From the NCBI RefSeq assembly GCF_000314895.2, contig NZ_CM001773.1, positions 3,719,372 through 3,783,371 on the forward strand: DNA of 64,000 nt, written 5' to 3'. The translations under genes were made by a program, and so were the position numbers. This document shows, one piece after another, positions 1 through 64,000 of this stretch. The notes below the pieces were generated by a model that was not told the DNA's origin, made no database searches, and saw nothing but the letters and a program-made list of their open reading frames with translations. The DNA comes from Providencia sneebia DSM 19967. Lineage in GTDB: Bacteria; Pseudomonadota; Gammaproteobacteria; Enterobacterales; Enterobacteriaceae. Within the stretch, counting starts at the first letter, position 1, and every line of letters begins with the position of its first letter.

Positions 1-420
<420 letters not shown>

Positions 421-589
421 AAAGTGTTTGATGCTCAAAGAATCTTTACTGTCGCCTGATTTCCGAAGAAACCAGATTACCTATTAGTTCATATGTATAT
501 GAATTAACGTGTTAGTCACTCTTCAAGACTTTTTCAATCAAATATTTTTTGATAGTGTCTTGTGAGTGCCCACACAGATTGTCTGATAA

Positions 590-602
590 ATTGTTAAAGA
601 GC
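590..602 (-). promoter_or_regulatory. rrn leader boxA antitermination site
   Basis: The minus strand reads GCTCTTTAACAAT, the canonical boxA of enterobacterial rRNA leaders. It lies about 170 bases upstream of the mature 16S end and downstream of both promoters. Known role: NusB/NusE assemble here to protect the untranslated rRNA transcript from Rho. Confidence 0.85.
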
Positions 603-654
603 GTTGCGACTATCTTTTGGATAGTGACCAGAGGTCTTTAACGCAAGGGGGCGT

Positions 655-683
655 ATAATACGCTTACCTTTTCGAGATGTCAA
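655..683 (-). promoter_or_regulatory. rRNA operon promoter P2
   Basis: On the minus strand TTGACA (683-678) and TATTAT (660-655) are separated by 17 bases, a near-consensus sigma-70 promoter, about 235 bases upstream of the mature 16S end. It is the downstream one of the usual tandem rrn pair. Confidence 0.85.
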
Positions 684-833
684 GCTTTTTTTCGCTTTTT
701 CTTTTCAGAACATCTCGCTGCCGTTTTGGTTAGCACTTCACTTAACATTAAGTCATTTAACTTCAAGTTGTTAACTGCGGCTCCATCACTCAGCGTTGCT
801 TTGCATCGCCTTGTTCCCGGTCAGTGGATGCGC

Positions 834-861
834 ATTATAGGGAGCTGGAGAATTCTGGCAA
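834..861 (-). promoter_or_regulatory. rRNA operon promoter P1
   Basis: On the minus strand TTGCCA (861-856) and TATAAT (839-834) are 16 bases apart, the short spacer typical of rrn P1. A-rich DNA just upstream (about 866-885) could be an UP element. The promoter begins about 80 bases past the restored hemG stop codon. Confidence 0.85.
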
Positions 862-942
862 GTGTTTTTTTGATTTTTTATTTCAACCGATGAAATATTA
901 AACCAATCGTTTAAAATCACAACTTTTTGTAGAAAATACACA

Positions 943-1466
943 CTACAATTGTTGAAATTCCTCTACAAACTTATTTACTTTATCCCAATTGGTATATTCT
1001 ATTTCTGTTTGCGGGTCTGTAGGTCCATTTGTCATTTTCATAATAAGCGGATCATTGTTCTATCAAACCAGCTATACCGCGGATAGCACAAAGCACCTGC
1101 GAATACGGAAATAAGCGTTGGGCTCCATGGACTCTTTTCTAAAAACTTTCGGGTATAAGCATTTGTAGCTGGAGTATCCTTACCTTCTTTTCTTGCTGTA
1201 AGATTGACGCTAAAAAAGGCAGTTTTCATTGTATTAAGCTGATTTTGATAGGCTGTCGCAAATCGTAGAAGCCTTTTATTAAAATGCCCATAACGAATAG
1301 ACGCACCTACTAATACCTTATTATAAGCAGATAAATTAAGATTTTTTTCAGTGTTCAGATCCCGTATATCACACTGACAACCTTGTGTTCTCAATTGTTC
1401 AGCTATTGTTAAGACAATCTTTTTAGTTTGACCATCCGTACTTGAATATAAGAGTAAATAACTCAT
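943..1466 (-). CDS. hemG: menaquinone-dependent protoporphyrinogen IX dehydrogenase HemG, broken by a 1-base deletion near the 3' end
   Basis: HemG oxidises protoporphyrinogen IX to protoporphyrin IX in heme synthesis; it is a flavodoxin-like FMN enzyme at the inner membrane. The phosphate-binding loop (STDGQT, residues 9-14) and the ASIRYGH motif (55-61) are visible. The open frame stops after DRTMIRLL at 1038, giving 142 residues, whereas the family has about 175-181. Past that point another frame continues as MKMTNGPTDPQTEIEYTNWD and ends at a stop at 943-945. Adding one base between 1042 and 1049 joins the two parts into 174 residues. The gene lies 16 bases after trkH and just ahead of the rRNA operon, as in E. 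coli. An error in the data is more likely than real loss of a heme gene, but a true frameshift cannot be ruled out. Confidence 0.9.
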
Positions 1467-1482
1467 TGTTAATCCTATTCAA

Positions 1483-2934
1483 CTAATCACGCCAGAAGGT
1501 TGGCGTAAATAATACCAATAAAGTGAAAACTTCAAGACGCCCAAATAGCATAGTCACAACAAGTATCCATTTACCCACCGGATTCATTGATGTGAAATTA
1601 TCCGCAACCGATCCTAAACCGGGCCCAAGGTTATTTAATGTTGTCGCGATAGCAGAAAAAGCAGAAAACTCATCAACACCTGTTGCTATTAAGATTAATA
1701 AGCTAACAATAAAGACAAGTGCATAAGCTGAAAAGAATCCCCATACGGCTTCGATAATGCGTTCTGGTAATGCCCTTTGCCCTAGCTTAATCGTATACAC
1801 GGCGTTAGGGTGAACTAACCTCTTTAATTCTCGAGAGCCTTGAAGGAATAATAATAAAATCCGTATGACCTTTAAGCCACCACCTGTTGAACCAGCACAG
1901 CCTCCAACAAAAGCAGCACATAATAGAAGCATAGGTAAAAAGAGCGGCCAACCAGAGAAGCTATCTGTTGTAAACCCTGCGGTTGTTGCCATTGAAACGA
2001 CTTGGAAAAAGGCTTGATCTAAAGTTTGCCCAAACGAATCGTATACTGCATGGTAGAGCAGTACCAACGTACAAATAATAACGAGCACTAGCTGAAAACT
2101 AATAAAGGTTTTAAATTCAGGATCTTTCCAATATATCCCTAAACTCCGCCCTGTTAATACGGCAAAGTGTAAGCCGAAATTACACCCTGAAATAATCAAA
2201 AATACGGCAATAATGGTATTAATTGCTGGACTATTAAAATAGCCAATACTGGCATCATGGGTTGAAAAGCCACCTATCGCTATTGTTGAAAAGCTATGTG
2301 AAATAGCATCAAAGACATCCATTCCTGCAAGCCACAAAGCAATAGCACACACAATGGTAAGTAAAACATAAATAAGCCAAAGGGTTTTTGCGGTTTCTGC
2401 AATTCGTGGCCGCATTTTATTATCTTTTAATGGCCCGGGCATTTCCGCGCGATAAAGCTGCATGCCACCGACCCCTAATAAGGGAAGAATTGCCACAGCT
2501 AAGACAATGATCCCCATACCACCGAGCCACTGTAGCATCTGCCGATAAAATAAAATGGCTTTTGGTAATGTATCTAGACCAACAAGTGTTGTTGCCCCCG
2601 TTGTTGTCAGCCCTGAAAAGGATTCAAAAAAAGCATCTGTAACTGAAAGATTTGGGCGCTCTGAAAAAATGAAGGGCAAAGCCCCCACACTCCCCAGAAC
2701 TGTCCAGAATAAAACAACAATTAAAAAACCTTCTTTTGCCTTCAGCTCATGTTTGCTGTTACGCGTTGGTATCCATAACATTAAGCCAATAATTAAAGCA
2801 GCGACAAATGTTTGGCTAAAAGCTCGTCCTGCACCATCACGATAAATAAGCGCGACAATGCCGGGGACGATCATCGTAAAAGAGAAGATAATAACGAGCA
2901 GCCCGACAATACGGGTTATTGCACGAAAATGCAT
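1483..2934 (-). CDS. trkH: Trk system potassium uptake protein TrkH
   Basis: Membrane-embedded potassium channel subunit of the Trk system, working with the peripheral NAD-binding TrkA. The 483 residues equal the E. coli length. About ten hydrophobic segments are visible. Four pore-loop motifs follow in order: GLTTTGAT near residue 108, IAIGGFSTHD near 218, SGCNFGLHF near 249 and ATTAGFTTD near 317, as expected of the four-fold pseudosymmetric pore with a glycine in each filter. It starts 23 bases after yigZ and runs into hemG, so pepQ-yigZ-trkH-hemG probably form one transcript. Assignment is firm on length, motifs and order. Confidence 0.97.
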   Translation of the reverse strand: MHFRAITRIVGLLVIIFSFTMIVPGIVALIYRDGAGRAFSQTFVAALIIGLMLWIPTRNSKHELKAKEGFLIVVLFWTVLGSVGALPFIFSERPNLSVTDAFFESFSGLTTTGATTLVGLDTLPKAILFYRQMLQWLGGMGIIVLAVAILPLLGVGGMQLYRAEMPGPLKDNKMRPRIAETAKTLWLIYVLLTIVCAIALWLAGMDVFDAISHSFSTIAIGGFSTHDASIGYFNSPAINTIIAVFLIISGCNFGLHFAVLTGRSLGIYWKDPEFKTFISFQLVLVIICTLVLLYHAVYDSFGQTLDQAFFQVVSMATTAGFTTDSFSGWPLFLPMLLLCAAFVGGCAGSTGGGLKVIRILLLFLQGSRELKRLVHPNAVYTIKLGQRALPERIIEAVWGFFSAYALVFIVSLLILIATGVDEFSAFSAIATTLNNLGPGLGSVADNFTSMNPVGKWILVVTMLFGRLEVFTLLVLFTPTFWRD

Positions 2935-2957
2935 TCGGCAGATTCCTTGCTAACCAA

Positions 2958-3578
2958 TTAACTATTTATAGATTCAGGTATGAGTTCTAAAGCACCGCGG
3001 CTTATATCACGTAATTTATCATTAACATCTTGTTCTAAGGTCGTTGGAATGGAAATACGCAAACGTACAACTTCATTGTAGTCACTATGTACTATCATGC
3101 CATTGACCTGAGTAATAAGTTGTTCAACATTATTAATCAATGAGTAATCACATACCAAATGGAAAATTTTTTGCGGTACTTTTATTTCCGTTGGCAACAA
3201 CTTAAGTGCTTGCTGGGCACCATTTCCATACGCTTTAACTAAACCGCCTGTGCCAAGTTTTATACCACCAAAATAGCGCACAACAACACAGGTAATTTCA
3301 CCGATCTGGCTGCCAAGCAATTGAGCCATAATAGGTTTACCTGCCGTACCCGTAGGTTCACCATCATCAGAAAAGCCCAATTGTTGGGAATCATCTGGCC
3401 GTCCAGCAACGAATGCCCAGCAATGGTGCCGGGCATCAGGATACTGTGCTTTGATGGATTGAATATACTCCTTCGCAGCATCAATACCCTCAGTGTGTGC
3501 TAAATAGGTAATAAAACGGCTTTTTTTAATTTCTTCTACAAAAGAAATGGATTCTGCCGGAATTAAATAAGATTTCAT
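2958..3578 (-). CDS. yigZ: YigZ, IMPACT family protein
   Basis: 206 residues, matching E. coli YigZ (about 204) from end to end. The N-terminal UPF0029/IMPACT domain shows the family motifs KSRFITYLAHT (residues 19-29), DARHHCWAF, GFSDDGEPTGTAGKP and VVRYFGGIKLGTGGLVKAYG; a smaller C-terminal domain with an EF-G-like fold is expected from the family. Eukaryotic IMPACT proteins modulate GCN2 signalling; the bacterial role is not settled. Its ATG at 3578 shares one base with the pepQ stop codon (TAATG), showing translational coupling. Confidence 0.95.
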   Translation of the reverse strand: MKSYLIPAESISFVEEIKKSRFITYLAHTEGIDAAKEYIQSIKAQYPDARHHCWAFVAGRPDDSQQLGFSDDGEPTGTAGKPIMAQLLGSQIGEITCVVVRYFGGIKLGTGGLVKAYGNGAQQALKLLPTEIKVPQKIFHLVCDYSLINNVEQLITQVNGMIVHSDYNEVVRLRISIPTTLEQDVNDKLRDISRGALELIPESINS

Positions 3579-4912
3579 TAAGGTAAATGCAGGTCTCGAG
3601 TCATATTTTCAACCCGATTATGGTGAATGATGATGTTATCTTCAATACGAATTCCCCCATAAGGTTTGAATTGTTCAATTTTATCCCAATTAAAATATCG
3701 GGTGAACTCACCTGCACGCCAAGGGGAAAGTAAAGATTCAATAAAATAGAGGCCCGGTTCAATAGTGACAACCATTCTTGGTTCTATCACTCGAGTACAA
3801 CGAAGAAATGGATACATTTTAGGCGCAGCAAGTAATGTTCCGTCTTCATCTTGCATAAATCCACCAGCATCATGAACCTGTAAGCCTAATAGATGTCCTA
3901 ACCCATGAGGTAAGAAAGGTGTTGTAATACCTTGCTCTACCATTGCTTCTTCACTGATATCCTTAATTATTGAATGTTTTTTCAATAATTTTGCGATCCG
4001 ATAATGCATATCGACATGGTAATCTGTGTAGCGAACACCCGCTTTAATTGAATCAATTAACGAGAGCTGTTGCTTGTTTAAGTCTGCAACTAACGCGGCA
4101 AAATCGTTTTTATTTTTCGCAGCATAGGTTCTCGTAATATCAGCAGCATAACCATTATATTCTGCACCTGCATCAATTAAAAAGCTGCGAGATTCACTCG
4201 GTGCCTTTTGCTGTAATTTTGTATAGTGCAAAACGGCTGCATTTTCATTTATCGCGATGATATTGTCATAAGGCACATCTGTATCACGATGACCAGTCGC
4301 TTCCAAGTAACTAATATTGATATCAAATTCACTCATGCCTGCTTGGAAGCCTTCAAACGCAGATAAATGACCATTTACCGCCATTTTCTGTGCTTCTCGC
4401 ATACAGTACATTTCATAATCAGTTTTATATGAACGGTGGTAATGATAAAAATCAATGACAGGTTTAGGATTAATATTATGCAGGCGAATACCTAAAGATT
4501 CTGCTTTTGCTTTATTAGGGCCGATATAAGCAACATGCTCTTTAGAAAGATTCGCTAAAAATTCATTAATATCATCAGCGTTTTTTAGATGAATCAGTTC
4601 GACTTCTTTTGTCCAAAAACCATTTGGTAGCGGCTCAACACTATGCCAATAGTCTACTGGTGAATAAAACCATAACTTAGGTTTATTAATACCATCAACT
4701 AATAGCCATGAATGTGGAACATCAGTGACTGGAACCCATGCTTTGAAATGTGCGTTGACTTTAAACGGATAATCTCTGTCATCCAAAAAAATACGTTGTG
4801 GGTCACCGGAGTGAATGAGTACGGCATCTAATTTACTGCGTTGTAAGACTTGCTGAGTTCGTTCTTGCAAAGTTTTAATATGTTCAGCGTAGAGTTCAGT
4901 CAGTTTTTCCAT
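3578..4912 (-). CDS. pepQ: Xaa-Pro dipeptidase PepQ
   Basis: Cytosolic metallopeptidase that splits dipeptides with C-terminal proline. It has the pita-bread creatinase/aminopeptidase P fold with a two-metal centre; the metal-binding motifs are visible in order: [16 protein letters not shown] (two aspartates), [14 protein letters not shown] (histidine), TIEPGLYF (glutamate) and GGIRIEDN (glutamate). I start at the ATG at 4912 (MEKLTELY), which matches the E. coli N-terminus; an in-frame TTG at 4921 is a weaker option. That gives 444 residues, the family length. It diverges from fadB across about 255 bases and leads the yigZ-trkH-hemG series. Confidence 0.96.
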
Positions 4913-5125
4913 TTCCTTCAACCTTTGAGCTTGATTAGAAAATCCAAGCTTAACACGTTCTTTAATATGCGGGTATGAGCTGTCGTAAATATCAATTTAA
5001 TTGATTGATTATTAATTAAAATATCATTTTTATTTAAATACATTCTACTTAATAGCTGTGATCTACCTTCCAATTCATTAATCAAATATTTGCATTTAAT
5101 TAACATTCTGGTCACACTCAAAACA

Positions 5126-5142
5126 ATCTGGTCATACCAGAT
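5126..5142. promoter_or_regulatory. FadR operator of fadBA
   Basis: ATCTGGTCATACCAGAT is a perfect inverted repeat with 7-base arms (ATCTGGT and ACCAGAT), carrying the TGGT...ACCA core of FadR operators. It lies 26 bases before the fadB start, where repression would act. A second half-site-like TCTGGTCACAC is at 5107-5117. FadR releases the DNA when it binds long-chain acyl-CoA. Confidence 0.75.
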
Positions 5143-5167
5143 GATTAAATCATCAGAGGAGAACAGC

Positions 5168-8531
<3,364 letters not shown>

Positions 8532-8583
8532 ATCATATAAAGATAATAGGTTTGCCGTAGTTCTGTTGTATCTTGTAGATATT

Positions 8584-8610
8584 CCCGCCTAGTCAGGGGC
8601 GGGCTTTTTA
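8584..8610 (+). terminator. Rho-independent terminator of fadBA
   Basis: CCCGCC (8584-8589) pairs with GGCGGG (8598-8603) and is followed by CTTTTTATTC, about 50 bases after the fadA stop. Confidence 0.85.
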
Positions 8611-8660
8611 TTCTTAATGATTATGAATAACTAGATAATTTTTTTAACTTTTTGATTTAA

Positions 8661-10295
8661 TTATACTGATTCTCTCAATGTAGATTTATCTTGTTTTATC
8701 CATTGTCCTTTATCAATTCCTGCGGCAAATTCAATAGAATCTCCATCCATAAAAATGCGTGTAATACCATCGGTATCATTTTTATATTTTCTAAGCATAT
8801 GCCTAATTTCAGAAAAAGTGATAGGTTCACGAATTTCTTGATTACCGACTACCCTTCTCTCATTATTATTATAATGTTTGTTTTCTATCTCCATTTTTGT
8901 AATTTTTTCAGCTCTTATTTTAGAGGGTTTATTCCAAGAACTTAATATAGTTATATTATTTTTATTAAAAAAATCCACACCTAATTTACTGGAGTTTCTA
9001 AAAAAATGCGTTTGAATTAATTCATGAATTCCGTACATTATTTCAAGAGATAGACAATCATCATTATACATTGTTCTGAGTTGACGCTCAGCCTGATGAA
9101 TATTTTTATTATCAAATAGATTATTCCCCTTTATAAAACAATCTAGATTTTTGATATCAACTGCACCAGAACTATTTTTTAATAATAGATTTTTTATTAA
9201 CTTATTTTTTTCATCTGTCGATAGATTTTTAGCATTAACATAATGAAAAACATCTAGCTTTGTTTGATTTACTTTCAAATAGTCATGCCATTTATAAAGT
9301 AAATCATCTGTGTAATTATATGTATCATTTAAATATTCGCTAGGAATTATAACTCTTGTTGCAATATCCTTTGATAAATTTTGTATATTGTATAATAATC
9401 CTTCTTTACTTACATTATCAATATCATCATAATATGCTATAATATCTAATCTATGATTAAGTGCTGCAATCGTTACAACATCATAAATTTTATCACAAAC
9501 TTCTTGATTATTTTGTATATACTCATCAACCAAATAGCGAAGCTTTTTTAAGAAACAATTGTGTATTAACACAGACATCCCGTGTAGATCATCACGTGAT
9601 AATTTACCGCGGGCATGCATACTTCTAAGTTGAGCTTCCACCTCATGAATATTTTTATTATCCAGAATATTATTATTATTTATGAAGTCACGTAACTTCT
9701 TATAATCTACATTATCAGATACCAAAGATGTAGCCTCATACGTTAGCAATCGACGTTTTTTATCTCCGAATGAAGCAAAAAAATCCATTTTAGATTTATT
9801 ACTTTCTACATAATCGACCATTTTACAGAGCGAACCATCCACATAACCTAAAGAATCACCAATTTGTTTAAAGTTATATATTCCTTTAGAAATAATGGAA
9901 ATATTTTTTAATAAGGTATTAGTCGTTGTTTTTTTAAGATCACAATTATTAACTGAGATTCCCATTCCATTCTGAAAGATATCAATTAGTTTAGTTATAT
10001 AATGATGATTTAACGTCCTTATATAATCAGATGCATCTCTTTGATGTGATGTAAAACCATAAACAGCCACCATTTTTGATTTGGTATAAGGAATATTTTT
10101 CTTAATATAACTTGGTGATATAAGCATATCCAAAAAATGTATTGTATCTTTATCATCGTATAAACGAGCACTACGATTAATATTAGATATACTTTTTATG
10201 TTTCTCCCTAATGATTTATTATTCGATACTTTAATTGATTTTGGTGTTTTAAAATTTATCCTACCTAAATTAATACTTTGATTTGTTTTATTCAA
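8661..10295 (-). CDS. AT-rich orphan gene of unknown function with an internal duplication
   Basis: I do not recognise this 544-residue protein. The start is a TTG at 10295, chosen because AAAGGAG (10308-10302) sits 6 bases before it and because the frame further upstream only runs through a low-complexity repeat that would encode YIL over and over. There is no signal peptide or membrane segment. The first 45 residues are polar (rich in Asn, Ser, Lys, Ile). Two diverged repeat units are visible: DNKNIHEVEAQLRSM at 212-226 and DNKNIHQAERQLRTM at 395-409, each preceded by a KMDFF/KLDVF-type segment, so the repeat period is about 183 residues. The end is charged (MLRKYKN, MDGDSIEFAAGIDKGQW). The gene is far richer in A+T than its neighbours and interrupts the conserved fadA-fre order, which suggests horizontal acquisition. 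A secreted effector is one possibility but nothing proves it. Confidence 0.75.
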   Translation of the reverse strand: MNKTNQSINLGRINFKTPKSIKVSNNKSLGRNIKSISNINRSARLYDDKDTIHFLDMLISPSYIKKNIPYTKSKMVAVYGFTSHQRDASDYIRTLNHHYITKLIDIFQNGMGISVNNCDLKKTTTNTLLKNISIISKGIYNFKQIGDSLGYVDGSLCKMVDYVESNKSKMDFFASFGDKKRRLLTYEATSLVSDNVDYKKLRDFINNNNILDNKNIHEVEAQLRSMHARGKLSRDDLHGMSVLIHNCFLKKLRYLVDEYIQNNQEVCDKIYDVVTIAALNHRLDIIAYYDDIDNVSKEGLLYNIQNLSKDIATRVIIPSEYLNDTYNYTDDLLYKWHDYLKVNQTKLDVFHYVNAKNLSTDEKNKLIKNLLLKNSSGAVDIKNLDCFIKGNNLFDNKNIHQAERQLRTMYNDDCLSLEIMYGIHELIQTHFFRNSSKLGVDFFNKNNITILSSWNKPSKIRAEKITKMEIENKHYNNNERRVVGNQEIREPITFSEIRHMLRKYKNDTDGITRIFMDGDSIEFAAGIDKGQWIKQDKSTLRESV

Positions 10296-10365
10296 GCCTG
10301 ACTCCTTTATCTTGATAAAATTATTATACTGTGTGGTTATATATGTTAATAACAAATAATTATTT

Positions 10366-10419
10366 AAAATATATAAAATATATAAAATATATAAAATATA
10401 TAAAATATATAAAATATAT
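10366..10419. repeat. 9-bp tandem repeat, six copies of AAAATATAT
   Basis: Six perfect head-to-tail copies of AAAATATAT fill 54 bases, starting 71 bases upstream of the TTG start of the orphan gene. Read on the minus strand each unit contains TATATTTT, so the array could supply or space a promoter. Perfect short arrays like this can change copy number by slippage. Confidence 0.9.
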
Positions 10420-10576
10420 ACAAAAAATATCATTATTAGTCTCATATTTAATATCAATATTTGAATATTAATGAATATAAGAAGGTATGCAAGAATCAAA
10501 AAAATGATAACTAATTGAATATAAAGACCATTGCATTTAAAACTGATTTATAACATTATCAGTATAAATAAAAAAT

Positions 10577-10620
10577 CCCTATAAAAAAGAGCTGTAGTCA
10601 GACAGCTCAATTTTATAGGG
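10577..10620 (-). terminator. terminator of ubiD-fre
   Basis: A long hairpin 34 bases past the fre stop: CCCTATAAAA and GAGCTGT on one arm pair with ACAGCTC and TTTTATAGGG on the other, with a small mismatch. On the minus strand it is followed by ATTTTTTATT. The symmetric sequence may also stop transcription from the other side. Confidence 0.8.
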
Positions 10621-10654
10621 TTCTTTCTTAAAATTGATAGTTTATTTATATAAA

Positions 10655-11356
10655 TTAAATAAACTCGTATGCATCACCAAATAATTGCTCAGCCTTAGCA
10701 TTACGTTCAGAACAAAAACGCTCTCTTGCAATTTTTGCCATTTCAAAACGGCCTGCAATATAAATATCATGGGAAGAGAGATCACCAAAATCCTCTAACA
10801 CTGCGCTCAAAACAGTTCCTGTTCTACCACGCCATAATTCATCGGGCTGCTCTACAATAGGAACAATTTTAAGATTTGGATAACGCTCACTTAATTCTTG
10901 AAGCTCACCAAGATCATAAAGATGCTCTAACTGGCGCCCGCCCCAATAAAATGTAATATCTCTCTCAGGATTTTCCATTAAAGCAGCAAGTAATACGGAG
11001 TGCGTATAAGAAAACCCAGTGCCACCTGCAACTAAAATCATTGGGTTTTGGCTATGTTCTCTGAACCAAGCTTTACCATGAGGAATATCAATATCAATTC
11101 GATGCTGTTCTAAAATCCTATCCATAACAGCCATCGCATAAAGATTGATTTCAGAAGCGCCAATATGAAGTTCAATCGTTTCTTTATTTGCAGGTGTTGA
11201 AGCCATCGAGAATGGTCGCTTATCACGCTCATCCATCACAACCATTAAATACTGACCTGCTTTAAAATGAAAAGGGCCATCCGGCAACAAAATAACCCGA
11301 TAAACTGTATCCGTTATAGACTCGACAGATGTGACTTTGCAGCTCAAAGTTGCCAT
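10655..11356 (-). CDS. fre: NAD(P)H-flavin reductase Fre
   Basis: Soluble reductase that passes electrons from NAD(P)H to free flavins; the reduced flavins serve iron release and other acceptors. It has the ferredoxin-NADP reductase fold. RPFSMAS (flavin site) and GGTGFSY (nicotinamide nucleotide site) are present, and the C-terminus GDAYEFI matches the E. coli ending. The ATG at 11356 (MATLSCKV) has a GAGGG ribosome site and gives 233 residues, exactly the E. coli length; the frame is open 7 codons further. It lies 10 bases after ubiD. Confidence 0.96.
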
Positions 11357-11366
11357 GGCTTCCCTC

Positions 11367-12839
11367 TTATTTATCAAAAATATTTAATTGATCCCAGATA
11401 TCATCAACTCGTGACTTCACTTTTTCATCCATAACAATAGGTCGTCCCCACTCCCTATCAGTTTCGCCCGGCCATTTATTCGTTGCATCAAGTCCCATTT
11501 TTGATCCCAAACCAGAGACCGGAGATGCAAAATCCAGATAATCAATTGGCGTATTTTCCATCATAACGGTGTCGCGAGCTGGGTCCATACGCGTCGTAAT
11601 CGCCCAAATCACATCTTTCCAATCTCGCGCATTGATATCATCATCACAAACAATAACAAACTTAGTATACATAAACTGTCTAAGATAAGACCAAACGCCC
11701 ATCATCACACGCTTTGCATGACCCGCATATTGCTTTTTCATCGTGACAATCGCAAGGCGATACGAACAACCTTCTGGCGGGAGATAAAAATCAATAATTT
11801 CTGGGAATTGCTTACGCAAAATAGGCACTAAGACTTCATTTAAAGCCTCACCCAATACCGCAGGCTCATCGGGCGGGCGACCAGTATAAGTGGAATGATA
11901 AATCGCATCACTGCGCTGCGTGACATGAGTGACAGTAAAAACAGGGAAAGTGTCTATTTCATTATAATAGCCAGTGTGATCGCCATATGGCCCTTCAGGA
12001 GCAACTTCACCCGGTTCAATATACCCTTCAAGGATAATTTCAGCGCCGGCAGGTACTTCAAGGTCATTTGAAATACACTTGACGACTTCCGTCTTATTAC
12101 CACGCAATAAACCAGCAAAAGCATATTCAGACAAAGTATCAGGAACAGGCGTTACGGCACCAAGGATGGTTGCAGGATCTGCACCGAGAGCTACTGCTAC
12201 TGGGAATTTTTCACCGGGATGCTGTTCGCACCACTCCTGAAAATCAAGTGCACCACCTCGATGAGATAGCCAACGCATAATGAGCTTATTTTTGCCAAGA
12301 ACCTGCTGACGATAAATACCTAGATTTTGCCGCTCTTTATTCGGACCTTTCGTGACTGTTAAGCCCCAAGTAATTAAAGGTGCTGCATCTTCAGGCCAAC
12401 AATGCATGACTGGAATTTTTGTTAAATCCACATCTTCACCAGCCCAAATGTGTTCTTGGCAAGGCGCTGAACTTAACCTTTTAGCTGGCATATTAAGAAC
12501 TTGCTTGAATTTTGGTAGTTTATCAAATAAGTCACGAAAGCCTTTCGGTGGATCTGGCTCTTTTAAAAAAGCAAGCAACTGACCAACTTCATGTAACGCT
12601 TTAATATCTTCTTGCCCCATCCCCATTGCAACGCGTTTGGTTGTACCAAACAAATTACAAAGAACAGGCATGTTGTAACCTTTTGGGTTTTCAAATAATA
12701 AAGCGGGTCCCCCTGCTCTTAGCGTACGGTCAGCTATTTCCGTCATTTCCAGATAAGGATCGACTTCCATCGTAATACGCTTTAGTTCGCCTTGCTTTTC
12801 AAGCTGCGCGACAAAATCTCTTAGATCACGGTATTTCAT
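11367..12839 (-). CDS. ubiD: 3-octaprenyl-4-hydroxybenzoate decarboxylase UbiD
   Basis: Decarboxylase of ubiquinone synthesis that needs the prenylated FMN made by UbiX. 490 residues (E. coli about 497). Family features seen include [50 protein letters not shown] and [20 protein letters not shown], covering the prFMN-binding and active-site regions with the conserved arginines and glutamates. It leads the two-gene unit ubiD-fre, which has the terminator at 10577-10620. Confidence 0.97.
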
Positions 12840-13004
12840 TATCTTCTTTTACTATTGCAGAGGGAGCCTCATTATAAGACGTCCGGCTAAGGTTACAAGT
12901 TACCCATAAAAACAATTAAAAATCAATTTAGTTATCCTAATAATCCGCCAATGTACTCAGTTATAACCAGCGAAATAAAACAAAACCTGCTGGAATATCT
13001 CAAT

Positions 13005-13730
13005 TTATTGGCAATCAAAAGGAACAAGTTCTTTTAATGATTTAGTATTAAATTGTTCAGAAAATGATTGGTTATGCTGGAATAATTTAAAACCATCACC
13101 TTTACCACTAAAATAGCTCAGCTCATTACCTTTAATTTGAAAACCGCTGCCTTCTCTTAGGGCAACAACAACCTCGTGAGGATTAATGACACAAAACTCT
13201 TGTATCCTTTCATCACGCGTTTCCCCCATATGTCCTGAGATATGCGCATCAATATAATGAGGATTGATTTGTAATGGAAATAGCCCCAAAGAAGGCATAA
13301 TAACCGCATTACTGACTGGCATATCATTTGTTGTGCGAATACTTGGTGTTGCCACATTACACCCAGCACTCCAACCAATGTAAGGAATGTCACGCTCTCT
13401 CACGGCACGTTGAATAGCAACAATTAGACCATTTTCATGTAAGCATTTGTTCAGCCACCATGTATTTCCACCACTGACAAGAATACATTCTGCTTGTTCT
13501 ATAGCTTCAACTGGGTTAGCAAAGTGCTCAATGGATTTAACGTCAATTCCCAATGCATCACTTAACTGTTCAGCTCTTTCATCATGGCAACCACGCAGAA
13601 CCGCATAAGGAACTAAAACTGCTGATTTGATATTCTTACGCTCAATCATTTCGTGAATGCGTGGTAAAGCATAGCTTAACCATGTTGGGTTACCTGGAAG
13701 CTTGCCATTGCTCAATAAAAAAATTTCCAT
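13005..13730 (-). CDS. pepE: dipeptidase E (alpha-aspartyl dipeptidase)
   Basis: Cytosolic serine peptidase that hydrolyses dipeptides with N-terminal aspartate. It belongs to family S51, which is built on the glutamine amidotransferase fold. The nucleophile elbow is GWSAGCN, the histidine region PLQINPHYID, and TIRTTNDMPV-like sequence (SIRTTNDMPV) matches the E. coli protein. The start at 13730 (MEIFLLSNGKLPG) has an AGGAG site and fits E. coli PepE; a 14-codon longer version begins at 13772. 241 residues compare with 229 in E. coli because of a longer C-terminus. It stands alone between ubiD and the divergent rfaH. Confidence 0.92.
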   Translation of the reverse strand: MEIFLLSNGKLPGNPTWLSYALPRIHEMIERKNIKSAVLVPYAVLRGCHDERAEQLSDALGIDVKSIEHFANPVEAIEQAECILVSGGNTWWLNKCLHENGLIVAIQRAVRERDIPYIGWSAGCNVATPSIRTTNDMPVSNAVIMPSLGLFPLQINPHYIDAHISGHMGETRDERIQEFCVINPHEVVVALREGSGFQIKGNELSYFSGKGDGFKLFQHNQSFSEQFNTKSLKELVPFDCQ

Positions 13731-13898
13731 CTCATCTCCTACGTGACTAATTATTATATAATCATTAGTCATAAATGATTTAGCTTAAGTTAAGATATGC
13801 ACCTGATTCTTAATGATATTCGGACTGGATCGATTAGTCACATTTTTATAGCAGAATTTGTTATCATAAGCATATATTTGTTGTTCTGGATTTAGAAA

Positions 13899-14393
13899 AT
13901 GGAAAAATGGTACCTGTTATATTGTAAGCGAGGCCAAATCGATCGCGCTATTGAGCATTTAAGTAGACAAAATGTGACTTGTATTACCCCAATGGCAGAA
14001 ATTGAAAAAATGGTTAGAGGAAAACGGACAATCGTACAAGAGCCGTTATTCCCTAATTACCTGTTTGTAAAGTTTGACCATAACAAGATCCACACAACAA
14101 CAATACAATCAACGCGAGGTGTTAGCCATTTTGTTCGTTTTGGTCTAAACCCTGCAATTATTCCAGATGAAATTATTGAGGTTCTACAACTCACTCCAGT
14201 CGCTAAGCTGGTTGCTCCTGAAACGCCAATGAGTGGTGATCATGTTGTCATTACTGAGGGTATTTTTGCGGGTATTAAAGCTATTTATTGCGAACCGGAT
14301 GGTGAAACCAGATCGATTTTGTTACTTAATATATTAAATAAAAATGTTACTAAGGCATTAGATAATAAACAGTTTAAAAAATCGACTGAGTAA
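13899..14393 (+). CDS. rfaH: transcription antitermination protein RfaH
   Basis: NusG-type elongation factor recruited at ops elements to help transcription and translation of long operons for surface polysaccharides, toxins and pili. 164 residues (E. coli 162). The N-terminal NGN domain carries WYLLYCKRGQ, KMVRGKRTIVQEPLFPNYLF and STRGVSHFVRFG; the C-terminal KOW-like part holds VVITEGIFAGIKAIY. In E. coli RfaH this C-terminal domain switches fold. The gene is single, with a strong terminator behind it. No good ops element was found in the window. Confidence 0.97.
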   Translation: MEKWYLLYCKRGQIDRAIEHLSRQNVTCITPMAEIEKMVRGKRTIVQEPLFPNYLFVKFDHNKIHTTTIQSTRGVSHFVRFGLNPAIIPDEIIEVLQLTPVAKLVAPETPMSGDHVVITEGIFAGIKAIYCEPDGETRSILLLNILNKNVTKALDNKQFKKSTE

Positions 14394-14422
14394 TTTATTC
14401 TTTTAAGCTTATTTTTAATAGC

Positions 14423-14449
14423 AAAAAAGCCCATATATGGGCTTTTTTT
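14423..14449. terminator. terminator after rfaH
   Basis: GCCCATATATGGGC (14429-14442) is a perfect palindrome flanked by six A on one side and seven T on the other, about 35 bases after the rfaH stop. It can act in both directions. Confidence 0.85.
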
Positions 14450-14502
14450 ACTCCCATCAAATCAATATATTCAATAAAAACAATATATTAATTATATGAT
14501 AA

Positions 14503-14520
14503 AGGCGCTAAAAAGCGCCT
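14503..14520. other. isolated hairpin in the rfaH to membrane-protein gap
   Basis: AGGCGC and GCGCCT flank a six-base loop (TAAAAA). It sits in the 326-base gap between rfaH and the next gene, well away from the two terminators at either end of the gap. On the minus strand it is followed by TTTATCAT, a weak T tract. I see no gene that it would serve. Confidence 0.5.
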
Positions 14521-14694
14521 AATCGTGCTACAGTGGGTCAGTGAGTGGACACTCTTCATAGTTTTGCAAAAATACGCCCATCACTCAAATCTAACCAATT
14601 GTTTATCGCTTTACAGCATAGGAGTTTTACCATATCAATGATATGTCAAACGTAGGTAACACAAAATCAGTAATATGATTTTAACTAAAAATAA

Positions 14695-14717
14695 TTAATT
14701 ACCAGATAGGTAATTAA
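14695..14717 (-). terminator. terminator of the small membrane protein gene
   Basis: On the minus strand TTAATTACC and GGTAATTAA form a 9-bp stem with a 5-base loop and are followed by TTATTTTT. It starts just past the stop codon at 14720. Confidence 0.7.
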
Positions 14718-14719
14718 TT

Positions 14720-15073
14720 TTAGTAATTACCTTGCGCAGTACTACCTACAATGACAGCCATTAATGTAGAAGAAAATAATAAGAAAAATAAGAAAGCAGA
14801 AATAATCATTATAATGAAATAAACTAACCCAGCTCTATTCCAGGTTTCTTGAACCTTCATAAATGTTTCTGGTGAATCATAATCTCCATTTTTCCAAGCC
14901 CACTCATTACCTTTAAAACCACAAACAAACATCCAAACTACATTGAAAATAGGTATCAGCATTAGTAAAGGCAAAAATGATTTATTTCCAAAGCCCCATA
15001 TAATGTTAAAAACAAAAGCACCCCAATTCCAACGTTTAATCTCTTGTGGAACTGATTTATTTGAATATGACAT
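14720..15073 (-). CDS. small DUF2628-like membrane protein
   Basis: 117 residues. A hydrophilic start (MSYSNKSVPQEIKRWNWGAF) leads into hydrophobic segments at about 17-55 and 85-110. The order RWNWGAF, WGFGNKSF, a hydrophobic stretch, then GFKGNEWAWKNGDY is the pattern of a widespread family of small inner-membrane proteins (DUF2628 type) without a known function. It occupies the place where E. coli has tatD, between tatC and rfaH, but bears no resemblance to TatD nuclease. It is AT-rich and has its own terminator. Confidence 0.75.
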   Translation of the reverse strand: MSYSNKSVPQEIKRWNWGAFVFNIIWGFGNKSFLPLLMLIPIFNVVWMFVCGFKGNEWAWKNGDYDSPETFMKVQETWNRAGLVYFIIMIISAFLFFLLFSSTLMAVIVGSTAQGNY

Positions 15074-15203
15074 TTCATATATCCCTATCTTAAAATGATA
15101 ATAATAAATTCTATAAAAAAACGCGGTAAATAATAATATAAATAAAATTTAAGTAAAAATAATTATTTTAAAATTATGTCACAAAAAATGTCACTGGAAA
15201 TAT

Positions 15204-15232
15204 AGCATGCCCATTTAAAAAATGAGCATGCT
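15204..15232. other. hairpin in the tatC downstream region
   Basis: AGCATGC (15204-15210) pairs with GCATGCT (15226-15232); the stem can continue inward through CATTT/AAATG. It lies in the 295-base gap between tatC and the small membrane protein gene. No T tract follows directly on either strand. Confidence 0.5.
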
Positions 15233-15306
15233 TGATAGATGTGGTCAATATGAGGATATTGAAAGAAATAAATCCTTTTATTTCAATATATTGAATCAAT
15301 TTCATT

Positions 15307-15326
15307 AAGCCCATGATGGGCTTTTT
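15307..15326 (+). terminator. plus-strand terminator-like hairpin behind tatC
   Basis: AAGCCCA, loop TGA, TGGGCTT, then TTTG on the plus strand. It is 40 bases past the tatC stop, yet the T tract is on the plus strand, opposite to tatC. It may be a weak two-way terminator for tatABC or the end of an unrecognised plus-strand transcript. Confidence 0.5.
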
Positions 15327-15368
15327 GTGTATCAGGCGGAGAATAAATTTCCAGCAACATTTATTTGT

Positions 15369-16130
15369 CTATTCTTCTTCGTCTTCTTCGGTATCATCTT
15401 GCTTTCTTCTTCCTTTACCAACATAAAAATTAGAAAGAAGCACACCAAGTTCAAATAACAAATACATGGGTACTGCAAGTAATGTCTGTGAAAGCACATC
15501 AGGTGGGGTTAAAAACATCCCAACAATGAAAGCACCGACAAGAATATAAGGACGCTTACGTTTGAGTGATTCCGGTGTTGTGACACCTGTCCAGCAAAGT
15601 AAGATAATGGCGATAGGAACTTCAAATGCTGCACCAAATGCCATAAATAACGTCATAACAAAACTAAGATATTTACTAATATCAGGAATAAAGTTGACGC
15701 TATCAGGTGTGGTTTTTACAAAGAAACCAAAAGCCAGCGGGAAAACAACAAAATAAGCAAATGCCATTCCTAGATAAAAAAGAAAACTACTAGAAACAAG
15801 CAAAGGCAGCATCAACTTGCGTTCATGCTTATAGAGTGCTGGTGCAATAAACGCCCAAACTTGATACAAAATGACAGGGATGGAAATAAATACAGATACC
15901 ATCAAAGTCAATTTAATTGGGGTAAAAAACGTTGATGCTACGTCTGTCGCACTCATTTGCGAGCCAACAGGTAACTTATCAATCAAAGGAGCGGCGACTA
16001 ACCGATATATATCATTTGAAAAATAAGCCAATGCAGCAAAAACAATTAAAACCGTAATCAAACAATTTAATAGCCGCTTTCTAAGTTCAATTAAGTGGCT
16101 AATAAGTGGTTGTGTATCATTTACCGCCAT
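15369..16130 (-). CDS. tatC: twin-arginine translocase subunit TatC
   Basis: Six-span inner-membrane receptor that, with TatB, binds twin-arginine signal peptides of folded precursors. 253 residues (E. coli 258). The N-terminal signature [15 protein letters not shown] is present (residues 8-22), the F..P motif is seen as [16 protein letters not shown], and the later helices include [26 protein letters not shown]. The end is acidic (DDTEEDEEE). It begins 3 bases after tatB. tatD, which follows tatC in E. coli, is missing here. Confidence 0.97.
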
Positions 16131-16133
16131 GTT

Positions 16134-16673
16134 CTATTTTTCACTTTCTGTCTGATTCGTTTTTTTATCTGCAGAGAGAGTTTGCTGTTCACTACTTTTC
16201 AGTACTGATGGCGCTTCCGGCTCCTCAACAACACTTGCCATTTTAGCCGCATATTCAGGATCAGGATCTGACTCTTCTACTTGTGGAGCTGTTCCTTGAG
16301 CATTTTTAACTGCATTATCGTAGTTTTCAGTTAGCTCTTTAGCTTTGTTTAGCTCATCTTCAACTTCATTTGCCGTTGACTGATAGCCCGTTTTTAATGA
16401 CTGTGCTGCTTGGCGAAGCTCTTCCATTGATTGCTTAAGTTCCGGAGAAAGCGCTTCCATATCCGCTTTCTCTTCAACTTTTTTTAGAGTTTCTTGTAAC
16501 TCTTGCAATTTGAGTTCTTGTGACAATTCATTTTGCACATTCGTCGCTAGAGCACGCATAGCACGGATCCACCCAGCAACAGTTCTCACGGCAACGGGTA
16601 GACGCTCGGGGCCTAATACGACCAAGCCAATCACTGCAACAAGCAGCAGCTCACTGAAACCTATGTCAAACAC
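16134..16673 (-). CDS. tatB: Sec-independent translocase subunit TatB
   Basis: Partner of TatC in the twin-arginine receptor complex. One N-terminal membrane segment ([20 protein letters not shown]) with the TatB signature glutamate at residue 8, a hinge with GPERLP, an amphipathic helix ([18 protein letters not shown]), then a long charged tail likely to be coiled coil. 179 residues (E. coli 171). It sits between tatA and tatC with 3-base gaps on both sides. Confidence 0.97.
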
Positions 16674-16676
16674 GGA

Positions 16677-16967
16677 TTAACCCTGCTCTTTATTTTTGCT
16701 CTCAACAGGACTCTCTTTTTTCTCAGAAGCCTGCTGTTCTGTGATATTTTTAGTAGCAAAATCAGCATCTTTTTTCTCTTGCTCTTCTTTTGCTGACTTA
16801 GCGGCTTCATCATCATTCATTGCTTTTTTAAAGCCTTTCAATGATTCACCTAGATCTGAGCCTAGAGAACGTAATTTCTTGGTGCCGAAAATTAAAATAA
16901 TCAGTAAAGCAATAATGATAAGCTGCCAAGGACTACCGAAAGCAGCCATTGCAATAGTTGATTCCAT
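16677..16967 (-). CDS. tatA: twin-arginine translocase pore subunit TatA with a Providencia-type N-terminal extension
   Basis: TatA oligomers form the transport path for folded proteins. The start at 16967 has an AGAGGT ribosome site and gives 96 residues. The protein opens with [15 protein letters not shown], so eight residues stand before the usual TatA start. In Providencia stuartii a similar extension (MESTIATA) keeps TatA inactive until the rhomboid protease AarA removes it. Here isoleucine 5, alanine 8 and phenylalanine 10 sit at the P4, P1 and P2' positions of the rhomboid recognition motif; position 7 is Met in place of Thr. Then follow the membrane helix, [14 protein letters not shown] hinge, amphipathic helix [11 protein letters not shown], and a charged tail. 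The frame is open 11 codons further upstream but without a ribosome site. Confidence 0.97.
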
Positions 16968-17084
16968 TGTTTTTACCTCTATAGATAGGATTGGGATCAA
17001 TAGTTATTAATCCCATTATATACAACCTGTTCGAAATACGGAAATTTTCGCCTAGCGATAAAGTTGTCGTAAAACAAGATATAC

Positions 17085-18718
17085 TTAATTTCTTCCCGTT
17101 TTAAACCACCCAATCACCCATGATAACGCGCCTACAACCATAAAGGCTATAGCGGCTTGTGTAGAATCAGATATAAAAAATAGGCTTCCGCACAATATGA
17201 ATGTTGCACCAACGCCTAATAGATACTGAGATTTCCGCTGTCTATCACGCTGTTGCTTCAGTTCTTGAGTCAAATGTTCAATATTGGACTGCAAGTATTT
17301 GTGCTGGCGTAAAGCACCGTAAATTAAATCGGGGATCTCAGGCATTTTTTCTGCCCAATAGGGTGCTTTCTCTTTTAGCGCTTGAGTTATTGCTGGAATA
17401 CCAATCTGGCTATGTACCCAATCTTCTAAAAATGGCTTCGCCGTTTTCCACAAGTCTAGTTGCGGATAAAGTTGCCTACCTAGCCCTTCAATATAGAGCA
17501 ATGTTTTTTGTAATAACACTAACTGGGGCTGTACCTGCATATTAAAACGTCGAGCCGTATTAAATAGGTTTAATAAAACATGCCCAAAGGATATTTCAGC
17601 AAGTGGTTTTTCAAAAATAGGTTCACAAACAGTTCTGATTGCAAATTCAAAATCTTCAATATTGGTATCAGAAGGTACCCAGCCTGAATCAACATGTAGC
17701 TCCGCAACTTTACGGTAATCTCGGTTAAAGAATGCAATAAAGTTTTCAGCTAGATAACGTTTATCTTCTTTATTTAATGAGCCTACAATACCGCAGTCAA
17801 TACCAATATAAAGTGGATCTTCAGGATGATCATAACTGACAAAAACATTACCAGGATGCATATCGGCATGGAAGAAACTGTCACGGAAAACTTGAGTAAA
17901 GAACACCTTCACTCCTCTTTCCGCTAATAGTTTCATATTCGTTCCCTGAGCTTCTAAGCCTTTAATATCGGAAACTGAAACACCATAAATACGTTCCATG
18001 ACCATGACGTTTTCACGACAATAATCTACATATACTTCGGGAATGTATAGCATCGAGCTATTTTCAAAGTTACGACGAAGCTGGATAGCATTAGCTGATT
18101 CACGTAAAAGATTTAGCTCATCAATTAATGTTTTTTCATATTCGCGAACAACTTCTTTTGGACGCAAACGCCTACCATCGGGTAATAAAGGGACCCAACT
18201 GGCGATACGATTCATTAATTTTAGGTCAGCTTTTATCACTGGCAAGATATCGGGACGAATGACTTTTATCACAACTTCTTTGCCATTTTCCTTTAATATT
18301 GCAGTATGAACTTGTGCAATAGACGCGGAAGCTAACGCTTTTTCGTCAAAATCATCAAACCATTGTTCTAATGGCCCACCTAATGATTCTTCAATATAGC
18401 GGCGGGCTAATTTACCATCAAAACTTGCAACTTGGTCTTGTAATAAAGACAGTTGGTCAGCTATTGCGGGTGAAAATAGGTCACGTCGCGTCGATAACAT
18501 TTGCCCAAATTTGATCCAAACAGGACCCAATTCTTGTAATGCTAAACGCAAACGTTCACCAATTGGCATCTCTTTATGTTGATTTTTTATCCAAAAAAAC
18601 CAAAACGCCCAATACGTAAAGGTAATGTTAATTTAGTTTTGGGAATTAACTCATCCAGACCATATGAGAGAAATACCTGAATAATAAAGTAAAGGCGTTT
18701 TATTTCACCGGGAGTCAT
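17085..18718 (-). CDS. ubiB: ubiquinone biosynthesis regulatory kinase-like UbiB, broken by a 1-base deletion
   Basis: Atypical kinase-like (ABC1/ADCK) membrane protein needed for ubiquinone synthesis. The ATG at 18718 starts [20 protein letters not shown], which matches the E. coli N-terminus, but this frame ends after 43 codons at 18587. The rest (from [20 protein letters not shown]) is open in the next frame. A run of seven T on the minus strand (18599-18593) needs an eighth to give [14 protein letters not shown] and restore a 544-residue protein (E. coli 546). The kinase-like part carries [13 protein letters not shown], the alanine-rich [11 protein letters not shown] loop, HADMHPGN and IDCGIVG; two membrane segments end the protein. 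It overlaps ubiJ by 14 bases. A homopolymer error is likelier than gene loss. Confidence 0.92.
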
Positions 18719-19358
18719 TCCGCTCCTCCAGCTGGCGCAGGCGTTGTTCTAATTGGCTTAGTGAATCAGCAACTTGTTCAACTTCATCACTAAAATAAGC
18801 AAACTCAAGTTGGCTAGGTGACATTTTCCACTCTTCAAAGAGAATATCTTTGAGATAGGTTTTTTGGCGGCAGCCTAAGTTTACGGCAAAGCGAGTTCCT
18901 TTACGAACAACTTGGCTAACACCTTGAGCAACAACATCCCCAAGATAAGGAGATAGATAATGTGCAGGATCCCAAATGGCCATATCCAAAAGAGATGACC
19001 AATGTTGTACTACCTGCATATCACCTTCAATGACTATATCGCCGCTATTAATTAACTGTGATAACTGCTGTTTATCTTTCAGTTTGATTAGGGTGAATAG
19101 TGATGTTTTGATTGTGCAATCAGCAGGTTCAGACCATTGACTTAATACATCAACATGATTATCTGTAAAGACTAGCGTCAATTTTTTATTAAGCTCTTTC
19201 AAGTCTATAGACATGACTTTGCCTGCCAAGCGCATCCGAGCAGGTTTTAATACGGACTCTTTAAACAGCATGCTATTGAGTGCTGTTTCCATAAATGCCG
19301 TCATTAAAGAGTAGAGCGCCGTATTTTGATTCTCTGTCTGTGCTGCTGCCACTTCCAT
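18705..19358 (-). CDS. ubiJ: ubiquinone biosynthesis accessory factor UbiJ
   Basis: Lipid-binding accessory factor of the aerobic ubiquinone complex; it has an SCP2 domain that is thought to hold the prenylated intermediates. I start at the ATG at 19358, 1 base after the ubiE stop, giving 217 residues; a later ATG ([13 protein letters not shown]) would be closer to the E. coli length of 201. Conserved stretches include [44 protein letters not shown] and [12 protein letters not shown]. The C-terminal [18 protein letters not shown] looks like coiled coil. It lies between ubiE and ubiB, as in E. coli. Confidence 0.93.
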
Positions 19359-19359
19359 C

Positions 19360-20115
19360 TTAGAATTTAAATCCTTTATGCAATGCAACAATACCACCAG
19401 TCATATTGGTGTAAGTCACTTGTTCTAGCCCCGCTTCTTCCATCATCGATTTGAGCGTTTCTTGATCAGGATGCATACGGATAGATTCAGCAAGGTAACG
19501 GTAGCTATCTGCATCGCTGACAATAGCTTGACCAATACGCGGTAATATATGGAATGAATAAGCATCATAAGCTTTGTTCAACGGTTCAAGAACAGGTTTT
19601 GAAAACTCAAGCACTAATAAGCGACCACCTGGCTTTAGTACTCGTTGCATAGAACGCAATGCTTTATTTTTGTCTGTGACATTACGCAGACCAAAAGAGA
19701 TGGTGATGCAATCAAAATAGTTATCAGGGAAAGGGAGTTCTTCCGCATTTGCCTGAACATAACTCACATTACCAACAATCCCAAGATCGCGTAATTTTTC
19801 ACGACCTATTTTCAGCATTGAATCATTAATGTCAGCAAGAACTACTTCACCTTTTTCACCTACAAGACGGGAAAACTTAGCCGTTAAATCACCCGTACCG
19901 CCTGCAAGGTCAAGTACACGTTGATTACGACGTACACCACTCGCTTCAATCGTAAAACGTTTCCAAATACGGTGAATACCGAAAGACATTAGGTCATTCA
20001 TCAAATCATATTTAGATGCTACAGAGTGAAAAACATTCGCTACAAGATTAGCTTTATCTTCTTTACCTACAGTACGGAAACCAAAATCTATGGTTTCTTT
20101 AGATGGTTCTGTCAT
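19360..20115 (-). CDS. ubiE: ubiquinone/menaquinone C-methyltransferase UbiE
   Basis: S-adenosylmethionine-dependent methyltransferase that acts in both ubiquinone and menaquinone synthesis. 251 residues, identical to the E. coli length. The family start [20 protein letters not shown], the methyl-donor site [12 protein letters not shown], and [22 protein letters not shown] are present. It is the first gene of ubiE-ubiJ-ubiB-tatABC, which are tightly packed and probably share transcription. Confidence 0.98.
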
Positions 20116-20182
20116 TTCTATTATGCCTGTTTATAATTCAAACTTTTGTGGAAAGTGTAACAGCCTTTGGAGTAAAACCCTA

Positions 20183-21547
20183 TTAAGAAGTCTCAGATTC
20201 CGCACAATAAGACGCACCTGATTTCTCAACTAACTGAGGATCAATCGGCTGTTTTATTTCAACGCCCATATCTTTAAAACTTTCAGCTTGGCTAATCAAA
20301 TTACCTCGGCCTTCTGCAAGTCGCTTCATCGCAGATTGGTAAGCACTATCCGCTTTATCAAGGTTGACGCCTAACAGCTGCATGTCTTCAACAAAAAGAC
20401 GCAGCTTGTCATACATTCTTGCTGCTTTCGTCGCAATTTCTTGGGCATTCTGCCCTTGGCGTTCATAACGCCATAAATTATTGATTGTCCGAACTGCGAC
20501 TAGCAAAGTAGACGGACAAACTAACATGATATTCTGTTTTATTCCTTCATCAAGCAATTCTGGCGATTCTTTCAATGCTAATAAATAGGCTGGCTCAATC
20601 GGAATAAACATTAATACATAATCAAGTGAGCGAATACCGGGCAGCTGATGGTAATCTTTTCGGCTCAACATACGCATATGATTGCGAATTGAAGCTACAT
20701 GGTTTTTGATTGCATTTTGCTGCTCAGCAGACTCTTCACTATTAAAATAATTTTCATAAGCAACTAATGACATTTTTGCATCTACAACAACATCTTTGCC
20801 TTCTGGTAAACGAATAATGACATCAGGTTGATAGCGAGTATTATAACTCGTATTTATACTAACTTGTGTCTCAAATTCATAGCCTTTACGTAAGCCGGAA
20901 GCTTCTAAAATGCGCGAAAGAATTGTTTCTCCCCAATTCCCTTGTATTTTATTATCCCCTTTCAAGGCTCGGGTTAGATTGATTGCTTCTTTCGTCATTT
21001 GATTATTCAGCTGTTGTAATTGCCGAATTTCATAAGTTAATGTGTGCCTTTCTTTAGCTTCCTCACCAAAACTTTGCTGTACTTGTTGGCGAAAACCCTC
21101 TAATTGCTCACGAAATGGCGACAACATGCTAATAATACTTTTCTGTTGTTGTTCTGAAGCGCGACGCTCATTCTGTTCGAAGATACGATTCGCCAGATTT
21201 TCAAATTGGACAGTTAAACGTTGCTCGCTACTTTGTAATAAACGCTGTTTTTCTTCATTCGCAAGTTGGTTTTGTTCAAATCGGGTGGTAATTTCACGCA
21301 ATTCTGCTTCTTGTTCACGATTTATATCCCTTTGAGTTCGAAGCTCTTGGTCAAGGCGCTCATATTCACTTTTCCATTCTGCCAAATGAATATTTTTTTC
21401 TTCACTTGCAGCAAATTGCCGACTGATTTGCTGTAGTTCTAGCTCTTTTTGGTTAATTTTTTGTGCAATAGAAAACCAAACAGCTAAACCGCCAATTAAA
21501 ATACCACCAAGAGCACCAATAACCCCATATAAAAGGGAAATATCCAC
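20183..21547 (-). CDS. rmuC: DNA recombination protein RmuC
   Basis: 454 residues (E. coli 475). One N-terminal membrane helix (GVIGALGGILIGGLAVWFS), then a long coiled coil to about residue 165 rich in Glu, Gln and Arg, then the RmuC domain with LKGDNKIQGNWGE, PDVIIRLPEGKDVVVDAKMSL and VLMFIPIEPAYLLAL. The aspartate and DAK motif fit a PD-(D/E)XK nuclease-like core. In E. coli it limits recombination between inverted repeats; the exact activity is unsettled. It is 67 bases upstream of ubiE in the same direction. Confidence 0.95.
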   Translation of the reverse strand: MDISLLYGVIGALGGILIGGLAVWFSIAQKINQKELELQQISRQFAASEEKNIHLAEWKSEYERLDQELRTQRDINREQEAELREITTRFEQNQLANEEKQRLLQSSEQRLTVQFENLANRIFEQNERRASEQQQKSIISMLSPFREQLEGFRQQVQQSFGEEAKERHTLTYEIRQLQQLNNQMTKEAINLTRALKGDNKIQGNWGETILSRILEASGLRKGYEFETQVSINTSYNTRYQPDVIIRLPEGKDVVVDAKMSLVAYENYFNSEESAEQQNAIKNHVASIRNHMRMLSRKDYHQLPGIRSLDYVLMFIPIEPAYLLALKESPELLDEGIKQNIMLVCPSTLLVAVRTINNLWRYERQGQNAQEIATKAARMYDKLRLFVEDMQLLGVNLDKADSAYQSAMKRLAEGRGNLISQAESFKDMGVEIKQPIDPQLVEKSGASYCAESETS

Positions 21548-21652
21548 AGTAAAATCCTTACGTTACCCGATATTAAATAAGGTAATTAAAGCACTGTACA
21601 TTTGTCCAGAGCTAATTGTTATTACTTAATAAATTGCGAGCGGCTTCGCAAC

Positions 21653-22183
21653 TTATCCCATCCATTGTGCTAACCAGCGAATGCCAAATGCGCCTGGCGC
21701 TAAAATACCAAATGCCCAAATCAGTGCGGAAAAAAAGTTAGCAATTTGAAAATGATGCTTTGGCATCTTACAGATACCTGCAACTAATGGGATCACCGCT
21801 CTAAATGGACCAAAAAAGCGCCCAAAAAACACACTCCACACACCCCAACGGTTAAAGAAGTGCTGTCCTCTATCGAGCATTTGTGGCTTACGGGAAATTG
21901 GCCACATTTTGCGGACATTTTCTTTGTAATGAAAGCCAAACCAGTAAGAGAGCCAATCACCAAAAAATGCCCCTAAGGCTGCGGCTAACCACACTGGCCA
22001 AAATACTAACCCACTTTCACCAATTAAAGCCCCTAACCCCAACAAAATCACAGTTGCAGGAACTAATAATGAGATAAAAGCGAGGGATTCTCCAAAGGCT
22101 AATAAAAAGATAATGGGTAGTGCCCACATTTCATGTTGACGGGTAAACTCTGTCACAATTGACACGATTTCATTCAAAGTCAT
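21653..22183 (-). CDS. DedA family membrane protein (YohD/YabI-like)
   Basis: 176 residues with about four to five hydrophobic segments. The DedA/SNARE-associated signature is visible: FGESLAFISLLVPATVILLG near the start, GAFFGDWLSYWFGFHYKE, then FFGRFFGPFRAVIPLVAG, with the conserved Gly-Arg-Phe and Arg. DedA proteins are undecaprenyl phosphate or phospholipid flippase-like proteins that matter for membrane potential and envelope stress. It is shorter than YqjA/YghB (about 220) and closer to YohD in size; I cannot name the orthologue. Confidence 0.85.
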   Translation of the reverse strand: MTLNEIVSIVTEFTRQHEMWALPIIFLLAFGESLAFISLLVPATVILLGLGALIGESGLVFWPVWLAAALGAFFGDWLSYWFGFHYKENVRKMWPISRKPQMLDRGQHFFNRWGVWSVFFGRFFGPFRAVIPLVAGICKMPKHHFQIANFFSALIWAFGILAPGAFGIRWLAQWMG

Positions 22184-22255
22184 TGCTATTTTCTCTCTTT
22201 GAAATCAGTTGATTTAGTACAGTATCCTGATTGCACTAAACCAACCTTAAACTAG

Positions 22256-23038
22256 CTATTCAAGAAAATAACTTTGCAATAAGCTGCGACCTGCATTATC
22301 TAATGCAAAATCTTTTTCTAACCATTTATCTATACTACCATAATTGGTATTAATGCTCTTTATTGCCGTCATCAAGAAATCTTCTTGAACTGAGTAAACA
22401 TACTCAAATTTCTTGACCACATTCGGACTCATTGTTTTGGCATGCTCTTCAAGTAAATGTTTACGATAAGGTGCCAACGTTTCATTGGTCAGTAAATAAT
22501 CTTCCATTACCGTATCTAAATCTGCACCAAGAGCAAATAGCACTAATGCGGAACCGACACCCGTTCTATCTTTACCGACTGCACAATGCTGAACTATTCC
22601 GCCTTTTTCTGGTTGTTTTAGCATACTCACGAGTTGGTGATATGCCGGATTATTGAGGGGAAGTAATTCATAAAGGCGATTCATAAATACTTTAGGATCA
22701 AAAGCATCCAGTAGTTCAGGTGTTAATTGGTCTAAAGCTGCACTGACTTCTTTTGCAATTGGATTTGCTGGAGAATGGACATAATGCGCACCATCCCAAA
22801 CTAAATCAGGTTTGATTTCAATTTCAGCAAAATCACGATAATCTAATATTTGATAAATGTTTTTAGATTGCAAAACTGATAAGTCATTGTCAGTTAAACT
22901 GTCTAATGCACCTGAGCGAAATAACATGCCTGATTTAATTTTATGCCCGTTAGAAAGTTGTTTCCCACCGAGGTCGCGAAAATTTATTCCACCTTTCAAA
23001 GGCAATACACTAGGGTGAAGGTCCTGTACTGTTGTCAT
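22256..23038 (-). CDS. tyrosine-protein phosphatase (LipA/MptpB-like)
   Basis: 260 residues. The phosphatase loop QHCAVGKDRTGVGSAL (Cys-X5-Arg-Thr) is present near residue 152. The N-terminal GGINFRDLGGKQLSNG and MLFRSGALDSLTDND, and the later YLLTNETLAPYR, are hallmarks of the atypical phosphatase family (Y_phosphatase3) that includes Listeria LipA and mycobacterial PtpB. No signal peptide is seen, so it acts in the cytosol unless exported by another route. Substrate unknown. Single gene. Confidence 0.88.
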   Translation of the reverse strand: MTTVQDLHPSVLPLKGGINFRDLGGKQLSNGHKIKSGMLFRSGALDSLTDNDLSVLQSKNIYQILDYRDFAEIEIKPDLVWDGAHYVHSPANPIAKEVSAALDQLTPELLDAFDPKVFMNRLYELLPLNNPAYHQLVSMLKQPEKGGIVQHCAVGKDRTGVGSALVLFALGADLDTVMEDYLLTNETLAPYRKHLLEEHAKTMSPNVVKKFEYVYSVQEDFLMTAIKSINTNYGSIDKWLEKDFALDNAGRSLLQSYFLE

Positions 23039-23201
23039 AATTATCCTATTTATATTTGTTTATAATTATCATACTGCAAATTATATAGCTCTGTGTGGCA
23101 GAGGTTGATTATTCAGCGCCCTGAAATAATAACGAATTTGTGCCATAAATTTAATTTCTATAGAAACAATATCAGATTATCACAAGAAAAAAATCAGAAA
23201 A

Positions 23202-23226
23202 AATACCTGTTAATCGCACAGGTATT
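23202..23226 (-). terminator. terminator downstream of udp
   Basis: AATACCTGT and ACAGGTATT form a perfect 9-bp stem with a 7-base loop; on the minus strand TTTTTC follows. It lies about 117 bases past the restored udp stop. The rest of the 23039-23342 gap shows nothing else. Confidence 0.8.
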
Positions 23227-23342
23227 AAGAATAAGTGAATATAACAATAGAGAGATTAATAAGAGAAAATAAATTATTTTGGACTCACCTATTTTTATTC
23301 ACAACCGAGTGATAAAAGGAATAGGCAAGTCCATAATGCTCG

Positions 23343-24097
23343 CTAGATTAAGCGGCGCGCAGCTTCAACCACAATACCTAAAACATTACTTTCTGTTTTT
23401 TCAGTAGCGCTTCATTTGGTATTTCTTGTTGAGTACGATTAACAATAACACCCGCGACCATACCTGCACGCAATCCTTGGCTTGAACACATGGTCAGTAA
23501 AGTGGCTGATTCCATTTCGTAGTTCATCACACCTAATTCTTGCCACTCTTTCATCGAACCTTTGAAGTGACGAATGACGCGACCCGTATAGGTATCGTAA
23601 CGTTCTTGGCCTGGGTAGAAAGTATCTGATGATGCTGTCACACCCACATGTACAGTCGCGCCAGCTTCTTTAGCTGCGTCATAAAGCGCATTAGTACAAG
23701 TAAAATCTGCAACAGCTGGATATTCAATTGGCGCGAAATGTTGGCTTGCACCGTCTAATCTTACAGCCCCTGTTGTTACCAAGACATCACCAACATTGAT
23801 ATTTTCTTGGATGGCCCCGGTTGTTCCGATACGCAAAAATGTACGAATACCTAATTGAGCCAGCTCTTCAACAGCAATAGAGGTAGAAGGGCCGCCAATA
23901 CCAGTAGAACAAATAATGACAGACTTCCCATCAAGTTCGCCACGCCAAGAAGTAAACTCACGTAAAGAAGCAAGGTGCACTGGGTTGTTCATCAAGCGTG
24001 CTATTTTTTCTACGCGGTTTGGGTCACCGGGAACAATCGCAACGGTCGCTCCTTGTAAGTCACTTTTTTTGAGACCTAAATGGAATACGTCAGACAT
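23343..24097 (-). CDS. udp: uridine phosphorylase Udp, C-terminus broken by a 1-base deletion
   Basis: Cytosolic enzyme that splits uridine with phosphate to uracil and ribose 1-phosphate. Family signatures: [60 protein letters not shown] and [15 protein letters not shown]. The open frame ends at 23378 with the odd tail LLKKQKVMF. Adding one A to the run of six A on the minus strand (23401-23396) restores [19 protein letters not shown] and a stop at 23343, giving 251 residues (E. coli 253). The start has a perfect AAAGGAG site. Two CRP-like sites lie upstream. A sequencing error is the likeliest cause. Confidence 0.93.
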
Positions 24098-24172
24098 ATC
24101 AAACTCCTTTACACAATGGCATCATTGAATTTATACGTTGTCATTAATATAGCGGCAAACTTCGCATGTTTT

Positions 24173-24240
24173 AGTGACAAAAATCACCTTTAGAAGAAAT
24201 CAAGTTACATTAATTTCATAAAAATATGATTTCAATCACA
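24173..24240 (-). promoter_or_regulatory. udp promoter region with two CRP sites
   Basis: AGTGA-6-TCACC (24173-24188) and TATGA-6-TCACA (24225-24240) match the CRP pattern and their centres are 52 bases apart. A -10 box TATATT (24151-24146, minus) would place the start near 24139, so the sites would be at about -41.5 and -93.5. Such pairs at E. coli udp and deo promoters bracket the CytR repressor. Confidence 0.7.
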
Positions 24241-24325
24241 AAATAACCCTGAAATTAACCAAACTATGCGTACATTATAGACGACAATCAATCTGCACTC
24301 GTAAAAATCAGAAAATGAAATAGAA

Positions 24326-24345
24326 AAAGCGCCCGAAGGCGCTTT
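24326..24345 (-). terminator. terminator of the tetronate operon
   Basis: On the minus strand AAAGCGCC, the loop TTCG, and GGCGCTTT are followed by TTCTATTTC, 33 bases past the permease stop. The UUCG tetraloop makes this a very stable hairpin. Confidence 0.9.
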
Positions 24346-24377
24346 GATTAATGACAAAATAAGAGAATGGCTATTTA

Positions 24378-25754
24378 TCAGAGAATAACATCAAGGATCA
24401 ACACGCCGACTAAGCCGATCGCCCAAGCAATTGTTGTTGGGATAGACCAAACCATCATTTGTTGTTTAACATCTTTGATGCCCATCATTCTATTAACGAC
24501 CCAATAAAGACTGTCATTAAAATAACCAAAGAATAATGAACCCATTGTTGCGGCTTGAGCTGCAACAAGTAAGTTAATATCAGGAATTTGGCTAATGATT
24601 GGTGCAGAAATTGATGCTGCAGTAATCATTGCGACCGTTCCTGACCCCTGAATAAGGCGCACAAGTGTTGCAATAATAAAAGGAATTAACACTGGTGTAA
24701 TCGGTAAGCTAGCAACATGCTCAGCTAAAATATTTCCGGTACCACTATCACGTAGCACCGCCCCTAATGCACCACCGGCTCCCGTTACTAACAGAATAAT
24801 ACCAGCTGATTGTAAGCCTTCTTCCATTCGGTCGATGACTTCTTCTTTTGATGCTTTAGGCATTAATGTATATACAGCAATTAACACACTTATTGATAAC
24901 GCAATAATTGGAGCACCAAGGAATTCAAACGTTTGGAAGTACCAATTATTTTCCATCCCTTGAAAAGATTCTGTTTTCAATATGAGGCCATTAACCGCAT
25001 TGATGAAAATTAATAGAATCGGCGTCACAATTGGCAAGATTGATAAAAATAGGCTCGGTAAGGGTTTATTGGCTTTTTCTTCCATATAACGAGCATGGAT
25101 CGCGTGTAAGTCGTCATTTCCAGTATCATCTGGCATGAATTCTGGATATTTAACAGCTAACCATTTCGCATAGAAAACAATTCCAATAACACAAGGAATT
25201 GCAAGCACCATCCCCGCTAAAATCATCGCTCCAATATCAACACCAAAAATACCAGCAACACCTAATAGACCGGGTGTAGGCGGTACGGTATGGTGAGTGA
25301 CAACCAGTCCCCCTGCAAGCGCTACGCCTAATGTCAATAAATTACGCTTACCATTTTTCGCTAATGCTTTTGCTAGCGGATACAGAATAACAAAAGCGGA
25401 ATCAACAAAGATTGGGATGCTCACAATGTAACCTGTGATAGCTAACGCCCACTCTTCGCGTTTTTTTCCTAGCCAACGGATAAAACTATAAGCGATCTGT
25501 TCAGCAGCCCCAGAAACTTCAAGCACCCTGCCCATCATTACGCCAAGCCCGATAACAATACCAATCCCACCAAGTGTGGTACCAAAACCTTTGGTGATCA
25601 CTGCTACCGTTTCAGTCGCAGAAAGTCCACCAGATAAACCCGCTATCGCCGCCGCAATTAGCATAGCGAGTAATGCATGGACCCGCGTTCGTAATACTAA
25701 AAAGATCAGAACAAAGATGGCCACTGCAAGGCCAATAATAGGTATATAGGACAT
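24378..25754 (-). CDS. GntP family permease, probable tetronate/acid-sugar importer
   Basis: 458 residues with about twelve hydrophobic segments, of the gluconate:H+ symporter (GntP) family, similar in size to E. coli YgbN. Family motifs include IVIGLGVMMGRVLEVSGAAE, VSIPIFVDSAFVILYPLAK and HHTVPPTPGLLGVAGIFGVD. As the last gene of the ltnD-otnK-otnC-otnI-denD operon, starting 10 bases after denD, it most likely imports L-threonate, D-erythronate or related four-carbon acids; the substrate is inferred from context. Confidence 0.9.
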   Translation of the reverse strand: MSYIPIIGLAVAIFVLIFLVLRTRVHALLAMLIAAAIAGLSGGLSATETVAVITKGFGTTLGGIGIVIGLGVMMGRVLEVSGAAEQIAYSFIRWLGKKREEWALAITGYIVSIPIFVDSAFVILYPLAKALAKNGKRNLLTLGVALAGGLVVTHHTVPPTPGLLGVAGIFGVDIGAMILAGMVLAIPCVIGIVFYAKWLAVKYPEFMPDDTGNDDLHAIHARYMEEKANKPLPSLFLSILPIVTPILLIFINAVNGLILKTESFQGMENNWYFQTFEFLGAPIIALSISVLIAVYTLMPKASKEEVIDRMEEGLQSAGIILLVTGAGGALGAVLRDSGTGNILAEHVASLPITPVLIPFIIATLVRLIQGSGTVAMITAASISAPIISQIPDINLLVAAQAATMGSLFFGYFNDSLYWVVNRMMGIKDVKQQMMVWSIPTTIAWAIGLVGVLILDVIL

Positions 25755-25764
25755 AAATTATCCC

Positions 25765-26724
25765 CTATTTTTGAGTGCCATGATGAGTGATGAATGAGCG
25801 AATTGCATCACCAAATGAACCATCAGCGCTGAAACCTAAATCCAGAGCACGACGAATATCAAATTTACTCGGCCTGCTAGCAACAATTCGGTTAATTGCT
25901 TCATCAGGCTCAAAGCGGATCAGATCAACCGTTTTTTGACCCGCTTCCTCACGTAATTCATCAATCATTTCCTTCACTGTCACGGTAATTCCCGGCAAGT
26001 TAACTGTGCGAGATTTACCCAATTTTTCTGCTGGAATACCTGCTGCATAAATAAAGTTACTGACAACTGTTTCAGGACTAGAAAGCCATAGCGCCAGATC
26101 TGGCGAAACAGGACAAACACTTTCAATCCCTTTTAATGGTTCGCGAATAATACCGCTTGCAAATGAAGATGCGGCTTTATTCGGCACACCAGGACGAATA
26201 CTGATAGTCGGTAAACGTAAAACACGGCCATCCACAAAACCTTTACGTGAATAATCATTCACCATCAGTTCGCACATTGCTTTTTGCGCACCATAAGATG
26301 ATTGTGGATTCACAACACATAAATCGGTGATCACATCAGGAAGATCCCCACCAAATACAGCAAGTGAACTGGTGAAAATAAATTTTATGGCTGGATTTTT
26401 AGCTCGTGCAACTTCCAATAATTGGCGAGTAACATCGAAATTGACTTTCATGCCCAAATCGAAATCACTTTCTGCATGGCTACTGACAATAGCAGCAAGA
26501 TGATAAATAATATCTGTCTCAGCATCGATGAGCTTATTTGCTGCATCAGGCTGAGTTAAATCTAAAGCAATACAGCTTACCCTTGGATCTTCAATTGGAG
26601 ATGTAGGGCATTGAATATCCGTTAGAATAAGTTGGTCAAATTGAAAACCCTGATGATTTTTAAGCAAAGCAGCGGCTAGCTGCTGGCCCAGAAAACCTGC
26701 GCCACCAGTAATAATAACTTTCAT
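25765..26724 (-). CDS. denD: D-erythronate dehydrogenase DenD
   Basis: Short-chain dehydrogenase/NAD-dependent epimerase fold, 319 residues. TGGAGFLGQQL (residues 7-17) is the NAD loop; TSSLAVFGG and SSYGAQKAMCELMVNDY give the Ser and the Tyr-X3-Lys catalytic pair. In the tetronate pathway worked out for Haemophilus and related bacteria, the protein in this position oxidises D-erythronate to 2-oxo-tetronate. E. coli K-12 ygb genes lack it, so this cluster resembles the Haemophilus type. It lies between the DeoR regulator (54-base gap) and the permease. Confidence 0.87.
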   Translation of the reverse strand: MKVIITGGAGFLGQQLAAALLKNHQGFQFDQLILTDIQCPTSPIEDPRVSCIALDLTQPDAANKLIDAETDIIYHLAAIVSSHAESDFDLGMKVNFDVTRQLLEVARAKNPAIKFIFTSSLAVFGGDLPDVITDLCVVNPQSSYGAQKAMCELMVNDYSRKGFVDGRVLRLPTISIRPGVPNKAASSFASGIIREPLKGIESVCPVSPDLALWLSSPETVVSNFIYAAGIPAEKLGKSRTVNLPGITVTVKEMIDELREEAGQKTVDLIRFEPDEAINRIVASRPSKFDIRRALDLGFSADGSFGDAIRSFITHHGTQK

Positions 26725-26778
26725 TGTAGTTCTCCTTGAAATAGCAGTTAGGTAACTATTTCTTCCTCGGTAAGATGG

Positions 26779-27546
26779 TTATATTTTTATTAAATGAAGT
26801 TTTATATTTTGTTCTCTTATCTGTTGTACAACATCATCAGGAAGTTGATCGTCACTGATAATGTCATGCAACTGATCCAACGAGCAGACACGGAACATCC
26901 CGTATTTGCCAAATTTACTGCTGTCAGATAGCAGCACGCAGCGACGCGCTACATCTAATATAGTTTGTTTTATTTGTACTTTTTCTTCATGTGGCGTTGA
27001 AACGCCATGATGTAAATCCCAAGAACTGGTACTCATGAATGCCACATCAATATTCAACGTTTTCAACATCATTGCAGCTGTATTACCAACACAAGAATGG
27101 TTACGCTTATCCACCTGCCCACCTGTGTGATATAAATTGAGCTGAGATTTATTCATCAGATATTGCATGATGGAAAAATCATTTGTCACAATCGTTAGAT
27201 TAAAGCGCTCACCAAGCACACGTGCGACTTCAAATGTCGTTGTTCCCGCATCCAAATAAACCACTTGCCCATCTTCAACAAGGGAGGAGGCAAATTTCCC
27301 AAGTTCGCGCTTACTTTGATGATGTAATCGCGCTTTTTCACTCCAAGGTAGCTCTTGGCGTAACGCATCATTCAGCCGCACACCACCACTTATTGCGACA
27401 ACCTTCCCTTCTTCTTCCAGCATGTGGATGTCACGCCGCACTGTCATGTGCGAAACATTCATCAGATCAACCAGATCATTAATTGATACTGTTTGATATT
27501 CATGAACATAACGGTAAATAAAATCACGGCGCTCTGAAGGGATCAT
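26779..27546 (-). CDS. DeoR family regulator of the tetronate operon (YgbI-like)
   Basis: 255 residues. N-terminal winged helix with the DeoR signature VSINDLVDLMNVSHMTVRRD (about residues 20-39), followed by a sugar-phosphate sensing domain with YLDAGTTTFEVARVL, IVTNDFSIM, HTGGQVD and LSDSSKFGKYG. By context it probably represses the operon it lies in and responds to a phosphorylated tetronate. It is placed inside the operon, 12 bases after otnI and ahead of denD, which is unusual; in E. coli the regulator gene is divergent from the structural genes. Confidence 0.88.
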   Translation of the reverse strand: MIPSERRDFIYRYVHEYQTVSINDLVDLMNVSHMTVRRDIHMLEEEGKVVAISGGVRLNDALRQELPWSEKARLHHQSKRELGKFASSLVEDGQVVYLDAGTTTFEVARVLGERFNLTIVTNDFSIMQYLMNKSQLNLYHTGGQVDKRNHSCVGNTAAMMLKTLNIDVAFMSTSSWDLHHGVSTPHEEKVQIKQTILDVARRCVLLSDSSKFGKYGMFRVCSLDQLHDIISDDQLPDDVVQQIREQNIKLHLIKI

Positions 27547-27558
27547 ATATTCTCCTAT

Positions 27559-28338
27559 TTATGATTGTGCTTTTTTTAACCAGCCCAACCCCTCTTCTGT
27601 ACGGCCTGCCGGATGATATTCACATCCCAGCCAACCTTGATATCCCATGTCATCTAATTGATTAAATATCCACGGGTAATTAACTTCACCTGTGTCAGGT
27701 TCATGACGATAAGGTACTGAAGCTATCTGAATATGACTAAATTTACCCCATAAACGCTCAATTGTTTTTAGTAAATCACCTTCCATAATTTGGCAATGAT
27801 ATAAATCCAATTGAATGAAGACATTTTCACGCGCAATTTTTGGTAATAAGCTCTCAGCTTGTTTCTGTGTTGTCAGAAAATAGCCCGGCATATCACGTGT
27901 ATTTATAGGCTCAATTAAAACACGGATCCCATGCTCAGCCATGATGTCAGCGGCATACTGAATGTTTTTAATAAAGCAAGCTTGTTGCTGCTCGACAGTG
28001 AAGCGTGCGTCAATCTTTCCAGCCATGGCATGAACTTGTTTGCAGCCCAATGCTTTGGCATAGCTCAGGGCAGTTTGTACACCTTGTTCAAATTCACTTT
28101 CCCGACCCGGAATTGATGCCATGCCTCGTTCACCAGCAGCCCAGTCACCTGCTGGCATATTGAACAAAACTTGAGTAAGATTATATTTATTCAGTTCTGC
28201 TGCTATAGCATCAGCTTGTTCTTCATAAGGAAATAAATATTCAACGCCAGTAAAGCCTGCGTGTGCTGCTCGTTCAAAACGCTGAATAAAAGGAACCTCG
28301 TTAAACATCATACTGAGGTTTGCTGCAAATTTAGCCAT
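27559..28338 (-). CDS. otnI: 2-oxo-tetronate isomerase OtnI
   Basis: Hydroxypyruvate isomerase (Hyi) family TIM barrel, 259 residues; interconverts 2-oxo- and 3-oxo-tetronate. Visible are MAKFAANLSMMFNEVPFIQR, GVEYLFPYEEQA, IEPINTRDMPGYFL (metal glutamate), QLDLYHCQIMEGDL and GCEYHPAGRTEEGLGWL (metal glutamate near the end). Those motifs identify the family and the E. coli YgbM type. It follows otnC after 10 bases. Confidence 0.93.
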   Translation of the reverse strand: MAKFAANLSMMFNEVPFIQRFERAAHAGFTGVEYLFPYEEQADAIAAELNKYNLTQVLFNMPAGDWAAGERGMASIPGRESEFEQGVQTALSYAKALGCKQVHAMAGKIDARFTVEQQQACFIKNIQYAADIMAEHGIRVLIEPINTRDMPGYFLTTQKQAESLLPKIARENVFIQLDLYHCQIMEGDLLKTIERLWGKFSHIQIASVPYRHEPDTGEVNYPWIFNQLDDMGYQGWLGCEYHPAGRTEEGLGWLKKAQS

Positions 28339-28348
28339 ATCTAAGACC

Positions 28349-28990
28349 TCACTTTTGTGGATAACGGCTCTCTAGCTCATGCACTTGCTCTGCTGTTAAG
28401 GTGGTGAAACCATAAGGGCGTAAAGTCATATATAAACGAGCCGTATCTTCTAATTCTTCAGCATTAAAAAATGCCTGCCTCAATGTTTTCCCACCCACAA
28501 CAGGACCATGATTGGATAACAACACGGCATTATGATTAACAGCTAACTTTTCAATCTCTTCACCAATACGGTCATCTCCTGGCGGTAAGTACTTAATTAA
28601 TGGCAATTTTCCTACTCTCATCACATAATATGGCGTGATAGGCGGCAGGCAATTCGTACAATCAAGTTCAGGCAAGCAAGATAGCGCGGTTAACCACGGT
28701 GAATGTAAATGAACCACTGCTCGGCAATCTGGACGTTGTCGATACATCGCCATGTGCATCGAAACTTCCTTTGTGGGTTTATCTCCATCGATCCAGCGGC
28801 CATTTGCATCTAACTTACTCAATTTTTCAGGTTCTAAATCACCAAAGCTTGAGTTAGTTGGTGTAACAATGATGCTTCCATCCGAAAGCCGAGCACTAAT
28901 ATTGCCAGCGCCACCACTGCTATAACCTCGATTAAACATAGACTTAGCCCAATCTGCTAACTCCTGTCGTAGCGCTTTTTCTTCACTCAT
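28349..28990 (-). CDS. otnC: 3-oxo-tetronate 4-phosphate decarboxylase OtnC
   Basis: Class II aldolase-type zinc enzyme that decarboxylates 3-oxo-tetronate 4-phosphate to dihydroxyacetone phosphate. The ATG at 28990 (MSEEKALRQ) overlaps the otnK stop by 8 bases and has an AGGAG site; it gives 213 residues, while the longer frame from 29032 lies inside otnK. Motifs: GGAGNISARL, VTPTNSSFGDL, VVHLHSPW (two metal histidines) and LLSNHGPVVGG (third histidine). Confidence 0.93.
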   Translation of the reverse strand: MSEEKALRQELADWAKSMFNRGYSSGGAGNISARLSDGSIIVTPTNSSFGDLEPEKLSKLDANGRWIDGDKPTKEVSMHMAMYRQRPDCRAVVHLHSPWLTALSCLPELDCTNCLPPITPYYVMRVGKLPLIKYLPPGDDRIGEEIEKLAVNHNAVLLSNHGPVVGGKTLRQAFFNAEELEDTARLYMTLRPYGFTTLTAEQVHELESRYPQK

Positions 28991-30260
28991 TAAACATCTC
29001 CTGTGCATATTGGAAGAAATTTTCTTGTCCAAAATTCCCTGATTTGAGCGCTAACCAGTGACCACTTTTTAAATCCTGAACCCAAGGAACCCCTGGTGAA
29101 ATTGGCGCACCAATACTTAATTGTTCTGTACCTAAACTTTGAACAACTTTCCCTGATGTTTCACCACCAGCAATAATAAATGTGTTATAGCCTTGTTTTT
29201 GTAAAATTTTGACCACTTCACCAAACACATTTTCAACTGCACTACTTGCCAGCTCTGCGCCATAAGTTTCTTGGATTTTTTTTAGAATTTCAGGTGGCTG
29301 AGTGGCATATAATAATGGGGCCAATTTTGATGCGCTTTGCGCTTGTACCCAAATTGCAAGCTGCTGCGCATATTGTGAATTATTCAAGCATTCACCAACA
29401 TCAAGCACTTTCGCCGGAGCAATCTGCTGATAAGATTGCACCTGTTTATTGGTCATGGTTGAACAACTACCGGATAAAATAACCGTTTTTCTATCTTTAC
29501 CCGTTGGTTTATCCCCTTGAGAAGCTGCCGCTCCCCATTGACTACCCGTGTCATTGTGTGCCAAAGCTGCACCTAATCCTGAGCCGCCAGTTAATAGCGC
29601 CATCTCACGTGCAGCTCGAGCTATTGGTAACAAATCATCCATTGTTAAAGCATCAATCACGGCATAACTCACGCCTTGTGCTTTTAAGGCAGTTAAACGT
29701 TTTTGGATAACATCACTTCCTTGCTGTACTTCATTTAAGGAAATCAGGCCAGCCTGACCTTCTGACTGCTTTTCCATTACTCTGAGCAAATTAGCATCAG
29801 TCATTGGTGTTACCGGATGATTCTGCATGCCACTTTCATTCAGTAATTGTCCATTAACAAATAAATGACCGTGAACAACGGTTCGACCATTTACGGGTAG
29901 TGCAGGGCATATTAAAGATAACGGTGTATTCAGCCACTGCATTAATGCATCCGTAACGGGACCAATATTGCCTTTTTCTGTTGAATCAAAGGTTGAACAA
30001 TATTTATAAAAAATTTGCTGGCACTGTGCATTCTGTTTCAACCATTCACAAGATTTCACAGAAGCATTGATGGCTTCATCAGCAGGGCATGAACGACTTT
30101 TTAAACTGATGACAATAGCATCTACATTTTGTGGTACTGGTGTATTTTCATTGGGCTCATTCAGCAGTTGTACAACACGCCAACCGTTTTGCACCATGAA
30201 TCCAGCAATATCTGTCGCACCGGTAAAATCATCGGCGATAACACCTAATTTCACTGTCAT
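28983..30260 (-). CDS. otnK: 3-oxo-tetronate 4-kinase OtnK
   Basis: DUF1537 family sugar-acid kinase, 425 residues, which phosphorylates 3-oxo-tetronate at C4. The N-terminal domain opens with GVIADDFTGATDIAGFMVQN and holds QIFYKYCSTFDSTEKGNIG; the C-terminal nucleotide domain has LSGSCSTMTNKQ, FIIAGGETSGKVVQSLG and the ending WLALKSGNFGQENFF. These are family hallmarks. The start overlaps the ltnD stop (ATGA). Confidence 0.95.
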   Translation of the reverse strand: MTVKLGVIADDFTGATDIAGFMVQNGWRVVQLLNEPNENTPVPQNVDAIVISLKSRSCPADEAINASVKSCEWLKQNAQCQQIFYKYCSTFDSTEKGNIGPVTDALMQWLNTPLSLICPALPVNGRTVVHGHLFVNGQLLNESGMQNHPVTPMTDANLLRVMEKQSEGQAGLISLNEVQQGSDVIQKRLTALKAQGVSYAVIDALTMDDLLPIARAAREMALLTGGSGLGAALAHNDTGSQWGAAASQGDKPTGKDRKTVILSGSCSTMTNKQVQSYQQIAPAKVLDVGECLNNSQYAQQLAIWVQAQSASKLAPLLYATQPPEILKKIQETYGAELASSAVENVFGEVVKILQKQGYNTFIIAGGETSGKVVQSLGTEQLSIGAPISPGVPWVQDLKSGHWLALKSGNFGQENFFQYAQEMFNE

Positions 30261-31165
30261 GCTTTTTTCTCCGGTAAAGAAATTCCTTTAAATATTTTGA
30301 TTACTGCGCTGTCATCTTGTTTTCCAAAGCCTTCATTACTCGCAGCGATAAACATTTGGTGTGCAGTTGCAGCTAAAGGTAATGGGAAATTGAGCGCCTT
30401 TGCGGCATCCATTACTAAGCCTAAATCTTTGACAAAAATATCGACGGATGACTTCGGATGATAATCCCCCGCTAACACATGCTGCATACGGTTTTCAAAC
30501 ATCCAAGAATTACCTGCCGCATGAGTGACAATGTCATACATCATATTAAGGTCAATACCTGCTTTTGCCGCTAATGCCATGCTTTCTGCTGCAACAGCAA
30601 TATGTACTCCAGCCAAAAGTTGATGAATTGATTTCACCGTAGAGCCCAAACCAATTTGATCACCAATGCGATATAAACGCTCTGAAGTTGCTGAAAATAC
30701 ATATTGAAGTTGCTCAAATAGAGCAGGCTCTCCTGATGCCATTATTGTTAATTTACCTTCTGCTGCTTTTATTGCGCCGCCAGAAATCGGCGCATCAACA
30801 AAGAGCAATGAGTATTTTTTTAGCTGTTCAGCAATATGTTTAGTTTGCTCAGCAGAAACCGTGCTATGAAGCACAATGATAGTGTTAGGCTTTAACTGTT
30901 CGACGAGCGGCTGATCACCACCAAATAAAATTGATTCCACTTGGTGTCCGTTGACAACCACCAACAATAAAGCATCTAATTGTTGTGCAAACGGAGCGGC
31001 ATTTTGGCCGACTGCCACCGCGCCTGCGTGTTTTAATGTTTGGCATGCTACTTGGTCTAGATCAAAGCCATAGGTAGAGATATTATTTTTTATTAGAGAC
31101 TGCGCTATCCCCATTCCCATTGAGCCAAGTCCAATCACACCAACATGCTTCACAATATTTTTCAT
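30257..31165 (-). CDS. ltnD: L-threonate dehydrogenase LtnD
   Basis: Beta-hydroxyacid dehydrogenase that oxidises L-threonate to 2-oxo-tetronate, the first step of the pathway. Start at 31165 (MKNIVKHVGVIGLG) with an AGGGA site, 302 residues; an upstream in-frame ATG at 31213 falls in a likely operator region. GVIGLGSMGMGIAQSL is the dinucleotide loop, FVDAPISGGAIKAAEGKLTI the substrate motif, and STVKSIHQLLAGVHIA carries the catalytic lysine. First gene of the operon. Confidence 0.92.
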   Translation of the reverse strand: MKNIVKHVGVIGLGSMGMGIAQSLIKNNISTYGFDLDQVACQTLKHAGAVAVGQNAAPFAQQLDALLLVVVNGHQVESILFGGDQPLVEQLKPNTIIVLHSTVSAEQTKHIAEQLKKYSLLFVDAPISGGAIKAAEGKLTIMASGEPALFEQLQYVFSATSERLYRIGDQIGLGSTVKSIHQLLAGVHIAVAAESMALAAKAGIDLNMMYDIVTHAAGNSWMFENRMQHVLAGDYHPKSSVDIFVKDLGLVMDAAKALNFPLPLAATAHQMFIAASNEGFGKQDDSAVIKIFKGISLPEKKA

Positions 31166-31560
31166 AACAATCCCTGGTGTTGTTACTTTTTGTTTATTAA
31201 TGTGAATTTTCACATAACAAAATTCACAAACACATGATGATTATCACATTATGAGAAATATAAAAAATGAGCAATTAACCAGCAACAAATTGATTAATAA
31301 GCAATAAAAAAATAAATTATTTGATAAAATTATTCACAAAAATATGTGACAAAATTGTTACACTGATTGATGGGATTCATTATTGGTTAAACAGTACTAA
31401 TTTTGAGCGTTAAAAATAATGCATTGCATCATTTTTGATTGACGCCCCGTTCAAATCAGACAGAATAGCGGGTCATTTATTTTAAGCTGTCTTGAAAAAC
31501 CATTGTTCAACCCTTTGGATATAACAAGATGCTAGTGTTAATAATCAACGAGGAAATTAA
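31166..31560. promoter_or_regulatory. tetronate operon control region, divergent from yidB
   Basis: Non-coding gap of 395 bases between the divergent ltnD and yidB. It holds repeated TGTGAA/TTCACA motifs: ATGTGAATTTTCACAT (31200-31215), ATTCACA (31222-31228 and 31332-31338), and the near palindrome TGTGACAAAATTGTTACA (31345-31362). CATGA-6-TCACA at 31234-31249 resembles a CRP site. I infer operators for the DeoR-type regulator and CRP here; none is proven. The yidB side has a GAGGAA ribosome site. Confidence 0.5.
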
Positions 31561-31950
31561 ATGGGACTGTTTGATCAACTCATCACCTTAGCCGCTGGTG
31601 ATAAAATGAATCAATTCCAATCTGTCATTCAGTGGATTGATGAGCAAGGCGGGTTAACTGGCGTTGCAAATAAATTTAATCAGCAAGGCTTAGGCAATAT
31701 CATTCAGTCGTGGATCAGTAATAGTGATAACTTACCCGTGAGTGTTAGCCAATTAATCCAAGTTTTTGGTGATTTAGATATTCAAAAGCTCGCAAAAAGC
31801 GTGGGTTATGATTCTCAAGAAACCGTTGAATTAATTGCTAAATATCTGCCAAAACTGATTAATAAAGCCACTCCTGATGGCGTGATCCCTGACCACGTTG
31901 ACCTGAAAAGTGTTGGAATGAATATGCTAAAAGAGAAGCTTTTCGGCTAA
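31561..31950 (+). CDS. yidB: YidB family (DUF937) protein
   Basis: 129 residues, similar in length and pattern to E. coli YidB (about 132): MGLFDQLITLAAGDKM, GGLTGVANKFNQQGLGNIIQSWIS, a central IQVFGDLDIQKLAKSVGYD, and a C-terminal YLPKLINKATPDGVIP. This is the DUF937 family, thought to be helical; its function is unknown. Single gene with a terminator shared with metE. Confidence 0.88.
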   Translation: MGLFDQLITLAAGDKMNQFQSVIQWIDEQGGLTGVANKFNQQGLGNIIQSWISNSDNLPVSVSQLIQVFGDLDIQKLAKSVGYDSQETVELIAKYLPKLINKATPDGVIPDHVDLKSVGMNMLKEKLFG

Positions 31951-31962
31951 TAATGCTCATAA

Positions 31963-31996
31963 AAAAGCAGGCTAACCCATTGAGTCACCTGCTTTT
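31963..31996. terminator. bidirectional terminator between yidB and metE
   Basis: AAAAGCAGG and CCTGCTTTT form a stem with a 16-base loop between the convergent genes yidB and metE; A and T tracts flank it. Confidence 0.75.
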
Positions 31997-32017
31997 CACT
32001 TTTTCAAACGCTGCTAT

Positions 32018-34300
32018 TTATGCTGCTGATGTTTCACTTCTTAATTTCTTCGCTGCTTCAACCATGTTTGCGAGAGATTGGCGAGTTTCTTCCCAACCAC
32101 GTGTTTTTAAACCACAGTCAGGGTTCACCCATAAACGTTCTACTGGAATGCGGTCTGATGCTTTTCTCAATAGTGCGACAATCCATTCCACACTCGGTAC
32201 GTTTGGTGAGTGAATATCATAAACACCCGGTCCAATTTCATTTGGATAATCAAAGTTTTCAAATGCATCAAGCAGATCCATATCAGAGCGTGATGTTTCG
32301 ATCGTAATCACATCGGCATCTAATGCTGCAATTGAATCCATGATGTCATTGAACTCGCAATAACACATATGAGTGTGGATCTGAGTGTCATCTTCCGCAA
32401 TTCCTGCGCTCAATTTGAAGGCATCAACTGCCCATTTTAGGTATTCAGCCCACTCTTCTTTACGTAATGGCAAACCTTCGCGTAACGCAGGTTCATCAAT
32501 TTGAATGATACCAATGCCCGCTTTTTGTAAGTCATCAACTTCATCACGTAATGCCAAAGCAATCTGCTTAGCAATGACTTCTCGGCTAACGTCTTCACGA
32601 GGGAATGACCAGCAAAGAATAGTCACAGGACCTGTCAGCATGCCTTTAACGGGTTTTTCAGTTAAAGATTGTGCATATTTAGCCCATTCAACGGTAATTG
32701 CTTCAGGACGGCTAATATCTCCAATAATGACGGGTGGTTTTACACAGCGGGAGCCGTAGCTTTGTACCCAACCATTTTGAGTGAAAACATAACCATCAAA
32801 ATGTTCACCAAAATATTCAACCATGTCGTTACGTTCAGCTTCACCATGTACTAGAACATCAATATCCAAGATTTCTTGTTCTTGAATAGCTTGCTTAATG
32901 TGTTCGCTAATACTGGTGCGATAATTAGCTTTGTCGACATTCCCTTTTTTGAAATCCAAGCGTAATGATCGGATATCACTTGTTTGCGGGAATGAGCCAA
33001 TAGTCGTTGTCGGCCATAATGGCAAGTTGAAGCGATCGCGCTGACGTTGTGCTCGAACAGCATATGGACTATTGCGATCAGCATCTTCATCACGAATTTC
33101 ACTTAACCGTTTTGCTACAAGTGAATTATTAACGCGAGTTGATGTTTTACGAGCACGAATTGGTGAGCTGTATTTTTCAAGCTCAGCAATATTTGCCTCT
33201 GTTGGTTGATTCAATGCTTTTGACAGTAATCCCAACTCTTCACATTTTTGCAGTGCAAACGCAAACCAACTTTTTACTTCAGCATCTAGGCGTGTTTCAT
33301 CATTCAGATCAATTGGGCTATGCAATAATGAGCAAGAAGTACCAACCCAAATATCACGCTGACCTAATAGCGGTTTTGCTCGTGCAAATTTTTCACCAAG
33401 ATCCGCTTTCCATACATTACGACCATTGATAAGACCTAGTGATAAGACCCAATCTTTTGGTAATGTTTGATGTAATTTTTCAATATCATCATGGCCTGCA
33501 ACAACATCAACATGTAAACCTTGCACTGGAAGTTGCTTAATTAAATCCAGATGATGACTAATTCCATCAAAATAGGTTGTCAGTAGCAGTTTAGTTTTAC
33601 CCGTTAACGCTTGGTAAGCTGTTTTATATGCTTCCTGCCACTTTGTAGGAAGATCAAGAACCAATACTGGCTCATCAATTTGAACCCACTCAACCCCTTT
33701 TTGAGCTAAACGTGAAAGAATTTCCTGATATACCGGTAATAATTCATTCAGCAATGATAAACGATCAAAAGCTTCCCCTTTGACTTTACCTAGCCAAAGG
33801 TAGCTAATTGGGCCAAGCAGTATAGGTTTGATATTGTGTCCAAGCGCTAATGCTTCATCAACTTCATCAAACAGCTGTTCCCATGATAGCGAGAATGTTT
33901 GTCCTTTTTGGAATTCAGGCACAATGTAATGGTAATTAGTATTAAACCATTTTGTCATTTCCCCTGCCGCCGCGGGCTTGCCCGTAGGAGCACGACCACG
34001 TGCAACACGAAATAGCGTATCTAAATCAATCTTACCATCATCATTTCTATGGCGTGGCGGCACGTTACCTAACAATAAACTTGTCGTCAGAACTTGGTCG
34101 TACCATGCGAAATCGCCAACGGGTAATAGATCAACACCAGCATCTTTTTGCTGCTGCCAATGACGAGCACGTAACTCACGACCTGTTTCTAGAAGTGCAG
34201 CTTGATCAATCTTGCCTGCCCAATAATCTTCTTGTGCGCGTTTTAGCTCTCTCTTCAGACCAACTCGTGGAAAACCAAGTGTATGATTTATAACAGACAT
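32018..34300 (-). CDS. metE: cobalamin-independent methionine synthase MetE
   Basis: Transfers a methyl group from 5-methyltetrahydropteroyl-triglutamate to homocysteine, the last step of methionine synthesis without B12. 760 residues (E. coli 753). It shows the N-terminal [20 protein letters not shown], the catalytic-domain [15 protein letters not shown], and the zinc ligands in HTHMCYCEF (His, Cys), a following glutamate in [10 protein letters not shown], and the C-terminal [11 protein letters not shown] (Cys). It diverges from metR and should be under MetJ and MetR control. Confidence 0.98.
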
Positions 34301-34320
34301 ATTGACCCCTTAAAAAATTT

Positions 34321-34344
34321 AGCCGTCTAGATGTTTACACATCT
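34321..34344. promoter_or_regulatory. MetJ operator: three tandem met boxes
   Basis: AGCCGTCT, AGATGTTT and ACACATCT lie head to tail and match the met box AGACGTCT at 7, 6 and 6 of 8 positions. They are in the metE-metR gap, 20 bases before the metE start. MetJ with S-adenosylmethionine binds such arrays. Confidence 0.75.
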
Positions 34345-34408
34345 ATAATCAACAGGTACTGTATAAAGCACAAGCGCAAATTATTCATTATCACGGTGAA
34401 GGTTTTTC

Positions 34409-35365
34409 ATGATCGAAATAAAGCATTTAAAAACATTGTATGCACTCAGCCAGCATGGTTCATTAGCGGCAGCTGCAACACATTTACATCAAACACAGTC
34501 AGCGTTGTCACACCAATTTAGTGACTTGGAACACCGCTTAGGCTTTAAACTTTTTATTCGTAAAAGTCAGCCATTGCGATTTACTCCACAAGGAGAGGTC
34601 TTATTACAGTTAGCCCAACAAATATTGCCATTAGTCAGAGATGCGGTACGAGTTTGTAATGAACCCGGGGTTTCAACATTACGAATTGCGATTGAATGCC
34701 ATAGTTGTATTCAATGGTTAACCCCAGCTTTACAGCAATTTAGAGAAAAATGGCCGCAAGTTTCTGTTGATTTCAAATCAGGTGTGACATTTGATCCGCA
34801 ACCTGAATTACTTTCCCGTGAGCTGGATATCGTCATGACATCTGATATTCAAGCCGATCCGGCTTTCCACTATACGCCACTATTTGATTATGAAGTGAAA
34901 TTGATTGTCGCCAATGATCATCCACTAGCTAAGAAACCCATCATTGACCCGCATGCTTTAGCGGATGAAACATTATTAATTTATCCCGTGCAACGTGATC
35001 GTTTTGATGTATGGCGCCATTTCCTACAGCCCGCTGGCGTATCACCTAATGTCAAAACCGTTGATAACACATTAATTTTGATCCAAATGGTTGCGGCTAA
35101 AATGGGGATTGCAGCATTGCCACACTGGGCTGTTGATTCATTTGAAAGACAAGGTTTGCTGACAACCAAAACGCTCGGAAGCGGATTATGGAGCCGGTTG
35201 TACGCTGCATGCCGTGAAGGTGAACAGCGCCAACCTACTATTGATGCTTTTACAAAAACAGCTGCTAATCACGCTGTTGAGAATCTCTCTTATGTAAAGC
35301 CGGTGAAAGTATCCAACGCCTATGCACCCACAGAGACGCAACAATTAGGCATGAGCCAATGGTAA
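34409..35365 (+). CDS. metR: LysR-type methionine regulator MetR
   Basis: Activator of metE and other methionine genes, using homocysteine as co-effector. 318 residues (E. coli 317). N-terminal helix-turn-helix [20 protein letters not shown] and [17 protein letters not shown]; effector domain with [32 protein letters not shown] and [15 protein letters not shown]. The 3' end overlaps the convergent yigM by 101 bases. Confidence 0.97.
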
Positions 35366-36149
35366 AACGTCCCCAATCAGGATGTTGTTGCCAAATAGCA
35401 AAATTAACTAATAATCCCGCTGGAACCATCATGTTATTCATAATAGCAAGGGTTCCGGCATCGACCTTGGTTGCTCCGTAATTCCACATAAAGTAACCAA
35501 TACCAGAGGCAACAACACCCAACCACAATAACACGCCCCATTGCACAGAGGTTGTTGGCACCATGGCTTTATTGCCAAATAATAACCAACCCACAAGCGC
35601 AATTAATGTTGCTCCGATATAGAACCATGAAAAAGCTTGATGCTGCGGTATCGGATAGACTTCCATCAACCGTTTATAGCCAACTTGCCCTATAGCAAAA
35701 AAGATGTTGGCAAGCTGAACATACATTAAACCAATCCAAAATGACTCACTTAAATGATCATAGCGGATAATTGCAGCCCCAATCACAGCAAGTAATGAGC
35801 TAAATAAATACCCCATTCTTAACCGCTGGCGCTCAAGCAAGTCGTATACCAATGTGACATAGAGCGGCGTCAATACAGTAAATAATAAAAACTCTGCAAC
35901 TGTTAAGTATTGATATGCTTGGAAAACAAATAAATACATGATGCCTAATTGGCAAGCTCCTACTAGCATATAGAGCGCAATCACTTTTGCGCTAAATCCT
36001 CGCCAACGTAAGAAAGGCAGGAAAACCAAAGCCGCCAAGGAAACCCGAATTAAAACAGATAACCAGCTATCAACTTGCCCTGCAAGATATTCACCAATCA
36101 GACTAAAAGACGCTGCCCAAAGCAGCGTCGTAACAACAAGTAACCACAT
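35265..36149 (-). CDS. yigM: YigM, EamA family transporter (biotin uptake in E. coli)
   Basis: 294 residues with ten hydrophobic segments, two EamA repeats. It matches E. coli YigM along the chain (for example [50 protein letters not shown] and [12 protein letters not shown]). YigM has been reported as a high-affinity biotin importer (also called BioP). Its 3' end overlaps metR on the other strand, as the two genes are neighbours in E. coli too. yjcE follows upstream after 18 bases. Confidence 0.93.
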
Positions 36150-36167
36150 TTATTCTATGATTCTCAA

Positions 36168-37817
36168 TTAATGGTCTTTATCTATCAGAACAGCTTCTAA
36201 TAGATCCAGATCTGTAAGTAAAGTTTGAAGTGTTTCATTACTGATTTTTCGTGTTGCGCGTAAATGGTATAACTCACCACGCTCAGCACGCAATGCGGTT
36301 AAACGAAAACGTCTTTCCAGATCTTCTATCTGCAAATTACGCTCAATTTCATCCTGACCAGCGGTTCGTCTTCTCAAGTGCCCTGTCACCCTAGAAGCAA
36401 CTTCACTAATATCTTCAGGATCTAATTTTTCTTCAACATCGGCCGACAAACGCTCTTCCATTTTATTTAAGCTAACAATAGCAACTTCCGCCATTGCGGC
36501 TTTCGCCATCCGAATTTCATTGATATCGGCTTCTTTATCACCCACGGTAAAATTACGCAGTAATAATGGTAAAGCAATAACACCTGCAAATATTGAAAAT
36601 AAAATCACGCCAGCGGCGATAAACACCAACTGATAACGCGCAGGGAATGGCGAACCATCCGTTAAGAATAGAGGAACAGAAAGCACACCCGCAAGTGTGA
36701 TAGCACCACGAACCCCTGCAAAAGAAGCTAACCAAAGCTCACGTATTGTATAGTTGGCAAACTGTAACGGCTTTTTCTTCAAGAATAAACGACTAAATCT
36801 TTTCATCAGCCATAACCAGCAAAAACGTAGCAGAAGTAACGCAAAGTAGATAACTACAACCGCCGTAAAGAGCATCCAAGTTTCAACACTTGGGTCCATT
36901 TCTGCTTGAATAACGGAAGTTTCCCAAATACCGGGGAGCTGAAGACCAAGCATAATGAAAACTAATCCGTTAAAGACAAACTCTAACATTGACCAAACAC
37001 TATCCGCTCTTAAACGCATTGCAAGCGGCGCATTACGGATCACACCAGATTTGGTAATTGTCATACCCGCAGCAACAGCCGCTAAAATACCAGAAAAACC
37101 GATATGTTCCGCGATCATGTAAGAAGCAAAAGGCAGTAATAGCATGAAGACAATTTGTGTTGCCGGATCATCACCGCTCCAGCGACTCATCAAACGCAGA
37201 GACTTACTGTAAATCCAAGTCACCACAATCCCAGCAAGTAGCCCACCGACCGCAACCTTGAAAAATTCTATGGTAACTTCAGAAACTGAAAATACCATCG
37301 TGCCCATTGCGACAGCGACGGCAAATTTTAATGCAACCAGACCGGAAGCATCATTCATCAATGCTTCACCTTCCAAAACGCTCATCATACGTTTGGGAAT
37401 ACGCCCTTTACCGACAATGGAAGATAGTGCAACCGCATCCGTTGGCGAAAGAACAGCAGCAAGTGCAAATGCAGCAATTAGCGGAATACCTGGCATCAAC
37501 CAATAAATGAGATAACCAATCCCAACCACGGTGACTAATACGAGTACCAGTACCAGAATAAAAATCTCTCGCCCATTCTGGAAAAATTCTCGCGTTGGTG
37601 TTTTCCAACCATCAACGAACAGTAATGGTGGGATCAGTAAGACCATAAATAATTCAGGATCAAACGAGACGTGAAGACCGAATTTCGGCCATGCAAGTAA
37701 TGCACCTATTGCTATTTGTATTAAGGGTAATGGAACACGGAAAGGGATGACCTTCGTCACCACCCCAGAAACAGAAACAGCTAAGATGAGGATGAGAATA
37801 GTAAAGAAAATTTCCAT
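36168..37817 (-). CDS. yjcE: Na+/H+ antiporter YjcE (CPA1 family)
   Basis: 549 residues, exactly the E. coli YjcE length, with about twelve membrane segments and a charged cytoplasmic tail from about 420 on. FDPELFMVLLIPPLLFVDGW, ALAAVLSPTDAVALSSIVGKG, MNDASGLVALKFAVAVAMG and FAGVRGAITLAGVLSVPLFL are the ion-exchange core motifs, with the Asn-Asp pair in MNDASG. It probably swaps cytosolic sodium for protons. ghxP lies upstream in the same direction, as in E. coli. Confidence 0.95.
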   Translation of the reverse strand: MEIFFTILILILAVSVSGVVTKVIPFRVPLPLIQIAIGALLAWPKFGLHVSFDPELFMVLLIPPLLFVDGWKTPTREFFQNGREIFILVLVLVLVTVVGIGYLIYWLMPGIPLIAAFALAAVLSPTDAVALSSIVGKGRIPKRMMSVLEGEALMNDASGLVALKFAVAVAMGTMVFSVSEVTIEFFKVAVGGLLAGIVVTWIYSKSLRLMSRWSGDDPATQIVFMLLLPFASYMIAEHIGFSGILAAVAAGMTITKSGVIRNAPLAMRLRADSVWSMLEFVFNGLVFIMLGLQLPGIWETSVIQAEMDPSVETWMLFTAVVVIYFALLLLRFCWLWLMKRFSRLFLKKKPLQFANYTIRELWLASFAGVRGAITLAGVLSVPLFLTDGSPFPARYQLVFIAAGVILFSIFAGVIALPLLLRNFTVGDKEADINEIRMAKAAMAEVAIVSLNKMEERLSADVEEKLDPEDISEVASRVTGHLRRRTAGQDEIERNLQIEDLERRFRLTALRAERGELYHLRATRKISNETLQTLLTDLDLLEAVLIDKDH

Positions 37818-38225
37818 GTTGCCCTTACTGATTTAATTTGCGAACCAAAACCCAAAATGCCTGTTACGGTATTACATAAAATAGCGCGCCTGTCTATAAA
37901 GTCTCAGCCTAAGGCTGTTATTTATAAAAATATCAGGCTCAAATTTGCTATTAACCATATCGTTTAAGAAGTCAATTATGCAGGATATTCCGGCGTCATT
38001 AACTCAATGTCAGCTACCATTAAACACAATTTCGCCCCATACCAATCATATGATTAAGCGATAATTCTATCTATAATAATAATCGACAAGTATATCAATA
38101 TATAACGGGTATTGTATTCTATCCTTAACTCACTAATTGCTGGGGAAATAATTTAAACTTTAAGATTAATCGCGAAAAGAGACTAAGAGACGAAAAATAT
38201 TCCCGCCTCTCTACAATAATTCAAG
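37818..38225. other. 408-base non-coding gap between ghxP and yjcE
   Basis: AT-rich gap that should hold the yjcE promoter and the end of the ghxP transcript. I see no convincing hairpin with a T tract, no repeat and no open frame. AGAGAGGC and GTCTCT near 38190-38215 make only a weak stem. Confidence 0.5.
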
Positions 38226-39572
38226 TTAGATAGCTAAATCAGCAGCATAAAATGCGACTAACAATACCGCAATCACAACTGTACCAATATTCAACTTACG
38301 CCATTCACCCGCAAAGATACGACCAATAACTAATGCTGCGAAACCTAACATAATCCCAGTCACAATATTACAAGTCAGTACAATAAATACGGCGCATAGC
38401 AAACCTGCCATTGAATCAACGAAGTCATCAAAGTCTAATTTTGATACATTGCTAAGCATTAATAAGCCAACATACATCAGAGCCGGTGCAGTTGCATAAG
38501 CAGGAACTAAATATGATAACGGCGATAAGAATAGAATAAAGAGGAATAATACCCCAACAACCACCGCGGTTAATCCAGTACGTCCGCCAGCAGCAGTTCC
38601 TGCGGCAGATTCAATGTAGACTGCGGCAGGTGAAGCACCGATTGCACCAGCAAAAATACTACTCACGGAATCTGCGGTTAATGCTTTTCCACCATCAATG
38701 ATTTGACCATCTTTATCTAACAAATTTGCTTGACCTGCCACGGCACGAATGGTCCCCGTTGCATCAAATACAGCGGTCATAACAAGCGCTAATAGGCTTG
38801 GTAAAACCATGGGTTGTAACGCGCCCATGATATCCATGCTAAAAATTAAAGATAAGCCATCATCACCCAATGAAGGTAATTTAAAAAAGCCTTGGTACTT
38901 AACAGCTGGATCAAAAATCAGCCCAATAATTGAAATGGCAATAATCACTAACAAAACACCACCGGGTACACGGCGTTTCTCTAAACCAAAGATGACCGCT
39001 AAACCGGAAAGTGACATTAAAACGGGGAATGAAGTGAACTCACCCAATGCGACGGGTAAACCCGCTTGTGGATTTTTAATGACCAAGCCAACGCCATTAG
39101 CTGCGATCAGCAATAAAAATAGACCGATACCAATCCCTGTACCATGAGCAATTCCCATTGGCATATTGCGTAATATCCAACTGCGAATGCCTGTCACTGA
39201 AATGATAGTGAATAAACACCCCATCAAGAAAACAGCGCCAAGTGCAACAGGAATACTAATTTGCTGCCCCAACACTAAACTAAAGGCGGTAAATGCAGTC
39301 AGTGATATTGCACAACCTATAGCCATAGGTAAATTTGCCCATAATCCCATGAGCAAGGAGCCAAATCCAGCCACTAAACAGGTTGCAATAAATACGGCCG
39401 TTGGTGGGAAACCAGCTTGCCCTAGCATACCAGGCACAACAATCACTGAATAAACCATCGCTAAAAATGTGGTTAATCCCGCAATGATTTCACGACGGAC
39501 AGACGATCCTCGAGCTGAAATTTTAAAATATTTATCTAATTTGCAATTAGTTGAAGCCTGCTGACCAGACAT
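38226..39572 (-). CDS. ghxP: guanine/hypoxanthine permease GhxP
   Basis: 448 residues (E. coli GhxP/YjcD 449) with twelve or more membrane segments; purine:H+ symporter of the NCS2/AzgA-like group. Near-identity to the E. coli protein is seen in [77 protein letters not shown] and [20 protein letters not shown]. It imports guanine and hypoxanthine for salvage. A PurR-type operator lies upstream. Formerly yjcD. Confidence 0.95.
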
Positions 39573-39680
39573 GAAAGATACCCCTGCTAAGTATGACTAA
39601 AAGCACCATCACTTTAACGAAAACGATTACCTTTCTAAAAAGCTTGAATTTATTAAGTTTTTCTTTTAATAAAAATTAAT

Positions 39681-39696
39681 ACGCAATCGTTTGGCT
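39681..39696. promoter_or_regulatory. PurR box upstream of ghxP
   Basis: ACGCAATCGTTTGGCT matches the PurR operator ACGCAAACGTTTGCGT at 13 of 16 positions and lies 109 bases before the ghxP start. PurR with hypoxanthine or guanine would repress. Confidence 0.65.
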
Positions 39697-39841
39697 TTTA
39701 AGATAAAGGATGGTTGACGATGAAGCGTGCAATTATCAATCTAAATAGAGGTACTTATCAAGTATTTTTCCGATTAATACCGTTTTAGTCGAATAATGAA
39801 ATATAATCAACCAAAGAAACTACCTCTAAAAATTCTGAGTA

Positions 39842-41032
39842 TTAAGCACCTTGCGTCACTTGAGCGCTAAATTGGGCACGCGTGAACCACAAAAAAATTG
39901 CGGCAATTAAAATCAATAAGATGGGTAGACCTGCCGGAGAAATTGAAATTGCAATGCCCGCCAATAATGGTCCGGAAAGATTACCAATCCCCCATAGCAT
40001 GGCCGCAGCTGCATTGGCAATAATTAAGTCATTACCTCGGAAATATTGCCCTATTTGAACTAATGCAATGGTATAAATTGCCCCAGCAGTCGCTCCTAGC
40101 ACAAACAATAAAACCCAAATTAAATATTGATGTGTTATTAACAGTGGTAATAGGCAACTTGCACCTAATGTCACAATACCACAAAGTCGATAGAGTTTTT
40201 CGCGATTCATATTGTCTGCTAACCAACCAAATGGCAGTTGCATAATTGCATCCCCTGCCAAAATAGCACTTATCATCATCGCCGCGATCGCTTCTGTGTG
40301 CCCCATTCCTACACCATAAATAGGAAACATGGATAAAATCGTTCCATCAAAGAAGGCAAAAAATAAAATGCCTGCACAAATTCCGGGTGCAAATTTCACA
40401 AATTGAATAATTGAAAAACGGGATTCACTGGCAGTAGCTGAAATACGGTCTCCTACTTTTTGTTTCATCATCAAAAATAATACAACTGAAATTAAGTGAA
40501 GCAATGTGCAAATAAGTAAAGGTGATTTATCTTCAACACCATAATAGGCAATAAAAGAAGGACCTAAAAGCTGGCTCACGGTAAACACTGTAGTATAAAT
40601 GGCTAAAATCCGCCCGCGTTTACTTTCTGGTGAAAGTTCATTAATCCAAGTTTCTCCTAAGCAAATGAGAACACCGCTCACTAGTCCAGTAATTAATCGT
40701 AATGGAAAGAGTAACCATAAAGGTAATGTCGCCAGCAAAGGTAAGAGACTAACAGCCGAAACAATTGTCGCTATTAACATGGCATATCGTTTACCACACC
40801 AATGAACAATACGCTGTAAAGCGGGGGCGATTAAAAACATTCCCAATGCTGGTGCAGCAGAAATAATGCCGATATACAATTCACTAACGCCATAATTATT
40901 TAACCTAAGAGCTACCATAGGAATGCTTAGGCCAATAACAATCCCAATCACGGCTATGCTCGTAGTAATCGTTGTGATAGCAAAAGTGGGTGTACGACGA
41001 AAATGCTGATAATGCGAGGTTTCAGAGCTCAT
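39842..41032 (-). CDS. MFS transporter, YcaD-like
   Basis: 396 residues from the ATG at 41032 (MSSETSHYQH); a TTG 21 codons upstream is possible, and neither has a strong ribosome site. Twelve hydrophobic segments. The loop GRILAIYTTVFTVSQLLGP and the later PFGWLADNMNREKLYR match the MFS motif pattern of the E. coli YcaD group. The substrate is unknown. It lies between ghxP (about 270 bases away) and the TSUP gene, in the same direction. Confidence 0.83.
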   Translation of the reverse strand: MSSETSHYQHFRRTPTFAITTITTSIAVIGIVIGLSIPMVALRLNNYGVSELYIGIISAAPALGMFLIAPALQRIVHWCGKRYAMLIATIVSAVSLLPLLATLPLWLLFPLRLITGLVSGVLICLGETWINELSPESKRGRILAIYTTVFTVSQLLGPSFIAYYGVEDKSPLLICTLLHLISVVLFLMMKQKVGDRISATASESRFSIIQFVKFAPGICAGILFFAFFDGTILSMFPIYGVGMGHTEAIAAMMISAILAGDAIMQLPFGWLADNMNREKLYRLCGIVTLGASCLLPLLITHQYLIWVLLFVLGATAGAIYTIALVQIGQYFRGNDLIIANAAAAMLWGIGNLSGPLLAGIAISISPAGLPILLILIAAIFLWFTRAQFSAQVTQGA

Positions 41033-41194
41033 TTTAATATCAATTGCTTTGGTAAATGGAAGTAGCCATTTTAAATTTTTAGTTAATAGGAACAAAAAAC
41101 AGAAAAAGGCTAATAAAAGTTTAAATCATTAAAAATAATGATAACAATTATAGCCCAGTATCTATTACCAATACATTGCCTTAATAAAAAATAA

Positions 41195-41947
41195 TTAAAG
41201 AACAAAGAAATAGCGATAAAGCAACATGATTCCTGAAATTAAAATAATGACATTAATAATTTTTAAAAAGGATTCTCGTGAGATTTTCAGTGTTATATGT
41301 CGGCCAATAAAAATACCAATTAACATTGCAGGTGAAAATGCTAATGCCATTAATAAAATATCAATATTGACATAAACACCCATCACTAAAAATATAATCA
41401 CACGGGTTAACGTACTAAAACCAATCAATGTCATTTGGGTAATGCGAAAACTCTGTTTATCCGCAATACGACTAGAAAGATACATAGCATAAATAAAGCC
41501 ACCACTTCCAAATAGCGCACTAAAGATCCCACCAATTAAACTAAACGGAACAACAAACACCTTTGAAAATTGTGTATTTTTATTCTTTGAAAATAAAGAA
41601 TTAACCACATAAAAAATAACGAATATTCCTAGCAGTAAAACCAAAATATCAGGGCGAGTTTTCAATAAAATTGCAGCACCGATTAAGCTCCCAACAACCA
41701 TTAATGGAATAATCCATTTTATTTCTTGATAATCTGCTTTTTTGCCATCTTTGATCAGATTAATCAATGCCGCAGTTAAATCAATTAATGCCAAAATAGG
41801 CACTATCATATTAAGAGGAAGGTACATAGCCAGGACAGGTGTTGCAATTAATGCTGACCCAAAACCTGCCATGCCAAAAACAAGATAAGCTAAAAGAAGT
41901 GTAGAAAAACAGATGAGCATCTCAAATGAAAATAGATCAAATGGCAT
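41195..41947 (-). CDS. TSUP (TauE/SafE) family membrane exporter
   Basis: 250 residues from the ATG at 41947, which has GAAGGG seven bases upstream; the frame is open to a TTG two codons earlier. About eight hydrophobic segments. VFGMAGFGSALIATPVLAMY and the second-half counterpart IGGIFSALFGSGGFIYAMYL are the two repeats of the TSUP family, thought to move sulfite or organosulfonates. The actual substrate is unknown. Confidence 0.86.
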   Translation of the reverse strand: MPFDLFSFEMLICFSTLLLAYLVFGMAGFGSALIATPVLAMYLPLNMIVPILALIDLTAALINLIKDGKKADYQEIKWIIPLMVVGSLIGAAILLKTRPDILVLLLGIFVIFYVVNSLFSKNKNTQFSKVFVVPFSLIGGIFSALFGSGGFIYAMYLSSRIADKQSFRITQMTLIGFSTLTRVIIFLVMGVYVNIDILLMALAFSPAMLIGIFIGRHITLKISRESFLKIINVIILISGIMLLYRYFFVL

Positions 41948-42146
41948 AGACAAACCCTTCAGGTAATATTTACCTCACTATAAATTTTTCTAGAAAAATA
42001 GAAAGTATTGTTTTTTCTTTTTATAATGCTTCTTCGTTTTATAATGATTTCCCTTTTTATAAAGGAAACATTACCTCTCTATTTTTGAATATTTATATTC
42101 ATTTCTCATTCCATATATCAAATAACAACTATTTTTAAATAAAAAA

Positions 42147-42174
42147 TGCAACCTATAAAATGTTATAGATTGCA
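42147..42174 (-). terminator. terminator of ilvBN
   Basis: On the minus strand TGCAATCTATAA and TTATAGGTTGCA form a stem with one mismatch and a 4-base loop, followed by TTTTTTATTT, 25 bases past the ilvN stop. Confidence 0.87.
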
Positions 42175-42199
42175 CCTTGTGAACTGACTAATTGGGAAA

Positions 42200-42484
42200 T
42201 TACTGTAAGTAATTTTGCATCGTTTCAAAAAGTCTTAGGTCGTCACTGAAATGAACTTCTTTAACATCCTCTAACTTTTCAACTTGATTAATCATCTGAG
42301 ACAATCGTTCATCTTTTTGCACTAATAACCAAATACGGCTTTCATCTCTATCTTTGATTGGCATACATAAAATACCATCAACGTTAAATGCTCTACGTGC
42401 AAATAGGCCACAAATATGCGACATCACACCAGGGTGGTTTCGGACAATTAATTCTAATGCGATAGGGTTATGTTCTAAAATCAT
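42200..42484 (-). CDS. ilvN: acetolactate synthase isozyme I small subunit IlvN
   Basis: Regulatory subunit that gives valine feedback control to IlvB. One ACT domain in 94 residues: [40 protein letters not shown] and [17 protein letters not shown]. coli IlvN has 96. It begins 2 bases after ilvB. Confidence 0.96.
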
Positions 42485-42486
42485 AA

Positions 42487-44184
42487 TTATACTCCAATCA
42501 TATCAATATTTGCCGCGCCCGGTGGAACCATTGGATAAACCTTCTGATTCACATCAATCAAAGCATGAATGAGGCATGGTCCTTTGGTATTCATCATCTC
42601 ATCTAACGCCATTTGCGGATCTGCTTCTTTATTTAAATCACAGGTTTTTAAACCAAAACCTTCCGCTATTTTAATAAAGTCAGTTTGATAAGGATAAGCA
42701 GCTGCATAAATGCGGTTATCAAAAAACAGCTCTTGTTGTTGATAAACCATACCTAATGCTTGGTTATTCATTAAAATGATTTTAATATTGAGCTGATGTT
42801 CCGCTGCCGTTGCTAACTCCTGAATATTCATCATCAAACTACCATCCCCAGAAAAACACACTATTGTTTGTTCTGGATTGGCTAATGCAGCCCCAATTGC
42901 GGCCGGTAGGCCAAAGCCCATAGTTCCTAAACCACCGGAGGTTAGCCATTGGCGTGGGCGAGATAATGGGTAGGCTTGTGCAGCCCACATCTGATGCTGA
43001 CCAACATCTGTTGTTATAATTGCATCATCACCCGCAGCTTTTGCAGTCGCTAATACCAATCCATAATGGTTCAAAGGATTATCCGCTTCACTTAAATTTA
43101 ACGGGAAATCACGTTTCAATTCATTAACTCTGGTCATCCACTCTTCACGAAGGTTTTTATCCACTAAAGGTAACAGCAACTCAAGGATCTGCCCTGCATC
43201 AGCATGAATAGCAATATCAGGGCGCTTAATTTTACTGATTTCCGCTTTATCAATATCGACGTGAATGATTTTGGCATTCGGACAAAACTTTTCTGCTCGA
43301 CCAATCGCCCTATCATCAAAACGAGCACCAATAACAATTAACAAATCGGCTTCTTCCATGATCATATTGGTGCTACGAGCCGCATGCATGCCTAACATCC
43401 CTAAATACAACGGATGGTGCATTGGAATAGTGCCCAAAGCCATTAATGTCATCGTGGTCGGCAACGTTGCTTTTTGCGCAAAGGCAATTGCTGTTTCAGC
43501 TGAGCTAGAACTAATCACTCCACCACCAAAATAGAGTACAGGGCGTTTAGATTGATTAATCATCTCCACAGCTTGGAGCACTTTTTCCATATCAAAACTC
43601 GGTGCTTTATCTTTTGGCTGAACATCAGGTACATTGGCTAATTCAATTGTTGCGGTTTGAACATCTTTTGGGATATCAATCCAAACGGGTCCCGGGCGAC
43701 CTGATTCAGCAATGCGGAATGCATCACAAATAACCTGTGGCAGCTCGTTAATATCACGAACTAAGTAATTATGTTTCGTGATAGGAATGGAAATACCGTA
43801 AGTATCAACTTCTTGAAAAGCATCTGTACCAATCATTGAAGAAGGAACTTGCCCAGTAATACATACCAATGGAATAGAATCCAATTTAGCATCTGCAATC
43901 GCTGTCACTAAGTTGGTTGCACCTGGGCCACTTGATGAAATGCATACCGCTGCTTTTCCCGTTGAGCGAGCGATACCTTGTGCAATAAAGCCAGCGCCTT
44001 GCTCATGTCGAGCAAGAATATGACGTATTGTTTTGCTCTTACCCAATGCATCATAGAAAGGTAAGGCTGCCCCACCGGGAATGCCAGAAACAATAGTAAT
44101 CCCATGTTTTTCCAATAAATGGACAATCAATTCTGCGCCTGTAAAACAGGTTTTATTGGTTGATATTGTGCTCGACTCACTCAT
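42487..44184 (-). CDS. ilvB: acetolactate synthase isozyme I large subunit IlvB
   Basis: Thiamine diphosphate enzyme of valine, leucine and isoleucine synthesis that condenses pyruvate with pyruvate or 2-oxobutyrate. The ATG at 44184 ([19 protein letters not shown]) with AAGGA upstream gives 565 residues (E. coli 562); the longer frame from 44229 starts within the attenuator and is not the true start. [15 protein letters not shown] has the catalytic glutamate, [15 protein letters not shown] and [13 protein letters not shown] the cofactor-binding motif, and [12 protein letters not shown] closes the protein. Confidence 0.97.
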
Positions 44185-44234
44185 AGTTTTATCCTTCACA
44201 CTAGCCGGAGGGTTCGAGCGGAGAGTCATAAAAA

Positions 44235-44263
44235 AACCCCGCTCGGTTTGCGCCGGCGGGGTT
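44235..44263 (-). terminator. ilvBN attenuator terminator
   Basis: On the minus strand AACCCCGC and GCGGGGTT form a GC-rich stem followed by TTTTTATG, 25 bases past the ivbL stop codon and 51 bases before the ilvB start. It is the terminator arm of a classical attenuator. Confidence 0.9.
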
Positions 44264-44287
44264 CTAATCTGCGTTGATTTGTACCCG

Positions 44288-44377
44288 TTACGGCGCTAAG
44301 CCCACGACCACCACCACACGCACGACCACCGCGGCACGTGGCGCGGTTAGTAGTAGGTTTGAATGATGAAGAGTCAT
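44288..44377 (-). CDS. ivbL: ilvBN leader peptide IvbL
   Basis: 29-residue leader peptide. It begins MTLHHSNLLLTAP, continues AAVVVRVVVVVGLAP and so has three leucines in a row and eight valines in a nine-residue block, matching the E. coli IvbL ending VVVVVGNAP. Slow reading of valine or leucine codons when the charged tRNAs are scarce would stop the terminator at 44235-44263 from forming. Too short for usual gene calling. Confidence 0.95.
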   Translation of the reverse strand: MTLHHSNLLLTAPRAAVVVRVVVVVGLAP

Positions 44378-44510
44378 GTTCACGGGTTTATCCTGTCTGT
44401 TTGAATGCGTTAAATTATTAATCATTATTTTGTGTAAGTGTTTTTAAGAAAACATATTTTTTTACTAATAACAATCATTTTTTCTATTTTTATCGCTATC
44501 AAAGTAAAAA

Positions 44511-44526
44511 CGTGATTAATATCACG
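44511..44526. promoter_or_regulatory. CRP-like palindrome upstream of ivbL-ilvBN
   Basis: CGTGATTAATATCACG is a perfect palindrome of the form (T)GTGA-6-TCAC, about 135 bases before ivbL. E. coli ilvBN is activated by cAMP-CRP, so this is the likely site. Confidence 0.7.
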
Positions 44527-44652
44527 TCAAATTTTTTTAGTTAATTATTCTTACTTTATTCAAATATGCAAAATAAATGAAAGGTCAATAAGATAAAAAG
44601 ATTGCCCGTTAAAGTATGGCGTCAACAAATCAATTTATACCCTAAAAAATAA

Positions 44653-44687
44653 AAACCCCTTTACAGCTTATTGCCATAAAGAGGTTT
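44653..44687 (-). terminator. terminator-like hairpin upstream of the ilv control region
   Basis: AAACCCCTTTA (44653-44663) pairs with TAAAGAGGTTT (44677-44687) apart from one position. On the minus strand it is followed by TTATTTTTTAG. Nothing recognisable is transcribed into it from 44690-45342 on the minus strand, so it may be left over from a lost gene. Confidence 0.6.
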
Positions 44688-44689
44688 AT

Positions 44690-45342
44690 TATTCATTTCT
44701 TATATCGTTAGTATTATTTTATTAGATTCAAGTTGTTATCTAAATAATAATACTCAACTAAATATAACCCTGCTCTATCTTAGAACGGTTATGGTTACCT
44801 TGTTAAAATGGATTGCCTATTAAGCCATTGTTAAATAAAAAATAAAAACCAACAACAACTAAAACGGTAAAGAATTTCGTTAAAAAGTCACGAAAACCAA
44901 TAAAACTTTATAAAAATACATCAAGCTATCTTGTATGCAATGATACCATTCTAATCGTGTATGAGTAACTACACTTATTTCTCTAAACATATATCTAGGA
45001 TTCTCAAAAGTAGCGTTTAATGCCTATTGAAATGGGAAGGGGGCGGGCTTGTTCCTCGACTCTGTAGACACATCCATGCATAAACAAAATTTGGTCAAAT
45101 GGTGAGTAAATAAAGTATTAGGTAAGAAGAGATGCCTGTTCTAACCAATAATATGGCGAAAGTGAGCTATACGATTTACTTAATTAGTAAGTTATGGATT
45201 AGATTAAGTACTGCGATCATCTTAGTGCTTAGTGTAAGTGCCCAAAGTCACAGGAACTGATCTACGTCACTGCTTTTCTAAATGGGAAGTATAAGAATGC
45301 AATTGACTGCAACTATTCACTAAATTGTACAAGAGCTAAAAA
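44690..45342. other. 650-base non-coding stretch before the RloC-like gene
   Basis: Mostly AT-rich with no convincing open frame, RNA gene or insertion sequence. A short G-rich stretch at 45033-45050 (GGGAAGGGGGCGGG) stands out. The promoter of the RloC-like gene must lie near the end; TATAAG at 45291-45296 is a possible -10 box. The composition and lack of genes fit an insertion hotspot. Confidence 0.5.
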
Positions 45343-47559
45343 ATGATTAACACCATAATATTAAAAGGTGTAGCTAGTTACTCACCAACTTCGCCAGTGG
45401 TTATTCAAACTGACAACAAGAAGATAAACCTATTCTATGGTTTAAATGGTTCTGGTAAGTCCACAATAGGTAAATTTTTACATTCTCCTGAATTACCCGA
45501 ATATCGAAACTGTTCCATTCAACCTCGTGAGTTGGTTGAAGATATCTTTGTTTACAATCAAGAATTTATACGTGGCAACTTCTATGAAATTCCTGACTTT
45601 CAGGGGGTATTCACTCTGAGCGAAGAAAACAAAGAAGCCGAACAAGCAATCGAAGAAGCAACAGAAAAAATAGCTCGCCTACACCAAAGTATCGAGGTTT
45701 CCAAAACAAAGATAAGTCGCAAGCAAAGTGACATAGAAAATGAAGAGACTTTACTAAAGGAATCTGTCTGGAAAGCAAAAACCACATATGAAAATGGCGC
45801 ACTAGATTTTTGTCTAGAAGGATTACGGAGAAACAAAGTTGGCTTTCTGAACAAGGTCAGATCAAGTAGTGGAAGTGTCACATCTACAATTGAATCTCTG
45901 CGAAAAGAGGCTCGTGAGTTAACAGGGCAAGACGGTAGTCTACGTCCAAACGTACCCAAGATTAGCCTTGATGTCAGTAACTTTGAAAATGCTCCGATTT
46001 TAACTCAAATTATTGTGGGATCTAAGGATTCATATCTATCCGACTTAGTCGAAAAACTAGGCAATTCTGACTGGGTAAAATCAGGTCTGGGATATATGAA
46101 ACCCGATAATCCGTGTCCTTTTTGCCAGCAAGAGTTAAGCTCATCGATTACTGAAGCGATCAATCAACTATTTGACGAGACATATTCCCAAAAAGTCAGC
46201 CAGATAGAAGGGTTATCTAGCAGCTACAGAGCTTTAGTTAACGATATTAAGAGCAAATTATCGGCTCCAGTATACGCTTTTGAAGATGGTGTAGTTACAT
46301 ATGGCTTCGTAGACAAGAGAGATCTACTGCTTGAAAAGTTATCAGCTAACTTGTCTCAAATTGATCTTAAAATCAGCAACCCGAGTACGGTGGTTACGCT
46401 TACCGATACGAGCACTCTAGTGGCAGATGTTAATACTGCGATAGACAAAATACAAAGAGATATAGATCTATTCAATGATAGGGTCAGAAACAAAAAAAGC
46501 CATTTGAATAGAATAGATTCGGAGTTTTGGGTGATCCTGAATGAGCAGTTTAGCGCTCTCATCGCAGCTTCAGATGAAAAGGTTAACGACCTTCAAGCTG
46601 AAATAGAAAAACTATCCGATGAAATCGGGCTGTTTCGTAGCCAAGAGATTGCTCAAAGAATTATCATTACTGAAAACCAGAAAAAAATAACTAACATTGA
46701 TTCGTCGATAAACAATATCAATCAACAACTGGTTGAGCTAGGTATACACAGTTTTAAAATTGTTAAAGCAGCAAACGATCAGCAACGTTACAAAATTGCC
46801 CGCCCTACAGGTGAAAGTGCTGACGTATATAACACCCTTAGTGAAGGAGAAAAAACACTCATTAGCTTTCTTTACTTCCTAGAGTGTGCTTCAGGTTCAA
46901 CAAACGAATCCTCTCCTGTTTTGCTGAACAACCGAATCGTTGTAATTGATGATCCTATTTCTAGCTTGTCACACAACTACGTCTATGATATTGCAGCCCT
47001 GATACATCACAAAGTCTTTAGTGAAAACTTCAAACAAGTCTTCCTACTGACGCATAACCTATTCTTTTTCCACGAATTATTAATGCTCAAGAACGCATCT
47101 AACAAATGCCCTGCTGGATATAAACTGTATAGAGTTGCCAAATCACAGTTTAGCCTCGTTTATGATTTAAAGAGGGATGAACTTCAAAATGATTACCAAA
47201 TGTATTGGCAAGTCGTCAAAGACAGTACTTCTAATCCAAGCTACGCACACATGCTACCCAACGCGATAAGAAATATACTGGAGCACTACTTCAATTTTGT
47301 TCATAAGAAAGAGTCACTAAAGCAAACATTGGAGCAATTAGGTCAAACAGAGTCAGATTTTAAGCCTTTGTTTAGGTACATAAATAGAGAGTCTCATTCT
47401 GATTCGATTAACCTAGTAGACTTTGAAAGAATCAATGCTGAAAGGTACATTGAAAAATTCAAACAGATATTTGTAAAAACTGGTTTCGAAGAACACTACA
47501 ACAGTATGATGGGGATTGAAAGCACGACTAAGATTGATGCAGAAGCAGAGTCTGCTTAA
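45343..47559 (+). CDS. AAA_13 family ATPase with zinc hook, RloC/PrrC-like anticodon nuclease candidate
   Basis: 738 residues. Walker A is GLNGSGKST (33-41) and a long coiled coil (about 95-190 and 280-465) is split by a zinc hook CPFC (258-261), as in RloC and Rad50/SMC-like proteins. The signature motif LSEGEKT is at 499-505, Walker B VVIDDPISS ends near 541, and LLTHN carries the switch histidine (571). The C-terminal part has Arg643-X3-Glu647 and His685 (RNILEHYF, NRESHS), resembling the Arg, Glu, His triad of the tRNA anticodon nucleases PrrC and RloC. RloC cuts tRNA after DNA damage or phage signals and is a suicide defence. No restriction-modification genes lie nearby; the gene is alone between ivbL and ssb. 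The nuclease role is inferred; a nuclease-free AAA_13 ATPase is the alternative. Confidence 0.85.
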   Translation: MINTIILKGVASYSPTSPVVIQTDNKKINLFYGLNGSGKSTIGKFLHSPELPEYRNCSIQPRELVEDIFVYNQEFIRGNFYEIPDFQGVFTLSEENKEAEQAIEEATEKIARLHQSIEVSKTKISRKQSDIENEETLLKESVWKAKTTYENGALDFCLEGLRRNKVGFLNKVRSSSGSVTSTIESLRKEARELTGQDGSLRPNVPKISLDVSNFENAPILTQIIVGSKDSYLSDLVEKLGNSDWVKSGLGYMKPDNPCPFCQQELSSSITEAINQLFDETYSQKVSQIEGLSSSYRALVNDIKSKLSAPVYAFEDGVVTYGFVDKRDLLLEKLSANLSQIDLKISNPSTVVTLTDTSTLVADVNTAIDKIQRDIDLFNDRVRNKKSHLNRIDSEFWVILNEQFSALIAASDEKVNDLQAEIEKLSDEIGLFRSQEIAQRIIITENQKKITNIDSSINNINQQLVELGIHSFKIVKAANDQQRYKIARPTGESADVYNTLSEGEKTLISFLYFLECASGSTNESSPVLLNNRIVVIDDPISSLSHNYVYDIAALIHHKVFSENFKQVFLLTHNLFFFHELLMLKNASNKCPAGYKLYRVAKSQFSLVYDLKRDELQNDYQMYWQVVKDSTSNPSYAHMLPNAIRNILEHYFNFVHKKESLKQTLEQLGQTESDFKPLFRYINRESHSDSINLVDFERINAERYIEKFKQIFVKTGFEEHYNSMMGIESTTKIDAEAESA

Positions 47560-47570
47560 TTGAAGCTTGG

Positions 47571-47794
47571 TGGGGCTACCGATGACACCTATCGTCTAGG
47601 GAGTGAACGAAGATGTTGACAAACATCTTCCCATTTTCCTAGGCGATAGCGTTGATATTTTCTAACATTGACAACTTTCGGTTTCATGTTAGCCACCTCG
47701 CATATCTGCGACAGTGATAGTCACTGACAACTCTTGCAAACCATTTACAAGCTGTAATTGTTGCATTTGTTGTTGGCAGTAGGCGGTAGCCCCA
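47571..47794. repeat. segment bounded by 11-bp inverted repeats, with nested hairpins
   Basis: TGGGGCTACCG (47571-47581) and CGGTAGCCCCA (47784-47794) are perfect inverted repeats 224 bases apart end to end. The segment begins 12 bases after the stop of the RloC-like gene. Inside it CTATCGTCTAGG (47589-47600) pairs with CCTAGGCGATAG (47638-47649), one mismatch, around a second hairpin GAAGATGTT/AACATCTTC (47609-47617, 47622-47630). Smaller stems follow (TCGCA/TGCGA, CAGTGA/TCACTG). I do not recognise the family. Confidence 0.65.
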
Positions 47795-48070
47795 GCTCAT
47801 TTATAGCAAATTCAGATTATTATATCTACCATAAAATGATTTCACGGTATCATTTTTCTGTTGCGAAACCATAAACTATTGTAAGGCAGAAACGCCAATC
47901 CAAACGTGGCACCTTTACCGTAATGTGTGTTTTGGGCCAAGGATGTGTTTGCAGTGATCGGCTCTAGCACATATCTGGACAAAAGCATCATAGCACGGAA
48001 TAGATTGAATCAGAGATGAGCTGAACTAAATAGAGAAGATGAACCGAGGAACTAATTTAACTGAGGTAAA

Positions 48071-48355
48071 TTAAAGTGCATTGGGTTGAAGGCTGGGTGA
48101 ACCAGATAACCCCATTGAAACAGCAATAACGGTCGCCTTGACCCAACGCAACATTTTGGTTTTCAGGCTATTATTCATAGGCTTATTCCTCTTAGTTGGT
48201 GTTTTCAGAACTGTTGTTTTATCCTTACGGATGGTTGTTGTTTCAGGAAGATTTGAACTTCCAAGTATACATGCTTCTAACTCTATGCTTATTGGCGATG
48301 ATGTTTCTACGCTATAGGCCAAGCAGATGCCGCTACCGCCTTCATGCCAATGCAC
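48071..48355 (-). CDS. doubtful 94-codon open frame inside the MITE-like element
   Basis: The frame begins at a GTG and ends at a TAA that both lie in the terminal inverted repeats, so it fills the element from end to end. Weak ribosome site. The product (MHWHEGGSGICLAYSV at the start, MGLSGSPSLQPNAL at the end) resembles nothing I know. It is probably non-coding. Confidence 0.15.
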   Translation of the reverse strand: MHWHEGGSGICLAYSVETSSPISIELEACILGSSNLPETTTIRKDKTTVLKTPTKRNKPMNNSLKTKMLRWVKATVIAVSMGLSGSPSLQPNAL

Positions 48356-48360
48356 TTTAA
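48071..48360. mobile_element. MITE-like element with 25-bp terminal inverted repeats
   Basis: The ends TTAAAGTGCATTGG..TGAAGGC.G are inverted copies (48071-48095 and 48336-48360) that match at 22 of 25 positions. The 290-base segment encodes no transposase. It lies between the RloC-like gene and ssb. No clear target duplication is visible next to the ends, although TAAA/TTTAA at the borders may hide a short one. It looks like a non-autonomous insertion; the parent element is unknown to me. Confidence 0.6.
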
Positions 48361-48526
48361 CCAGTTGAATATAGCACGAAAACCTCTGAAGATGAATGTA
48401 ATTTAAATGTGTATTGAACGGTAACTAGCGTAGATCATTTCTGATTTTTATTGATAAGTTCAAGTCGCCATTTGAAATACTTTTGTCTTCATTCTGTCCT
48501 TAAACCTACTAAAAAATAGCATAAAA

Positions 48527-48563
48527 AAAGTTTACAGAAGTTGCAAGACTCACTGTAAACTTT
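48527..48563 (-). terminator. terminator of ssb
   Basis: AAAGTTTACAG and CTGTAAACTTT form an 11-bp stem; on the minus strand TTTTATG follows, 68 bases past the ssb stop. Confidence 0.85.
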
Positions 48564-48630
48564 TATCCCAAACCTTTGTTATATTTAATTTAAATAATCA
48601 AACTTAACAAAAATAGGCCTCAGATAATTG

Positions 48631-49152
48631 CTAGAACGGGATATCATCATCGAAGTCGATTGGTGGTTCATTATTTTGTGGTGCAGGTGCTTGTGAACGT
48701 GCTGGCGCACCGCCGCCACTGAATTGTTGTGATGCAGCAGGTTGTTGAGGTTGACCCCAGCCGCCTTGGCCGCTACCTTGGCTTTGACCTGAAGAATCAC
48801 CACCGCGGCCACCCAACATTTGCATTGAGCCACCAATATTAACAACAACTTCTGTGGTGTAGCGGTCTTGACCACTTTGGTCTTGCCACTTACGAGTTTG
48901 CAAAGAACCTTCAATGTAAACTTGAGAACCTTTTTTCAGGTATTCGCCAGCAACTTCCGCTAATTTCCCGAAAATCACAACACGGTGCCATTCGGTTTTT
49001 TCACGCATTTCGCCAGTTTGTTTATCGCGCCAGCTTTCAGAAGTTGCCAGAGTTAGGTTTGCAACTGCACCACCGTTAGGCATGTAACGGATTTCAGGAT
49101 CTTGCCCTAAGTTACCGATAAGAATTACTTTATTTACGCCTCTGCTGGCCAT
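48631..49152 (-). CDS. ssb: single-stranded DNA-binding protein Ssb
   Basis: Tetrameric protein that coats single-stranded DNA in replication, repair and recombination. 173 residues (E. coli 178). The N-terminal OB fold shows [40 protein letters not shown] and [21 protein letters not shown] flexible Gly/Gln/Pro tail from about 115 leads to the acidic tip DFDDDIPF that binds partner proteins. Divergent from uvrA, with which it shares a LexA site. Confidence 0.98.
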
Positions 49153-49367
49153 TTAAATACTCCTGATGCATTAAATTTTAATCACTGTATTGACCGTGAA
49201 GTTTAGCACGGTCGACTTACATTGCCTATGTATTGCAGATGAAATTGAAAATTGCTTCTTCAATTTGCGAGTGGTTTTGAAAAAATTTATGAGAATCGCT
49301 TTGAAAATTTTATTTCTGCCATCTTAATCAATTTCGACAGCTCGCGAAAATACTTTTTCATAAAACA

Positions 49368-49383
49368 CTGTATATTCATTCAG
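49368..49383. promoter_or_regulatory. LexA (SOS) box between ssb and uvrA
   Basis: CTGTATATTCATTCAG has the CTG-10-CAG LexA pattern and is the same sequence as the E. coli uvrA SOS box. It lies 64 bases before uvrA in the 295-base divergent region, so it can control uvrA and one ssb promoter. Confidence 0.9.
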
Positions 49384-49447
49384 TCGAAGTTGTGCGATAA
49401 TGTTTGGCTTATGATTGTTCACTATCAAATCATCCGGGAAGTGGTAA

Positions 49448-52282
49448 ATGGATAATATCGAAGTACGCGGTGCCCGCACCCATAATCTGAAAAACATCAA
49501 TCTCATCATCCCCCGCGACAAGCTGATAGTCATTACGGGTTTGTCAGGATCAGGAAAGTCATCACTTGCTTTTGATACATTGTACGCGGAAGGGCAGCGC
49601 CGTTATGTCGAATCCTTATCTGCTTACGCAAGGCAATTTCTATCTTTGATGGAAAAGCCTGATGTTGATCATATCGAAGGGTTATCGCCGGCTATTTCGA
49701 TTGAACAAAAATCAACATCACACAACCCAAGATCGACAGTTGGAACAATTACCGAAATTCATGATTATTTAAGGCTCCTATTTGCCCGGGTTGGTGAACC
49801 ACGTTGTCCTGATCACGATATTCCCCTTGCGGCACAAACTGTCAGCCAAATGGTCGATAATGTTTTAGCGCAGCCGACAGATCGCCGCATGATGCTACTC
49901 GCACCTGTCGTGAAAGATCGGAAGGGTGAACATGTTAAATTATTAGATAACTTGGCATCCCAAGGCTACATTCGTGCGCGTATTGACGGAGAAGTCTGTG
50001 ATCTGTCTGATCCACCAACTCTCGAACTACAAAAGAAACATACCATTGAAGTTGTCGTGGATCGTTTTAAAATTCGCGATGATATTGCTCAACGCTTAGC
50101 TGAATCTTTTGAAACCGCACTCGATCTTTCTGGTGGGACAGCTGTTGTTGCTGATATGGATGATCCAAATGCTGAAGAACTTATTTTTTCAGCAAACTTT
50201 GCCTGCCCTGTCTGTGGTTATAGCATGGTGGAATTGGAGCCGCGCTTATTTTCCTTCAATAACCCAGCCGGAGCCTGCCCAAGTTGTGATGGACTTGGCG
50301 TACAACAATTTTTTGATCCTGAAAGAGTCATCCAAAGTACTGAGATTTCACTTGCAGGTGGCGCAATTCGTGGTTGGGATCGCCGCAATTTTTACTATTT
50401 TCAAATGCTGATGTCATTGGCTGAACATTATAAATTTGATGTTGAAGCACCTTATGATTCACTCAGCCCAGACATTCAAAAAGTGATTCTTTACGGGTCC
50501 GGCAAGGAAACCATTGAATTTAAATACCGTAATGACCGCGGTGATATTACTATCCGCCATCACCCTTTTGAAGGCGTTCTGAATAACATGGAACGGCGTT
50601 ATAAAGAGACGGAATCTACCGCCGTACGTGAAGAACTCGCCAAATATATTAGTAACCGACCTTGTGTTTCATGCCACGGTACCCGCTTACGCAAAGAAGC
50701 ACGCTATGTTTTTGTTGAAAATACGACATTGCCTGAAATTGCTGACTACAGTATTGGTCATGCTATGGAATTTTTCCAAAATTTAAAACTTAGTGGTCAA
50801 CGGGCGCAAATAGCAGAAAAAGTACTAAAAGAAATTGGCGATCGCTTGAAATTTTTAGTGAATGTCGGCCTTAATTACTTAACTCTTTCTCGCTCTGCCG
50901 ATACTTTGTCTGGTGGTGAGGCGCAACGTATTCGTCTTGCAAGCCAAATTGGTGCAGGTCTTGTTGGTGTGATGTATGTTCTTGATGAACCATCAATTGG
51001 CTTACATCAACGCGATAATGATCGTTTATTAGAAACCTTAATTCATCTGCGTGACCTCGGTAATACTGTGATTGTTGTTGAGCATGATGAAGATGCGATA
51101 CGTGCAGCAGATCATATTATTGATATTGGACCTGGTGCCGGTGTTCATGGTGGGCAAATTGTCGCCCAAGGCACATTAGAAGATATTGTCTCAAACCCAG
51201 AATCACTAACCGGTAAATTCTTAAGTGGTGAACGTCGGATTGATATTCCAAAACAGCGGATACCTGTTGATAAAGATAAAGTGCTCAAAATTATTGGCGC
51301 AAAAGGCAATAATTTAAAAAATGTCACTTTAACTCTGCCTGTTGGTTTATTTACCTGTATTACTGGCGTTTCAGGATCAGGCAAATCAACTTTGATCAAT
51401 GACACCTTGTTCCCGATCGCGCAAAGACAATTAAATGGTGCAACAACCATCACGCCAGCACCTTATTTAGAAGTCGAAGGGCTAGAACACTTTGATAAAG
51501 TGATTGATATTGACCAAAGCCCTATTGGGCGCACACCGCGTTCTAACCCTGCAACTTATACGGGTGTCTTTACCCCAATTCGTGAGCTATTTGCTGGTGT
51601 GCCCGAATCACGTACTCGCGGCTACAATCCAGGCCGTTTTAGCTTCAACGTCAAAGGTGGACGCTGTGAAGCTTGCCAAGGTGATGGTGTTATCAAAGTA
51701 GAAATGCACTTTTTGCCTGATGTGTATGTTCCTTGCGATCAATGTAAAGGTAAGCGCTATAACAGAGAAACGTTAGAAATAAAGTACAAAAGTAAAAATA
51801 TTCATGAAGTGCTGGATATGACCATTGAAGAAGCTCGTGAATTTTTTGATGCGGTGCCTGCGCTGGCGCGTAAGCTGCAAACTTTGATTGATGTAGGGCT
51901 TTCCTATATTCGTTTAGGGCAATCTGCCACTACATTATCCGGTGGTGAAGCACAGCGGGTTAAACTGGCGCGTGAATTATCTAAACGCGGAACGGGTCAA
52001 ACTCTCTATATTCTTGATGAACCAACCACAGGTCTACATTTCGCAGATATTCAGCAACTATTGAAGGTATTACATCAATTACGTGACCAAGGAAATACCA
52101 TTGTTGTCATTGAGCATAATCTTGATGTAATCAAAACAGCGGATTGGATTGTTGATTTAGGTCCTGAAGGTGGTAGTGGTGGCGGTGAAATTTTAATTTC
52201 CGGTACACCTGAAAAAGTTGCAGAATGTGAAAAATCACACACGGCCCGTTTCTTAAAACCTATTTTAGAACGGGGTTACTAG
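49448..52282 (+). CDS. uvrA: excinuclease ABC subunit UvrA
   Basis: Damage-recognising ATPase of nucleotide excision repair, dimeric, loading UvrB. 944 residues (E. coli 940). Two ABC ATPase halves: Walker [11 protein letters not shown] (31-40) and [10 protein letters not shown] (about 640), each with a signature SGGEAQR and a Walker [12 protein letters not shown] or [11 protein letters not shown]. Zinc modules CPVC/CPSC, CVSC and CEAC/CDQC are present. SOS control through the upstream LexA box. Confidence 0.98.
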
Positions 52283-52321
52283 GTTGATGATTAGTCACAA
52301 CTAACTCATTAGAATACCAAT

Positions 52322-52351
52322 AAAAAACGCAGCACTTTGTCTGCGTTTTTT
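52322..52351. terminator. bidirectional terminator between uvrA and tyrB
   Basis: AAAAAACGCAG and CTGCGTTTTTT form an 11-bp stem with an 8-base loop between the convergent genes uvrA and tyrB. Confidence 0.9.
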
Positions 52352-52377
52352 ATTATTTTATCATTTTACTATATCAA

Positions 52378-53574
52378 TTATTGGTTCACAGCTGCGAATG
52401 CTTCAACAATACGCTGAACATTATGGCGGTTAACGCCGGCCATACAAACCCGCCCTGTACCAACCAAGTAAACCGCAAATTCATCTTTCAAGCGATCTAC
52501 TTGTTCTTGAGTAAAGCCCGTATAGCTGAACATTCCACGCTGTTTTAGCAAGTGATCAAAATTTTTCTCTGGCAGCGCTTTTTTCAGCTCATCAACTAAT
52601 ACCGTTCTCATTTCTAAGATACGTAAACGCATCTCTTCAACTTCTTGCAACCATTGTGATTTTTGCTCAGCATCAGTAAGGACTTGTGCAACAATTTTAG
52701 CGCCATTTGATGGAGGACTTGAATATAAACGGCGTACACCTGCTTTTAACTGACCTAATACGCAATCCCGTTCATCTTGGTTTGCACAGATAACAGATAA
52801 ACCACCCGCTCGCTCACCATAGATACCAAAAATTTTAGAAAAAGAGTTACTTACCATGATAGGTAAACCCGCTTTCGCCATCGTTCTAATGGCATAAGCA
52901 TCTTCATTAATGCCTTCTGCAAATCCTTGATAAGCGATATCTAAAAATGGAATTAATTTTCTCTCTTTGGCAACTTTGGTCACTTCATCCCACTGTTGCG
53001 GTGTTAAGTCCGAACCGGTTGGATTATGACAGCAAGGGTGCATAAGAATAATGCTATTTTCAGGCAATTTATTAAATGTTGCCAGCATCTCATCAAATTT
53101 TACCCCTTTCGTTTTTTCATCGAAGTAAGGGTAATAATGGACTTTAGTACCTGCTCCAGCAAAAATAGAGGCATGATTTTCCCAAGTTGGGTCACTGCAC
53201 CAGACTTCTGAATGAGGGAAATAGTTATGGAGGAAATCTGCACCTAATTTCAATGCACCAGAACCTCCTATTGTTTGTACTGTTGCAATACGTTCTTGTG
53301 CGATTAAAGGGCAATCTTCCCCAAATAATAATTTCTGAATTTCTAGGCGATAATCCTTCAAACCTTCCATAGGCAAGTAGAGTGATGCGCTGGAAGGTAA
53401 TTGGCTTAATTTTGCTTTTGCATTGCCAACTGTTAGTAATTCTGGTGTTTTGCCATCAGCATCATAGTACAAGCCAATACTCAAATTAATTTTGTTTTTG
53501 CGAGTATCTTTATTAAATTCATCCATTAGCGATAAAATTGGGTCGCCAGGATATGGATCAACATGTTGGTACAC
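52378..53574 (-). CDS. tyrB: aromatic amino acid aminotransferase TyrB
   Basis: PLP-dependent class I aminotransferase; last step of tyrosine and phenylalanine synthesis, also acts on leucine and aspartate. 398 residues (E. coli TyrB 397). [15 protein letters not shown] holds the PLP lysine; [48 protein letters not shown] and [13 protein letters not shown] match TyrB rather than AspC. The order uvrA, tyrB, alr, dnaB follows E. coli, though aphA and yjbQR are absent. No clear TyrR box was found upstream. Confidence 0.93.
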
Positions 53575-53701
53575 TGAATATCTCCCTAATAATTATTTTA
53601 TTCCCATATATTTCAAGCAACATTGAAACGCATTTTAATACAGCTCATTGAATTATATCGGATCTATCTTGGTTAACGTTAAGAAGGTAACTCTTTGTTA
53701 G

Positions 53702-54784
53702 CTATTCGTCTATATATTCCATAATCACTCTTGAAGTCAGTTTTGTGAGTAATTCATAATTGATAATGCCCGTTTGCATGGCGATTTCTTCAACTGGTAG
53801 AGCTTTACCCCATAAAATAACTTCATCACCAACTTTATCTGTGGCATTCGGCCCTAAATCCACGGTGATCATATCCATAGAAACTCGCCCAACAATAGGC
53901 ACTTTTCGCCCATTAATGAGGACTGGTGTTCCTGATGGCGCACTGCGCGGATAACCATCTCCGTATCCTATGGCGACAACACCAAGCCGTGTATTTTGCC
54001 CACTACACCAAGTTGCCCCATAACCCACACATTGCCCTGCGGCATGCTCTCTGACAGCAATTAAAGTTGATTTCAGTGTCATCACACTTTTTAAGCCAAA
54101 TTCTTGTGCTGATTTACCTTCTTGCGGAGAAGCGCCGTACATCACAATACCTGGTCTAACCCAATCAAAGTGAGCTTCTGGCCATAATAGAATACCCGCA
54201 GACGCTGAAATCGATTTTTCACCCGGTTTGTCAGCAATAAATTGCTGGAAGCAGGCTAATTGATTAGCAGTGGTTGCTAACTCAGGTTCATCTGCTTGGC
54301 AAAAATGACTAACAATATTGATAGGTTGTTTAACATTAGAACAGGATTGTAAACGTTGATAAAAGCTTTGTGCATCTTGGGGTAAGACACCTAATCGATG
54401 CATTCCAGTATCGAGCTTCATCCAAACTTTAATAGGTTCAGCAAGCTGGGTTGATTCCAGCATTTCTAGTTGTTCGACACAATGAATAACAGTATCAATC
54501 TTATGTTCAACTAAAATAGACAGATCCATCTGCTCAAAAAAGCCCTCGAGCAGCACAATCGGTGCCGTTATCCCTCTTTCTCTTAGGGCGAGCGCTTCTT
54601 TAAGACGAGCAACACCAAAACCATCAACAAGATCTTTAATCGAATGACTGACTTCTGTAAGCCCGTGGCCATAAGCGTTTGCTTTTACAATTGCAATGAG
54701 ACGGCTGTGCGGAGCTAATTCTCTAACGCGTTGCAGATTGTGTCGCAGAGCGCGGCGATTAATTAATGCGGTTGCCGCTTTCAT
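53702..54784 (-). CDS. alr: alanine racemase Alr
   Basis: PLP enzyme that makes D-alanine for peptidoglycan. 360 residues (E. coli 359). The PLP lysine is in [10 protein letters not shown] (about 34); the TIM barrel runs to about 230 and the second domain carries the catalytic tyrosine in [24 protein letters not shown] and the [12 protein letters not shown] strand. It follows dnaB after 141 bases in the same direction. Confidence 0.96.
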
Positions 54785-54925
54785 GATTATTTAATAAACC
54801 TCTATTCTCTTTCTCGGATTATCTGTTGATGGTAACTATATACCTAAAGTTATCTGTTTAATATTCAGATAACACCTTGAACTAGCACAATAAATATTAG
54901 CTTCGTGTCAAATATTATTGGGATC

Positions 54926-56335
54926 CTATTCCTCATCATAAGCAGGTCCAGCATAGTTATCAAAGCGTGACCACTGCCCATTAAAGGTCAGCCGAACAGT
55001 ACCGATTGGTCCGTTACGTTGTTTACCAATAATAATCTCTGCAATACCTTTTTTATCACTATTATCGTTATACACTTCATCACGATAAATAAACATAATA
55101 AGGTCAGCATCTTGCTCAATAGAGCCCGATTCACGTAAATCCGAGTTAACAGGTTTTTTATCTGCACGCTGCTCAAGGCTACGGTTAAGCTGTGATAACG
55201 CAACAACTGGCACATTCAGCTCTTTAGCCAAGGCTTTCAGTGAGCGAGAAATTTCTGCAATTTCCAGTGTACGGTTATCAGACAAGGCGGGAACTCGCAT
55301 TAACTGCAAGTAGTCAATCATGATCAAACTTAAACCACCATGTTCGCGATAAATACGGCGTGCACGCGAGCGAACTTCTGTTGGTGTTAATCCTGATGAA
55401 TCATCAATATACATATTCCGTTTTTCAGACAAAATGCCCATTGTGCTGGAAATACGCGCCCAATCTTCATCATCTAGCTGTCCAGTCCGGATCCGCGTTT
55501 GGTCAACGCGAGATAATGAAGCCAACATACGCATCATAATTTGGCTTCCTGGCATCTCTAAACTGAAAATCAATACCGGCTTTTCTTCCGTCATCGCCGC
55601 ATTTTCACATAAGTTCATCGCAAAGGTTGTTTTCCCCATTGATGGACGAGCAGCAACAATAATCAGATCAGAACCTTGTAACCCAGCCGTTTTCTTATCT
55701 AAGTCTTGATATCCAGTCGAAACACCCGTTACCCCATCATGAGGCTGCTGATATAGCTTCTCTATCTTTTCGATAGTTTCCGATAAAACCGCTTCTATAT
55801 CTTTTGGGCCTTCATCTTTATTCGCCCTAGATTCAGCAATTTGGAATACTTTTGTCTCAGCGAAATCAAGCAAATCTTCACTATTGCGACCTTGGGGATC
55901 ATAACCTGCATCCGCTATCTCATTCGCAACAGAAATCATATCTCGTACGACTGCACGTTCACGGACAATATCTGCATAAGCATTTATATTCGCCGCACTT
56001 GGCGTATTTTTTGATAACTCAGCAAGATACGCAAACCCACCCACGCCATCTAACTCACCTTGTTGTTCTAGTGATTCTGACAACGTAATTAAGTCGATAG
56101 GTTTACCCTGCTCAAGCAATAGCTGCATTTGAGCAAAAATAGTTCGATGTGGACGGCTATAAAAATCAGCATGGGTAACACGTTCAGAAACGGTGTCCCA
56201 ACGCTCATTATCAAGCATCAACCCTCCTAATACAGATTGCTCCGCTTCGATAGAATGAGGAGGAAGTTTTAATCCTTCCATTTGGTGATCGCGCGGTACA
56301 TTACTTTTGCTATCTGAAGGGTATTTTTTAGCCAT
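54926..56335 (-). CDS. dnaB: replicative DNA helicase DnaB
   Basis: Hexameric 5'-3' helicase at the replication fork, partner of DnaC, DnaG and the clamp loader. 469 residues (E. coli 471). N-terminal domain with LPPHSIEAEQSVLGGLMLDN; linker to the RecA-like motor with Walker A VAARPSMGKTTFAMNL, Walker B LIMIDYLQLM, and the C-terminal SDLRESGSIEQDADLIMF and IIGKQRNGP with the arginine finger region. No intein. Confidence 0.98.
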   Translation of the reverse strand: MAKKYPSDSKSNVPRDHQMEGLKLPPHSIEAEQSVLGGLMLDNERWDTVSERVTHADFYSRPHRTIFAQMQLLLEQGKPIDLITLSESLEQQGELDGVGGFAYLAELSKNTPSAANINAYADIVRERAVVRDMISVANEIADAGYDPQGRNSEDLLDFAETKVFQIAESRANKDEGPKDIEAVLSETIEKIEKLYQQPHDGVTGVSTGYQDLDKKTAGLQGSDLIIVAARPSMGKTTFAMNLCENAAMTEEKPVLIFSLEMPGSQIMMRMLASLSRVDQTRIRTGQLDDEDWARISSTMGILSEKRNMYIDDSSGLTPTEVRSRARRIYREHGGLSLIMIDYLQLMRVPALSDNRTLEIAEISRSLKALAKELNVPVVALSQLNRSLEQRADKKPVNSDLRESGSIEQDADLIMFIYRDEVYNDNSDKKGIAEIIIGKQRNGPIGTVRLTFNGQWSRFDNYAGPAYDEE

Positions 56336-56586
56336 ACTTTAATTATCCACATCCATTATTAACTCGCGCATTAGTATACGCCAAAGTTAGTATTGGGGGA
56401 GGTTTTCTTTGATAGTCACTCAACGGCAATATGAATAGAAATCTAAATGTACTCAACAAACAACTTATTATCACCAACAAGGCATAGCGTTATGACCAAT
56501 TGATTGATATGGTGAATGCAAACCTTCGCTTGATATCGAGCACAATTTCCCCCCTATTTTGGGTATCAAATTTATCGGAGATTATC

Positions 56587-57570
56587 ATGGTAAAACGCAT
56601 TGAATTTGCACAATACGGCGGCCCAGAAGTTCTGACTTACACTGATTATGATCTTAAACAACCTGCCGACAACGAAATTCAGATAGAAAACCATGCTATT
56701 GGTATCAATTATATTGATACTTATGTCCGCAGCGGACTATACCCTGTAGCCAGCCTGCCTTCAGGACTTGGAACTGAAGCCGCAGGAATTGTCGTGAAAA
56801 CAGGTGCTAATGTGACTGGTTTTCGTCCTGGTGACCGCGTGATGTATGCACAAAGCCCGCTTGGTGCTTATAGTGAAGTTCACAATGTACCGGAACAAGC
56901 CGTTGCTCATTTACCTGATGGGATCTCTTTTGAGCAGGCCGCGGCTTGCGGTCTAAAAGGTATGACGGTTTACTACCTATTAAACCAAACTTATCAAATC
57001 AAACGTGACGAAGTGTTCTTATTTCACGCAGCTGCGGGTGGCGTTGGTTTAATCGCTTGCCAGTGGGCAAAAGCACTTGGTGCGAAGATGATTGGTACTG
57101 TTGGTAGCCCAGAAAAAGCGGAACGAGCAAAAGCCGCGGGAGCATGGGAAATCATCAACTATAAAAATGAAGATATAGCACAGCGCGTCAACACGTTAAC
57201 CAATGGCGAGAAAGTCAATGTTGTCTATGATTCTGTCGGAAAAGATACTTGGTTGGCATCACTAGATTCATTAAAACGACGTGGATTAATGGTCAGCTTT
57301 GGTAATGCTTCTGGCCCTGTAACAGGTGTTAACCTAGGAATACTCAATCAAAAAGGCGGCTTGTATGTCACTCGCCCCTCATTAGGTGTTTATGTCCGTG
57401 ATCGCGCTGAATTAGACCAAGCGAGCCAAGCGCTATTTGATATGATTTTGAGCGGTAAAATTAATGTTGATGTACCAAAACAGCAAGTTTTTGCACTGAA
57501 AGAGGTACAAAAAGCACATACCCTCTTAGAACAACGCAAAACACAAGGCTCCAGCCTGCTCATTCCTTAA
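56587..57570 (+). CDS. qor: NADPH:quinone reductase Qor
   Basis: Zeta-crystallin-type medium-chain reductase without zinc. The start at 56587 (MVKRIEFAQYGGPEV) with GGAG upstream gives 327 residues, the E. coli length; the frame is open 29 codons further. GLGTEAAGIVVKTG, HAAAGGVGLIACQWAKALGA (NADPH loop) and the ending QGSSLLIP match E. coli Qor. Divergent from dnaB, as in E. coli. Confidence 0.96.
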   Translation: MVKRIEFAQYGGPEVLTYTDYDLKQPADNEIQIENHAIGINYIDTYVRSGLYPVASLPSGLGTEAAGIVVKTGANVTGFRPGDRVMYAQSPLGAYSEVHNVPEQAVAHLPDGISFEQAAACGLKGMTVYYLLNQTYQIKRDEVFLFHAAAGGVGLIACQWAKALGAKMIGTVGSPEKAERAKAAGAWEIINYKNEDIAQRVNTLTNGEKVNVVYDSVGKDTWLASLDSLKRRGLMVSFGNASGPVTGVNLGILNQKGGLYVTRPSLGVYVRDRAELDQASQALFDMILSGKINVDVPKQQVFALKEVQKAHTLLEQRKTQGSSLLIP

Positions 57571-57579
57571 TGAATACTG

Positions 57580-57598
57580 AGGCGCCACAATGGCGCCT
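57580..57598. terminator. hairpin between qor and dusA
   Basis: AGGCGCCA, loop CAA, TGGCGCCT between the convergent genes qor and dusA. Very stable, but without a good T tract on either strand. Confidence 0.6.
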
Positions 57599-57609
57599 TC
57601 ATAAAAACT

Positions 57610-58638
57610 TTATTCGCCTTGCGTCACAAATGACAGAGCTTGCTCAACGACAGTTAAATCTGCCCCTTTTTTATGTGCATTCTCACTCAAATAGCGTCGC
57701 CATTGACGAGCGCCTGGGATCCCTTGAAATATCCCCAGCATATGACGAGTCATATGTCCAAGATAAGCACCTTGTGATAACTCTTTTTCAATATAAGGGT
57801 ACATTTGACGAACAGCATCTACCGCATTGACGACAGGAAGTTGTTCATCAAATAATTGATTATCAACCGCGGTTAAGATAGAAGGATTCTGATAGGCTTC
57901 CCGCCCCACCATCACACCATCAAGATGGCGTAAATGTTCTTTTGCTTCTTCAAGTGTTTTCACGCCACCATTAATTGCCATGGTTAAATGCGGGAAATCA
58001 CGTTTAAGTTGATAAACTCTTGGGTAATCTAACGGAGGAATTTCGCGATTTTCTTTCGGGCTTAAACCAGAAAGCCATGCTTTACGAGCATGGATAATAA
58101 ACATTTCGCAATTCCCCTTGGTTGCAACAGTGTCAATAAATTCACACAGAAACTCATAACTATCTTGCTCATCAATACCAATACGAGTCTTAACCGTCAC
58201 AGGAATAGAAACCACATCTTTCATTGCTTTAATACAATCAGCAACTAACTGAGCATCAGCCATTAAACATGCCCCAAAACGGCCATTTTGTACGCGATCA
58301 GATGGACAACCTACATTTAAGTTGATCTCATCATAACCTCGTTCTTCCCCCAATTTTGCGCATTGAGCTAATGCTGCGGGATCACTTCCCCCTAATTGCA
58401 AAGCAACAGGCTGTTCTTCTTCACTAAAGGCAAGATAGTCACCTTTACCATAAATAATGGCTCCCGTAGTCACCATTTCGGTATAAAGCAACGTATTTTT
58501 CGTCAATAAGCGATGAAAATAACGACAATGGCGGTCGGTCCAGTCGAGCATCGGCGCAACGGAAAAGCGGTTTAAGTTTTTATAGCTCGATATTGCCTGA
58601 GCATCAGTATTTTTTGGATCTGATGTATTTTGTTGCAT
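57610..58638 (-). CDS. dusA: tRNA-dihydrouridine synthase DusA
   Basis: FMN enzyme that reduces uridines 20 and 20a in the tRNA D loop. 342 residues. [20 protein letters not shown] opens the TIM barrel; [19 protein letters not shown] has the catalytic cysteine, and [19 protein letters not shown] and [15 protein letters not shown] are typical of the DusA subfamily. In other bacteria the 5' end of dusA is an integration site for mobile elements; here the 228 bases upstream hold no integrase. Confidence 0.95.
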
Positions 58639-58866
58639 GTTAATCTTTTGAATTTAGACGAGTTTTTAGTCTCTAAAAAGAGAGACTAAGCAAAATAGCG
58701 AATTAAGCTAAGTATTGTAACATCATACAATACAAACAGCGGAGCCATTTCATTATTTAAATCCAGTGTGGTGGATAATTGAAGAATAATGAAATGAAAC
58801 TTAAAGATGAATAATCAGTATTATTTTGATTGGACTCCCAAGAGCCCAATCTGAGGATTTTACGAG

Positions 58867-59802
58867 TTAGCCAATATTTTTTAATGCATTAACAACTAAT
58901 TTCCAAAACTTACCATGATCAAGTTTTACAGCAACTTGGGTATGGCAATCAGCGGGGGCAGGATGACGAAAATCAGCTACGGTCATGCCTAGTGTTAAAG
59001 TACCGGTTAACTCGATATCAACAGGGACTTTCTGAGTTGTCATTACAGTTGGGTCGATAACATAGGCAACTGCGCAAGGATCGTGTACCGGAGGCGCATC
59101 AAAACCTTGTGCTTGTTTATATGTTTTACCAAAGAAATCAAGTAACTCGACAACAAATTGTGAGCAATCTGTACCGACTACAGCAATATTCGCCACAATT
59201 TCAGGTGTAGCTAAAGCTTGGTGGGTGAGATCTAACCCAACCATCGTCAGCGGCCATTTTTCGTTAAAAACGATGTGTGCAGCTTCTGGATCTATTTTGA
59301 TATTAAATTCAGCGACTGGGCTCCAATTGCCGACATGATAACCACCGCCCATTAGAACAACTTCTTTTACCCGTTCTACAATTCGCGGTTCTAACCGCGC
59401 AGCTAATGCAATATTTGTCAACGCCCCTGTTGGAACTAATGTGATGGTTTTCGGAGGATGTGACATGATAAGTTTAATAATTAATTCAACAGCATGGCAC
59501 TTTTCGAGCGCTAATGTTGGCGTCGGTAACTTTGGTCCATCTAACCCAGAGTCACCATGAATATCAGGAGCAACCTCAACTTCACGTACGAGTGGGCGAG
59601 AAGCACCAGCGGCAAAAGGAATACCACGAATATTCGCCATTTCAGCAACAGCAAGGGCATTATGCGTCACTTTTTCTAGTGTTTGATTACCCGCAACTGT
59701 GGTAACGGCAAGTAACTCAATGTCAGGATTACCATACGCTAATAACATCGCGATTGCATCATCATGTCCTGGGTCACAATCGAGGATAATTTTTTTAGTC
59801 AT
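58867..59802 (-). CDS. ribonucleoside hydrolase (RihA/RihB type)
   Basis: Calcium-dependent nucleoside hydrolase that releases the base from ribonucleosides. 311 residues. IILDCDPGHDDAIAMLLAYG holds the aspartate cluster for calcium; NIHGDSGLDG-like sequence (PDIHGDSGLDGPKLP), LVPTGALTNIALAARL, EFNIKIDPEAAHIVF and PPVHDPCAVAYVIDP complete the active site. It resembles both RihA and RihB of E. coli, so base preference (pyrimidine most likely) is uncertain. Single gene. Confidence 0.88.
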   Translation of the reverse strand: MTKKIILDCDPGHDDAIAMLLAYGNPDIELLAVTTVAGNQTLEKVTHNALAVAEMANIRGIPFAAGASRPLVREVEVAPDIHGDSGLDGPKLPTPTLALEKCHAVELIIKLIMSHPPKTITLVPTGALTNIALAARLEPRIVERVKEVVLMGGGYHVGNWSPVAEFNIKIDPEAAHIVFNEKWPLTMVGLDLTHQALATPEIVANIAVVGTDCSQFVVELLDFFGKTYKQAQGFDAPPVHDPCAVAYVIDPTVMTTQKVPVDIELTGTLTLGMTVADFRHPAPADCHTQVAVKLDHGKFWKLVVNALKNIG

Positions 59803-59938
59803 GTATGTAGCCTTGTTATTTTTAGAGGAATACTTATTAATTTATATTGTTATTTTATAAGTATATTCTCAATAACGCCCTGACCTTCCTCGCAAAAATA
59901 GATGATTAATCTCTCTTCTTTCTATTTAATATCTGCGA

Positions 59939-60937
59939 TTAACTATGTTTTCCTTGAATCGCTTCTCTATGATGGCGGAAAAAGTGCAATTCCATCAAGA
60001 AACTAATACATACTGCAACAACACAACCAATGACTGTTTCAATCACGCGATCAAATAAAATGTTATATTTTAAGTCTCCTAAATATTCCATTTGTTCAAT
60101 GATTGATAATGTTAATCCAGTATTCGCAAAGGTCACAAAAGTATAATTTTTACCATTACTTATCGGTAATAAGAAGGAGAAGAAGATAATCGAAAACCAG
60201 CCAATCATTGGAGAAGGAAGTGAGGTAAAACTAAAGTACACTAATAATGCCGCAATAATACTGCCAACAACTCTTTGCAGCGTTATTACCAATGATTTTT
60301 TTGAATCATAGGTAAATACCAATACAAACGTTAACAATGCCCAATATGGGAAGTTAAACATATATAATCTAGGAATATAAACCGTAAGAGAAACACCTAT
60401 AAAATAGAGTAATGCAAAGAATAAAACATGTTTTGTTAATTTTTTTAATGGATTTTCTAATCTACGTAATAAGGTAAAAAAGCCGACTTTTCTCTTTTTA
60501 CTATAAAGATAATAAATAATATTAGAAACAATGCAACCTATGTAAAACCCTAAAAAATCACTTATTGGCAGTTTTTGAAAACTCACGCCTACAGCCAACA
60601 TAATAATCACATATTTCATAGAAATAGTGATCACAGGTGAACTATCGATATAAATAAAATAAATAATAGAAGAAAGAAATAATAATATGTATAAAGGAAT
60701 GCCTTCTTGTAAAATATTACCAACATACATTGCCAATAATACAATCGTGACCCAACTTAATGAGTAAAAGAAGTTTTTATATCCCTTATGTGCTGAAAAA
60801 ATATAGTGATTATAAATAATTGAGAATGCAGCCCACATCGCAGCTTGAATATCAAAAAACAGCCAAGATATTAACATACTTAACAGCGTACAAGATATAT
60901 ATATAACACCATCAAAGAAGTGAGTATTTCCATTCAT
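59939..60937 (-). CDS. FUSC family membrane protein
   Basis: 332 residues with about ten hydrophobic segments in two sets, separated by a charged loop (YSKKRKVGFFTLLRRLENP, about 145-165). The second set contains YWALLTFVLVFTYDSKKSLV and QRVVGSIIAALLVYFSF, then RVIETVIGCVVAVCISFL near the end, which is the fusaric acid resistance/aromatic exporter (FUSC) pattern. It lacks the large cytosolic domain of AaeB. Substrate unknown. AT-rich. Confidence 0.78.
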   Translation of the reverse strand: MNGNTHFFDGVIYISCTLLSMLISWLFFDIQAAMWAAFSIIYNHYIFSAHKGYKNFFYSLSWVTIVLLAMYVGNILQEGIPLYILLFLSSIIYFIYIDSSPVITISMKYVIIMLAVGVSFQKLPISDFLGFYIGCIVSNIIYYLYSKKRKVGFFTLLRRLENPLKKLTKHVLFFALLYFIGVSLTVYIPRLYMFNFPYWALLTFVLVFTYDSKKSLVITLQRVVGSIIAALLVYFSFTSLPSPMIGWFSIIFFSFLLPISNGKNYTFVTFANTGLTLSIIEQMEYLGDLKYNILFDRVIETVIGCVVAVCISFLMELHFFRHHREAIQGKHS

Positions 60938-61201
60938 TTTAATTTACCTAAATCTATTTTATCCCAGAATGGTATCATCAATCCCATCATAAATTATCTT
61001 AACTCATAAATATAATGATAAAATGTTAATATTTAGACATATAACTAAATAAATTCTATCAATTATTGTATTTAGATTAATTTTTAAAGCAAAAATATGA
61101 TGATAAACCAAACCTTAAATAAAACCACAAGAGAACCCAAACTATCATTTATGGATACATTAAAAAATAATCGAGTTTAGGTTCTCAAAAATAAAGATAA
61201 T

Positions 61202-63361
61202 CTATTTTAGAACATGGGCATAAACCCGCTTTTGCCCATCTTCTGTTTTTGGAATATATACACCCTGTAATTCAGGCGCGAAACCGGGTAATTGATTAAT
61301 TCCAGCTTCTAATGCTTGAAAATAGCGTAATACAGGCCCTTCCCAAACTTCACCGGGCACAACACATAATACGCCGGGAGGATAAGGAAGTGCGCCCTCA
61401 GCCGCAATACGCCCTTCCAACTCAGACAACGGTAATAACTCCACATTGCCACGAATAAATTCAATATGAGCTTGTTGCGGATTCATTTTTACTGTTGGAA
61501 AATATTCTTTTCGGAACATCTCTTTTTGTAATTGTTTAATATTATATTGCACACTGAGTTGATGCATTTCTTGGCATAAACGGCGTAATGTATAACCTTG
61601 ATAATGCGCTTGGTAACGCTGATATACGGAAGGTAATACATCTTCTAATAACGCATCTTCATCGAGTAATTTTTCAAAGCGTATAAGATGATTAACCAGT
61701 AAATTTAATTTTTCTGCCGTTTCAGCGGGTGTTAATAAAAACAAGATTGAATTTAAATCACACTTTTCGGGAATAATTGAATGTTCACGAAGAAAATGCG
61801 CCAAAATAGTTGCTGGAACACCAAAAGATTCATATTCACCACTTTCAGCATCAATACCGGGTGTGGTTAACATCAATTTACACGGATCAACAAAATATTG
61901 GTTTTCTGCATAACCGTCAAAAGCATGCCAACGTTCATGAGGAATAAAATTAAAAAAACGTTGGTCCGCAGCAATTTGCTCTGTCGGATATTCTTGCCAC
62001 AATTTACCTTCTATCCTTTCAGGTATAAAGGGTTTGAAATAATGGCAACACTCTAAAATCTCTTTTCTCACATCAATACCAAGTTTGACACACGCCATCC
62101 ACATCATTTCACCTGCATCACCTTGATGCATACGCGCATTAACATCCAATGAAGCAAATAACGGATAAAATGGACTAGTTGAAGCATGCATCATAAAAGC
62201 ATTATTCAGTTTTTTGTGGGAAACAAAACGCGCTTGTCCTTTAATATGATTATCTTTTTTATGGATCTGCGATGCTTGTGAAAATCCTGCAAGCTGTTTA
62301 TGGACAGATTGAGTCACCATGATCCCTGGGTCATTTTCATTTAATTCCAACAGCAATGGCGAACATTGGCGCATCATTGGAATAAATTGCTCATAACCAA
62401 CCCATGCTGAATCAAACAAAATGTATTCACACAAATGACCAATTTTATCAACTACTTGCCTTGCGTTATATACCGTTCCATCATAAGTGCCAAGCTGGAT
62501 CACGGCTAAACGAAATGGTTTTTCTTGTGCATTTTTTTCTGGCTTAACTTCATTGATAAGTTGACGAAGATAATCTTCCTCAAAACAATGCGCATCAATG
62601 CCTCCGATAAAACCAAACGGGTTACGCGCAGTTTCGAGATAAACTGGCGTTGCACCGGCTTGGATCAGGGCACCATGATGATTAGATTTATGATTATTAC
62701 GATCAAACAAGACTAAATCACCTGGTGTTAATAATGCATTGAGGACAACTTTGTTAGAAGATGAAGTGCCATTCAACACAAAATAGGTTTTATCCGCATT
62801 AAAAACACGTGCAGCAAATTTCTGAGCTTCTTTAGCAGCTCCTTCATGAATGAGCAAATCGCCCATTGCAACATCCGCATTACACAAATCGGTGCGAAAC
62901 AAATTTTCACCATAAAATTGGTAAAATTGCTCGCCCGTTGGGTGACGGCGAAAAAATTGTCCGCTTTGATGTCCTGGGCACGCAAAAGTCACATTATGGC
63001 CTGCTGCATAATCCATCATTCTGGCAAAAAATGGTGGGAATAACTGTTCAAAATAACCATTAGCCGCCTCTAAAAGTTGGCGGCTATTCTCGCCACGTTC
63101 AGTTAGCGCAGAAGATAAAATAGCGGTTAAATATGGTGGTTTTTGAGAACCTTCGGGAAGGTGTTGATCACTAATTACAAACAAAGGGATATTCAATTTA
63201 CTCTCAACAACTCTTTTCCACAGACCTTGATTTGCATCTTGTTCTGATAAGACAACGGCTGCAATATTGTTAAGCTGCGCATCGCAAATATCTACCCACT
63301 GGAATTCTCCTGAAAAGTAAATTGCGACCCCCGGGCTACATGCCACATTGATTGTATTCAT
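61202..63361 (-). CDS. speC: ornithine decarboxylase (SpeC/SpeF type)
   Basis: PLP fold type I decarboxylase that turns ornithine into putrescine. 719 residues with an N-terminal wing domain; TQSVHKQLAGFSQASQIHKK holds the PLP lysine, FDSAWVGYEQFIPMM and CPGHQSGQFFRRHP are active-site regions, and GRIAAEGALPYPPGVLCVVP is the C-terminal hallmark. Internal segments match E. coli SpeC and inducible SpeF about equally. No potE antiporter gene is next to it and the protein ends like SpeC, so I favour the biosynthetic role. The ribosome site is weak, and the 273-base gap upstream shows no speFL-like leader peptide. Confidence 0.9.
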   Translation of the reverse strand: MNTINVACSPGVAIYFSGEFQWVDICDAQLNNIAAVVLSEQDANQGLWKRVVESKLNIPLFVISDQHLPEGSQKPPYLTAILSSALTERGENSRQLLEAANGYFEQLFPPFFARMMDYAAGHNVTFACPGHQSGQFFRRHPTGEQFYQFYGENLFRTDLCNADVAMGDLLIHEGAAKEAQKFAARVFNADKTYFVLNGTSSSNKVVLNALLTPGDLVLFDRNNHKSNHHGALIQAGATPVYLETARNPFGFIGGIDAHCFEEDYLRQLINEVKPEKNAQEKPFRLAVIQLGTYDGTVYNARQVVDKIGHLCEYILFDSAWVGYEQFIPMMRQCSPLLLELNENDPGIMVTQSVHKQLAGFSQASQIHKKDNHIKGQARFVSHKKLNNAFMMHASTSPFYPLFASLDVNARMHQGDAGEMMWMACVKLGIDVRKEILECCHYFKPFIPERIEGKLWQEYPTEQIAADQRFFNFIPHERWHAFDGYAENQYFVDPCKLMLTTPGIDAESGEYESFGVPATILAHFLREHSIIPEKCDLNSILFLLTPAETAEKLNLLVNHLIRFEKLLDEDALLEDVLPSVYQRYQAHYQGYTLRRLCQEMHQLSVQYNIKQLQKEMFRKEYFPTVKMNPQQAHIEFIRGNVELLPLSELEGRIAAEGALPYPPGVLCVVPGEVWEGPVLRYFQALEAGINQLPGFAPELQGVYIPKTEDGQKRVYAHVLK

Positions 63362-63634
63362 AACAGTTTTGGCTCTTAATTAGCTGAGGAAAAGAGGCCG
63401 TTAATATACTTGATAGGCCTTAAGATTGGAATTATTGAAAACCAGTGGACTTGCGAGAAACTTAATAACTATTTTTATTATTTCTAACTTACTGGTTAAT
63501 ATTATAAAAATATTACGCTCTACTTTATAATCAACCAAATATTAAAACTATTTAGAGAAACTAATCGAATAAACCGACTAATACTTGATTATTTATCAGA
63601 ATATTAGTCGGCTAATTAACATCAAAATAGCGCG

Positions 63635-64000
63635 TTAGCTGTTTTTTTCAATATACAGCGTTTGTGTAGAGAATGCGAAATCTGCACCGTGCTTTTTGAC
63701 AATATCAATAATCTTCAAATAAACAGTTTGTTGCGCATCTAACCACTGTGCCCAGACAGTCGTTTTAGTAAAGCAATACACCATAATATTCAAAGAAGAA
63801 TCTGCAAATTCATCAAAATACACCAACAAAGTTTGGCCGTGATCAATGGTTTCCTCTTGTTGCAACATTATGCGAATATCTTTGACAATATCACCAATTT
63901 TATCCGCATCTTCATAACGTAAACTTAATGATGTTTTAATTCGACGGTTAGTCATTCGTCCAGGATTCTCAACACTAATAGAAGAGAAGACTGAGTTAGG
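63635..64000 (-). CDS. MscS-type mechanosensitive channel (YnaI-like), C-terminal part (partial)
   Basis: The frame runs off the window edge; 121 residues are visible. [20 protein letters not shown] belongs to the end of the MscS beta domain and start of the alpha/beta domain, and [40 protein letters not shown] and [14 protein letters not shown] match E. coli YnaI closely. The product is an inner-membrane pressure-gated channel. An internal ATG at 63955 is not the true start, because the conserved sequence [10 protein letters not shown] continues upstream of it. Confidence 0.9.

Follow-up and report, generated by a model that had tools for sequence, protein, structure and literature searches.

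A RloC-type suicide nuclease that travels in a 2.8-kb unit together with a convergent micro-gene, which likely modulates it, is the reading that we favour for this locus, with a probability of roughly 0.6. The DNA analysed (the window) is a stretch of 64,000 nucleotides from Providencia sneebia DSM 19967. In it, the + strand holds at 45343-47559 an open frame whose 738-aa product is an RloC-like ABC ATPase of the anticodon-nuclease type, and a micro-ORF of 32 codons, MKPKVVNVRKYQRYRLGKWEDVCQHLRSLPRR, runs towards it at 47589-47687 (- strand); the micro-ORF was missed by an earlier, sequence-only reading of this DNA. The nuclease belongs to a known kind, and the novelty lies in the micro-gene. 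In the proposed mechanism, a Rad50-like ABC ATPase head, together with its coiled coil and CPFC zinc hook, would restrain a C-terminal RNase domain carrying R643, E647 and H685. Infection or DNA breakage would change the state of the head and release the RNase, which would then cleave the anticodon loops of host tRNA, so that translation and phage growth stop. The unit would move between gamma-proteobacteria together with the micro-gene. The RNA of the latter, about 225 nt long and strongly folded, holds the 32-codon ORF, and the micro-gene would most likely modulate the nuclease as a regulator, antidote or trigger. We infer the tRNA cleavage, the defence, the trigger and any action of the micro-gene.

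Judged from its sequence, the frame at 45343-47559 is a real gene of the RloC group. Pfam AAA_13 spans residues 25-710 of the protein (E 5.6e-119) and occurs only this once in the whole assembly. The PADLOC candidate PDC-S06 matches the protein end to end (863.8 bits, residues 1-725 against positions 1-724 of the 727-position model), a likeness that concerns a single gene; PDC-S06 figures in PMC11514479 as a predicted system in one strain. The Walker A motif (GLNGSGKST) begins at residue 33, CPFC lies at 258-261, the ABC signature (LSEGEKT) starts at 499 and Walker B (IVVIDDPISSL) at 532; these motifs, as well as R643, E647 and H685, stand exactly where the sequence-only reading had placed them. 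K39, C258, C261, E501, D536, D537, R643, N644, E647 and H685 do not vary in any of the 72 aligned homologues, with identity down to about 34%, and the motifs are thus not due to chance. The ABC ATPase head is present with its Walker A, signature and Walker B motifs and is Rad50-like by fold match. The coiled-coil insert with a CXXC zinc hook is present too, and both of its cysteines are kept in all 72 homologues. The structure model shows long helices at 97-149 and 384-449.

The best fold matches of this model are Rad50 and SMC heads. A profile search against solved structures returned, at E 4.6e-5 to 0.007, Rad50/SMC-type chains, coiled coils and one 'Predicted protein', and a single-sequence search returned one chance-like match. 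The head matches would suit a DNA-repair ATPase of the Rad50/SbcC kind with a C-terminal domain that is something other than a nuclease. This alternative is very improbable, given that R643, N644, E647 and H685 are invariant and aligned with PrrC, and that Rad50 and SbcC are without such a C-terminal region, according to PMC2610378. A fold search with the C-terminal domain gave no decisive match.

On the profile level, the C-terminus aligns with PrrC (probability 95.9, E 6.3e-9) with its R, E and H in line with those of the PrrC triad, which supports the earlier description of the protein as RloC/PrrC-like. R678-x6-H685 corresponds to the HEPN-type Rx4-6H motif (R678 in at least 90% and H685 in 100% of the 72 rows), and the R-x6-H spacing is identical in the five PrrC proteins compared. 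The ABC ATPase motifs are a further likeness to PrrC. On the other hand, PrrC has 371-398 aa against 738 aa here, and the literature describes it as lacking a zinc-hook insert and as linked with a type Ic R-M (hsd) locus, whereas here the hook is present and no hsd gene was seen. The RloC proteins of Geobacillus kaustophilus and Acinetobacter baylyi ADP1, which were compared by published description and not by sequence, share with the present protein an ABC ATPase interrupted by a coiled coil that bears a CXXC hook, the R-x3-E ... H triad and usually no R-M linkage. They differ in the distance from E to H, which is 38 here and 41 in G. kaustophilus (E696, H737), and in the linked micro-gene, of which the RloC descriptions consulted make no mention. 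RloC is further marked by a zinc- and DNA-responsive excision of the tRNA wobble nucleotide. The zinc-hook CXXC and the missing hsd locus fit RloC rather than PrrC.

The domain may also be a real RNase but not an anticodon nuclease, one that cuts mRNA or rRNA, acts mainly against plasmids or serves as the addiction module of a mobile element. HEPN-type RNases include mRNases, according to PMC3710099, and relatives of the nuclease are common on plasmids (226 records, 87 of them with at least 80% query coverage at one place). RloC and PrrC, the closest biochemically studied proteins with the same triad, nevertheless cleave anticodon loops according to PMC2610378 and PMC3874168, and we consider a different RNase target unlikely.

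The gene had been described as solitary, perhaps self-contained, and free of restriction-modification genes nearby. The last point is borne out: by eye, none was seen among the window ORFs of at least 100 aa, and HSDR_N, the sole profile used, had no match in the assembly; the same search, which covered type I systems, was positive in 9 of 14 control genomes. RloC genes as a rule have no R-M genes linked to them, according to PMC3874168. With this, and with a conserved micro-gene that moves with the nuclease, the description as solitary and self-contained is not supported. The neighbours of the unit are ilvB/ilvN and ssb (by eye). Flanking short repeats, which had also been reported, were not recovered: the direct repeats within 44600-48600 are two-copy repeats of 15-21 nt, the inverted pairs are imperfect, and none lies at the unit ends. 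Between the unit and ssb, a 23-nt inverted repeat was noted (48071-48093 and 48338-48360, 91% complementary, 244 nt apart). Elsewhere in the window, a 612-codon frame at 8661-10499 (- strand) has a run of YIL repeats near its start and is perhaps phase-variable.

When the window segment 44000-49500 was compared by BLASTN with an Aliivibrio locus (L011) and a Xenorhabdus locus (L010), the only match in both was a 2.8-kb block at 45160-47937 (to 47916 in Xenorhabdus), with about 90% DNA identity (89-91%), which is likely a transferred unit. The block includes a non-coding stretch upstream of the nuclease at 45160-45342 (+ strand), conserved in both genera and a probable promoter or leader region. 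In a genome of the same genus, 44902-48461 is 96% identical, against 77-83% for the stretches on either side. Identity in such distant hosts, together with this contrast to the flanks, points strongly to a recent horizontal transfer of the nuclease unit. At the protein level, the nuclease is 98% identical in Providencia huaxiensis and in one protein from Proteus mirabilis, 95% in P. alcalifaciens and 82-90% in Vibrio, Aliivibrio and Xenorhabdus. In four relatives (L062, L066, L067 and L073), the match to ssb and the one on the ilvB side stop only 245-285 bp from each other, and these look like unoccupied sites; several other relatives have different genes between the ilvB side and ssb.

No recombinase gene common to the five loci with listed ORFs (L010, L011, L012, L028 and L039) was seen; by eye, a phage-type integrase is present in L010 and L028, and none was noticed near the gene in L011 and L012. 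In Pseudomonas fluorescens H24 (L039), a look-alike of a Tn7/TniQ-type transposition operon lies at 323-5535 (by eye), and the RloC-like gene follows about 2.5 kb behind it at 8001-10157; it may be transposon cargo. A GInt element at the window site was considered and rejected, as no integrase-like operon was seen behind ssb in the window. Such operons do begin behind ssb in two same-genus relatives (L176 and L185), the one in L185 leading to type I R-M-like genes; by eye, they resemble GInt elements in their gene order. GInts prefer the end of ssb, according to PMC5385486.

The 3' part of the block draws attention to the micro-gene. It stays highly conserved in an Oceanospirillum locus (L012) whose nuclease is only 55% identical, and its profile was matched beside many other RloC-like genes, on either strand. 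This recurrent conservation is due to the minus-strand frame MKPKVVNVRKYQRYRLGKWEDVCQHLRSLPRR. In 19 of the 26 micro-ORFs (171 pairs), the differences at codon positions 1, 2 and 3 are 0.236, 0.182 and 0.593, and 59% of the in-frame codon differences are synonymous, against 4-8% in the other frames except for one antisense frame with 46%, which shares the wobble positions and contains stops in 10 of the 19 sequences. The third-position divergence and the synonymous excess establish that the micro-ORF is coding and under selection as a protein, although its RNA is also folded. A structured non-coding RNA alone, to which the + strand fold of the conserved block (z -4.7) had pointed, is ruled out by this minus-strand coding signature.

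The product is an arginine-rich 32-mer with 14 residues invariant in 19 sequences and the pattern V-x-V-R-x-Y-x-R-x-R-x-G-x-W-E-x-V-C-x-H-x-R-S-x-P. Its only match is phrog_21154, over the conserved core (E 3.5e-7; E 1.4e-7 to 2e-6 across the micro-proteins tried, five of five of which match); PHROGs assigns no function to this family. NCBIfam gave no match, Pfam gave a single chance-level match to one of them (NUDIX, E 0.17), and no publication on this micro-gene was found by title and abstract start in the open-licence literature. Being so short, the micro-gene tends to escape annotation: at 36 of 40 plasmid places (from 40 of 120 matching records), the PLSDB table, which is incomplete, has no gene under the match, and at the other four it has a 'hypothetical protein'.

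The micro-ORF is preceded by a structured leader at 47688-47752 (- strand), with hairpin 1 at 47733-47751, hairpin 2 at 47712-47726 and an AGGTGG, ribosome-binding-like by eye, before the ATG. Both hairpins lie within the 75 nt preceding the ATG. Among the 17 of 26 micro-ORFs used for the leader fold, 8 of the 9 pairs of hairpin 1 are changed on both sides, G-U pairs included, and this speaks for RNA rather than a DNA operator. In hairpin 2, where the MAFFT alignment is poor, 3 of 4 predicted pairs are changed on both sides, with some cells broken. The leader and ORF are enclosed by an exact inverted repeat, with the arm TGGGGCTACCG at 47571-47581 on the 3' side and the arm CGGTAGCCCCA at 47784-47794 on the 5' side. 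Folded as a 227-nt RNA, the window micro-gene reaches -83 kcal/mol (z -6.42), a value that none of 200 shuffles attained. Searches for Rfam families, tRNA and tmRNA gave nothing at the window micro-gene, and in eight further loci the matches (plasmid RNAI, C4, c4-a1b1 and some weak ones) are not at the micro-gene, so a known RNA family was discarded.

Exact inverted repeats of at least 10 nt around the leader and ORF were found in 24 of 36 loci (0-4 of 200 letter-preserving shuffles as long, per locus), and in the remaining 12 they are shorter or misplaced; the 36 include close relatives. In the 24 loci, the arms lie 91-119 nt before the start, counted in some cases from the first matched codon instead of the ATG, and 7-20 nt after the stop. 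Such repeats at similar distances around a tiny ORF, in a block common to distant hosts, could mark the end of a small mobile element, which would explain the movement of the nuclease. We regard this as quite improbable, since the repeats bracket the micro-gene and not the whole unit, the two arms remain matched although their sequence varies from group to group, the leader has G-U pairs, and the loci with listed ORFs have no recombinase gene in common. For the preferred reading, a micro-gene that modulates the nuclease, the strong fold, the closing stem and a leader related to the partner speak for action at the RNA level, and the strong purifying selection on the arginine-rich 32-mer speaks for action at the peptide level. 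The micro-gene is a candidate silencer, antidote or sensor.

The two genes are linked. A micro-ORF adjoins the RloC-like gene in 29 of 57 loci, comprising the window (1/1) and loci found via the nuclease protein (relatives 3/6, genome contigs 22/41, viral 1/3, hand-picked phage or plasmid records 2/6); two weak partial matches, L008 and L009, are excluded. It is convergent in 12 of these loci (gaps 28-54 bp), downstream on the same strand in 16 and upstream divergent in one. Among 60 genomes of relatives, our own included, the micro-ORF occurs in four, always directly beside an RloC-like gene. On a tree of 46 nucleases, the micro-gene label changes three times against a shuffled mean of 15.6 (0 of 500 as low), a result to which near-copies contribute; the other 11 loci (L004, L006, L007, L012, L020, L037, L045, L048, L050, L152 and L153) had an ORF below 650 aa or none that was found. 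In 28 of the 57 loci, there is no micro-gene, and the 700 bp downstream of 12 such nuclease genes share DNA only among four Pseudomonas loci (L014, L016, L018 and L030). The association is old and has outlasted changes of orientation. Its presence beside 29 of 57 relatives makes the micro-gene a concrete, deletable candidate for silencing RloC-type nucleases that have no R-M partner.

The micro-gene is not a companion of RloC only, as relatives also occur elsewhere in viral contigs, prophages, plasmids and genomes. Of 54 places in viral contigs, 22 lie beside an RloC-like gene, 11 within 1 kb of an HTH and Peptidase_M78 pair on the same strand, and 21 are unassigned; these counts are biased, because the search profile was built from RloC-side sequences, and M78 was assigned by Pfam in two loci and elsewhere by a profile for which these and similar proteins were the seed. 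Matches were found in 120 plasmid records, and 13 of 40 listed places, hand-chosen to span organisms, were inspected. Two micro-ORFs lie beside PDC-M12A/B pairs (L187 and L195, PADLOC), the latter also convergent with a DUF4145 gene of weak likeness to PD-T7-4, and two more (L188 and L189) have the same annotation as these loci. One is flanked by a retron-type RT (RT_VI model) and a DUF3800 gene (L190), another is convergent with a gene that carries an Abi family annotation (L197), and a third is 0.7 kb before an N-6 DNA methylase gene (L191). Of the others, one is close to a DNA methyltransferase gene and an Xre/MbcA/ParS antitoxin gene (L198), one follows a multiubiquitin-ThiF-DUF6527 operon (L199), one lies 1.2 kb from BrnTA (L196), and two are at an RloC-like gene (L192 by annotation, L194 by sequence). 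In a Citrobacter freundii plasmid (L193), an intact micro-gene lies by an RloC-like remnant, an 80-aa C-terminal piece next to ISKpn26 that is 87% identical over 71 aa to the C-terminus of the L194 nuclease, with a DUF1778-GNAT pair on the other side. These 13 places suggest, in the absence of a null control, an enrichment beside defence and toxin-antitoxin genes, in which small plasmids are rich.

This spread would also suit an independent passenger of defence islands or phages that has no dealings with the nuclease, and of seven genome matches, one (our own) is at RloC, one near an M78 gene and five away from both gene types within flanks of up to 1.5 kb. Such a passenger is a possible though somewhat doubtful explanation: the 29 of 57 RloC-like loci stand against only 7 of 369 genomes of the class with a micro-ORF at E <= 0.001, the label follows the nuclease tree as given above, and a covariance model of the two-hairpin RloC-side leader finds 10 of 13 RloC-side micro-genes (all but L155, L193 and L194) and 0 of 49 other loci at E < 0.1. 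By eye, a comparable pair of hairpins, different in sequence, is present in the leaders on the PDC-M12 side and in those of L193 and L194. A broader reading of the micro-gene, rather unlikely in our estimate, is that the folded RNA with its micro-ORF and inverted repeat is a general companion of immune systems. It would team up with suicide-type systems that are unrelated to one another, namely RloC-like nucleases, PDC-M12 ATPase pairs, retron RT, Abi and HTH-M78, and would serve in each of them as an antidote or a sensor of infection, acting through RNA or peptide. If this were true, bacterial immunity would have in the micro-gene a control part common to several systems.

In the genome locus L089 (genome G127), the micro-ORF relative lies between ribonucleotide reductase-like genes (by eye), and no defence gene was noticed within 1.5 kb on each side. 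In L087 (genome G276), its neighbours are an M78 peptidase gene and, by eye, a KilA-N-like and a PIN-like gene.
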